Assembly (NCBI RefSeq): GCF_020740795.1
Contig: NC_067285.1
Span: forward strand, 40,460,511-40,524,510
DNA length: 64,000 nt
Reading direction: 5' to 3'
Source: Apus apus
Taxonomy: Eukaryota; Chordata; Aves; Apodiformes; Apodidae
In this document: positions 1-64,000 of the stretch, one piece after another
How positions within the stretch are numbered: the first letter of the stretch is position 1
Layout: each line of letters opens with the position of its first letter
The notes under the pieces: generated by a model
What the model was told of the DNA's origin: nothing
The model's database searches: none
Seen by the model: the letters and a program-made list of their open reading frames with translations, nothing else
Made by a program: the position numbers and the translations under genes

Positions 1-2090
1 GGAGATGAAAAGTTGTGTTTCCCATCACTGTGTCAGCTGACCCACCAAGTTTGCCTCTCCTACCTGTCACTGAGTACCTAGTTAACAAAAGATAGTGATT
101 CTGACTCCTGATGGTTCTTCTCCTTAGCTGTATGGCTTAGAGCTTTATTGCAAAATACCTTTAGATCTCTGAAGCTGTGAAAAAGGAGAGGGTTTTGCTA
201 GACACTGGAGGGTTTTTTTATTGGTTGTGCTGTAGTATGTTGCATATGTTACGTTAAATTATCAGGGTGGTTTCACTGGCATCAGACTGTACATGTTGGG
301 GCTTTAACCAGTTTACTTGGAAGGAGGTTTTGCTGATTCTTTTCCTTTGGGTTCTCTGTCTCTACGTATGTGTGCACACACAGGCAATTAAAGTTCGATT
401 AGAGATCCCACTTCTCTTCGTTACTATTTACAGCTTTGTTATCTAATTTTGGCCTGTGGTGAAAAGTCATTAATATCCGTAGCAAAAAAAGAAAATTCCC
501 CCTCAAATCCCTAGACTGCTTGTCTTCCTCACCACTGGACTCAGCTATTTCCTGAGTGAGGCAGTAAGAGAGCTGCAGAAATTCCCAGGTCAGAAGTGAA
601 GCCAAGAGCCTGCTCCACCTATATGATTAACCCTGCCCCCAAGCTAGGAGTGTCTGTCTAAAAGAGCAGGATGTTTGTAATGAAATAAAAAACCACTATG
701 TTTTCTGAGGGCTAAAGTATCTTCTCTACCTCCCTTGTTTCTCTGATGTGCCACAGTTTCACCAAGAGTACCTGAAAGAGGTGTAAGAGTGGCATAAAAA
801 GGTTGAGACATGAGATCAAGCCCAAAGGCCAGGCACTCCTAACCTGCATTCCTGGGAGTGCCATGCTTCACCCAAGTTCTCCGTACGTCCCTTCAATGCT
901 CTGCCCAGGTTCTCATCCCAGCCCTTGCTTATGGGAACTCCAAATCCGTTCTCTGATTTGGCAGCGTGTGTTTTGCCGCCAGCCATCGGAGATGACTTGT
1001 GCCGCTGGAATTGCTGGCTCTGTTCTCCAGGACAACGTCGCTGAGTGAGCTGATACTTCTGCAGGCACAGACCTTCCATGCTTAACCCTGCTAGAAGCCT
1101 GCTTGTAACTAAAAACTACAGTTATGCAATAGTCTGACGACTGAAAGACTGCTGAAAAGGGAAGTAAATACCTCATCTGCCTGTGTTTTAAGGCAGGGTA
1201 TAGGATGTGTTCCTTTTGCTGCAGGATGGCAGCTAGTGGGTTTTCTTTTTCATGAGTCATTGCCTTGTCTAATGAAGACAAAAGCCAAAGGGGAAACTCT
1301 TGGGGTCTTGGCTGGGATGGTTTAGAGTCTTTGCATGTACAGAGGGCACCCAAACACATGGGACACAGTGAGGGGGATTCATGGATACTTTGGTGACCAA
1401 GACCATCATGAGGGATGGGGAAAGGCTGGCCTCCAGTCCCTTACTGTGCTGAGTCACCCCAATTCCGGAGGAATGCTCCAGCCTCTGGGCTGCTTAGGTC
1501 ACTTTCTCTAAGAAAATTAAGCATCTGACTTGGCTTAGTCAAATTCATACATCTCACTTGAGAAGCTGTGCACACAAGACCCCAAAGGCCCAGGAGACAA
1601 AGCTTTTGCTGGAACAAGGGTTCAGCCTGTGCCAGGTGAACTCTGTCACCTCTGTCACCTGTGCATCCTCTCTGCCAGCTACTCCGGTTCATCAGGGAAA
1701 ATATCCACTCTGTCTTCCTGAAAACACCTCCTTTTCCCAACAAAAGGGCTTGGCATTCACCTGCCATTGCACTTGACCCAAGGAGAGCAGAAGGGGCGAA
1801 TACCAGGGTTGGGAAATAACCTCTTCCACAGCTCAGAAACTGGGCACAATGTTGTGCAAGCACTTGTGGAAGTTCACAGTGAGGCACAGTCTAGGGAGCA
1901 GATATGTAAAAAGCAGAATGTCTCCTAAACATCTGGGTTTTGACTTGCAAGATGAGGAAGTGCTAGCAGAAAAAGGAGAAAAGCTGAGGTCAGCTTGTGA
2001 TTTTGTTTATTTTATTAAATGAAATGCCTAAATATAGATAGTTATGTAGCCTGAGTAGATTGTTGTCACTGCTGGACTTTCCTGAATCCC
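1..2090. other. No recognisable gene
   Basis: Open frames here are short, lie in both directions and show no family signature or consistent splice-site framework. No CR1 copy is visible. I see nothing that can be supported as a gene. Confidence 0.6.
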
Positions 2091-2129
2091 TCTGGCATCA
2101 CAGATTAGCAGTGCAGCTTTTTAGTTGAT

Positions 2130-2325
2130 TTGCATTTTAATTTATGTATTTATAAATGTAATAGTGTAAGAATGTATTTATGTTACTCCATATTTATTTA
2201 TGATATATATTTCATCTCTGCTTGGAAACAGTCAATTGTAAATTGTAGCTTTCAAAGTTGTGGGTTAAATTAAATGTTTCATTTGATCCAATTCAATATG
2301 AAAAGTTATTGAAAATATTAATAAA
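2130..2325 (+). promoter_or_regulatory. AU-rich block with poly(A) signal, 3'UTR-like
   Basis: On the plus strand several ATTTA pentamers cluster here, with overlapping copies near 2190-2200, followed by AATAAA at 2320-2325. This resembles an AU-rich element at the end of an unstable mRNA, as found in cytokine and growth-factor genes. No coding exon upstream on the plus strand could be recognised within the window, so the parent transcript is unknown. Plain AT-rich DNA remains a real alternative. Confidence 0.3.
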
Positions 2326-2713
2326 AGGTATCTAGTAATACCCGAAAATGATACCTAAATATTCATTATAGCATTAAAATGAAGTATTTGCAAATATTAA
2401 CAAATATTCCTATTAAAAATAAATTTGCTGTACCTCGTGGTGACAGAGGAGACACTAAGTCCAATTAGAGAATTGTTCAGGACCAGCAGCAGGGGATTTA
2501 GCTGGTCTGGGAAGGCTGTGTTTAGTGCTTTAGTTGCATTTCCCTTTCGTGGGTTTGGCAGGAAGCATTTCCTGTCTGTGCAAGTAAGATATGGAAGTGG
2601 TGGAAGGAGACACATGGTAAGTTTTAAGAAGTTCATGCTGGGAACTTCTGATTAAATTAGAAGTGGTCAGTAGACCCAATATACGTCATGCGGTCATCTC
2701 TGACTCTTCCAGT

Positions 2714-3272
2714 GTCATAGAATCCCTGAATGTCTTGGGTTGGAAGGGACCTCTAAAGGCCATCTAGTCCAGCCCCCCTACAACAATCAGGGACATCTCA
2801 CGCTAGAACAGGTTGCTTAGAGCCCCATCAAGCCTGACCTTGAATGTCTCCAGGGATGGGGCCTCCACCACTTCTCCAGGCAACCCATTACAGTGATCCA
2901 CCACCCTCATAGTAAAGAACTTTTTCCTCATGTCCAACCTCAATCTACCCTTCTCTAGCTTGAAACCATCACCCCTTGTCCTAACATTACATGCCCTGTG
3001 ACCAGCTCTTCCCCAGCCTTCTTACAGGCCCCTTTCAGGTGTTGCAAGGTTGCTACAATGTCCCCCCAGAGACTTCTCCAGGCTGAACAACCCCAGCTTC
3101 CTCAGGCTGTCTTCATAAGAGAGCTGCTCCAGCCCTTAGACCATTTTTGTGGCCCTCCTCTGGACATGCTCCAACAGATCCACCTCCTTCTTGTGTTGGG
3201 GGCTCCAGAGCTGGTATCTTCTTGCCTGCTGAAGTCCAGACAGTGCAGCCTGGTGGGTGTCAGCCCCGACAC
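2714..3272 (-). mobile_element. CR1 LINE, 3' fragment
   Basis: Read on the minus strand the copy ends in the CR1 3' signature: a 'ggtcccttccaaccc'-type motif followed by a short ATTCTATG-like tail, seen here reversed at 2714-2770. It carries only the distal ORF2 and 3'UTR portion, so it is 5'-truncated. It matches the copy at 9381-9768 closely and lies in the opposite orientation. Confidence 0.85.
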
Positions 3273-4344
3273 TTCCTGCCAGTGAAGACACAGGGTAAGC
3301 GCAGAGATGGAGAGGTTTTCAAGATCACTCCAGTGAACGTAGGTAGACAGCCTGCCTGTGGAGGAAGTGCAAAAACATGAACATCTGAATCTTTAATAAA
3401 AATACAGCATTTAGTGTTATAAATGAGATCTGTTTTGCACAAAAGCTGTTGCACACAAACTTGCTGACCTGTTGGTGGGAGTTGTGAAAGGCTTTCAGAA
3501 AGGCAATTTGACTGTATCTGTGAGACCTTCCACATCCATGGGCTTGTTGTCACTTTCAAAGAACTGTAACAAGTGTGTGAAAGACCTCCTGCAAAGCTAC
3601 ACACTCTTCCTTATTGTATGTTCATTCATGTGTTTACTAATCGTATCCTTTCTATTTCTACTTTAGTAAGACCATTTAAGGGTAACTAATTTCCTCTTGT
3701 TTATTCTTGTCCTTACAGCACTAAACCACATTCATTTAGCTTGAACTCCTTGATCCATCACAGATAGAGTTTTAGAGATAGACACAGCAAAGGAACTAAG
3801 TAGAATCAGCAAGCATTTTGGGAAAAAGTATAATCAGATGTAATCATGTAGCAGTCTGTTCCTTGCCATTCCCATCAGCAACTGTTTGTTCTTGTTTCAT
3901 TTCCTCGAAAAACTCCAAGATGTATTTTTCCTTGACTTTTCTTTGATTGTTGACTTAATGTCGTCTCTGGCCCTGTAAATACATGAAGCATAAAGTAAAT
4001 TCAGGCATTTATTAATGAAGCAATTGCCATTAATACAAGCTACAGGGAGAGCAATAGGTGCTCAGAAGTTGTATATGACCTATTTTTGCTGCATCAACCA
4101 ATTGACACATGTGCAAAGACAAAGAAATCCTGTTTACAGGATTGTCCCCAGTTACAGCAGTGGAAGCCAATAGCTTAGAAATGCAGGCTGTACATCTGAA
4201 TGATACCCAGAGAGAGGAAGTCAGTCTCTTAGAGCTTGATTTTGGAAGTGTCAGGTATGTACCCAGCCTGTGCTGTCTCTTCAGCAGATGTTTGGGTGCA
4301 TCATACCTGTGGCCTTTTGCGTGGCTCAACACACAGGGAATGTT

Positions 4345-4745
4345 TCATAGAATCATAGAATCATAGGTTCACAGGGGTTGGAAGGGACCTCTGAAGACTG
4401 AAGCGTCCAACCCCCCTGCTGCAGCAGGAACACCCAGGGCAGGTCACACAGGAACGTGTCCAGACAGGTCTTTAAAGACTCCAGAGAAAGAGACTCCACA
4501 ACCTCTCTGGGCAGCCTGTCCCAGGGCTCTATCACCTTCACAGTAAAGAAGTTCTTCCTCATTTGAGGTGTTGTAGCTTCCTGTGTTGTCACTTGGTGCC
4601 TTTTTCCCTTGTCCTATCACAGGGCACCCCTGCAAAGAGACTGGCTCATTCTTGACATCCACCCTTCAGGTATTTGTAGACATTAACAAGGTCCCCTCTT
4701 AGCCTTCTCAAGGCTAAACAGCACCCAGTCTCTTATCCTTTATGA
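4345..4745 (-). mobile_element. CR1 LINE, 3' fragment
   Basis: The fragment begins with two reversed ATTCTATG-type tail units ('catagaatcatagaatcata') followed by 'gttggaagggacc'. It is 5'-truncated. It sits downstream of exon 3 of the chemokine pseudogene, in the stretch where that gene's last exon should lie. Confidence 0.85.
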
Positions 4746-4929
4746 CAGATCTTCCAAAACTAGGAGAGTATTTTAACCCCCAGGCATTGATAAATGCAGA
4801 TTTAGAGAGAAGTATTGGAAAGGATTACTAATGCTTGAAGAGGGGGAACATTTTCATGCCAAGAAATTAAAATACGCCTTCTAAAAATAGCTTTTAGCTG
4901 GAGCTGGTCTAGTAAATAAGACAATTTAC

Positions 4930-7503
4930 CTGGCCAAAATAGCCTTTACAGTGAGCTGGACACAGGGAGCAGTGGGTTCCAAACACACTTGTCTGCAGCG
5001 TTTCAGAGGAGCTCTGCCAAGGAACAAATGCAGAAGGTGAGGCCAGGTGGATCCCTCCAACTGTCATGTTTTGACATTCATCTTAGCTATTGGTTAGTTA
5101 GGAACCTGGAGGACATGGTACAGACTTTTGTTGATTAACCTGTTTTGATATTTTCCAGGTAGCATTTCTGAGAGAACAAGGGGAAAATTATTTCCCTATA
5201 CTTTTTCAACACTTGGGCATTGAAAGTTGGGTTGGGCTGGTTTTTTTTAAATGAACAATATCAGTATAGGCGCCTGTGATGCAATCTCTTTAATGAGCCT
5301 AATGGATTTTTTAGTTGTTTCTGTTCTCTGTCTGGTCATAGTTTAGGAGATCTTTCAGGAACTTAATTAGCTTGGGAACTTTTTTTTTTTTCCTCTTTAA
5401 ATCAAAGGTGGCTGAAATTACCAGTTCTTAGTGAGGTGGAACTGGGTGGCACGCAATGCTGCACAGAGGGTATGATTGTACAAATATTATTTGCTTATGA
5501 AACTCTAGTGAAAGCATAAAAACCCAGAAGTTCCCTTCTGTTTACAGGAACACATTGATCCTATTCATGTGAATAGTTCCTGATGTGATTTTAAATGAAG
5601 CATACCATTTACTCTGTACCCACTTGGATTTTGGAATTTACGTTCCACACTTCTCCCACAGGAACTGCTCGTTATGCAGTTCTGGCATTGGGAATCATAG
5701 AATGGTTTGGGTTGGAAGGGACCTAGAAGATCATCAGGTTTCAACCCCCCTGTATGGGCAGGGACACCTCCCACCAGATCAGGTTGCTCCAAGCCCCATC
5801 CAATCTGCCCTCAAACACCTCCATGGAGGGGGCATCAACAACCTCCCTGGACAACCTGTGTCATTGTCTCACCACCCTCACAGTAAAGAATTTCTTCTTG
5901 AAGTCCAACCTAAGTCTGCCCTCTTCCATTTTAAAACCATTGCCCCATATCCTCTCACTGCCCTCTCTGGTGAAAAGTCCTTCCCCAGCTTTCCTGCAGC
6001 CCCTTCAGGCCCTGGAAGGTGCTCTAAGGTCTCCCTGGAGCCTTCTCTCCAGGCTGAACACCCCAACTCTCCCAGCCTGTCTCCAGAGCAGAGCTGCTCC
6101 AGCCCTTTGATCATCTTTGCGGCCCTTCTCTGGACTTGCTCCAAGACCTCTTGGAATAACTCACAGCATTTCAAATTTTGCTACATGCAGATCAAGCTAG
6201 TGGAAATTGTTTGAATTCATGTCACTGGGATCAAGATATATCTTTTATTGATTCTTCATTGCCTAAATTATTAATTGTGCCCTGAAGGCGTTATGGGAAT
6301 CTGATCCTCCCCTCTTATGGTCATAATTAACATAGAGAGACTTTTAAAATTCTGCCTGGAAGTAGCCTCTAACATTGGCAAGAAATTGGTTCATTCCTTT
6401 GGATAGAAGGCCTAATACCTCATTCTTAGTGTCTTTGAGGCTTTGCAAGGGGTATATAATTCCACCTGAAGAAAGTCAGTAACCAGGGTGTGAAATGCTG
6501 AGTTACTTCCTCCTATTGAAGCAAGATGCTGTTTTGTACAAGTGCTCACATGATTCCCACATAACCTCCCATTCTGAATAGCCTTGGGGAGGGATGAATT
6601 TGGACCTAGTCCTCATGCACAGGCACTGGAAGCCTCTTTCCTCTGTCTTGGCCAGGGCCTTACTGTAGAACAACAATAAGCTATGTTTAGGTAAGTGAGC
6701 AATTCCATTATTCACTCATATGAAGCAAAGTGTATTCCCTTCTGTCAGCCTTATTCTTGTTATTCAGACACTCTGATTTGCTGAAGACTTTGAGATAAAA
6801 TTGACTGGGTCTGCACAACAGCAGCAGTTACATTTTTAGAGCTGTTATTATGCAAAAGCATTTGAAGTTGAACTCAGATCTCTAAGTGAAAATACTTAGA
6901 TGTTTTCATACTGCATTTGTGCCTGGCCAGATTTTACACCTAAATTACACCACTTGAACAAAGTAGGTTAATGTTATTAATTATGTCCACATATTGTTTA
7001 CTGGTTTCTTCCATGATCATCTGTGCCTGTTCTGCATTATCTTCTGCAAACTGCATAATTTGTGCTTTGAGGAAGCACCATCATCAACCTGCCTGCCAAG
7101 AAGAAAAGTACAAATAATGGAGGATGGTCACTTGGAAAAGAGATGTGTTGACATGTTTAGATTAAAGGTCCTGTCTTTATAGATACATTTCTTAAAATCT
7201 AGTGGAGACAAACATTATGGGATAGGAATAAACTCATTTCCTGTCAGAAGCGTATTTCACTCTCAGCAACTGCTGCAGCATCCTGGCAGATGACAATACC
7301 AATGAGACTGTTTCTTCTTGAATGCCAGTCTATAGAAGATGCACATCTCTTGCAAAAAGTCAACGTTCATAAGTTCATAAGTTCAAGATGCATTTACGTA
7401 TGTATATTTAGGTTATGTCAGTTCTAAGAAATCATTTTCCTACCTTCTGACCCTGCCATGAAGACCAGATAGAGAACCAAAGCACCAGCAGCAGATTTGC
7501 CAT
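4930..7503 (-). pseudogene. Decayed CXCL8-like CXC chemokine, three exon relics
   Basis: Three minus-strand exons match the intact CXCL8-like gene at 11340-13298. Exon 1 (7444-7503) encodes a hydrophobic leader beginning MANLLLVLWFSIW with a good donor. Exon 2 (6550-6662) follows a 'ttctacag' acceptor, encodes C-L-C then T-R-S-K-F-I-P-P, and ends at the donor 'gtgagc'. Exon 3 (4930-5013) is exactly 84 nt, like its counterpart, and encodes V-C-L-E-P-T-A-P then V-K-A-I-L. Against the decay-free neighbour, exon 2 is 113 nt instead of 136. The missing 23 nt shift the frame and remove the region before the third cysteine. The ELR motif is replaced by residues reading G-F-Q, and the conserved Trp of exon 3 is Cys. 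Exon 1 and exon 2 phases do not agree when the homologous acceptor is used. Exon 4 was not found. The exon 3 motif V-Q-L...V-K-A recalls chicken CXCLi2. A divergent gene with altered splicing is possible but less likely. Confidence 0.75.
5692..6150 (-). mobile_element. CR1 LINE, 3' fragment
   Basis: A 5'-truncated CR1 in reverse orientation, starting with 'catagaatggtttgggttgg' and running through the 3'UTR into the distal ORF2 segment. It lies in intron 2 of the chemokine pseudogene and explains the long open frames in both directions here. Confidence 0.85.
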
Positions 7504-7559
7504 TTGTTGCTGTGCAGAAGTTTCTCCTTGGCAGCTGTCCTGCTTGCTGGCTGTGTTTC

Positions 7560-7725
7560 ACACCAGGTTTTTATGTGGCAAGGTGCTCTCCCAGCAGCCC
7601 ACGAGCCCACCAAGTGCACTCCAGGTGGGGGGCTTCTGTACACACAGGTTTCCTGGTATGAGAGTGTTGCATAAAAAATCCAAAGCTCTGCACGGTCCAT
7701 TCCGTGGCACTTCAGAATTTCCTAG
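7560..7725 (-). promoter_or_regulatory. Candidate remnant promoter of the chemokine pseudogene
   Basis: Upstream of the leader exon, read on the minus strand, is a TATA-like CATAAAA near 7568-7576. At 7714-7723 is AGAATTTCCT, one base away from the kappaB core of the human CXCL8 promoter as I recall it. Spacing to the ATG (about 65 and 215 bases) is plausible for a CXCL8-type promoter. These are short motifs and could be chance matches. Confidence 0.35.
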
Positions 7726-8344
7726 CTTCTGCTGCTGTGTATTTTTAATTACCTCTTTAAATTGTGAGTATTATTCATCACTTGCTGTTTGCACTTCTTC
7801 ATGGGATATTAGTTTTAAGCAACAATGCTAAGCTTGCACTTGGAAATCAATACAGCATTGCCAGGCATCCCTCCCAACCCAAAACAAAGAGACTTCCCCC
7901 CGAGTGTAGAATTTCTGTTCAGCTCTTTGCATTGACTTGAAATGCCTCGTGCAAAAACTTTTACCCAACTTAATTATGGGAACTTTTCACCCCAATGGTA
8001 GGGACCGTATTTTGCTATGACTCTAATAACTTTATTTAGCCAGTGTCTTCCAAAGGCAAGACATAGCTAGTTTCTATTGTTCTCTGAAAGGATTTTGTCA
8101 TAATCAGTTTGGCTAAAGGGATTTAGATCTAGTCATTCAACAGGAAACAGTGAGCTTAAAATGACTGAGGCATTGTCACCTAAGTGACTTAAGCTCTTCT
8201 GAAAATGTTGTTTGATCAGAATATGAATAGAGAAAGTATCTGACAATAAGAGTTGTAGAAACACCTGATTCAATAACCACTTAAGAAGTTACTTGTTTTT
8301 CACCTCATGCATGTAGGATAATCATAGGTGTTTAAAACAGAAGA

Positions 8345-9298
8345 TAAACACGTCTTTTTACTGGTACTATTCAGTATTTTAATCAACGACCTGGATGAGG
8401 GAACAGAGTGTGCCCTCAGCAAATTGGCTGATGACACTAAACTGGGAGGAGTGGCTGACACAGCAGAAGGCTGTGCTGCCATTCAGAGAGACCTGGACAG
8501 GCTGGAGAGTTGGGAGGGGAGAAACTTGATGAAATGCAACGAGGGCAAGTGCAGAGTCTTTGCATCTGGGGAAGAACAAGCCCATGGACCAGTACAGGCT
8601 GGGGGCTGAGCTGCTGGAGAGCAGTGTAGGAGAAAGGGACCTGGGGGTCCTGGTAGACAGGAGGATGACCATGAGCCAGCAATGTGCCCTTGTGGCCAAG
8701 AAGGCCAATGGCATCCTGGGGTGCATTAGAAAGGGGGTGGTTAGTAGGTCAAGAGAGGTTCTCCTCCCCCTCTGTTCTGCCCTGGTGAGGCCACATCTGG
8801 AATATTGTGTCCAGTTCTGGGCCCCTCAGTTTAAGAAGGAGAGGGAACTGCTTGAAAGAGTCCAGGGCAGAGCCACAGAGATGATGAAGGGAGTGGAACA
8901 TCTCCCTGATGAGGAAAGGCTGAGCTGGGTCTCTTGAGCTTGGAGAAGAGGAGACTGAGGGGTGACCTCATCCATGTTTACAAATATGTTAAGGGGGAGT
9001 GTCAGGAGGATGGAGCCAGGCTTTGTTCAGTGATATCCAGTGACAGGACAAGGGGCAGTGGGTGCAAACTGTAACATGGGAGGTTCCACATAAACATCAG
9101 AAAAAACTTCTTTCCTGTGAGAGTGACAGAGCCCTGGGACAGGCTGCCCAGAGAGGCTGTGGAGTCTCCTTCTCTGGAGACATTCCAAACCCACTTGGAT
9201 CCTGTGTGATGTGCTCTGGGTGACCCTGCTCTGGCAGGAGGGTTGGACTGGATGATTTTTCCGGTTCCCTTCCAACCCCTAAGATTCTGTGATTCTGT
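8345..9298 (+). mobile_element. CR1 LINE with reverse-transcriptase C-terminal fragment
   Basis: This is the longest CR1 copy in the window. From 8375 the plus-strand frame encodes the end of the CR1 reverse transcriptase, including the A-D-D-T-K-L catalytic-core motif near 8428-8445 and the segment after it. The reading frame then shifts around 8560-8600 and continues to 8937. The copy ends in repeated 'gattctgtgattctgtga' tails at 9283-9298. It is truncated at the 5' end and cannot encode a complete ORF2. It shares most of its 3' half with the copy at 45412-46133. Confidence 0.9.
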
Positions 9299-9768
9299 GA
9301 ACCCCAGCTTCCTCAGCCTGTCCTCATAAGAGAGGTGTTCCAGTGGACCTGGTGTCCTCTGGACATGCTCCTCTTGACAGGTTGTTCAGCCTGGAGAAGA
9401 GAAGACTCTGGGGGGACCTTACAGCAACCTTGCAACACCTGAAAAGGGCCTATAAGAAGGCTGGGGAAGAGCTGGTCACAGGGTATGTGACCATGATAGG
9501 ATAATGGGTGATGGTTTCAAGCTAGAGAAGGGTAGATTGAGGTTGGACATGAGGAAAAAGTTCTTTACTATGAGGGTGGTGGATCACTGTAATGGGTTGC
9601 CTGGAGAAGTGGTGGAGGCCCCATCCCTGAAGACATTCAAGGTCAGGCTTGATGGGGCTCTGAGCAATCTGGTCTAGTGTGAGATGTCCCTGCTTCTTGT
9701 AGGGGGGCTGGACTAGATGGCCTTTAGAGGTCCTTTCCAACCCAAGACATTCTGTGATTCCATGATTT
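9299..9768 (+). mobile_element. CR1 LINE with inverted 5' segment
   Basis: The body (9381-9768) is a plus-strand CR1 3' fragment ending 'cattctgtgattccatga'. Immediately upstream, 9299-9372 is CR1 sequence in reverse orientation. Its reverse complement ends at the CR1 position where the body begins (around the 'ttgttcagcctggagaag' segment). The two pieces are therefore one insertion with a 5' inversion, the pattern attributed to twin priming in LINEs. It landed at the 3' tail of the preceding CR1. Confidence 0.8.
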
Positions 9769-10569
9769 ATCTCCTTTACATTCTGAGGATGAGGTCTAGC
9801 AGGTTGTGTAATGCAGTTCCATGGGATGGGAATAGGAGCAAAGTGTGGGTGGAATCCTTGTCATCTCGCACAAGAGCTTGTTCAAACAGTGCCAAAAATT
9901 CCCTTTTCATCTTGCACCATGTACAAACATGAGCTATTTGTGTAGAATGCGGAGTGGTTTCTTGTTGGAAAAGACCAAAGAAGAACAAATATCAAGGCAT
10001 TTGCTCAACATTCCCATTTTCTCCAGGGTTTGCTGCACATATTCCAGCCATTTCTCTGTCAATCGCCGTGTCCCAGGCAGGTGCGTGGCTGTACAACTGG
10101 AGTTCTGTTTCTTAGGACTTCCCCTGATGTAGTCCTCCCTACTCAATGGAACTAGGGCTAGTCCTTAATGTTTATCAGGTTTCCCTGCTTATTTAAGGTA
10201 GTGAAAAGCCTTGTTCATTGCCAGATTCTCAGCTTCCATGCTGAGCACCACCACTGCTATAACCTCAGAACTTCTGTCACTTACCATTATTTGTTCATTA
10301 GTTTCTTTCTGGGAATTTTTTCACCCAGACTCCTGGAAACCCTGAGTCTGGCAAGAGAAGAGGAAGAAAGTAGATAATTTTAAGAATTTCTCACGTTGGA
10401 AACCATCTGCACTCACCAGAGGCAAGAATTTCTTGTTGTCATTAGCTGCCCCACACAACTCAGCCACCCCGTGTCCCTCTGAGAACCCACTTCATGAGAC
10501 AAATTGAAAGAAAATGCATCCCCTTTTTCAGTTCTGTGTTGCAATGAGGAAATTAATAACACACAACAT

Positions 10570-10770
10570 TCAAGTGAAAATATTTCAACAACCATTTATT
10601 AGGTACATAAGCAGAAACACTTCAAATAAATAAATAAATAAATGCATAAGTAAATACATAAAGAAATAAATATTTAAGATGAACTACCTTCTTATGCAAA
10701 AGTAAAGACATTAAAATAAATATGTAAATAAATAAAGTGCTTTTTTCTAATCACATGGTGGCATTAGAAG
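10570..10770 (-). promoter_or_regulatory. AU-rich element and poly(A) signal of the CXCL8-like 3'UTR
   Basis: Read on the minus strand this is the distal 3'UTR of the chemokine gene. A run of overlapping ATTTA pentamers (at least four in register) lies at about 10625-10643, with more scattered copies up to 10735. AATAAA follows at 10591-10596, so cleavage should fall near 10570. Such elements recruit mRNA-decay factors and make cytokine messages short-lived. On the plus strand the same block looks like a taaa microsatellite. Confidence 0.8.
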
Positions 10771-11339
10771 ATATATGTTTATACCTTCACAACACTCATT
10801 CACAATAAAGAGTATCTTGGAAATGTTGGCACAAAACCTGATGTCTCAGAATTTTGGCTTCCTGATTTTGCAAGCTGCCTTCTCCTGGTGAGTTGCCCAC
10901 TGTGAGTGGTGATGACCTTAGGTATAGGTTATGCTCCCTATCCATGCTTTGCTGGAGAGAAGGAGCCACTCATCTCTTCCTAAACTGTTAGCTAGAAGGG
11001 AAGGTGTTATTTAGTGAAAGCTCTGCTGAGAGTGCACTGCACTGATCCAGCTGTGTTCAGCAAAAATGACTCCAGAATCATCTCCATCTCCTTTCACAAG
11101 CCATTTTTTCTGACAGCTTTTTCTAGTGTCAGTGGCTTCTGTCCTACATAATGAGACTTCTTTAAAAGACCTAAAGTACTGTTGTCAACCAGGGAGAGAA
11201 CCAGGGAATCCAGACTCTTTAGATGCTGTTAGAGGTAGGTAACGGTAGGAGGCAAGAAGAGGTGAGCTGCCAGAAGCTGGATGAGTGTCTCTCACATTTT
11301 TGTGATCCTGGAAGAGTTAGGACATTTTTCCTCTTCGTC

Positions 11340-13298
11340 TTAGGACACAGTCGGTGGTTTGTCATTTTTCCTAGAAAGAAAGAAAATGGAAAAGGAGACA
11401 GTTAGAACTTGTCCATGGAACAGGTATCATTCACTGGAACCCGTTGAAATCAACCACTGAGGGTTTGAGCTTCAGTGTCCAAGGCCCTTAAGAGCTGTTC
11501 CTGAAGCCAAGGGACACTGGAGCACCATGATCTCTTCACAGGTGCTCAATAACTGAGGGCTTCCTTAGCTTGATGTCCTACTTCACACCTCTTGGGCCTG
11601 ATATTTACACCCCTCTCCCTAAACACACACACACCCCCCATCTGGATGCCATTAGTTTTGAGAACCTGATTCTTGCTTTCTCCCATTGACAGCAAGAGAA
11701 AACCCGTCGGTTAATCCCTGGATTTTCTGAGCACTTGAGCTGCAGGTTTTCAAAATTCTTGTGCCCTCTGAGAGACGCGGCCGCCGTTCCCGTGGGGGGT
11801 GTGACACCCTGATCAATTGAACCTACTGCTGTCATTAAAGTTCAAGGCGATCACGGTGTTTGTCCCACTGAAGTGAGCACAAATGGTAGCAACTGCCTGA
11901 GGGTACAGAATCCAAGTAATTTTGGTAAGCCCTGCTCACTGAGGACAAAGGACTCACTTGTCCAGAATAGTTTTGATGACCAGCTTCACCCAGGGAGCCG
12001 TGGGCTCCAGGCACACCTCTCTGCCGTCTGTCAGGGTAGCTCTGCAACAGAGAGAAAAGGAAGGGAAAAGGTTTACTCAGGGAATTCCAAACCCTTTTCT
12101 CTCATAATACCATTCTAGGTGTACACTTAACACCTTCTCCTTTATTTTAAGCTGTATCAGTTGAGGCTGTAGCCTAACATAAGGTTGTGGGTTTTAAAAA
12201 ATGTTTTGTATCTTCTCACGTGTTCGTTTGAATGCATGAAACCCTTTGCAGGACCTGCACTCTTTGCAGGATTTCTGCTTTCTTTTTCTTCCAGCTTGCT
12301 TTTGATTTGTGATGGTGTTTAACCGAAGGGGGCTAAATCTTTACATCTTGATTCAGAAATTACGTTGCCCAGTCCATAGAAATTTTGTTCCAGTAGGAGT
12401 TCTGGAATTGTGAGCACATGCTATGGTTTGTATACTAATGGTAGCTTTGTGATCATAATGGGATCATAGTTTTTACCTAGCCATTAAGGTGGATGTATTG
12501 ATCACTTGCTCAGCATGACTCCATGCATTTAACTCTCTTCTCTTACACTGGTAGAATTCAGAGTTCTAGGAAGTTATTTGCTGTCTGATGACTGTGGATT
12601 TAGGTTGAAATATTGTACGTGTTGCTTGAAAAGCAGAAAATGGCAAGCACAACATGTGACTTAGAACATGTAGAATATTGTTTGTAAGAGCAACAAGCAA
12701 TGCAGTTCTGCATTCTGAGTAGCCGTGCCTGGTGGCTTGTCGCATCTTTTAAAGAACACTTAGGTCATCTTTACATTTCCTTCTTGTTAAGTAACCAGGA
12801 GGATTTTGCAAAAGCACTTACATGACTTCAGTGTTCTCGCAGTGAGGTCCACTCGGGAAGAGGTTCAAGTTACTAATGAACTTGGGATGGATGAACTTGG
12901 AGTGGGTGCCTATGCACAGGCACCGCAGCTCACCTGCTGAGCGGGGCAGGGCTTTGCCTGTAGAACGAGAAGGAGAAAGCAGAGGTGACTGTTTCACTGC
13001 TCCACAGGAAGCACAATATGTTCTTTTTGCTTATAGTATTGGAATAGTTACTTGCTGAACTTGTAAGACAGAGTAGTAAGTTACCCTTCAGCATTTTTCT
13101 AGTCTAGTGGGAGGTGTTCCTGCTCATAGCAGGGAGGTTGGAACCTGATCATCTTTAAGGTCCCTTCCAACCTTCACCATTCTATGATTTTCACTAGCAA
13201 CTAGTAAGGAGAGCTTTAGGAAGGATTTCTTTACCTTTTGTTCCAATAGCTGAGATCAGGAGAAGAATCAGGACAGCTGCCACAGCCTTGCCTGTCAT
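11340..13298 (-). CDS. CXCL8: CXCL8-like ELR+ CXC chemokine, four exons, complete
   Basis: This is a secreted chemokine that should attract heterophils/neutrophils through CXCR1/CXCR2-type receptors. Coding exons are 13235-13298, 12822-12957, 11958-12041 and 11340-11370, giving 104 aa. Exon 2 and 3 sizes (136 and 84 nt) match human CXCL8, and all junctions are GT-AG in consistent phase. Residues 1-21 form a hydrophobic signal peptide ([16 protein letters not shown]...). The mature part carries E-L-R directly before C-L-C, then [15 protein letters not shown], and [13 protein letters not shown], so all four cysteines and the helix Trp are present. Exon 4 adds only K-N-D-K-P-P-T-V-S and a stop. 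The leader recalls chicken K60 (CXCLi1/IL8L1) more than CXCLi2; that paralog assignment is from memory. It is intact, unlike the copy at 4930-7503. Confidence 0.93.
13098..13190 (+). mobile_element. CR1 LINE 3' tail
   Basis: A short CR1 3' end containing 'ggtcccttccaacc' and 'cattctatgat'. It lies in intron 1 of the CXCL8-like gene, opposite to the gene's direction and less than 50 bases from exon 1. Confidence 0.8.
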
Positions 13299-13374
13299 GA
13301 TGCAAGAGTGTGTCTTCCTTGTGTCGCCTGGGTCTGGTTCTGAGGTGAGATCCTGCAGCCCCGAGTGTGGCCAG

Positions 13375-13502
13375 TGGCTGTGCTGGGGAACCTGCCCTGC
13401 TTATATACTAGTGCCTTGGCCTCCCTCACCCACTCCAGCCTCATGGGTGGGTCATACCAATGGAAACTCCAAATCTGTCAGATGCTGCTGTGACATGAGT
13501 CA
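13375..13502 (-). promoter_or_regulatory. CXCL8-like core promoter: TATA, kappaB-like and AP-1 sites
   Basis: Read toward the gene, TGAGTCA (perfect AP-1 core, 13496-13502) comes first. Next is a kappaB-like site at 13462-13470 (plus-strand GGAAACTCC), then TATATAAG at 13400-13407, about 100 bases before the ATG. The order AP-1, NF-kappaB, TATA is that of the mammalian CXCL8 promoter, which responds to IL-1, TNF and bacterial products. A CCAAT pentamer lies at 13457-13461. Transcription should start near 13375, giving a 5'UTR of about 75 nt. Confidence 0.75.
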
Positions 13503-13509
13503 CAGGTGA

Positions 13510-15340
13510 GTGGGGAAGCCCCTTTCCCTAGATAATCATGAAATTGCTTTTCATTAACACAACCCACTTTGTTAGTGAAAGGAATATGAAAACGTAGACT
13601 ATGTACAAAATTGCTCTGTACTTAACTGTGTGGGATCTATAGGGGTTTTGTAACATTCTATGTCTTGTCATTATTCTCATCTGTACTTTGGTACTTTTGC
13701 TGTCATTATTATGCCACTCTTTGAATATTTCCATTTCTGGTGGAAGACATTCCATCTGCAACTTTCCATCTGTGTGTTTGGGCTTTGACCCTTATCCATT
13801 TTAAGACATGATAGAAGTAGGACTCAACACGCTGTAGAAATGATAGATACTAGAATGGATTTTGATGAGCTCTCCTTGACCTTACATGGAATTACATGTT
13901 AACAAGTCTTTCTTTATATGCTGATATAACTTCTGCAGAATTACTTACAGTACTTGGTGATACATTAAAACCTGGCATCACTGAAATAAGCAACAGGACC
14001 CAGGCTGACTTTTTAGTATCCTTGAGAATGTATGGAATATATTTTTGTGGTATCATGAATTGCTGAATTTCTTTGCCTGATCAGGTGGAATTTTTTTTGA
14101 GGATGACTGTTGCTCCTGAAGCCAAACCTTGTTAACTGTTTGCTGCTTTGAATTTGGGCAGAGGAAAATTCTAAAAGCTGCTGCAGGATTCTGCTTCTGA
14201 AATAAATTGAGGCACTTTTGCAAACATGATTTTTTTCCCTGTAAAGAGAAAATGTATTCTGATCCTTATAAAATTAAAGGAAAAGGGAAGATGGGATCAT
14301 GAAGGAGGATTATTCAGATGAAGTTAGAGATGTACAACCCTTTTAATTAACAATAAAATTAACAATTTTTATAAATACTAAAAATACAAGTGGGCTTTCT
14401 TGAGTTAAACATTAAAGAATCCCATTATTGTTCTTCTGCCAGGTAATGGAAACAGGGAAAGAGACAATACATAGGACCCGATATGAATGAATACAGGTTA
14501 TTGTTCTCATCAGGAAGGACACAGAGGTGAATGTATGCTGAAATTCACTAAATATTACCATTTATATCAGTATCTGTAGTGTTAGGCAATTAAGTTTACA
14601 TTCTTAGAAGACGTGTTCTGAATAGTAGCCTAGTGAGATGTGTAGATATGGAATTAAACACCTGCTTTTCCTGTAAATGTTCAGCTTGCAGTGACCATAG
14701 CTGGATTAGATAAGGTGAGCACATAAGCACTTAATTACAGCCCTTCTGTGTCAAACCAGAGCTCTGCCTAGTGAGTATATTCTCTTCAGCCATGGCCATC
14801 AGCAGGTATCTGGGAATGCATAAGAAAAGATCAAGTGTGTTTGAGACTTCATTAACTCAATGATAGCTTCTGTACTGGCTGTACAATGAAGGTGTTACTC
14901 TTAGTCTTCTTTGCATAAAACCCACTGCAGGTTGTGTTTTAAGGAAGCATGATTTCTGCTGTCTTGATCCAGACAGATAAGATGTTTGTGGCTCTTGCAT
15001 GTGCCTACTCAAACATAAAGAAAGGGCTCAGGTGTCTTACATCGATCACATGGGGCAACGATTACACTAAGTCAAATCTTGACGTGCAGCAAGGGGGAAC
15101 AACTCAGTGGGGTTGTCTGAGCCTGTCTGGCTTGTGATTTAAGAGGCAGTGAGCTGAAGACACTGCCTGCAAAAAACCCGCAGCCAGCAAAGATAAAATT
15201 CCTTTTGTGGTTATAGAGAGAAGTCAGAAAAGATGAACCATAAATAAATGATCACATGTGGTTTTTTGTAAGCTATTCTGAGTTGGGACTGAGAGAGGAG
15301 CCGCTGTTTCAATTTATCTGCTAGGATTTCGTTTTGGAAA
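13510..15340. other. Intergenic, no gene seen
   Basis: AT-rich sequence upstream of the CXCL8-like promoter without recognisable repeats or exons. Distal inducible elements could lie here, but none can be identified by eye. Confidence 0.5.
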
Positions 15341-15342
15341 AA

Positions 15343-15912
15343 TAGAATCATAGAATCATACAATGGTGAAAGCTGGAAGGAACCTTCAGGATCATCAGGT
15401 TTTGAAGTCCCTGCTAAGAGCAGGGACACCTCCCACCAGACCAGGCTGCACAAGCCTCATCCAACCTGGCCTTAAACATATCCAGGGAGGGGGCAGCCAC
15501 AACCTCCCTGCGCAACCTATTCCATTACCTAATGGTGAAGAATTTCTTCCTGATGTCTAACCTAAATCTCCCCTCTTTTCAGTTTAAAACCATTACCTCT
15601 TGTCCTTTCACTGCCCTCTCTGGTGAAAAGCCCCTCCCCAGCTTTCCTGGAGCCCCTTCAGGTACTAGAAGGTGCTCTGAGGGCTCCCTGGAGCCTTCTC
15701 TTCTCCAGAACAGTTGGGGCTGAGTAGCCCCAACTCTCTCAGCCTGTCTCCAGAGCAGAGGTGCTCCAGCCCTTTGATCATCTTTGTGGCCCTTCGATCA
15801 TCTTTGTGGCCCTTCTCTGCACCCTCTCCAACAGCTGCATATCTTTCCTGTGCTGAGGGCTCCAGAGATGGACACAGGTGCAGCCTCACCAGAACAGAGT
15901 AAGAGGGGCAGA
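15343..15912 (-). mobile_element. CR1 LINE, 3' fragment
   Basis: A reverse-oriented CR1 beginning with 'atagaatcatagaatcatac', 5'-truncated. It contains an internal direct duplication of about 20 bases ('gatcatctttgtggccctt') at 15772-15815, probably from slippage. Confidence 0.85.
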
Positions 15913-15914
15913 AC

Positions 15915-18900
15915 CATGAGGCAAGTGAATTAAAAGCTGCTGAATTTCTAATGCATAGAGTCTCTGGCTGAAGAAAATATTTCTTAAGCCTTAAATATGA
16001 GTATCAGAAACAATATCTGGTAGCCTCCGGATGAATGAACACTTTCTTTGTTATAAGGGTCATAAATGTAGTTATTGGAAGGCTTCAATTTTCTTGTTAT
16101 CAGGCTGCCTTAACACCTATCAAATGATAAGATTTCTGAGAAATGATGGGCTTATCAGCAGTATGTGGCACACAAGAATGCAGACTATCCTGCCTCCAGC
16201 TTTTGACCTTGATGTGTGGTAAAGAAGTCACATCAGTTACGCTACGGCATAGCCAAGGGCAAGAGAGAGCTTGAGGTACCTGAGTGAAGAAAATGGAGTT
16301 TCTCAGATAATTTCCTGTGTGCTCTTCTCCAGCTTTCCCTGATTTGTGATTTGGCCTGGCACTTTACACATCCTTATGCTCCAATGAGCAGTGGGGGATT
16401 TCTGTCCCCTTAGGATCCCCTTGCACTGCTTTGTCCTCATCTCCCTCAGCGACTGGTCATGGGGATCTTTAGAAATACTGCCTCATGCCTGGAATTTTAC
16501 ATTCAAACATGTAAAAGATGATTTAGAGATAGCTGAGAGCTGAGTCAGTGAATGTGACAACCCTCATTGGGATTTTTTTTAATAGTCGGGTCAGCAGGAA
16601 AGGGTAGTCCTGCTTGATCTTTAGATTTCCTACAGGCAAATTCTTCCTCTTGTTCTCTTCCTCTTCTGTGACTGTGCATGCAAAACACAGGCAGGTTACA
16701 GGTCTGCAAAGGAAAAGTGTCTCAGCTTCTTTGGGTCTTTGTCTGGCAGCCTGGGTCTTTTAATGTCATCTGTATTTTGGAGGTGAGACTGTTGCTGCTG
16801 TGAACCTTACCCAAGGCACCTTGACTGACTTGAGACAGCCAAATAGAGAACTGACTCACAGTTAAAAATAGCACAGATATATGCCTTTTCCCTCTAACTA
16901 TTTCTTAATTAGATAGCAGCAAAACAAGATTTTGCAGTTGCCAGCTGTCACACTGAATTACTCTTATATGAAAGACATGGAATAAACAGCAAAAGCTGTA
17001 AACAGCAGAGGAACCACCAGTCACATGTTTAGTACCTATCTGCCTGATCAGCTTCAGCCGTGTCTGGGTCAGCTCAAAAACATTTGTTCCCTTTTGTTTA
17101 GTTAATATGCACTTCTGAAAGCCTAACTCATTTTGTTGAGGTCTCCTTCCCAGGAAAGGCTCCCAGAAATTCAAGTGGCTGACTCTGACCCTCTTCCTGA
17201 AGCTGTTTATGCTTTCTATTTGCCACCATTAACAAGGACAGAAACGGCATTCATTTTTTTCTAGAAGTGCTGCACATGGAGTGAAGTGTATTTTCTGAAT
17301 CAGTCCTCTACTGGGCAGATGTTACAAAGGTCACTGGGCAAGTGCTTTCACAAAGGAGTATAGTCATAACATTGCACAAAGTCTTCTGAGAACAAAGACT
17401 CAACCAGTACCACAGTGCTACTTCCTGACAGTGCAGGAGATGATGATCCCTATTCCTGTTTTTTCCGTGCAGCCCATGATTCTTGCTGCAGAGAAGTACA
17501 GTTGCAACACCTGTGCTAGTGAATATTTTTTTCCACCTGCACTGCTGATGAAATCTCCAGTTTAGAGGCAGGAGAAGCACCTTCCAGTTCTGTCTCAAAA
17601 GGAACTAGCATGTGGATCTCCCTGCAGCACAAGCAAGTGCTCCAGCAATAAACAATTTTAAAACATACCATTATCACATCTTTCTCTTCTGATTTTTCTG
17701 TTAGCTGGCTTAATTGTCCTTTCTTCATCCTGCTAGCTGTTCTGGATCCTAATGCTATGCATGTCATACTCTACCCTTGCAGCTGGACTTCTAAAATTTG
17801 TTAATGGCAATGTCAAGCATTGCTTCAGCAAAGTCCCTGAGCCTCAAGCACAGCATTTACAGTTGACTGAGGATTTTATTCACACTTTTCAGCAGTTTGA
17901 AAGAATGCAAAATTGCAGTCCTTCCTTTCTGTGCCCTTTGGCCCATTCACAATGCAATCAAAAGCCATTTACTGATTGGGGTTGATGGAAAATATCCTTT
18001 GTATATTCTTGGGGTTTCCCTGTTTATGTAGTAAGTGCATAGGAAGTGAAGTCACCTCCAGAAAGGGAAGTAGTATAGGGAAAAAAATTAAAAAAGGAGA
18101 AAAAAAAAATAAAATGGACAGGATGCTGCCTGAAGTGTGATCTGGATGTTCATGCTACTCAACATGCAGCAACTTAAAAAAAAAAAAAAGTAAAGTGACC
18201 ACTGCGGTTTGTTTGCAATATTTGCCATTTTCAGGGGAAAAAAAAATTGTAGTAGGATTATTCAGGGACTTTCCAGTATTTCAGCTGCTATCACCATCTG
18301 TTGTCTTTCATATTAAATAAGTACCTTTTTTCATTAATCATCGTTAACTGAAAACAGATTACAATACATGAACCAAAGGGTTACTCAAGCAAATATTTGA
18401 TTTAACATGACAAGGCTAAGACTTCCAGGACTGAGCAGAAACAGAAGTTGGGAATAACGAAAGGACTGGAAAAGGTGCTTATGAGAAGCACTTGCTCAGA
18501 CTCCTTCCCTTACTCCTTGGCCTCCCATTTGCATGTTTTTACCCTCTTAGCTGTGCCAAAACTAGAGGTTTGTTTCCCAGGTAGCCTTTATCTACTTGAG
18601 GGAGCAGGATAAAATAATAACAGTTTTTCCCAAACTCTTGTACTTTCAAGCCTATTGCAATGTCAAGTGAAATAAACAGCTCAGTGTTACGTGGGTATTG
18701 CAATTATAATCATCTGCCTACGGGTGTAAATCAGGAATAAATGAAAATCAATGGAGTCACTCTCCAGGACTGGATATAAATCTGAAGAGAACAAGGTTGG
18801 GAACTCAAAGGCAGTGAGATGGTGTGAAGCACAAGAGCTACTAGGAGGCAGAAAGAGGGTGCATGGGCCTAAAATTCCTGTGTGTAAATCACTGAGGCAT

Positions 18901-21900
18901 TTTTTATTTCCGAAGTTTCAGCTGCATGGAGGAAAAAAATTAGTTTGAAGTGAAGACAGGGGGCTTCTGTGTATGCTGCCTGCCTGCACCTGAGGGATCA
19001 GAGGGTGAAGACAGAAGAACCTGGAGAGGAAGGGAACTGCAGTCTGCGTTTTTTCCATGAGGGTCCATTCCCATTGTGTGGGCAGTTAGCATTGTGTTTT
19101 GTTTCTCTGCGTGATTTGGTATGAGGAGAATGTTGATAATATACTGATAATATAGTGGGAGGGAGCGTGGCCAGCGCGACGGATCCACCTTGGCCAGTGG
19201 GATATTCCATGTCATGCAGCATTATGCTCAGTCTATGGGTGAGAGTTGACTGGGAGTTCCTCTCTCTCTCTTCGTGGATTGTGGTTTTGGGATTTTCTTT
19301 CCTGTAGGTTTGCTGGGCAGGGCATCAGTCAGCAGGTGGGGAGCAACTCAACGGCTGTGTTGAGTCAGACTGTTAGTGGTTGATGCCAAACCCAAATGTC
19401 TTTAGTGTAGATCAAGGATATAAACCTATGGCAAGGAGTTTGATTTTCCCCAGCACTTTTTTCCTGCAGGTCTGTCAACACCTGTTTGTTAAGTCCAACC
19501 TGTCGAGCTATCCAGTCCCAGTACAGTTAGACAGGAAACCATCCCTTATGAGTAGAAGTCATGCACTGAGGTAGTCACTGAGCCAAACGTTTAACCACCC
19601 TCAAAAACCAATATAACTTCCCAGTTCTTCTGAAGTGTAATAACCACTGGAGAGCTCGGGAACTGTTGAGAGTCATTATTAGCTCTGATTCCAGCATATC
19701 ATTTCTGAAGTGGCATGCATGACTGCACACTGGCTGGCAGTCTTTCCTAAGGTCCATCCTGTCAATCACACATATTCTTCAGAAAATATTTCCATTGCTT
19801 CTGCAAAATCTCCATTATTTCTGCAGTTTTGGAGGACAAAAACTCCTTGGGTAGTAAGATGTCTTCCAGAAGAGTTTCTCATAGGCTGTCGGAGAGTAAA
19901 TGAGAAATACAAGAGACCTGGGACCCCTTCTTCTTGGTTAGACTTTATGTTTGAATCTACTTTTTTGCTTTTATGAAGTTTAAAGGTTCTCTCCTGACAA
20001 GACTGCCCTCATGTATTCTAGTTTTGCCTTTCTATTTGAGGCATTTGGCCAAGTTCTGTTCTACCAAATCCACTAAGGATTTGCCAGTCTTGATGAACTT
20101 GAGATACTTTGAGACAATTTTTTTCTCCTTCATGCTTAGTGTATACTTCCCGGGAATCTTAGAAATGGTCCAAAAGCAACTCTGACTTCCCCTCTACCCA
20201 GGAGGTCTGATGGAGCAAACCTTAGAAGCTACTAATTCTTCAGAGCTGGTAGGAAAGAAATGGAGCAACACTGTAAGCTCACCTTCACTGTCTGATGTGT
20301 AACACAGCCCTGAGAGCAAGAACTTCTCCAGTTCACCTTTTTCTGGTACTAGCATCAAAGCTATTCACCAAAACTGGAAATGTTTTGCCTTTCTCTGAAG
20401 CTGACATGTACAAAACCCCTCTTACTTTAAAGTTTGCTGTCTGCCATCTCAAAAGAGTAACCCTTGCACTCTCTGTAGGCTTCATTTTTATTATTATTTT
20501 TTAAAAGACCCCACTTTCTCCTATCCCCCAAAGCTTTCTTTCAGGTTTCTTTGGATTCACATGATTCCCATGCCTGACGTTGGAGATTTTCCACTCCCTA
20601 TTTCAGACAGCCTCCTCAACAAATCTTTGCATCAACACTCTGGCCTGGAAATGCAGATGTCCACTGCAGGTATCATCCAGCCAGAAATCATTCCCCCTTC
20701 CTGTGCCAGGTTGAGAATCACTGTTTCACAGAAAGACATGAGAGAATAAGTTGGAAGAGCCCTTTGGAGAACACCCAGCCCGTGCTCATACAGACACTTA
20801 TGTGTGCACACACACACATTCTACTTGTTCAAAGGAGGGTCAGCATGTTGCTCAAAGCATTCAACTGTCCACCCTGAGTAAGTCTGTACTTATGTACAAT
20901 TGTGTTAACTGGGAACCATCTTTGGTGCAAGCTTTAAGTTGCATGTGTGGAACTGCAAAGGTCCTGTAACCTCTCCACATCTCTCAGCTCTGTTTCTGGA
21001 TTTTTTAAGGCTTTTCTCTGTGAAATCAAGGTCACTTTGGAAAGTATTGCAGATAATAAATTGTCTACTTTTGTGTGCCAGGAGCGGTGCCAGGGGCTCA
21101 GGTGTTTTGCATCATTCTGTACCACTGGTGGGTAATTGTAGAACACCGCAATTATTAGTTCACGAGGCTTTGGCTTGCTCTTTAGTGAGGGAGATACAAT
21201 TTTTCATCAGAAAATGGTTACTAAACTAGACTCTGAAAACTGCTTCCTTCCAGCTGATGTTGCAAAATGAGCAGGATGTGCACTTGAACGTCACTGTTCA
21301 CCTCTCACATGAATTCTGAAGTACACTATAGAAATTTGGAAGGGGAATAGCTACAAGTTGCACTTGAACTTGTCTTTTTTATTGTAATCTTCAAGTAATG
21401 AGGCTCGAGTTTCAAGGTATAGAATTGGACAGGAAGGGGAAAAATGAGATCTGGAGTATATTTGTGCAGCCTCATTGAAAGTTTTAGTCTTTCATGCCCA
21501 TTTTCAGGATAGGGCCTTTGAAGCATTATCTCTTGAAATACATACCCAGAACTAAAGGGTGATGTGGCCTTCGTTGCTCTGGCATCACCACTCCTGCATG
21601 ACCAAGCTTTCTATCACAGCAGCACTTTTCATCATGTTCTTTTATAGTTGGTGCTTTGTGATACTTGTTTAAGAAGTCACCAATTCAGAGTTGTGTGTCA
21701 TGTCTTGAACTCACCATAGTGCATTCTGAAAGGCATGCTTGTAATTCTGTATAAGCCAGTGCATGTCCTACTCTTTTCACAACCCAGGCTGAAAGGAAAT
21801 GCCAAACATCTTGGTAATCACTTACCAAAAGGCATTCCAGATGAAAAGCATACGTCTGTAGAAGAAGTCATAGGAGTAAAGAAGTCTGGCTTTCGTACAC

Positions 21901-22040
21901 AGTTTTTAAGTACTTATGTGATGTGTTGACAATAAGAAGCATAAAACAAGAGGCACAAGTTCAGACAATGCTTCCTTTCTGAAGACAGTAAAAATTACCT
22001 TGTGGTGTTTGCACAGAACATCAAGGCAAGTTGTGTTGCA
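15915..22040. other. Intergenic, no gene seen
   Basis: No exon or repeat family is recognised. Several A-rich runs lie at 18080-18250 and a short CA repeat at about 20808-20819. Open frames are short and lack family features. Confidence 0.5.
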
Positions 22041-22044
22041 CCAC

Positions 22045-22442
22045 GGAGGGCTGGAGCACCTCTCTTATGAGGACAGGCTGAGGGAGTTGGGTTTGTTCAG
22101 CCTGAAGAAGAGAAGGTTGAGGGGAGACCTTATTAATGCCTGTAAATATCTAAAGGGTGGGGGCACGGAGGATGGAGCCAGCCTCTGCTGAGTAGTTCCC
22201 AGTGACAGGATGAGGGGAAATAGGTACAAGCTGGAACATGGGAAGTTCCACTTAAATATGAGGTAAAATTTCTTTACTATGAGGGTGACAGAGCCCTGGG
22301 ACAGGCTGCCCAGGGAGGTTGTGGAGACCCCTTCTCTGGAGACCTTCAAGACCCACCTGGATGCAGTCCTGTGGAATGTGGGGAGTTGGACTAGATGATC
22401 TCTAGATGTCCCTTCCAACTCTGACAATTCTGGGGTTCCATG
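22045..22442 (+). mobile_element. CR1 LINE, 3' fragment
   Basis: A plus-strand CR1 starting at the 'ggctggagcacctctcttatgag'-like position and running through 'acagagccctgggacaggct' to a degraded tail 'gacaattctggggttccatg'. The tail is diverged, suggesting an older copy. Confidence 0.85.
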
Positions 22443-22444
22443 AG

Positions 22445-25400
22445 ATTTCTGAGATGCCTGTTATTACAGACATGGGTATTTTTCATTCCAGTGCTGGTCA
22501 TTTTAGGGTGATTCTTCCTTATTTGTCTAAGGGGGATCCCATTTTACACTCTGGCTCTATGATAGTGGTAACAAAAAAAAATGAGGAGACAGTGCCAAAG
22601 CTGCACTGCAGAGGTGGGCACGAGATGCCAGGGCTGAGGAAGGCAGAGGAACTTCTTCCACTGCCATCCCCAAAGCCATATGTCTTAAACTACATCCTTA
22701 GCTGTAACAACATAGCCTAGAAATTAATTTACTGTAATCCATTGTATGAAGCATCAGACAAGGCAGACAATAGCTGAAGGATTAGTGACAATTGCTCTAA
22801 AGCCTTAGAGAACTAGGGTGCCATTGAATTCGGTTGTACAGCATGAGGGGATTACAGGACATGATACCATTTTTATCACAGAGCTGACTTCATGAAGCCT
22901 TACTAACATACAGGTCACTTCATTTCATGGCAAGCTCCGTCGTGTTGGCTCTTGCTGCTAACAGGAATGGGTGTGAATTAAGGAAGTGTTGGATGTCTCT
23001 AATAATAAGCTGAATCTCTTCACCTCAAAAGAAGCCAGTGACAGTATCAGGTATCAGTGCTGCTCAGGAAGCAGCCAGACCATACTGGTATTATTTCCAG
23101 TTTACATCTACTCTCAAGCTACAGCATCACAGCTAGAGCTTTGTGTTGCATGTGACTGCTATGGTATAAAGGGAGAACAAGCAGGCTGGAGGCACAAGGG
23201 CAGTTTTTGCCTAAGCTGAGCTGCTCACAGACATGCCCCATGTCTTTCAGACAGTGAATGTGTCTCCCTGTGCTGTTGATCTGCAGAAGGAGATCTCGGT
23301 ACATTGTCTCTTGGCTGCTTTTCAGAGCCCCATCCTCAAACCCGTGTACCAGCAATCCCTTGTTTCAAAATGAATCATTCACCATGGGAGTATCCAAAGG
23401 CCATTTTAATGTCATTCTTTTGCTTGGAAGCAGGAGCTTGGTAATGAGTTCCAGCCAGACAGTAAAATCAGACCCGCATCGTGTTGCAATTCCTTTGTGT
23501 TGCACAGTGTCATCCTGGGAGTCCTGTGTAAGAAGTCACTTCTGCACTCATGGCACACAAGGAAGGACACTGTCATTTTGAAAGAGCAGTGGTGTTCCCT
23601 CTTTCAGGACCACCAGTCAGCTTCCTGCCACAAGCAGCATTTTAACATTTCTGCTCAGTGAGAGTGCTTCCGCTCCGAGCAGGTAGCATTTCACCACCCT
23701 TCAGATTAAGCTCCTGGCACAGCTCATCAGTGCGTTCCGAATAATCTTTCATGCATGTGAGATAATCAGTAAGCAGATGCATCAGATCATCTCTTTCAGC
23801 ATAAACCCATCAGACAGGATACTCTTTTGAAAGTCAGGAATGGCAGAGCACATAGACAGGGATTCTAGCAGAGCTCTTCCAGTGGTACCAGATGGCATCT
23901 TGCAGCCTTTGGTGAAGGGCTTTCAGTAGGCTGAAAGGCTCCAGCACCAGCAAGCATCCCCTCTTCCTGTTTTTGAAGGCTATCTAGAATAATGGGCTAC
24001 TTATCCAAGGCTGAGCTTTTGCACTCTAGCTCAGCAAACATGAATACCAGTAGAGCTGACTCAGCCCTGAGATGCTCTGCACACTGCCCTGTTGCTGAGC
24101 CCCAGCTCTTTGAAATGGGACAGAGCCTTTCCACACCCTTCAGCACTCTTGCACAACCAGCAGCTACTTGCTTTTGTCCCAAGCAGTGAAGAGCAGGCCT
24201 GATTCACAAAGCTGGGGTCAGAATCTTGATCCAAAGTTCCCGTTCTTGCATGGGTATTTGAATACAGAAAAGCTCTCCCCAAGGATATGAGATTACTTTG
24301 TGTTTTCTTCTCACAGATGTGTGTATTTTCCAGCTAATGTTACCTGGTATGGGATGTGATGTTAATGTTCTGCAGGCAACTTAACAAGGGCCTTCAACAT
24401 TTAAGGTTGTATTCTTGGGTCTGCATGTGGGTAGTTAAATGAGCAGCCTGATTTTCACATTTGCAACTGCTTTGAAATTGCTGGGTGTCTGTGAGGGCAA
24501 TAATCAAGACAATTTGAGTATCTTACTTTATTAGCACCCCTGTGAAAGCATGGACCTGTTAGGAATTTTCAGCATAAGGGAAGCCCCTGGTAAAAGAAAA
24601 ATACAAGGAAAACCCAGGGCAAAATCAGCAGGTGAATTAGATTTATTGCATGTACATGATACGAAAAATTGAAAAAAGACTCACAGAAAAGGCAACCACA
24701 ATAACCTGGAATTCAGGAGAGTTCAGTCCAGCTCTTGGCTTTGGTGCAGTGTGTTTGTGACTCTGGGATAGCTGACTAGGCCAGGGTCTGCAAAGATCTC
24801 ATCCAAGATGAGACTGTCCCCCTCGAAGGTCATTCCAGAGCCAACTAATTTCCTCTGAAGATTTGAGGTTTATATCTTTGTGCATGATTTTACCTCTATG
24901 AAGTTACACCGCTGCAATGATTGAAGCTGTCTGTCTCCCAGGAGACGTGTTACTGGGACTCTTAGCTAGAGGTTCAGAAAAAGAAATCCTGAGAAGTGTA
25001 CAGCATGGAGGAAAGGCAGCTTTAAGGCTGATTGAGTGATCAACTGAGTGATTAATATTTTTATTTTGATAAGAATATATACACTTTAAAAAGCAGGAGC
25101 AGACGATTGCCATGGGTTACATAATTAAATGAAGTATCAGCACAGTTCTTCAACACAAGTACAGACCTCAGACAGTGTAAGAGAAACTGGGTATTCTTTT
25201 TGCAGAAGTAGGATTTGTGAGCTACCAAGTGTACTTCAAAGGGCTCATTGAGAAAACCTCTGAAAGAAACATCACCTTCATTCTGTGTATTTCGGGTGAA
25301 AATTGGCAAATCATGGGTATGAGTTTATCTTAAATACTTAAGGCACTTCAACCTTTTAAAATGGAAACGGACTCTGTAATTCAGAAAAACAAAGGCATGT

Positions 25401-28400
25401 TTTCTTCCTTTCAGAAGGAAATCTACCCCGTAATCCTCTGGCAAGGTTTCAAGTGATATATTTCACCCTCATCATATTTCATAAACAAATAAACTAACTG
25501 AACAATGCGGTTTACTCATATTACGGTTTTGCTCCACACCTTATAACCAGGAAATTCAGTTGTAGATGACAGACAGGTTTTCCATGCAACCTGTTTTATT
25601 TTCCTAGTAATGCCAGTTGCAGACACTAGCTGAAAGCTCACCTTCCCACCAGAGGCTGACACAGTTCACTGCTTCAAATGAAGGATTTACATGAGTTATT
25701 GCTCTTTTGCATTACTTGGCCTAGTACATTTCTGGGGATTGCAAGGGTCTAATTCACCCCACTGAGTCACCCAGCTGGTTTTCCTGTCACACTTTTCACT
25801 TGTGTAATCTGAGATTTTTTTCCCCCCATCTCACTTGCCCTGACAAGATCCCTGAAGTTAAAAAACCCTACCGGGATTTTTCTTCTGGTATGTGATACAG
25901 GGGGCAAGCTTCAAGCATCTAGGCATCCCAGACACAAGTCCTACCCCCGTTACCATTTCTGCATCAATTTTGTTTTACACGTGCATAGTTCACCAGTCTT
26001 TGGAAAGTTTCAGACTAAATGTGTTCTGAAGTGAGAGATGTTAGATAGAGGCAGGTTGTTACTCTTAACAGCCATGGAATGTTGGGTTGTTTTTTTTTAG
26101 GGAAATTGCTTTCACAGTTGTATCAGAAAAAAGGAAGAAGAAGTATTCCCCCCAACATCACACACAATGAAATTATGTGTCTTCCCCCCTGTTTTGGTCT
26201 GGTATTTATTTTGGAACAAGATACAATAATACACTAGCAGGCCACGTTAATAGCACCAGAAATCGCCAGTGAAATGCATGAGAAATGTCAAATAAAACCT
26301 AAATATAAATTCTTGCCTCTCCTGTAGATTTTGAACTGCATGTTTAAAAGCTTTCCAGTGTGTTTTAAGGTTCTGTGCTAATACAGTGTCCAAACATGGA
26401 CTTAAGTTGTGTTCTAGAGCATTGCTTTGAACAGGAAGGATATTTTCCTATTCACAACAATGGCAGAAGCAGCCTCTTGCGCTTGGGACAGAACGGGCTA
26501 GCGTGGCAATATCCATTTCTTCTTTTGCCCAGAACTTAGCATTTTTGCTCCAGATTTTTTCCTTTAATAATATTTGGCTTTGTTAGGAATACTGGGATTT
26601 CTCTTTGCACGTGCTTCACTAACAACTTGAAGCAAGCAGGATACTGTAGTATCATTTCAGCTTCTTTGTCCAGGACCAGATAACCTTTTCTGTCATTGAA
26701 CCACTGTTGAGCTTATAACCAAACCCAGCCACCTCATGCCCTTTTTCTGCTCTTATTTCTTGTCCAGAAGATCTACTGATATCCCTGAGGATGGACTCAC
26801 TTTCTGTTTCACATCTGTTCCTGCAGCCTCAGACCCAGCACGGGCAGCCCTTAGGTAGGGAAGCACCAAGTATGATCATTCAGGTGCTCCTGGTTATTAT
26901 GGTTACTTAGGTGCTTCTGGTTATTATGGTTATTCAGCTGGCTACTGGTGTACTGTGAAGAGAGTATGAGAGATGTGTAGCTAAGTCCATCCCTTCCCCC
27001 TCTCTTTTCTGCCCCAGGTCACCACAGTAAAATGCAGCACAATAAAATGTAACTGCAGCTCTTCTTAAGCCAGTCTAATTAGGAAGTTTTTCCCCATGTA
27101 TCTTCCAGCCAGGAGGTAGGTGTATGAAAGACTGGTAAGGCAGAAATACCTGTGCATGAAACACCTGCTCCCAGAAACCCACTCTGAGGTTCGTTCCCCA
27201 CCGTCTCTTCTGTGAAATAAAACCAGGGTAAGCAATTGCCAGGCCTGAGGCTGCAGTGCAGGCGTTTCTGCAGCAAGAGAAAGCAGATTCCCCTCTGGGG
27301 TGACTGCCTTTCACTTTCTGTGGGTCCCAGGCAGGCCCACAGTTCCACCCGGCGGCCAAGCCTGATAGAGCAGCCTCTGGTCACAGCTTCGTCTTCATGA
27401 TTTTAAGAGACAGCTCAACATCACATTCAAAAACTGTACGTCTAGCCCGGTGCTTTTCATGCCCATCAAGATCATTCCACCTGGTTGTTACTTATGTACA
27501 CGGCTGCTTTGCTCTCACCCTGGAAGCTACTGCTGTGTGGTCACTGAGGTTGTTCCTCACAGCTATCCCAGCTGTAGTCGCATCCTAGTGGTGTTAGGTG
27601 GGATCAGAAGGTCACAGGCAGGAGACTCGATGGACACATGCTATGCCATACTGAAATGTGAAGCGTCTTAGAGGAGCAGGAGCACTCTTCTCTCTTTGTA
27701 TGTAACTCAGCTCTTTCAGCTGGAAGATTTCGCCTTCCTTGCTCACCTCATGTCAAACAGCAGAGTTCCCTAAACAGCTCTGTGGGACTCAGACCACGTC
27801 TCTCCAAGATGAGTGACAATTAGTCCTGCCTTCTGTTTCTGGCCTTCTACATGAGTAACATTGATTTCCTCCACGCAGCCAGAGTCTCCCTTACTACCTG
27901 GGTCCCAGCTTCCTGCAGGCAGGAATCCTGGCAGGTCCTGAGCCACAGCTTTCTCCAACAACAGGTGGGTTAACCCTTCCCCAGTATTTTAGCTGTAGTC
28001 TTGTGTCCACTGACTGTCCTTTGTTCTCTTTTCTACTAATTTGCCTGGTAAAGGCATCAGCTTCCTGGGCTGTAGTTTCCCAGACTTTTCAGAAGACATA
28101 GCTTTAAAATTGGGGCATTTTCAAGTCTAGTGGCAAGGCAGGTGTAAATGAGAGGTTTGGCACTTGCTGTGCTTTATCTCCACATGTAGCATGCTGGAGT
28201 TAGTCAGTATATTTGACCATTCCTTAAACCTTGGAAACCACCTTCCATTCTAATAGCCACCTCGACATGGTTTAATTACATGGGCCCTGAAAACATCTTT
28301 CCAACATAAATTTAACAGTTATTTTTTCTGCGTTCCAGAGTCAATAGAGTATTCTCACTAGTGGCAACTCCTGCACACAAACACTGACAGCTCTGACACT

Positions 28401-29310
28401 CCCTGCGCCGGTGGGAGAGCAAATTTATTTCAGCTTCGCCAAGTCAAACACGAGCTTTAGTCGAAATTCATTCTGTCGGCCAAGAAGATGCATCCTTGAG
28501 GCTTCACCACCTCGTGGTCTTTCCACGCCACTGCATCCCAATCACCCTGGCCTGACAGGGCAGGCAGTACCGGGAGTTCACAGGTGTTTCCTTTACTGTG
28601 GTGTTCTTGACTCCAGTTAAATACTTATATTGGAATGGTAATATATATTTTTTTTTTTCGGTTCCTTAGAGAACAGAAAGAGAGCTAACAATTGTGTGAT
28701 GTATTGTCTAAAGAGTCAAGAAAAAGTAAAGCACTAAGGAACAAGCCCAGTGTAAGACAGGCAGTTGACATATCAAACAATTTTTATCAGTATATCATCT
28801 TTACATCAAACTTTTCAATGTGATGCCCTTTACTCAGTTTAAGTACCCGGGAAGGCTTGCAATGATGTCCTCTGGAGACAGATTTGGTGGAAAATAGAGC
28901 AAACAAAATGAGAAGAGGTCAGGATAGACAAGCTAAGTGAAAGCTGACAGACACTTTTTATATTCAGAAGAACTTCTGACAAAATCCAAGATCCATTTTG
29001 GTTTTGGTTCAGCTGGTAAATGAAGTGCAAAATTACACAGTTTACAAGACGAATTTAGAGAGATGAATTTTTAGTTCCAAACATCAGTGAACAGATACTG
29101 CGTTAATATAAAAAATACTCCACAGCTGGAAATATTTTAACAGCATATGCTTAAAATTATTTATACTCCACAGGGGCCCCGGCAGCTTGTCAGATTCAGA
29201 TGTTGCAGTGGCAGGAGTAACTGGGCCGTAGATCTGAGTTCCTGTCTAAAAACAACAGGAGGCAGGAGGATCTGAGTGTCTTAGCTCAGTCCTTTTTAAC
29301 GACACTTGTC
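22445..29310. other. Intergenic, no gene seen
   Basis: No coding exon or interspersed repeat is recognised. A short imperfect direct duplication built on 'ggttattatggtta' lies at 26880-26935. The region is part of the spacer between the divergent CXCL8-like and RASSF6 genes. Confidence 0.5.
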
Positions 29311-29314
29311 ACTA

Positions 29315-29822
29315 TCATAGAATCATAGAATCACAGACTGGTTTAGGTGGGAGGAGACCTTAAGGAGCACCAGGTTCCAACGTCCCTGCTAAGAGCAGGG
29401 ACACCTCCCACCAGACCAGGCTGCACAAGCCTCATCCAACCTGCCCTTGAACACCTCCAGGGAGAGGGCAGCCACAGCTTCCCTGGGCAACCTGTTCCAG
29501 CACCTTCCTACCCTCATGGTGAAGAATTTCTTCCTGATCTCTAACCTAAATCTCTCCTCTTTCAGTTTAAAACCATCACCCCTTATCCTCTCCCTCCCTG
29601 CCCTTGTCCCAAGCCCCTCCCCAGCTTTCCTGGAGCCCCTTCAGGCCCTGGAAGGTGCTCTAAGGTCTCCCTGGAGCCTTCTCTTCTCCAGGCTGAACAC
29701 CCCAACTCTCCCAGCCTGTCTCCAGAGCAGAGCTGCTCCAGCCCTGGGATCACCTTCATGGCCCTCTTCTGGACTCTCTCCCAACAGCTGCATATCTTGC
29801 CTGTGCTGAGGGCTCCAGGGTA
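29315..29822 (-). mobile_element. CR1 LINE, 3' fragment
   Basis: A reverse-oriented, 5'-truncated CR1 beginning with 'catagaatcatagaatcaca'. It is closely related to the copy at 15343-15912, sharing the 'gtccctgctaagagcaggga' segment, so the two probably belong to one subfamily. Confidence 0.85.
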
Positions 29823-29824
29823 AC

Positions 29825-32800
29825 ATAGCTTTTTCTAGTAAAAGCTTTGCCAGTTTAAATGAAGGTCTTTGAAGAGGTGTGTGTTTAGGTGCAGTGGCTG
29901 GCAGAGTAGCTGCAGGCACCCTGGGGATGGAGCACAGCAGGAGCAGCCGTGGCTCCCGTGCTGCAGGAGCCGGCAGGGGCCAGTGCAGGCTCGTTGTGCG
30001 ACCTGCAGCCTGAGCCCAGCAGCCACCGGCTGCTCTTGCAGCAGCTTAGCTGCTCAGCACACCCCTTGGTCATCTCACCTGCTCAAAATCCCCTCCGGTA
30101 CCTTAACAAAGCAAGCTGAGCAGAACCAGAGGTTGCGGCCACATGGAACCAAGCGCCAGGACCAAAGACATCAATTTCGAAATCACAACCAGCCTGTCCT
30201 GTAATCACCCATCAAGTCTCAAGCAACAGGGAAGCAAATCTGTTCTGCTGATGACGATTAATTGGGTCCGTGGCCAAGGATCAACATGTCTGCCTCAGAG
30301 ACATCAACAGTCCTCCAGTGCAGCTCCAAAAAAGAGCAGCTCCTCCAGGCTGAGCTTAAATGGGTCGTGGGCCCACCTATTCCCAAAGGGGTCTGAAATG
30401 CTGTCATTTATTGCCCTAAATGAGGGCTTAAATATTCCGTGCCAGCTCTTGCAGTGCTGCTGAGCTGCCTACTGCAGAAGCACCCAGGGGCCAAAGAGGA
30501 TCTGTGCAGATACCAGGTGCTTGGGGAGAGGAGCAGCCAGATGCCTCCAGCAACAGCTGGACGTTTACTGCTCAGATGCAGTTCCTGTTTCTGCAGTGAC
30601 CTTTGCATAAAAATTTCACACCTGGATTTGCTTCCATTCCTGCACCTGTTAGAACCTGTGCTCTCCTCACAGAACCAGCTGAGCTTACAATCCATCTTAC
30701 AGTCCTAAAGACACTCCTCTTTCTCCACAGCATTTTAGCTGATGGACCATCCTGTCCTTGCAGGCTGCCTCTGTCACGCAGCAGCCTGTGGTTTCCCGGG
30801 GTGAGGAGTGCCTCCTGCAAGCGTGGCACATCTCTGCTGGAACAACACCCTCCCAGAGGCTGGATTTGCATTTCCAGTGGGCAGCTTGTTTGGATTCTTC
30901 ACTTGTAAGGACGTGTACTGGCTGGAAGCAGGGTATCGCCTGCAGGGCCGAGAATGACAGTTTCAGATGGATCAAATTCCAAACTGGAAGACACACCCTC
31001 CAAACAACCGCGCAGGGAAGAATCTTTCCAGAATTTCAGCATCTCCTAAACAGCTATTGACTGGTTTGTGTTGCCTTACACAGGAAGAAGCCAAGCTCCT
31101 AGTCCAAATCTGATAGTGATTTTATATACCACTGTGTTTCATATGCCTCCGTTCTCACCTGGCCTTGTTTTTCCAAGGTGCTTCTAAGACCAGAAAGACA
31201 TTCAGATGTCCTCAACGGTGGCATAAAATTTTACCCATGTTAATTCCCTGGAAGCCTGGTTGTAAACCTGCTAGCCAAGCACTGAGGGAAGATTTAGCCC
31301 TGAAAACTTAGAGACACTATTGTTTGATCCAGCACCACTGAAATGCCACCTCCTCTGCTGGCACGTAACTGTCACCAGAACATGCAGAGCTCACTCTGGT
31401 AGGACCCTGCTCAGAAGAGTTTGGGCCTTGAATATCTGAATGAGAAGAAAAATGTGATTTGTACAATCAGATGCTCAGGAAAATAATATTAATGTGGCGC
31501 AGTAAGTATGTCAATGTCTTTACTTTTGGTAAAATATGGTAGAGACCTGAATGCCCAGAGGGGTTTTTTGATGTTGTAATAGAAAAGCAGCATTATAGAA
31601 GGACAGGAGTGATCCAGAGCAAGCAGTTGCAGTATCTGTGGAGTGATTTTCAGCAAGAAGATTGAGCAGAGTTGAGGAGTGTCTCAGTGTCAGAAGGAGA
31701 ACTTTCTCAGAGAGAACTGAGGGGTCATGGAGGTCTCTTCAAACCACCAAACCTCATGTAGAACCTCAAGTGAGTTGTCCCAGTCTGTTTTGCTTTACAC
31801 TTTCTTCTTGGCAGTGCTCTCTGTGCTTGTGTGAGATTTACAAGAGCAAATGAGTAAATAAATGCTATAGATGCTTATAGAACATCTGCTCTACTGTCTG
31901 TTCAGATATTTAATGCAGCACAAACATTAAAAAGCCAGTTCTCTCTCGGAACAACTTTTATGATGCACTTCAGGTCCGTTACTTGCTTACACAGTCAATA
32001 TTTGTGATGGAAATGTTTTTAGGTCTCAGATCTGACAGGTTTTATGCTAGCTTCCCAGCAGTTTGATGTGCCACTGCAGTTCCCTGTGCTTAGCAGCATA
32101 CAATGAAGAACTGTGTGCCATGCAGAGCCACCAGGGCACAACGTGAGGAATGTCTGAGTGTGGGCTGCCAAGGCACAGAGGTGGGCAGCAACTGCCATGC
32201 ATTCCCCCCATGCCCACCAGCTTCTGATTCCTTTCTTTTCAACCTGAGCACTTTTCTTGCACAAAGAGTTACTTATGTATGAGTAACTGAAACTTATTTC
32301 TGTGTGGTTTGTTGCACTGATAAACTATGTCCTCCTCTGTACAGAGGGAAATTCTGGTGTGTCGTGGCTCCTCAAGGAAAGCTGATTTTTTAGAATGGAT
32401 GCTGGAATAAATGGTGTGGCACAAGGGCGAGTGTGCTCTTCATACTGTTCATCTGATATGAAGACACATTACATGAGCTGAGCTCTCACTGTGTGACTTG
32501 TGGTTCAGCCTCCTGGGTCCCCCGATAACCTTTGTACACTAAAAGCTTCAGTATTCATGGAGTCCCACCATTTTATGCCATCAGGAAAGGTGGTCGGGTA
32601 CAATCATGTAAAATATGGTGATGTCACATAGTTTTGCAACACACATTCTTTGCTAAAAGTGCTATATAATCTGTATCTCAGTAAAGCATCTGCTAAATCC
32701 AGTTGCCAGCAAGGCTGGCTAGCATAGATTATCATTCTTAAAGTGACTTCTCTTTAGTGCTCCAGAGCAGAGTATTGTGTGAAAACCTTGGACTTTCTGT

Positions 32801-32940
32801 TGGAAGTGGGAACAGAATGATATCTAGAAATGTGAGCTACTTTGTTTAACCCCTGAAGTGTTTTACACAGACAATGCCAAGGTATTTACATGAGTGCTCT
32901 TAACCCACATCCAGCCTAGCATTAAGCTAAACAAGCCACC
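29825..32940. other. Intergenic, no gene seen
   Basis: Moderately GC-rich at 29900-30900 with many overlapping short frames on both strands, but no protein family, splice framework or repeat could be recognised. Confidence 0.45.
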
Positions 32941-32941
32941 A

Positions 32942-33352
32942 GGATGAACAGAGGACTGGAGAACCTGCCGCATGAGGAGAGGCTGAGAAAACTGGGTTTA
33001 TTCAGCCTTGAGAAGAGAAGGCTTCAGGGAGACCTTATTACAGTGTTCCTGTACTGAAAGGGTGGCTTCCAGGAAGATGGAGACTCCCTCTTTACAAGGA
33101 GTCACATGGAAAAGACAAGGAGTGATGGGCACAAGTTGCTCCTGGGGAGATTCCGATGGGACACAAGAGGTAATTTTTTTCCCCATGAGGACAGTCAAAC
33201 ACTGCAATAGTCTCCCAAGGGAAGTGGTGGATTCCCCCACAATGGACAGTTTGAAGTCTGAGCTTGACAGGGAGCTGAGCCCTCTGATATAAACTATATA
33301 TGATCCTTGAGGTCCCTTCCAACCTGGCATTCTATGATTCCATATTTCTATG
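32942..33352 (+). mobile_element. CR1 LINE, 3' fragment
   Basis: A plus-strand CR1 copy ending 'ggtcccttccaacctggcat' plus 'tctatgattccatatttctatgatt'. It is more diverged than the copies at 8.3 and 45.4 kb. Confidence 0.8.
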
Positions 33353-33359
33353 ATTCTCA

Positions 33360-36300
33360 TTTCACAGCAGGAGTTTCTTGCTTCATAGTTATGACTCAGC
33401 ATCCATTGCTATGAAGCAGGAATATCTGCCTGAGTTTAGCTGTACAATTCACTGGATTTAGGTAGCCCACTGTATCATAGTGACACTCCTGAAGTGCAGT
33501 TTACTTCCAACTTCTTCAAATGTATCTTGAGGTATATGCACACCAAAAAATTGCTGCTGAGCTCTTCTCTAAAATTTGACAGAGTCTTGCGTGTGCTCAG
33601 AGCACCTCAGGACCTAGAACTGCATAGATTTTCAGAAGATGAAAGTCTGAGGAGAAAGACTTTTTTTGTGTAAGGTTCATGTATTTATAATGTCACACTA
33701 GGACTGTTTCTTCAGTGGAACCAAGACTGTTTCTTCACTGAGTTCATGAGGAAAACAGAGACTTGCACACGTATGTCTGTGATGAAAATACATTGGAATT
33801 AGGGTTATTGCTGAAGATTGCTTTACAACAATGGACGTCTTAGGATGAGGGGAATGGGGAAGATCTGGGAACAATAGTTGTCCTCTCTCAAGTAGTCATG
33901 CAACACTTTGCAAATCAAATCTTCCCATTTGTTCCCATTTGTAGAAGCAACAGAAAAAAACCCACTGGTTGTTTTGCAAGGGCAGTTTGAACTGCAGCAG
34001 GTGGGTACACCTCCCCAGGAACAATGGTAATAGATTCAAATTAGAATTCAGATCTGAAGCTTCCTCAAAACTCTAGTTCAGATCCAGTATGAGCATTTGA
34101 TTGTGGAGAGTCCTGAACTGGTATTTTTAACAGCAATAGGAAATAAGGGATAGTCCACCTTATGACTGAAGTGCTTTAAGAAAGAAGTAATTAAAGTAGA
34201 ATCATTAGCATATTGGAAATGGGAGTCAGGTGCTGCAGTCACATGACCCTCAGTTGACCATTTCAGAGGAATGACCTGAGCATTAAAGGATCCTGAATTC
34301 CAAACAGGCATAAGGATAGAGGATCGTTTGGGGAGGGTGAAAGATCTTCATTGAGAAAAGCAGACTGGAGGTTTGTTTGTTTTGTTGTGGTTTTTTTGGT
34401 TTTTTTTTACCTTGAAGACAGAAGAGCCCAGATACAGAGTGACATGTAGAAAGAAATCTGAGGAAAGGATATTTAATGGAAAACTGGATTTGAGGAAAAC
34501 CTGGGGGTGGAGGAAGTTAGAGCTTGTAAGTGCTGTCTAAGTTTGCTGGGTTTTTTTTTACTTTTGGTTGAATTCTAATGGGACTGAGAAGCTGTATGAT
34601 TGCAGCTCTTTTGGACAGGCCAGTTCCTTCTGGTTCTGCCCTTTGTAATATTTTGTAGCTCTAGGCATGAAAAAAAATCCTTGTATGGATTTACAAAGCT
34701 CTGTAGTATCAAACGAATGCCTCACTGGGTGTGTACAGTGCATGCCATGCCATGATGTGTGACTAATGGTGCTTCAGATGCTTAGGTAAGATCTGCTGCT
34801 CTGACAGTGGCTCAGGAGGATAACAGGAGTGATATCAGCAAACTGCTTTTCATGCAGACAAAGGTCAGTACCTGGGAAATTCATCATTTAAATGATGTCA
34901 AAAACTGTAGCCTTTAGGACTTGTGCTGTTGTGAACACCAACTCTGCTTCTTTTCTATTCCTTCTGTCCTTGTGGCCCCAGAAATTCACAAAACAGCATG
35001 TGTGAGGGGTTATGGCCCATGAGAGGTGACAAAGCATTCTGAGGGATGTGTGGATTGTCTATTTCATTATTTGAGCTAATCACCTGTTTCCTAGTTTCTG
35101 TTTTCCATGCTTATCAGTTGTGTCTGAAAAACATGTTCTGGCACACAAGTATTGCTGCTGGCACTTGGGTGTGATGACAGAAAATAATCTTTCTAAAGAA
35201 TGGGAGGTCTCTTATAGGGGAAATGCAGTTGTTTTAAATTCCTTGATTTTTTTTTTTGCCATTATCGACTCAGACTTCTTGGTAATGTTTGTAACATAAA
35301 GGAAAGACTTGATCACTTATGTCAATGCTGTGTCTTGTCAGTTGAGGCTCTCACTTTGCATTGCAGTAGCTGGCTCACAAAGTCCAAGAAGAATTTTTCC
35401 ATGTTTAGAGTGAATGATGTGAAGTTTTCCAGAAGCAGCTGCTTGCAAATGATATTAGGGATTTGACTTTTCACTATAAAGTAGGGAAATCAGTTGTGAG
35501 CTTGTGTCTCTCCCGTTGTGTTTATCAAAACACTTCCTCTGAAGTCCAGCATAGTGTGTGACCTTGCCGTGGCCAGCCTGCTCCTTAGGGTTGTGTTCAT
35601 CCAAGAATAGAACAGGAACAGCAGTTCTTTCTGCTTGAGGTATTCTTCTAGCTTTACCAGTCTGTTTGTTAATGATCTGAGGCTGAGTTATTAAACAGCT
35701 GAACTCCAACTTCCAATTATTTATTAACTTAAAGTTATTTTAATATTAATCATGCAAGGAGCCAGAAATGTCACGCAGCCTTTAAAGGCACAAGGATCAT
35801 CACGTTCCCTGCCTGTTTGAAACAAATCATCCTTACCATTTCATTTTAGGAGTGAAATATTATAACCAAGTTGTGACTTGTTCATAGACTTCCAGGGCAT
35901 ATAAACTATGTTTATGACAAAAGATGAAAAGATAATGCTTCCTGTGCATTGATAATTTGTAGGAAAGGAATAGAAGCATTCCCTTTCTTCGCATTTACAA
36001 TAAACTGATTTCTGCTATGTGGTCCTAAATGTCTTTTTGTTCCTTTTTGTTTATTTGTTTTTCTGATATGATTCCTATTTCCGGTCTGCACTGACCAGTC
36101 TTCACAGAGTACTTATCAGGTAGGTGTGTACAATTGAAATGAGACCAGAACTAGGCCATTAGTAGGAGTAGTTCAAATGTGAGAATGAAAACTAGAAACA
36201 AATCCGAGCCATGTCCACCAAGCCAATGTAAAAATTAACCAACCTGGTTTAACTAGAAATGAGAGCTATAGTCCTTCATTACAACTGGGTTTTATACTGC

Positions 36301-37480
36301 TTTGTTGTGTTAATTTCCTACTGAGACATCTTCCCATGAGTCTCATTTCAGCATGAGGTTTGCAGAATTCTAGTTGCAAGCCTAAAAAAGCAATCCCTAG
36401 AAATTTAAAGTAATACAAAAGAAAAAAAACAAACCACCCAAACAAAACCTTAAAAGTTGTAAGTCAGGGTGACACTTGAGGTACACTGAAGGGTTAATGT
36501 CACACTGCCCTGTTGCAAGCCAACAATGTGGTCTTCAGGTCTAAAAATACTCGGATACCTCCTGGTACCTGACAGCTTTCTGGTGGAAGTGGCCAGCAAG
36601 GCAGCACACTCGTCAGAAACAGATACTGACTTTATCTTGGCTTAGAGACTTGGAGGGGCCAGGCTGTGCCCCCTCTCTGATCTGAGGGCATCAGGCAGAG
36701 TGCTCAGCTGCCTGGAGCTGTGACAGGAAAAATTCCAACCTCTGGCTTTAGCCCGTTGGGAAGTGATATGGGTTTATGTGAAGCAGTTGCAGAAGAGGTG
36801 GAGCAAACTGGAGTATAAACTGTAAACCCAAACATGGTGTGTGTTGTGTTGCGTGCACAGTGTTGAGTCCAGCTCTCGAGGATAATGATGTGATCAGGAA
36901 TCAAATATTTATGGCCTGTTCTCCCTCTCACTAACAACAAAAAAATACGTAAAGCAGAAGTAACTTGATATAAATCACGATGCCAAAAGCTTGATACCAA
37001 GGCGATTTTAGGCTCAGTATTTTTCATGCTATTCCCTTTGTGGCCCAGTAGCTCCCAGTTTTAGGCTTGATCCTGAAAATAAGTTGCTTGTTGTAAATGG
37101 ATGGGCAAACAGGAGGAGCTTGGAAGGTATGTTGCTTCAAGTATTTTTTTTTTTCAGCTTAAACACCTGCTTATTCAATTAGCTGTTGAGCAATGAAGCT
37201 AAGCTGTGATGCATTCTCTTTTCCAGGCATAACTCTTGCCCAATGAATAATGTTCATAAGGCTGTTATATGGTTAAGGAAGAAACTGCACTTAGATGGGT
37301 TTTTATGTATATTCTGAATATATATGTGTCAGTAAGTGATGAAGTGGTGTTGTCAATTTTTGCCATCACGTTATAAACACATATATTTGTACTCAGGCAT
37401 GGTCTGGTTATATGTATTGGTTATTCCACTAAAGACTGGTGTGTATATGGAGAAGGGAGGGTGTTTTTATGCTGTGGATT
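33360..37480. other. Intergenic, no gene seen
   Basis: AT-rich sequence preceding the RASSF6 CpG-rich region. A 20-base-scale direct duplication ('gactgtttcttca') occurs at 33703-33742. No exon or repeat family is recognised. Confidence 0.5.
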
Positions 37481-37499
37481 AGCAAACAGACAAGAGGTG

Positions 37500-38500
37500 A
37501 GAACCTAACAGTGCTGTCAGCGCGGGGTGTTTCAGGGTGTGCCCTGTCAGCAAATAATGGCTGAGAGTCAGCAGGGCTGCCTCTCGTCACAAGTTCGTGA
37601 TTCAGGTGTTCACTGGAGCCTCCCGCAGGTGTAACCGTGACTCGGGGAGCGCTCCTGTCGGCACTGGGAGGGAGGGCAGTGGGCAGGTAAATACTCCCGA
37701 CAGGCAGCGAGTTGCGGGGAGTGTCCCGGCTTCCCAGCGCTCCCGGTTTGCGAAGCAAAATAGTAATTAGCAGCCTTGTGGGTTCCATCAAGTAGCAGAG
37801 GGAGCTGTCAGGCAAATGCTGTCATGCCTTGCCCAGGGCTCAGCGCAAGGTACGTGAAGCCCCTTCTGCTGCTGCTGCTGCTCTGGTGCCGGGCACAGGT
37901 GAGTGCGGGGACGCTGGAGCTGCTCTGCTGGCGGGGGAGAGCAGCGTCCTTCCCGCTCACCCAGAGCTCCAGGCAAACTCCTCTCGGGTAATTAGGGTGC
38001 CGGAGGGAAGGAGGAATGTTGGGTGGGGAAAAAACAAACAAACAAAAAATCCTCCTCCCAAGAAGTTGCCGAGCGCTGGAGGTGGCTGAGCCGGGCGGGA
38101 CATGAGGAACCCCCGGGAAGGAAGGAGCCTCGGCTGCTCCTCGTCCCTTCGCGGTGGGATTGAGAAGGTTGCAGCCGTGACCTGGTCTGGGCTTCTTGCT
38201 GGGCAGCAGCTCCCTTTCCTGAGCCCCCCGAAAGAGAAAGGAGCTCCTCTTGCTAAGGACGTTTGGTGCGAGCCCAGCTCTGCCCGTCCCTCCCTGTGCG
38301 CAGGAAAGGAGCTGGCGCGTCTCTGCTCGCCCGCTTCGGACAGCTCGGGGCCCGTGCTCACAGAAAAACACCAACTCGCCTCTGGTTTCAGCGTTAAAAG
38401 CCCTTTCTGAACCTGCCTGAGCAGAGGGCAGAGGCTGTGTTTTGTGTTCAAGTAGTGCTGCTGCCGCTGCTCTCTGCTGTAGCGGTGAGTTTTTTAAATC
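37500..38500 (+). promoter_or_regulatory. CpG-rich region, likely RASSF6 promoter and first exon
   Basis: CpG dinucleotides and G+C content rise sharply here against AT-rich flanks, as at a CpG-island promoter. It lies 4.5 kb upstream of the RASSF6 start-codon exon on the correct side. Candidate non-coding exon donors on the plus strand are 'gcacag/gtgagt' (gt at 37899) and 'gcaag/gtacgt' (near 37850). The exact transcription start cannot be placed. Long frames on the minus strand in this block reflect base composition. Confidence 0.6.
37824..37898 (+). other. Leucine-rich leader-like ORF in the CpG-rich region
   Basis: The frame ATG CCT TGC ... encodes 25 residues ending in a seven-leucine run then W-C-R-A-Q, directly followed by a consensus donor (CAG/gtgagt). 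The leucines come from a CTG run. It looks like a signal-peptide exon. Joined to the RASSF6 start exon at 42371, however, the frame stops after four codons, before the RASSF6 ATG, so it would act as an upstream ORF. No partner secreted gene was found. Confidence 0.3.
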
Positions 38501-41500
38501 GAGTGTAAAGAAGTGTGCAAGGCATCGAAAAAAGCCCCCTTGTTTGCAGTGGGAAAAACGCTGGGGTTTCCAGTAAGTACTCTTTTTTTCGTTAGATTTT
38601 TGCTTTGGTGGGGAGGGCATCTAAAGCTCCTTTTGGTAGGAAGAGATAGTGGTCCAAAGTTTTGCTACATGTCGAACATTTGAGTTTAGAAAGTGACTGA
38701 AGTGTATGGGCTGTCGTGCCTACAGCACGAAGCTTAGAGCTGTGCCAAGTATCAGGGGTGTGTGTTGGCAATAGCTAAGTTAAGGGGCAGCTGAGCCTCG
38801 GGGCTTCTGCATGAGAAACTGAGAAGGTTCACCCCATCCCATCCTGTTGTTCTTGGAGTAGCTTTGGGAAGCACTGTGTCAAAATGCCTAGAAATCTTTG
38901 GGGAGGGTTGGGTTTTTAGTTTTTCTTAGCACTGGTGGGAGGGCTGTGTGACACCTTGCTCGCTCCACAGTCCCTGCCTTAATATGTGGATGTGCCAAAA
39001 AGCACATCCAGGCTGTTGTGTGCAAATTAAAATGCTGCTTTGCTGCTCCTGCTTGGCTTAACCCTGGTTGTTGAGACTCCCTCTCTTTCCAGCCCTCCTC
39101 TACAGTTGACTCCTTTCATTCTTGGGTAAAAATCAGCATGGCAGGTTGCTCTTACCTTGGCCTTGTCATTCCTCCACTGTCCTGTCCCTGTGCTGTCCCC
39201 TTATCAAATAACTTAATCACACTACTTAATAAAATGAAGCTATTCCTCTCACCTGCCTCTCTGCTAACACCTTGTACTTTTTCTTGGAAATAAACATTTT
39301 CAGGTGAGATGTACATCTAACAGAAAAGTAAAGTGAGATTTGTCTGGTGCCCCTGATGGGGCTGTTGATCCTCTCACAGCTTTGGGATTGCGCAGTGGTC
39401 TTTTCCCCCTTTCCCTTTCCTAGACTTCTCCAATAGCATTCCCCTAGAGCTGCTCATTTTGCACCTGCCCCGCTTCCAATTGACTCCTGTCTTTGCCTTC
39501 TAGCTTCCAGAAGTATTTTAGGCTTCAGCCAACCTTTCTCTAAGACTTAGGTTTCTTCATGGTTAAGCCTCAGGCCAGGACGTTGGTCCAGCCAAGGTCC
39601 CCCTTCCCAGGTTTTACTTATCTGAGAGAGTTCTGTGGTTCTAGTCCAGGTCAATGCACAGCTGGACATTGGGGTGACACTGTGCAAGTCAGGAGACAAC
39701 CTTGAGTAGATGGCCACAATCAGATATAACCCTTGGAAGAGCTGGAACATTAGCACTTTTGAGATGGTTCAGTGGAAAAAAAACCCCGACAAGGCACTTC
39801 TACTCAAGCTCAAAAGAGCTACAGGGAAGTGAGGTGGAAAACAATAAAATACTGGGAGGTGGTAGAAAGTATGGCAGCTTTGTGGACTTGCAGAGAGCCA
39901 GTGTCAATATTTGTGGTGTCACATCATTGTGCTGGGGAAGTCGCTGCACGTTTTTCAAGCTGCAGGTTTTGGGGTTAACTAAAAACAAGGCTGCATGATA
40001 GAAGTAGCCAAAATGCACCTATGGGTAGGGTACATGGAGAAGTGCCTGATCAGCAGAACTGGTCACATAACTGAGGAAAATGCAACCAGCATTTTGGGTG
40101 CTTCTGTGCCAGCTGTGGGAGAAAAGGCTGGTCTTTGTCCAGGCTTACTGGGCAGCAGGGGAGAGAAAAGGGAGGGAGGGAGGTGGTGGTGAGGAATTGT
40201 TCCCATGACCAGTGACTCTTCCGGTTTGTTTCCTTGTCAGCCTTCTAATGGCATCCAGCTGATTTAAGATGTGCTCAAGGTTTTAAAGGCAAATCATTTT
40301 GTGAGAGCCATTCACTGTGTAAGAAACCAGGTTAATTATTGGTGATCATCCTTTCTGTGTGCGTGTGAAGATCACTGCTCTCGATCCGTAGAGATCAGTT
40401 TTTTCTTTGCATGTGAATAATTTTAAGGTCAAATTCTATTGAAAAGAATGGAACCGTGAGCAATGAAGCAGTGCTAGAGCTTGCTGAAGTTGCTGCTCCA
40501 AGCTTAATAGTGGTGACTTGGCTATTTGCTCTTCCTAACATGTTGTTTCCTGACAGATGGGAGGAAGCTTAAGTGTACATCCAGCTATTCAGGTGCCAAT
40601 GTACATGAACTCCTCTGCATCTTTCAAAATTGTTTTGAAATTACATTGGCATAGGTGGTAGAGTCAGTTAGAGGTATTAGTAAATCACATAAAAGCAGAT
40701 TTCAAGGTGTGGCCAATGGTTCCTGCACTCTTCTCAGAGGCAAAGAAGCAACACTATTATAGTGGCAGGCAGCAATCTCTCCCTTATATACCAGCTCATG
40801 TCTGTACAGAAGTTCCTTGGCTGCTCTGGCTTTCAGGTACATTTTTGCCAGGATGGATGTCACCCAAAGGACAATGGGCATGTGGGATTCTTCCCACTGC
40901 TCTCAGTGAGCTGATGATCAGGCACTGTTAGAAGCCCCAGCTGCTTGCCTGAAGCTCATTTTGGTACTGCACTCCGGGTTTAGATGTTGTGCAATAATTT
41001 CCTCTGTTTTTTATGTTGTAGACCATGTATTTTTACCCTAAACTTCTCATTTGTCCCCATACAATTTTTTTATAAGTTGTTCACTTGTGACTTTATGTCT
41101 TTATGTGACTTTGTGACTATGGAAACTTTATGTAACCTCTTCCAAAAAAGCAGCTCAGTAGCGTAGGGTCACTTCCACAGAAGCTTGGCACTTACTCTTT
41201 AGCTAGGCATGAGCCTTTCAAGCTTTCCTTTCTTTTCTAAATTGATTTTTCTGAAGCCTACGTGTCATTAGGACTGTGGACAACAAAGCACTTTTCAGAT
41301 GTCTTTGACCAGGCTGTATCCCATGCAGCCTGAAGTCAGATTCGAGTCCATCTCCTGCTGTAAGGCAGGATGGACCCCAAGTGCTGTTAGGCAGGTTCCT
41401 CTGTCGCTGTGTGCAGGGAAGAGAGAAAGAGAAGTGGAATAATCAGCTTCCAATGCAGTCCTTGGAGATTTTGCCACTTTCCACGACGTTGATTTTTTTT

Positions 41501-42092
41501 CCAGCCATCTGTGTGATGCCACTTTTTTGGGCTGAGACTAAGGTTTTTTCCAGTGCAGTATCAGTTGTCAGTCTTGACTCTCTGAGCCTCTTCAACTGCT
41601 TTCCTCAGTCTGCCTTTTCTTCTAGTACCTGAGGGGGAACGAAAGGAGCCAAGTCTCCATAATTAAGTTTACTGAAGAATGCATTGTTGGAGTCTCATGG
41701 GTCTGGCTTCTTGCCTACACAATGTGCTGGAATCACTGCATAGTGATCTGTAAATTATATTGCTACATCACTTTAATTATAGTCTTCTTCTCTCTTTAAT
41801 ATTTCAGCTGCTTGCTCTGTGTGCTGCAGGACTGCCAATGATCAACACTTCTCCTTCCTTTGTCTAGTTTTATGAATCTGGTTCAGGGTGGTTTGCTGAG
41901 TCACTTTTTTTTTTTTTGGTGACCCTGGGCAATGCTTTATCCATAATATACACATGAATCCAAACAGTAAATGGGTTGCAGTCTCAGTCTACTAACACAT
42001 GAAGCATAATCAGGGGGTTGTACAGTAGTCCTAAATCTACTTGAGGAGCTCCTGGTATATGTAGTACTTGGGATTTAAGGTCCTGTGATATA

Positions 42093-42174
42093 CTTGATGT
42101 GGTGGTGTTAGGTTAGAGGATGGACTTGATGATCTCAGAGGTCTCTTCCAGCCTGAATAATTCTGTGATTCTGG
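42093..42174 (+). mobile_element. CR1 LINE 3' tail
   Basis: A short CR1 end with 'gatggacttgatgatctcag' and 'aataattctgtgattctgg', in RASSF6 intron 1 about 200 bases before the start-codon exon. Confidence 0.7.
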
Positions 42175-42389
42175 CATGACTTAGGACTTTTTTTAGTAGG
42201 AGTGGGAATTATTTAGGTATTATGGTTAAGTATAAAGTAGCAAAAATGTGGTTAGCCCTTAGCTGGAGTGTCTGAGCCTGTTTCACTTGGCTAACTAAGG
42301 CTTTGATTTTTTGTTTACCATTTAGTCTTAGTGGCATTAGTGGATATAACTTTTTTAACCTTTTGTTTAGATTCATCTCTTCTGAATAA

Positions 42390-45300
42390 ATGAAGAAAGT
42401 GACTATGAAAGCACAGCATCTACCTTCTGTTTCCATCAATGAGGAGAAGTTCATAACAAGGTAAATTATTTGAAGAAAAAAATATTTCATGACTTTGCTG
42501 CTTTTTTTTGCCAAGTTGCTCCATGTTTCTTTCTTAGCAGGGGATCCTGTGGAGGGCTGAGCCTCTAACAGCAGCAATTCTTGCAACTTGCTTTTTATGA
42601 AATGTCTACAGAAAACAGGTGCCTTTTCTTTGGATTTTGAAGCATAGAGCATTAAACCTTTTTGGTTTGTGGATTTTGCTCCTAAGGCAGACCAGCACTT
42701 TGGGAGGATACTGAAATAAAATTGTAAGTTAGGGAAGACCTCCCCGTTTTTGAAATCTACTGGAACTGAAAATAAGTGGCAGTGTTTAACTTGAGCTCTA
42801 CTGGTTTGAGGCTTGTGGTTTGGTCTCTTGTCCCAGATGGCAGGGTTTCTTCACAAGCAGATCTGTTGGGCTGCCAGCACCATTCTGTGCTGAGTGCAAG
42901 TGGTTCCTTAACCTACTTCTAGAAAGCTTGGGGTCGCACTCAAACTGTATTTCCTGGGATGCTTTTCCACAGTTAAATCTCGCTGGTAGGAATTTTTCTG
43001 ATGTTGTAATAAGCCCTGAGCCTTCTGGAATATATAGATCCATCCCCTCTTTTTAGGGGATTAATTCTTCCCTTGTTGACCAGAGCACAGGTGCTGGAAG
43101 AGGGGGCTCTTCTCACTTCATTTCCATCCCTCTTGATGTTCCTGGGGGAAGAGGATAAGTGTCAATACACCTGGGGATGGGGCCTAGGATGGAATTTCTC
43201 ATGGTGCAGTAGGTGTTTCCACCTGAATTCCTGTACTTTTGTATGTGACATGAGCAGTGCCAAGATTTCTCCCTTCTTAGGGAGCTTTGCCTTCTTAGGG
43301 AGTCTGAGCTTTGCCCAAAGCACACGGGCAATAAAGGTGTCCCTCCCTTTCTCCTCAAGAGTTGTTCCTTTTGTGCAGCTGCTGATCTGGGACAGAGTGC
43401 TTCTGTGTCAGAGGTAATGAATCTGGGTGAACTTTCACATACTTGGCACACAAAAGCATTTGGGCATGTACCAAATGAGCCAATGTCTCTGGGCTTCTGT
43501 GCACCTCTGTGTTTGCCTGTTGAAGTGGTGAGACGTGGGTCCTGGTCAAGACCCTTCTGCATTACAGTCACGGTGGGAAGTACTGTTCAGGTTGCTGTGC
43601 AAGAAAACAAGTGTTTCAGGAGTCACTGACGTGTTCCCTGGGCACTCAGGCTTGCTTCTAGTGCCACTTCCAGGCTATTGTCCCTCATCTATACTGTGGA
43701 TCTGCTGCTACATGACTCCTCTTCCAGTTGTGTCATGCAGGTCTTGCTGACAGGGCAGGCCTGCTGCTGGGGCATGGCACAGGGGCTGGATGGGAAGGCT
43801 GCCCAAAGCAGGTGGGATGATTTGGTTGGCTGAACTATTGCATCTTGAAGCAGAGCTGCCATAAATATCTGTGGATAAATGTGCAGGGCTCGGGGAGAAG
43901 AAGGCACAGGTGAATTGTCCTGGGTTAGTGCTTTGAGCAAACACCATCTAGGCTCTGTTGTGGTTTATCATTGGGACACTTGACCTTGCAGCTCCCTCGT
44001 ATCCAGCCTTCATTACTGAAGAAAGTGGTGAATCTGCAGTAAATGTTACCTTTTAGGGGTTTGCCTCTAAGTTGTTCTACCAGTTACTTGGCTTTGGTTT
44101 CCAGTCTTGTGAGGAGCAGTTTTGCAACACAGCAGGGCTGCTGACTTTCTGGCAGTGTAACTCTTCAGAGATGACCTTGTGGCCAGGGCAGTCTTTGGGC
44201 CTTTGTAGTGAAGATGTGTTACAGCAAGAGTCATTCTGGAGCTAGCAGGCTGGGGCATGTGGGACTCCTTTCTGGGGCAAAAAGAAGAATTCTTTTCTTT
44301 TCTGATGTCTCTCCTCTACACAAGGACAAACAAGTCAGTGAGAGCTGCAGTTAAACATCTCCCTCAGGGCTTTCCTGATGGCTTGTGTGGTTCACCACCC
44401 TTGGTTGCACTAAGGCAAGACTGAAACCTGAAAGATTTATTTCTGCAAATTTCTGTGGAAGTTAATGGGAAGTTTTTCTAGACGAGGCAAGAAGCTAAGT
44501 GAAAAATCTTCAGAGCTTACTCTGAGAAACAGACTCTGCCTCAGAGATGACCATTACCACATGACTTAGTGCTTTTAGCCTATGGTTTTATTTGCCTTTG
44601 CAGCCAACATGGACTGAGACCAATAGTTGGACCTCAGCATGACCCAGGTCCTTATGTCTTCCTACTCTGTCTTCAGGCAGCTGATCTCCCCAGTGTTCTG
44701 CCTGGAAAAAGCTTGCAAAATAACAGCTGTCAATAAAATTATTGTCCAAGGTATTAGGCTGCAAAATAGAAAGAGACTTGTGAGGTACTTAAAACATAAG
44801 CAGGATCAGCAGGTCTATTGCAACACCTGTCAAACAAAACCAGGTCTCTCCTACTTGCATGCTAAACTTAAATTACATCTGGATTTTGCCTGTGTATGAG
44901 GCCAAGACTTGCCTAATCTTGAGTGCCTTTAGCCAGCATGATCAAAATTTCACTTGTATCTGATTCATATAAAAGTCTATTAAAACTTTTCCTTCTGGTG
45001 GGATGACCTGAATACAATCCCTCATAGCTCACAAGACCAAGAACCTGTTCCAACACAGGGGAAAGAGAGACCTTGACCACCTGTATTGCTAAGTTTTGAA
45101 ATCTAAGTCAGTGGAAGTCACTGTTGAAAAGGCTGTGTTGGAGCCCAGCACTTTGTTGATAGAGCCATGTGAAAGTATTTTTTGGAGAACAGCAGTAAGT
45201 TAAAGAAATAAACAGTTTACCTCCAGAGTGTTACAAGGGAATGCAGTTGACCTTGCTGAGTTGAGTGGTGCAGCCCTTGGCCTAATGTTACCTGCTGAGG

Positions 45301-48300
45301 AAAAGCCTTGTTTTTTTTCCCTTCTCACCAAGGGAGAAGGCCCACCAAGCAACAGGATGCTGCCAAGCTCAGTTGATGAAGTGGAGCAAGGGAGGGGAAA
45401 AGCTCTTTCCTCTGGGGGAAGAACAAGCCTGTGGACCAGTACAGGCTGGGGGCTGAGCTGCTGGAGAGCAGTGTAGGAGAAAGGGACCTGGGGGTCCTGG
45501 TGGACAGGAGGATGACCATGAGCCAGCAATGTGCCCTTGTGGCCAAGAAGGCCAATGGCATCCTGGGGTGCATTAGAAAGGGTGTGGTTAGTCAGTCAAG
45601 AGAGGTTCTCCTCCCCCTCTATTCTGCCCTGGTGAGGCCACATCTGGAATACTGTGTCCAGTTCTGGGCCCCTCAGTTCAAGCAGGGAACTGCTTGAGAG
45701 TGTCCAGGGCAGAGCCACAGAGATGATGGAGAGGAACATCTCCCTGATGAGGAAAGGCTGAGGGAGCTGGGTCTCTTGAGCTTGGAGAAGAGGAGACTGA
45801 GGGGTGACCTCATCAGTGTTTACAAGTATGTAAAGGGTGAGTGTCAGGAGGACAGAGCCAGGCTTTGTTCAGTGATGTCCAGTGATAGGACAAGGGGCAG
45901 TGGGTGCAAACTGGAGCATAGAAGGTTCCACATAAACATCAGAAAAAACTTCTTTCCTGTGAGAGTGACAGAGCCCTGGGACAGGCTGCCCAGACAGGTT
46001 GTGGAGTCTCCTTCTCCGGAGACATTCCGAACCCACCTGGATCCTGTGATGTGCTCTGGGTGACCCTGCTCTGGCAGGGGGGCTCGAGTGGATGATCTTT
46101 CGAGGTCCCTTCCAACCCTTAAGATTCTGTGAAAGGTACTGGGAGAAGCTTTTTCACTCGCACGCCTCTGTGCCCCTGTGTGAGCACAGTGTGTGCACCT
46201 CAGCTGGTCTCCTGCTCCCCACCTGCCCTCCCCAGCAGGTCAGCAGCCCAGCCTGGGGAAGGCCAGGGTCCTGCTGGCAGCTCTTAGTGTTGGGCAGCAC
46301 TGCCCATCAGTCCCACCAGGCACTCTGCTTCAGCCTGGTGTCAGGTGTCTGCCCTGATGTCTCTACCCTGGGTATTATCTGCTTGCATGGTCTTGAATGG
46401 TTTCAGCAGATCTCTGTGGAACTTGCTGTGAGAAGAGTTTGCAACTGCTGTCCATTTTGCCTTTGGCTGGCTGCTACATCATCTCTTTCTAGACAAAACC
46501 ATGGAAATAATAGTTTAGAAACAAACTAGTTGCCTTCACTCACCACTTGCTGCAAGGCAGCAGGTGAAACCATCATGATTGGTAGTCATCTAGGTGCTTA
46601 AACATTGTTGATGAGGAAGAATTTGTGTGCTTCCATGCAGTTGTTGTCCATGCTTAATTATCTCTGCTGGTGAAAATTGCTTTTCTGAATTACAATCTAA
46701 ACAATCTTTGCTGCTTAATTGGTGTGGGGGAAGAGTGTTTCATCCCTGGTGGTCCTGAAATACCTGTCTCTTAATCCTGTCTTTTTTTTTTGGTCCTCCT
46801 CAGCCTGAGCTGCAACTTGTTTTTTGTCTCCACGGTTCGTGCCACTTCTCACTCCCCCTGCTCTTCTGTGGACCCTTTCAACTTGGGGGTTGTGTGTGTG
46901 TGTGTCCTCCTTCAAAAGCAGTGCTGGGAAGGCAGAGCCCTGGGGCCAGGTTCTGCCTTGGGCTGTGACTTGAGCAGCCTGACTCTGACCAGGATGTTCC
47001 CACCTGGATCCACCAGCCTGGCACTGCCGGCTCGGGACTAGCAGCTGCTGAGCAGGAGGAACCAGGAGGTGCTTTTCCACAACAGGAAAGCCATCACCCC
47101 CCAGTTTGTGTTTGTGCAACGTGGCATTTATTGCTGCGTGCCCGTGCCTGGGGGCTGTTAGGGCAGGTCAGAGCCCTGGGCTGGCAGCAGCATCGCTCCT
47201 GTTGGCTCAGCTGGGAGCAGGGTTTGCTCTGGCGCTCGGTGCAGAGCTCCCTGCAAAACCTCCCCTGCTCCCCTGCAAAACCTGCCCTGCTCCCCGAGCT
47301 GTGACTCGAGCCTGGGACGCTGCAGGAACGCTGGCTGTGCACCCTCGGGCTGCTCAGCACCTCAGGACGTGGAGTAGCCCTGTCTGTAGCCATCTCCCAG
47401 GAGGCTTGGAAATCGCATCGTTACAATTCAGTAGATGAAGTTATTTCTCTGCCAACCAAGTTGCCAAAGGGAGGAGGAGGCCTGGAAACTGGGATGTGTT
47501 GCACCTCTGACGTGGTGTTTTTGGAATGCCATCAAATCGGCACCGTTTTCTGAAGCCCTCTTCTCCTGCAGTGAGTTTCTCAAGGATGGAGACAGGCAGA
47601 GCTGCCATCCCTGGTGGTGGGTCTGAAACACTGAGTGTTAAACATCATCAACACCAGTGTGCCTCACCTTGCCTTCCTGCCCTATTCAGAGCAGAATGTC
47701 CTGCTGCTTTTCTTAATTACAGCATGAGTTGCTGTTTGGAATCTGAGATATGATGGGTAGGTTTAAAATCCTTGCTTGTTGGCAGAGGTTGGCTTCATAT
47801 CCATCCTTTGAGCAAAGGCTTAGCGAGGAGCTGTTATGTTTGGAGCAGAAGGAAACAAATGTTTTGTCTGGGCATTCTGCAGGTATCTTGAAACAAGAAG
47901 AGGATCTGTAAAAATATCAAGACCCCCTGGAAACCCTCAGGAGGGGAAAACAAATTGTAACCTAACTAGAATTAGCTGCAACATCTGTGGATGGGAGTGT
48001 TCTTCCTCTTTGCTTCCCCCCCATGACCATAAGAGAAGTCCAAAGTACAAGTTGTTCTGGAGGAGTGTTACTAACGTCACACCAGCCTGTGACTAATTTC
48101 ATCTGTCTATCAGTCTTTAAAGAAGTGACTTACAAGCGACCTAGTACCCTGACCAAATTTTACTCCCTGAATTTATTAATCATTAACCAACCCGTACAAA
48201 GATGCAGTGGGTGATGGAGTTTCCCTTCTGCCTAACACTTGGATTTTGCAGTGATAGATACGTTTAAAAATGACTCTTTTCATTGTGATCTTTTATTCTA

Positions 48301-51300
48301 GAGAGCAGCTCAGTTCTCTTCTGAAGACCTATAACTCTTACTATTCTGATCAAGAAAATCTGCAGCTGTCACACAGTCAGGTAAGGTTCTACACAAAAAT
48401 ACCAAAAAACACAGTGTAATAGTAGGAATAATGGGAGGTGATGGTCAGTGCAGCTGGACAGAGCAGTGTGGGGTATCTGTTGTGTGTCCCTGCATGAGAT
48501 GGAATACAGTGCTGTAATAGAAACACCACAGCAGCTGCTGGAGTCAAGTGCTGTCAGGAGAAGGGAACTGAAATAGGTCTGTTCAGAATAATGGGAGTTT
48601 CCAATTTTCAGCTGTGTCATCTTCTTGCCATCCCATTCCTTAGCTTGTTACAGGAAACCATCCTTTGGGTTGGTCTCTCAGGTCTCCTGCTGTTAGCTGG
48701 GAGGGAGCAGCACTGCAGATATTTTGGTGGGGTGCAGTTCCTCCCCATCCCCTCAGCTTGAACCTGCCCTCGGTAATGGCAGGACTGGGGTCAAGGAGGG
48801 ACTGTTGCTGTCCTCAGATGTGAACCTCTAGGACAGAGACAATACTCACAAGCATTGCCCCAGGAATGCCTCCTCTGTTGGGACCAGAAGGGACTGTGGA
48901 GCTGAAGGGTGGATGAAAGCATCAACTGTGTCTCATCCCACAGAGTTTAGAGCTCTGAGCTTCCTTCTCCTCACAAGCTGCCTTTCTGTTGTTTTGCTGG
49001 TATTGAGACCCAAAGGGAAATGAGAGAAATTGAGAGCAAAAATGGGCTGAAAATGGGCAGTCCTCACTTCTGTCCCAGCTCATTCTGCAGTGACAGAGTT
49101 TGATGACAGCGAGTTTTGGACTGATGCAGGGCCCTGCATCAACCAAGATGATTAATTGCTTCTCCTGCCTTCACCAGCAGTTGTTCTTCCCCTTTCCCAC
49201 CTTCTTAGCATCCTGCTTTCTGCAGAGCTAGTCATTCAAGTAGAGCAAAGAGGATTAGACTAGTAGTTGTATGGAATTACAGACATGTTGGTTGGAAAAC
49301 CTCCTGTTCAAAGTCAGACTAATGCTGACAGGAGGTCAGGACAGCTGCAGTTTGAGCTACCTGTCTTGGAAATGGCTTAAGTCTGAAGAGGACACAGCAT
49401 CTCTAAGTGACTTGTTCCAGGGCTGTGTCAGCCTCAGATTTCATCATGCTCCTGTTACTTGGAGGGGAAATCAGCTGTTATTGCTTGGTTATTATGCAGC
49501 ACTCCTTCCTTTTTTTTTTTTTTTTCCAGCAAGAAGGAAGCAAACCATTTATTGAAGGGATCTTGTCAATATTTTGGGGAGTACGACATCCTATCCAATT
49601 AAAAATTCAGGATGAGAAGCAGATACCCTCTTTTGTGACCTTGAAGTCAACGGAGAGCGTGGCTTCATTTCCTAATAAAAGGTAATTAATGTGTTTCTCT
49701 CCATTGCTTCCATGCATATGGCTGGTTATAAATCCCAGATTTCCCAAAGGCTGTGGTGGTCACTTGCACAGTGGTGTTGTGTAACTGGGGTGGTCTTTCA
49801 ACAGCTTCTGCTGGGCAAAAAGGTGCATCTTTATTGCATCTTTTTCTGACTTCCAGCTGAAGAAGAGTTGAGAAGGTGGAGGAGGTTGCTCTTGTCTATA
49901 CTGACTATTCCCATGCAAGTACTGGGGAATTTATGTATATAAAAACTTAAAAAAACCAACAATCGACCAACAAACCACAGACCAAAAAAACCACACACAT
50001 GTATGGACACCTAAAAACACTGGTAGCCCTTGAAAGATCTCATGTTCTACAGCATGAAGCAAAAAGCTGGTAGGTTAGTGCTAAGTGATTGTCTATTGCA
50101 GGTTAACATCCCAGGTCTTCAGGTGTGACACCATTGCCTCTCAGGGCAGAGTCCAAGCCAGGGAACAAGAACTGTCCCTGAAAAATCTGATGTTAAAACC
50201 CTTTAGAGACACACACAGAGCAGCTGCTCCTTCAGGCTGCAGCCTGTGACCTGTCCTAGCTGGGAGCATGGTGCTGGTCTGGCTCCTGCCAGATTTGCAG
50301 TCTCTCTGTCAACTCTTGTGTCAGTTCTCAGAGTATTTCCCCTGTTCAGAACACACTTTCCCAAGCCTTGGTTGGTGACTTTTGAAATGAATCTGATGAT
50401 CTGAAGCCAAGCCAAGTGTAGTGTGGATGCAGAGCCAATGTGCACCCTTAATGACTGCCTGAGAAATCCTGTATTTCAGAGCTCCTTTCCTTAATTATCC
50501 ATTGTCTTAGATTGCATGTGGCAGATGTTTCTACTATGGTGGCAGCTGTGGAGTTCAGTAGAGTCAGGGACAGCCTTTTCCTCCCTGTCTCATGCTGCTG
50601 AAGTTCAGGGGTGTAACCTGACAGGAATAACCAGGGAAGAGCTCCAGTCTGAGGCAGATCTGGCTCTCTTGGCTTTGCCCAGGTCCACTGCTATGGGTGC
50701 CCGTGGCCTGTAGGACAGGGTCCAGCCTGGCAGTTAAGGTTCTGCTTTGCCTTTTATGTCTCAAGAAACTTATGTCTGGTGGAGATCTGAATCTTAAAGT
50801 AAATCTTAATTCATGATCACAGAACTGTGAAGCTGCCCTGACATGCTTTAAGGTATGCAGAGCAGCTCGACTGTTTGTTCTTAAATGAACTTTTAAAAAT
50901 GCACAGGACACGACTGAGTTCATCATTTGGCATGTGCTTTGGAGTTAGTTTAATACTGTTTTGAATATTTATATGTGTAGGAAATGAATTTTTAATATTT
51001 TCCTACCAATTGGTTTATTCTTAGAGCAGTAACTGACCAAAGACTTTCTGCTAGAGCGTTAATGCAATGAATTATGGCAATAGTGATATAAAGAAAGTTG
51101 GGGCTTATAACACGCTGGATTGAATTCTCTGAACTGGTCATCTAGGCTTTCATGACCCTGTGTAACAGGCATGATGTGTCCTGTGACTATTTAAACCCAA
51201 GTGTGTGTGTGTTCTATATTCCTGCCTGGTACCCTGATCAATCCAGAGCGTTGCTATAAAATAGTGAAGGAAATACTGCAAATGATTTAAGGGACATCGT

Positions 51301-54300
51301 GGTTGATGCTCAACAGACTCTGAAGAGGGTTGTGTTACATTTGGGAGCCCTGCTCGTGCCACATTTTACTAACTGATTTTATTGTGACCTGAACTAAAAT
51401 GCCTGGCTTCATGTTCCACGTGTAGTTTAGGAAGTTTGGAACGGGAGTGTGTTATGTGAAGCTGGGTTACAGGAGACGTGGAAATCACTGAGTTAATGAG
51501 AATAATCAACTATAAATATGGTTGGTATTTCAGGGGAATGACACGCTGGGGAGAATTTGATGACCTCCATCACATCAGTGGGGAGACCTTGAGATCTACT
51601 GAAGAAAAGCCAGACCTTGAGAAAAGTGAGTGTCAGTGCTTTCATCTTTACTAAAAATGCAATGTTCTGTGGCTGTGCAAAAACCCCTGGGCACATCAGG
51701 CCTTCCCTGCCTGTGGCAGGGGAACCTTTTTCTCTGTCTGCCTGACATCCATGATGTGCCAGCGAAGCACTGAGGGCTGACTGGTGAGGGGGGGAACCTT
51801 GCTGTACAGATCACTTGTGGAAAGGGCTGTGCTGCCACAAAAAGAACCATTCCCAGGAGGTGAAGAGAACAGCCACCTGGGCTCTGCAGGTGGCCCTGCC
51901 TCGCTCTTCTCCCACTCCCCCTGCCCGTAACATGATGACAAAAATAACCATCTCTCCACCGAGAACCTTCTCCCTGTGCTGGCAGGGTGGGTAGAGTAGC
52001 TGTTCTGTTTTTTTTTTTGCCCAGGTTCCTCCTGTTACAAAAGCCACACCCTGAAGGCCCCTCGGGGGCAGGAGCAGGACTGTGCCACCTTGCCCAGGGC
52101 TGGTGGCACCGCGGCCGCCGCGCGCAAGAGGACCAGGCTGCCCATGATAGCCAGGACAGAAGTGGAGACCCACAGGTTCTCCATCAATGGCCACTTCTAT
52201 GACTATGAGGTATGGATGTGGAAGCCTGTGAGGTTGGGTAGAGCAGCTTCTGGAGCCTGCCCTGCACCCCCCTCCTACCCCACTGGCCCCCTTCCTGGCC
52301 AGGCCCTTGGGGACTGCTCCAGAAGGTGGGTTTCTGTGCATGGGGAGGCATCCGCAGTGGTCCTACATGCCAGGGGGCTCTCCTGGGGACACTGCCCACC
52401 CACACCTGACTGCTTGCTCGTGCACCAGAGCTCTGCTGGCTTGTGTCCTTTGGAGTCCCAGCTGCTGAGCACAGCTGCCCTCACAGCCCTTTCCCTGCTT
52501 CTTTGTTCCTAGACCTCAGTTTTCACTCCAGCTTTTGGGTCGGAAACCAAAATAAGAGTAAACAGCCAGATGAGGACAAGACAAGTCATAGAACAACTGC
52601 TTCGGAAGTTCAAGGTAACTCCGGGTGGTTGCAGAAGCAAGTGCAGCCCCGTTTTGCAAATGTTCCCCAGAGTGTGTCCCAGCAGTGCTGTGGGAAAGGC
52701 AGGACATAACTGGGGGGGGAAGGAAATAGAGCATGGAAAAAAAAAAACCCACTCGGGCCATTTCTAAGGAATGGGTTGGGTTTGTTCTACAAATGCTTCA
52801 GGGCTATTGGAGCCGAGCCAAGGGGCATGGTGTGTATGGTGTGCAGTGACCGGAGGACTGCAGGACTTCTCTCGAAGCACAGGAGGCGAAAATGCTGCTT
52901 CACTTCCCAGCCTTTCTCAGCACGGAGCAAGGATGTCTGTTGAAAGCTCATGCCCGTGCTTCCCTCTAGTGGCGGGCACCAGGGGTTGTGTTTTGCTTGA
53001 GACAAAAGGGAAATAATTCTCTTTAGCCCGAGGGGCTGGGATACCTGTTCTGTTGGATCCAGGCACACAGAGACCTCCAGAAAGTCCAAGTTAAAACTCT
53101 GGTGCTCAAGAGCAGTGCCATGCTGCCTGAAACTTTTTTTTTTCCTTGGATTTCCTTTGGTACCCTCCTCCATTAACAGGATTATACCCAGTCAGAAATG
53201 TGTTTACCAGTGGGGCTGCATGTTTCTCCACTCTCTGTATTCTACACGGCTTCCTAGTGCTCAGGTTTTGATCATTCTTCATTTACCTTGGCTAGAGACT
53301 ATTGCAGGATTACTTCATAGGGCTGGTAAGACTTGGTAGTGTAAGGCTACAGGGAGAAGTTGGCTTTAGTGAATGGTAACATAAGGGATGGAATTCTAGA
53401 GCAAAGCTGTGGGGAGTAAGTGGAAAAGCAGGTGTTGAGCAGGACTCTCTGTTTTCTGCATGTGTTTGTGCAGGTGAGTGGGTAGGATTAGGTGAGAGGG
53501 TTTACCCTCCTGGCGTGTCACCTGAGATATAAGTTGTGGGAAGTAATTCAGGATGCTCCAAGGAAGCAAGACTGTAAGATGCGGTGTTGCCTAGCAGGGT
53601 GTGTTGCTGACTGGGGCAATGTGGTGACATATGCAGTCATGAGGTGCTGGGACACAGGGACAATGAAGGTGGCAGCATAGCTTCCTGGCTTACCCAAGCC
53701 CAGAATATTTGAGCTTTTCCCCAGGCAGGATCCCAGTCTCAGACCTAGATTTAAATACCTGAGCTGAGCAGCACAGAGAAGATCTGCTGGCAGTGAAGTC
53801 CTGGGGAAGTGTATCAGTCTGAAGAGGCTTTTTTTCTGTGTGTTTAACAGATAGAAAACAGCCCACATGAATTTGCACTTTATGTTATCCATGCGTCCGG
53901 AGGTAAGTGTGCCTGCTTCCCTTGGAGTGCTGGGATTCCTCACAGGTAGCTGTCCTTGCTCAGATGGTGTGGGCTCAGGGTGGCATTTTGGCTTTTCTGG
54001 AGCCCCCTTGGAGATATGTGGTCTGCTGGAGAGGAAAATGGGAGCCATGGTGCTCTGGGTGCTTTCAGTGTGCTGCTGGTGGGGCTGGCTCAGCTCCACA
54101 GGCCTTTGCTCCTCCTGGATCTAAAGGCTGTGTTTGAGACCCTTTTCTGCTCCACCCTGTGCTCTGTGCAGCCACGCTGCAACTGTGGGATGCCAGGCTC
54201 CTGCTGGCAGTGCCAGGGGGTGTTTGGATGGTATTCCTGGCTCCTAGATGCCTGGGTCAAGTCCTCCTTTGGCTCCCTAAGTTGTAACCCCTTTGTGTTG

Positions 54301-55648
54301 CCTCTAACAACTCCTTTCCCAATGCATCCTACCAGGCAGGTGCCACATCCTCCTGCTGATGTGTCTCAGAGGCTTGTTCAGTATCCAGTGACTGCCCAGC
54401 AGCCAAATACAGGATCTTTGTCAGGAAAAAAAGCCTCCTGGCTGCATGAGGTGTCTTGAGGCACTGTTGAGTGTTCTGTGCATCACAGTATTTCTTTTAA
54501 ATCCCAGAAAAGAAGCAGCTGAGGAGTGGAGATGTTCCCTTACTGCACAGGCTCCTACAGGGCCCCTCAGACAAGGTTGCCAAGTTCTTCCTGATGGACA
54601 GGGATGTGGAAGAGATTAGCAGTGATGTATGTATAACACCTCTTGTCATCGTTCCCAGTGTTCTCCCCAGTGACCACACCTCCTCATGGGCACTTCTTGT
54701 TGTCTACTTGGTAGGTCGCTCAGTATCTTCAATTTCATCTTCCCTTTTTGGAGTCAATTCTGCACAGAATAAATGAAGAAGAAGAACAGGAGATTCAACA
54801 GACAATTGCAAGGTAAATAGGAGTTAAACGAGTGGGGTCACTTGGAGTCCAGATTAAGTTATGGGTTGGCCTGAGAGGTGAAGGTATTTCTGTAGCAGGG
54901 TGCAGTTCAAATGCTGTGCTGTGACTGAAGTTAAACCTGTTGGGATTAATAATCCTTTATGACTTGCTCACCCAGAGGAGCTCTTGCTGTTAGATGACAG
55001 AATAAACACCAACTATGTACTCATGGGGGGATCTTTACAGAAAATCCCAGCCCTTGGGGTTACTTCTGTTTACTTGGTCTGTCTTCTGAGCCTCAGGCTG
55101 GTTCCTTAGGCTGTACCTGCTGCCATGTGTTTCCTTGGAAAGCATCAATGCAGTGCAGACACTGGTACTATTTGGTTAGTATTGAAGCTAAACTAGTGCC
55201 AAGTCCTTAAGTGTCCCTTGAAAACTTCTGAGGAGTGGCAGGAGCTCAAAATGCACAGCAGGTACAAGTTAAAATGCAGTGGTGGTTTTGGATGCCCAAG
55301 AGAGTCCCGAGGACAAAAGCAATGAGAGTCTGTACCAGCTGTGGGTCTGTCATCAAATGATCATCTGAAAATCACCCTGAATCAAAGTGACCAGGAAATG
55401 TAAAGCAAAAAAATGAAAATGGCAATTGCCATTTTCTGTCAGGAAAGCTCCTATTAGGATATTTTTCAGCCTTTCAACTAGCACATTAGAACTGGGGTTC
55501 AATTTATGCAGGATTCTGGGTTACTGAAATGCATGTTCTTCCTCTCTCTTGCCCCCTCCGTCTCAATCTCAGGTACCTGAAAGAGAAGACTATGATTTGC
55601 CAGCACCTTCACAGTCGAACTGTTAAGAAAACAGAGACAACTGTTTGA
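42390..55648 (+). CDS. RASSF6: Ras association domain family member 6
   Basis: RASSF6 is a cytoplasmic scaffold that binds Ras-type GTPases through an RA domain and MST1/2 kinases through a SARAH helix, promoting apoptosis. Coding exons are 42390-42460, 48302-48380, 49530-49681, 51534-51625, 52025-52209, 52513-52614, 53851-53902, 54508-54626, 54715-54812 and 55573-55648; all are GT-AG and sum to 1026 nt (341 aa). Landmarks against the remembered human protein are [12 protein letters not shown] near residue 20, F-W-G-V and [10 protein letters not shown] in exon 4, [11 protein letters not shown] in exon 5, and S-I-N-G-H-F-Y in exon 6. The RA domain covers about residues 194-284 (with K-I-E-N-S-P and S-G-D-V-P-L-L). 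The SARAH helix covers about 285-333. The C-terminus is K-T-E-T-T-V, a class I PDZ-ligand pattern. The exon at 42371-42460 has ATGs at 42390 and 42405 in frame; I took the first. The exon 6 linker is alanine- and GC-rich and looks shorter than in mammals. Confidence 0.95.
45412..46133 (+). mobile_element. CR1 LINE, 3' fragment
   Basis: A plus-strand CR1 in RASSF6 intron 2. It is highly similar to 8575-9298, including the 'ccagtacaggctgggggctg' start and the 'cagtgatgtccagtgatagg' region, and ends 'aagattctgtga'. The frame is broken by small indels near 45680-45730 relative to its relative. Confidence 0.88.
46140..48290 (+). other. RASSF6 intron 2, 3' part; GC-rich patch without gene
   Basis: Sequence at 46900-47400 is GC-rich with overlapping short frames, a TG run at about 46891-46904, and a short duplication of 'ccctgcaaaacct' near 47250-47285. 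None shows a protein family or splice framework. Confidence 0.45.
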
Positions 55649-56820
55649 TGGGAACAGCCTGTTGCCAAGTCCCCCACCTTTGCCAAAGGAACCTCAGCAC
55701 GTGTGCTTGGATGTGCCCTGACTGAAGAGCTGTCACAGCACGGGGCGGGGGGGATCCAAGTGCTAAAGCTTCTCTTCATAATTGTGCAGCTGAACTGAAC
55801 CCACTGCTCTGGAATGCAAGTTGGGAACCACTGAAGATGATGCACCAGATCATCCCAAGACAGATGCTGCATCTAGCTGGAAGCTTAAGATAGGGGGGAA
55901 AAAACCCTGAGAAAAGCACAAGGCTTTAAAACCTGCTAATTTACAAACCATTACCAGAAGTCCAGCACAGAAAAAAAAAAAAAAATTGCAATAACCAGTG
56001 TGTTAATCCTACAGAAAATACTAAAATTAAGTACATGGTTTTCCTTCTGCTGCAGAAACGTTACATTATATTAGGAGGAAGCTTTTCAGTAGAGATAAGT
56101 GGCAAAAGGTATTTATGTATCTAAGATTGCAGTTAGGCTTTTCACCTATATTAAAAAAGAAATTTGTGCAAGAGACACCTGAAATCCCTCTGGCCTCGGG
56201 CTGGCAGGGGCCTAACTTGCTTAAGCTTTGAGATACAGTTAGAAAAATAGCAATGGGAGCCCTCCCACCACACGTAGCTACTCAGCTTTTCAGCATCAGA
56301 GGGAATTTATCCCTGAAATCTCTCTTGAACTGCCCCTCAGTGCTGCTGGGCCTTCTTGATGGGGTCCTGGGGGCACCTCAGCATTTGTTGTGGTTGAAGC
56401 AAATATTCCGTGTTGCTTCCTGGTTTTTATATTTGAAGGTGGGAATGAGAAGAGCTCAGTGAGAGTCTGAAGGTGGCAGCCTTGGTAGGGGGGTGTTGGT
56501 GTCCTCCCCCAGGTGCAGCCTGGGGACAGCCTGGCCCCAGGGCTGTGAACAGTCACCAGCCATGGGGTCCTGTCTGCTTGGGTCATGCTCAAATTGTAGA
56601 GATGTGAATACGATCCAATTTATGCACAATCAATTAATTGCTTTCCTGTATTAGTTTGGGTTTTGTGGGGGTTTTTTACGTGGTATCTGTGTTTTGCCTC
56701 AGTTACCTCTGGCTGATGCAGATAAGAACACAAACACTGTGAGAGGGAGGGAATTAATGTGCAGAAAATGTTGCCTAGAAATAACATGGAATAAATCAAA
56801 TACGAAAACCTGTACCCTGC
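55649..56820 (+). other. RASSF6 3'UTR
   Basis: Sequence after the TGA up to the first good poly(A) signal, AATAAA at 56790-56795. It contains an A-run near 55972-55985. A later AATAAA near 57920 could give a longer form. Confidence 0.6.
56790..56795 (+). terminator. Poly(A) signal, RASSF6
   Basis: Canonical AATAAA on the plus strand about 1.14 kb after the stop codon, the first such hexamer found downstream of the last exon. Confidence 0.55.
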
Positions 56821-56829
56821 CTGAGATGG

Positions 56830-59800
56830 TATTTGGCTGGTAACTTAAAAATATGCTCATTGAATCTATTGTGATTGGGACAAGGGGTTTATTTCAATGT
56901 ACAATCTATTCTAATCCTGCCCAGGGAAACAGTTATGGGCAAGGGATCACAGAGGGGAGAAATAAAAATGATTCAGCAGCCAGGCTGCATGGTATTAAGT
57001 ACCAGTTGCCTTGGAGGTGCAAATATAAGTTCCTTGGACCAACAGCAGCAGGCACACAAGTGTGACTGGAATTTCCCCAGGGACCCATTCAAATCTGTGT
57101 TTGAGAAGTTTTAGGAGACTTGAAACTTGCCCTAAGCCATTCCAGGTGATAGTGGTGAGGTATCACAGGTGATACTGGTGAGGCAAAGGGGGACTTCTCA
57201 GTGAGGTCTGAAGCAGACCCCAGGCAAGTTCTCCCCCAAAGGCAGGCAGGAGTTGGCAGTTCCAGCCACCTCCTGGGTCCCTCCTGGGAAGCCCCAGGTG
57301 GGTTGGACTGAAGTGCTGAGACAACAGTGTGAGTGTCAGAGCAGGAGCAGCCCCTGGGGCTGGGTTCCTGGATCTGTTCTGCTGAAGTAACTGTGAGGGA
57401 CAAATCAGAACCTATTTGCACAGCAATATTGAGAGAGCTCAAATCCATGAGCCAGGGAAATAAGCTCATCCCCACCCATTAGGAAGTGGCAGGTGCTACA
57501 AGGAGCTCTGCCCACCCTGCAGCACCTCTTCTTTCAACCAGAAAAGTATTTCAGGTTTGGGTTTTTCATGCAGAATAGGCAATTACTCTCATGTTCCATC
57601 TAGTAAATGCTGAGTAGTTGTATATGAAGGGGCAGTGTGAAAATAGTGGAATGTTAAATATTTTTAATTCCTTGGTCTGAGGTTAAAAAAGAAAAGCACA
57701 GACCACGTGGAAAAGAAAGTGTTTCCAAGCAGGTTCTCCAACCCTCTGTGTATGTACATGATCCCTACACTGAGGCATTTTTTGGTCACCATCTGATGTT
57801 GAATGCTTGAATCCTTTATATTTCACTTGTTCTGCTGAACTGGGACTGAAATACGCTGGAAAAGAACTATGGAACATAGCACAGGTTGTCTGAGGTCTGC
57901 CAGGGTTTAAGGGCTAGTGAAATAAAGCTGCAACTTTGCTGTGATGTTAGTTCTTTGTGAATACTGCCCTGGTTTAAATGAAGGATTGCTGGCAGGTGGA
58001 AGAACAGGGGAAGAATTTATTCCAAAGCATTATTGGATATTCAAGGATGTCTCACAGCAATGAGGAACAGAGGGGAGAGAGGAAATACTTGTGTTTTTTT
58101 TCATTTGGAGCCTAAGCCACTAGCCATAAAGACAGTGAGTTAGAGTATGATTCTTAGCTGAATTTGTACTACCAAGCTACCCCGTGAGAGAAATCCCAAG
58201 TCATCACTGAATTTAAAAAAAAAACAACAACCCAATAAACCCACCACCCCCCAACTCCAGAAGACTGATCTGAATCAGAACATAAATGCCTAAGCAAACA
58301 CAGTGCAATGAGGAACCCAAGATGGCCACCTGATCATGGGTTTGGTGTGGAAAACATCCCTGGGGGTAAAGCTTGTCTGAGGTTTTGGTGTCCCTGTCAG
58401 CTCCCCACCTTTCCCAGACAGTTGATCCTGGTGTTTTGTTCTCCTTCTTGGGCATTGACTGGCTGCTTTTATCCTGGGATCGAGTCCTTTTTGGTATATG
58501 AAGACTTCCAAGTTCCTGCAGCCTTTCCTGTTAAACCAGGCAATCCCAAGCTATTTTAGCTTTCCTGGTTTGTGGATCATGGCCTGTTACTGTTAATCTC
58601 TTTTCAGGGAAACATTTTCTGGAAGCCAAGTACCCAAGATTTGTCCTCATGTTCCAGTCCTTGCCAGAGGTGAGGAAAAGAAACCATGAGCCATGGATTA
58701 CAAAGGTGGTTTTCCTGTCCTCTCTGTTGTTCTGCTCACACACCAGGCACCAAGTTAGACCCGAGCAGCAAAGCACTGGTGACTTGGTCAGCTTGTGATG
58801 TGTGGTTCAGAGCATTGTTACCCACACAGCTCCCTAAGGAGCAGTTTTCCTGCACTGCAGCTGCTAAATCATACCTGTGTCCTATGTTAAAATTCTCCCC
58901 ATGGAACACAGCTGGATTTTTCTGGGCTATTTCTCTAATTCAGCAGGATGACTTTGAATTTTAAAATGTTGCAAAGGGGTTTGCAGTGTGTCTTTCTCCT
59001 GCTGTCAGCCACAAACCCAGCCAATCCTTTCCACAGACAATACTGCCTAGCAGGAAATCTAGGATGGATTTTCATGGGAGTCAGTTTGCCTGACCTCTTC
59101 AGTCTGGCTCTCAAACCTCTCTGATGGCACTGCCTCAAGCTGGGTTTGCATTTTATGAGATGTTTGTTTGGGAAACGTTTCTTTATCTTGCAGCTCACCT
59201 GAAACACTCCCAGGGTAACTACTACCAGATATGGCCACCAAAAGGACCTGACTCCAGCCCAAGTATTTCTTTCTTCATACTCTTTTGACTTAGGATTTAT
59301 TTTTTTTTAATGTGCATTCTAACTTCTTTTAATGTAAAAAGAAAGCAAAACCCCAAAAGCTGTTTGTGTGTCAAACCACCTGCAGTCTACACGTGGCAGC
59401 CTCCCAGTGCTTTCCCTAACCACTCATCTGCTGCCCAGTACCAGGTGATGCACCTCCCTCTGGATTTCAGATGGCTTTGAGTTACTTTTGGTTTAAAGCT
59501 TACAGAGCCTTGGTTATCTTGGATCAAAGTGCCAGGAGCCAGGTATGAAGTTTGTGTGCAGGTTTCTCCCCCCATCTGAATATAATGGATGCACAAGTTT
59601 AATCATCAGGAGAGCTGAGCTCTGCCAGCAACCCAGGCTCCTGGTTCCACAGCTCAGCAGGGTCCCTGTGGGAACTGGAGGGTTTATCCTGAGGCACCTC
59701 CTTCTTCAGTTCTGCCAGAGAGGGGTAGAACTGGGGCTGGTGTAAACCCTCAGGACTCCCTGAGGTTTGTGAGTGAAGAGACACGACATCATTTTCTCCT

Positions 59801-60580
59801 CTAGGACAAAATCACATGCTCCTGTTTATGCTTCATCAACATTTAGGAAAAAAAACAAACAAAGATGCTCACTGCCAGGATGGGGTGAGTTCCTGTCCTT
59901 CAGCAAGTGTCTCCCAGTGTGCTACACAAACTCTTTATGCTGACAACATTTTTTCACTTCTTTTTATAAGTTCTGGGCCCTGAAAAAAAAAAAAGAGAGA
60001 TGTTTGTGAGCAGCAGTGGAACAGGAAGATGCTCCATGTGTGCATGAGTGAAATGAATGTGGTGGCAGGAAGTGATGTTTGGTGATCTTGTGTGCAGGGG
60101 GCACCTGCAGATCTCACTGTGTTTAATGTGCATTTTCTGTACATAGCACACACCTTGTGCTTTCACTGTTCAGCTCAGATCACCTTAGAAGACTTGGTAT
60201 TTGTCAGAAAAATACTGAAATACAGTTCTGTTAGAAAAACTTCATAGAATGGTTCTTTGGAGATGTGCTGGTTGGGGGGGGAGGAGTGTTTGGAGGTTGG
60301 AATTTCTGAGTAATAAAAGAGGATTTTTCTATTTTAGCATTTAAAGTGAAGAAAGGGAAAGACTTGGGAGAAGGCAGAGCAAGGCTCAGGGGTGGTGCAT
60401 GTTTTGTTAAGGTTCAGTTAAGGAATACACAGAAGAGAGAGGGATAAGAAGTAGACCAAAGCAGATCTACTGGAGGGCAGAGAGAAGCCAAAGTTGTTCT
60501 GTGGTATGAAGTTCGGTGAGCTCAGATATCATAGGAAAAGCAAGAGGAAAACAGGGAGAGGGAGAATAAACAGGGAAAAT
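56830..60580. other. Spacer between convergent genes
   Basis: This separates the 3' ends of RASSF6 and the albumin-family gene, which face each other. A short direct duplication ('caggtgata.tggtgagg') lies at 57144-57184. No exon or repeat is recognised. Confidence 0.5.
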
Positions 60581-60590
60581 GACCTAAAAT

Positions 60591-60596
60591 TTTAAT
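60591..60596 (-). terminator. Possible poly(A) signal of the albumin-family gene
   Basis: ATTAAA on the minus strand, about 380 bases beyond the last confident exon. This common variant hexamer is a weak assignment because the terminal exon was not pinned down. Confidence 0.3.
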
Positions 60597-60973
60597 ACAT
60601 CCTTTTTCTCCCTATTGCAGAGGAACTTTTCAAGAGAAGTTGAGTTAGGAACTGTGAGCCAGGGAAAGCCCTTCACCCACCTCCTTCAGCAGTGCAAGGC
60701 CCAGTCACTCCCCAGCAGCAAGAGCTGGAGCTGAGCTCTGTCCCTACAAATTGCTGCACAGCAAACCCCAGGCTAATCAGAGAAGTTATCTAGTGCTCAT
60801 TCAACTGCTCCATCTACTTCTGCAGGCAGCCACCTTTGTCTTTGGAAATGTAACTGCGGGGATTCTGGCTACCCAGGCTTTGTTGCTGCTGCTTGATGGA
60901 GCAATGTCCTCTCTTGGCCGTACTGCAGGGGGGCAGGGGTGTTGTGCTCCCGGGGGGTGGGCAGGAGCGGTAC

Positions 60974-63060
60974 CTCCTTGGTGAAACACGCCTCCGGGCT
61001 GGCTTCCCCGCAGCACTGCTCCCGCATGGCAGCGAACGCCGCCGTCACCGCGCTCAGCTGCTCCTGGGTGAGCTGGGGCTTGTACTTGAGGAGGTTGATG
61101 AGCATCCTGCAAGCAAAGCAAAGGCAGCGCCGTGAGGCTGCGGGGGAGCCTGGGAAGCACTTCTCCCAAGCTGGAGTCCCTGTCTTGTCACTGCCCGCTG
61201 CCTTCCCGCGGCTTTCCCACCGTGGTTCACCACCCAGAGAGGTCTCTGCAGCCCCGTTCCCCTGGGAGACCAAACGTCAGTGCTCATTTCTGGAGCTGTT
61301 CCACCACCACCAGGCCGTGCAGAGGGGCTGCTGTGGCGTTGAGCAGCACTGCAGGGTGCCCAGGACAGGCGGGGGTCGCTGCGGCACAAGTTCAAGGCCA
61401 AAGAGGTTTCCTTCTCTTGCAGTGACCGGGGCAGGCAGCACGTCAGTCTGCTCTGACCGAGGTGACCAAACGCCAGAGAGCTTCAGAGGCTGAAGGAGTG
61501 TGTGGGCTGGGCGGCTCTGAGCCCCTGGAGGTCATGCAGTGCTGCACTTGGAAATGCCTCCCATCCCTTTTGCTCCACCTCTGAGAATGACTTCAAGTCT
61601 AAGGCAAGTAAATACGGGTTGAACCAGCTGGCAGAAGAAGCTGGGACTAGTGGGAGAGGAGAGAAAAGGACCTGGGAAGAGGGATTGAGGGGCATCTGGT
61701 TGGTTTTCCATGGAATATTGAAGGCCAGGCAGAGCAAGCAAGGGAAAGGTGAGCCTTGCCAGGGAAGAAGCAAAGGGGGAAGAAAATAAACAGGCATGTC
61801 TTACTCCTGCTTCTTGTGCTGTAACTTTTCTTCTTCATCTGTGCACAAGTCTTCATGGAAAGTGAACAGATCGGGAGTCAAGGATAAAGGCACATAATTC
61901 TCATCAATTTCCAGTTTCCCCATGCATGGTCTCCTGAGAGCATAGGAGCTACTACAGCAGTGGCAAACTCCTGGGTTTATAGGATCAGTCTGGTGTCTTC
62001 TACATATTTCTCCAAGCACAAGATCCATCTTTATCAAGAGAAGTGAAAAAGGAAAAAAAAAAAAAAAAAAAAGATATATACACTATTTTTTAATTTTCAA
62101 AAATCCCTGAAATACATGATGCTCTTAGTAAAGTCATAGAAAATATCCCAGAATTTAAATTAAGCCTTGTTTTTAAGATAGATCTAAGTTTATATTTCTA
62201 ATGAATGCTGGGTTTTGTCAGTGCAAAACTGGCTCAGATTTTTCAGAATAAATTTGCACAGGCCATTAAAGGGACTGTCTTTTGAGCATAGAACTGATGT
62301 GACATTTATGAAACAGTGCTTGTGTCTGCTGTGTTCTCAGCAGCAGGGCTTCTGGGGGTATGCTCAGCTGCTCTGGTAAACGTGGTGTTGTACAAAGGGG
62401 TGGCTGAAGAACAGGCTAGGACAGGTTGGATGGGGCTTGGAGCAACCTGGGCTGGTGGGAGGTGTCCCTGCCCATGCAGGGGGTTGGAACTAGATGATCT
62501 TGAAGGTCCCTTCCAACCCAAACCATTCTATGATGAGACTGATTTTCAAGTACTTTGGCTTATGGGCCTGGAGAATTCTTAGGGCAGAGCTCTACAAAAC
62601 TGAGCCTTTCCATAGGGCACAACATCTTCAGGCATCTAGAAAGGATGGGCTCAGAGCAGGGATCATGAGCTGCAGGGCTGGATTGCCTGTGCTGCACAGC
62701 TCTGACCTGCCTCAGCCACTGCCAACAGCCTCCTGGAGTGGTAACTTCAGTGATGCTCAGTCCTGCTTTCTTCAGGCATGGAAGTACATCTTCAGGTCAG
62801 CTCAGGAGCTCAGGGAAAGTTTTTCCCCATTTACATGTGCTCCCAGCTCTCAGACCCTGCTGGCAGCAGAATTTGTGGCCAAGTTTCCAGCAGGACCAAG
62901 GTAAGAAAGAAAAATACTCACGTTCTCCTCAGCACAAGGCAGCAGCTTGTCCTGGCTCAACTGGCAGCATTTGGAGCCAATTGTAGTCATCTGCTTGGTG
63001 AATTTGATCAGCTCTGCAGATGTCAGCTGAGGCATCTTCTTGGTGAAGCTCATGAGAAGC
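60974..63060 (-). CDS. AFP: Albumin-family protein, closest to alpha-fetoprotein; C-terminal exons
   Basis: This is a secreted plasma carrier with three albumin domains; only domain III exons are in the window and the gene continues past the right edge. Exons are 62922-63060 (139 nt), 61805-62028 (224 nt) and 60974-61106 (133 nt), which are the sizes I recall for the third- to second-last full-length exons of ALB/AFP. Junction phases agree. Motifs in order are T-K-K-M-P-Q-L-T-S, C-C-Q-L-S-Q-D-K-L-L, the R-R-H block with D-P-I-N-P-G-V, S-S-Y-A-L-R-R-P-C, Y-V-P, F-H-E-D-L-C, K-Q-E-M-L-I-N-L-L-K-Y-K-P-Q-L-T and E-Q-C-C-G...C-F. The paired-cysteine pattern of the family is intact. It resembles human AFP more than albumin, but D-L-V-L-G-E-I-C and L-F-T-F-H also recall afamin. 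Position beside RASSF6, facing it, is that of human AFM. The short last coding exon was not identified. Confidence 0.88.
62420..62537 (+). mobile_element. CR1 LINE 3' end
   Basis: A short plus-strand CR1 ending 'ggtcccttccaacccaaacc' plus 'attctatgatga'. It is close to the CR1 consensus in this part. It lies in an intron of the albumin-family gene, antisense to it. Confidence 0.85.
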
Positions 63061-63064
63061 CTGA

Positions 63065-64000
63065 AACAATAATTTATTAGGTATTGGTTTTTTTGTTCCA
63101 GCCGGGAGCAAGTACCTGCCCTCACATGCCTAAAGCTCCAGCCAAACCACAGGGAGCAGGTGTCAGTGCCAGGACAGGACTCAGTTCATTCAGTCAGGAA
63201 GGCAAGTGGCAGCTACTGTCTGTTTGAGATAATTTCTTTTTCTGAGCAGTCTCTCACCAGGTTAAGCAAATCAAATCAAGGACAACACTGCCAGCTGTAT
63301 GTCCCATCTTACCAGATGGTACAGATATTTTTCCTGCATTGCTCATTCCCCTGGGAGTGCAGGGAGCTTGTCTGAGAGCAAAAACTGAACTCGAGTGACT
63401 TCTTGGCAGGCTAGGGGAGAGCAGATGATAAGCTCAAAAAAGTTCACCATTTTTTAATTCTTAAAAATCTGTGCTTATTTTAGCCATCATGGCTAAGAAA
63501 ACCTAAATGACTGATACAACAGGAAGAGGCAGCCCACCAGGTTTGTTGGTAACCTCTAGTTCCAAGGGTATTTTAAAGATCAAACATGAGTGCAAAAAGC
63601 CCAATACACCTCCCCAGAGGAGGTGAGCTGAAGCAGAGCTTTAAGTACACAGGCACTTCAGAGGTTTCACTGAGGTTGCTCACATACTTGAAGTTAAGCA
63701 CATGCTCATTAGCTTTGCTAATCAGGGCCAAAGTTCCTCCAGGAGGCTTGTGCCTGCATGTTGCATTTAAGCATAGTGCAGGGTTCAGCTGCTCTGGTTT
63801 TGCTATCCCTGGTGTAGGCAGATTTCTGTTAAAATTGTTAATATTCACATCTGCTGCAGGAGCTGGAGAGAGTAAAGTCTTTTGCAAAAGACACAGCACC
63901 TGTCTTTTTGGCCAAATTTCTGACTCTTAACTTAGAGCTCAGAGCTCAAAATGCAGCTAGAAATTCATAGAAAACACGGGTGGGGAGATGGATCAAGTTG
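63065..64000 (-). other. Albumin-family gene intron, no exon seen
   Basis: The next upstream exon expected in the family is about 98 nt and encodes the start of domain III. It was not found before the window edge, so this stretch is read as intron. Confidence 0.5.

Follow-up and report, generated by a model that had tools for sequence, protein, structure and literature searches.

A very probable unprocessed CXCL8-type pseudogene between intact CXCLi1- and CXCLi2-type genes of Apus apus

We describe a decayed CXCL8-type gene copy, referred to here as the relic, in a 64,000-nt stretch of Apus apus DNA (the window), and propose with a probability of roughly 0.93 that this third CXCL8-type copy of a tandem set is an unprocessed duplicated pseudogene, which is nearest to CXCLi2 (9E3/CEF4) and lies between two intact genes. 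The first of these, gene B, is of the CXCLi1/K60 type and is found inside the window. The second, gene A, is of the CXCLi2 type and begins about 1.3 kb beyond the left edge of the window, on the same strand as the relic. The assignment of B to the K60 type and of A to the 9E3 type was made from gene order and sequence features known for these types, not from an alignment to the chicken genes. A first-pass annotation of the window had read the relic as a decayed CXCL8-type gene on the CXCLi2 side, which the broken frame, the lesions and the tree support, the CXCLi2 side to a modest degree, and had added that CXCLi2 was lost or being lost in this lineage. The loss of CXCLi2 is rejected, as an intact gene A is present just past the window edge, which had hidden it and thereby led to the idea of a loss.

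Results

The two intact genes were used as tblastn queries against 124 kb, comprising the 64-kb window with 40 kb to its left and 20 kb to its right. Relic exon 3 was detected on the minus strand (5012-4929) with E values of 1.9e-7 for A and 1.4e-5 for B. The match of relic exon 2 was marginal (6628-6572, minus strand; E 0.010 with A and 0.027 with B), the nearest unrelated match having an E value of 0.037. The boundaries of the relic exons were placed from splice sites (Table 1). In gapped DNA alignments to A and B, each of the three relic exons scored above all 500 shuffles, exon 2 being used as a 102-nt version. Furthermore, an ungapped control, which leaves out the row for B exon 2 (anchored on the wrong TGC), placed relic exons 2 and 3 directly behind the intact copies, and when 44 nt of A exon 2 were compared without gaps, the relic exon came third, behind both intact copies. 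Relic exon 1 stayed at background in this control: its ungapped match to B (34/64) was equalled by an unrelated place, and it was absent from the best eight ungapped matches listed for A exon 1. The identity of exon 1, which was derived in part from its position, its ATG and its donor, is probable.

Table 1. Coordinates of the relic, of the intact genes A and B, and of a repeat within the relic. Positions are those of the window, negative numbers lying to its left.
Feature	Position	Strand	Description
Relic exon 1	7444..7503	-	60 nt (61 in A, 64 in B); ATG...AAG/GTAGGA; donor score 8.3; ungapped match at background
Relic exon 2	6550..6662	-	113 nt (136 in A and B); acceptor ctacag, donor CAT/GTGAGC
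Relic exon 3	4930..5013	-	84 nt; chemokine frame open; Trp to Cys
Gene A exons 1-4	-1385..-1325, -2269..-2134, -2971..-2888, -3595..-3565	-	CXCLi2-type; all exons open
Gene B exon 1	13235..13298	-	CXCLi1/K60-type, intact
Gene B exon 2	12822..12957	-	ELRCLC
Gene B exon 3	11958..12041	-	placed by tblastn and alignment
Gene B exon 4	11340..11370	-	runs to the stop codon
Interspersed repeat	5692..6128		in relic intron 2; 80% identical to 15353-15795

Together, the tblastn matches, the gapped alignments compared with shuffles and the splice positions confirm three minus-strand exons of the CXCL8 type, as first annotated, exon 1 being the weakest of them. The two descriptions of length given at that time also held, since exon 2 is 23 nt shorter than in both intact genes, and exon 3 has the same length and a similar sequence, with differences at 20/84 sites from A and at 26/84 from B.

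Profile searches were also carried out. Separate Pfam searches with the translations of relic exons 2 and 3 matched no family at a threshold as lenient as E 10, the two sequences being only 33 and 27 residues long. A search of the whole 1.10-Gb, 110-contig assembly with the Pfam IL8 profile gave 10 matches at E <= 0.001, including A exon 2, and recovered neither the relic nor gene B at this threshold; on the contig of the window, a Pfam IL8 match lies just left of the window, at 40458240-40458344. Gene A encodes a complete ELR+ CXC product of 103 aa from four exons (Pfam IL8, E 1.6e-18), and the best solved-structure matches of this protein are interleukin-8. The product of gene B has 104 aa (Pfam IL8, E 4.3e-17).

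The coding sequence of the relic is damaged at several positions. Compared with the intact genes, exon 2 carries indels of -1, +3, +1 and -26 nt, which account for its shortening, and the third conserved Cys falls in the 26 nt that were deleted. As the end of exon 1 is in phase 0 and TAA is the first triplet of exon 2, canonical splicing would lead to a stop after 20 residues. The position of ELR is occupied by GFQ (GFQ-CLC, compared with ELRCLC in B and ELRCQC in A), CXC being retained; this loss of ELR and the replacement of the exon 3 Trp by Cys had both been noticed in the first-pass annotation and were found again here. Exon 4 was not found in 3000-4925 using four queries, as their best scores (27.0, 27.0, 19.0 and 18.0) were each lower than the maximum of 100 shuffles, and at only 31 nt a decayed copy of this exon could go undetected. 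Hence the open four-exon frame with a signal peptide, the ELR motif, the four cysteines and the Pfam IL8 match by which a functional chemokine would be recognized were not observed in the relic.

We also compared the regulatory signals of the three copies. The TATA box TATATAAG is located at -106 in A and at -109 in B, and both genes have kB matches, whereas the 300 nt above the relic contain neither the TATA pattern nor a kB match. In the 700 nt that start from exon 4, ATTTA occurs 11 times in A and 5 times in B; below relic exon 3, each of two 700-nt stretches contains 2 copies, the 3' end of the relic not being located. An inducible promoter (TATA, kB) combined with an AU-rich 3' end, as seen in A and B, was thus not observed for the relic.

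Some features count against a pseudogene. Upstream of the relic there are a kB-like stretch that deviates at one base (GGAAATTCT) and the sequence ATAAAAA. The splice sites are kept, with donor scores of 8.3, 7.3 and 9.0 compared to 7.7 to 12.4 in the intact genes, and exon 3 is still open in the chemokine frame. In favour of a pseudogene, changes unique to the relic are distributed over the codon positions as 7/7/8 in exon 2 and as 5/3/6 in exon 3. For exon 3, however, the relic and the intact genes showed no significant difference in codon positions (Fisher p 0.73), a pattern that does not prove neutrality, and the unique changes of this exon that bear on selection are few (8 nonsynonymous and 5 synonymous in the relic, 1 and 4 in A, 5 and 6 in B).

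The relationship of the relic to A and B was examined using 159 columns that comprise exon 2 from the CXC Cys onward and exon 3, the part of exon 2 before CXC being excluded. Over these columns, 43 differences separate the relic from A, 53 separate it from B and 33 separate A from B. The relic grouped with A in 86 of 100 bootstraps of a tree with a distant outgroup and 17 informative four-taxon sites, 8 of which join the relic and A, 6 A and B, and 3 the relic and B. Branch lengths were 0.35 for the relic, 0.05 for A and 0.005 for B, and the numbers of shared sites in exons 2 and 3 were 27 for the relic and A, 18 for the relic and B, and 36 for A and B. These comparisons lend modest support to a relic that is nearer to CXCLi2 than to CXCLi1. 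Like avian CXCLi2/CXCL8L2 (9E3/CEF4, CXCL8a), the relic has the corresponding exon 3 length and sequence (VQL, KAILA), acceptor and donor positions of exon 2, strand and cluster; unlike it, the relic has a broken frame and is devoid of ELR, the third Cys, TATA and kB, with exon 4 not found. In turn, the relic resembles gene B, of the CXCLi1/CXCL8L1 type (K60, CXCL8b), in CLC and in the start of exon 2 before CXC (AGGCCCTG against AAGCCCTG), yet in exons 2 and 3 it is farther from B than from A.

At an E value of 0.01, blastn aligned the relic region to A solely in exon 3, relic exons 1 and 2 falling below this threshold. With B, the alignments consisted of exon 3, interspersed repeats and 201 nt by which the two excised regions overlapped. 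Since blastn similarity between the relic and A does not extend beyond exon 3, their split was not recent, and the relic is probably an old duplicate, judging from these alignments.

Repeats are present in and around the relic. The repeat of intron 2 is presumably CR1-like. An inverted repeat pair of the interspersed-repeat type (2715-3078 and 9399-9765) flanks the relic, its copies being 95% identical over 273 nt and 92% identical over 90 nt. Farther away, to the right of the window, we observed a stop-to-stop open frame of 967 codons (about window 75318-78218) that resembles ORF2 of CR1 retrotransposons and is possibly a young CR1 copy.

The order of genes in this cluster is B, relic, A, followed by two further ELR+ CXC genes, located near -18.5 kb and -25.2 kb, which are left of A and also outside the window. 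Measured from start to start, the distance is 14.6 kb from B to A and 5.8 kb from B to the relic. For chicken chromosome 4, the available text of Wang et al. 2005 (PMC1082905) lists K60 at 51,462-51,466 kb, 9E3 at 51,475-51,479 kb and CXCL15 at 51,500-51,501 kb, the starts given for K60 and 9E3 being 13 kb apart; the order K60, 9E3, CXCL15 is that of B, A and the further ELR+ CXC genes here. In the available part of another source, the three ELR+ chicken genes are named CXCL8L1, CXCL8L2 and CXCL1 (PMC5736565). Because the gene order and the spacing of B and A are like those of chicken, A corresponds in position to CXCLi2, which makes the relic an additional copy. It is unlikely that the true orthologue of chicken 9E3 is the relic and that A, a more recent duplicate, took its place: the relic and A are both CXCLi2-side copies in the one bird genome compared, but spacing and order favour A, and the confinement of their blastn similarity to exon 3 speaks against a recent split.

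The two ELR+ CXC genes left of A (GELRCRC; -18183..-18754 and -24884..-25449) share a 572-nt tract that is 98% identical, introns 1 and 2 included. The flanks of this tract have no blastn similarity, and the exon 4 regions differ. From these sequences, the pair looks like the product of a recent gene conversion between older duplicates. A single gene of this kind, CXCL15, is listed for chicken in the available text of PMC1082905.

We also considered whether the relic could still be expressed through other splice sites. An acceptor at 6658 (4 nt downstream), combined with a donor at 6561 or 6507, keeps the frame open from the ATG of exon 1 through exon 3. A functional gene of this sort was rejected as open frames are easily obtained, 352 ORFs resulting from 1600 splice-site combinations in a count that allowed any GT and AG and had no shuffled control. 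For the same reason, and although some combinations of sites do maintain the frame, it is very improbable that the relic encodes a truncated secreted CXC peptide, perhaps an ELR-negative modulator, by means of non-homologous splice sites. Furthermore, the donors needed are weak (3.2 or 4.3, versus 7.3 for the homologous donor), and such a product would come from a copy that has lost the third conserved Cys and ELR, with exon 4 not found and the TATA box and kB match absent. Even more doubtful is the fuller proposal that the relic is still transcribed and that shifted splicing yields a short, secreted CXC peptide without ELR which modulates signalling by CXCLi1 and CXCLi2.

Finally, the suggestion that the relic is the lineage's own CXCLi2, lost or being lost, with a single inducible ELR+ chemokine of the pair remaining, is scarcely credible, for although the relic is closer to A than to B and adjoins the K60-type gene, the same strand carries, about 1.3 kb past the edge, a CXCLi2-type gene that is intact and has promoter motifs (barring an assembly error at this point), and it is the distance from B to A, not that from B to the relic, that is near the 13 kb between K60 and 9E3 in the available text of PMC1082905. 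With its ELR, TATA box, kB match and AU-rich 3' end, gene A contradicts the dependence on one inducible ELR+ chemokine that had been proposed for this lineage, and the two further ELR+ CXC genes to its left had likewise been hidden by the window edge.

Discussion

Our preferred reading remains that of an unprocessed duplicated pseudogene. The relic has homologous exons and splice sites with introns between them (exon 1 probably), and the intact paralogues A and B are nearby. Because it keeps its introns, the relic would have arisen by tandem duplication. Its function may then have been lost since A and B sufficed, after which the relic would have drifted to its present state, in which it presumably makes no chemokine. 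The recruitment of neutrophils (heterophils) by ELR+ CXC chemokines would have been left to A and B, and perhaps to the two further ELR+ genes.

The available part of Nomiyama et al. (PMC3568907) lists 3 CXCL8-group genes in chicken, 2 in zebra finch and 2 in duck, and states that one of two duplicates often turns into a pseudogene, a pattern of duplicated pseudogenes in chemokine clusters that the relic fits. These lists of gene numbers indicate that copy-number change in the CXCL8 cluster is already known. The relic copy itself is not described among the matches listed, as far as their titles and the beginnings of their abstracts go, or in the available parts of PMC3568907, PMC1082905 and PMC5736565.

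As a pseudogene in a chemokine cluster that changes rapidly, the relic is ordinary. The claimed gene loss, an effect of the window edge, is now corrected, and the bird cluster gains one dead CXCL8-type copy that is probably old. Should the relic turn out to be common to many birds, it would give a date for an early third CXCL8 gene; if not, it would reflect the routine birth-and-death evolution of chemokines.
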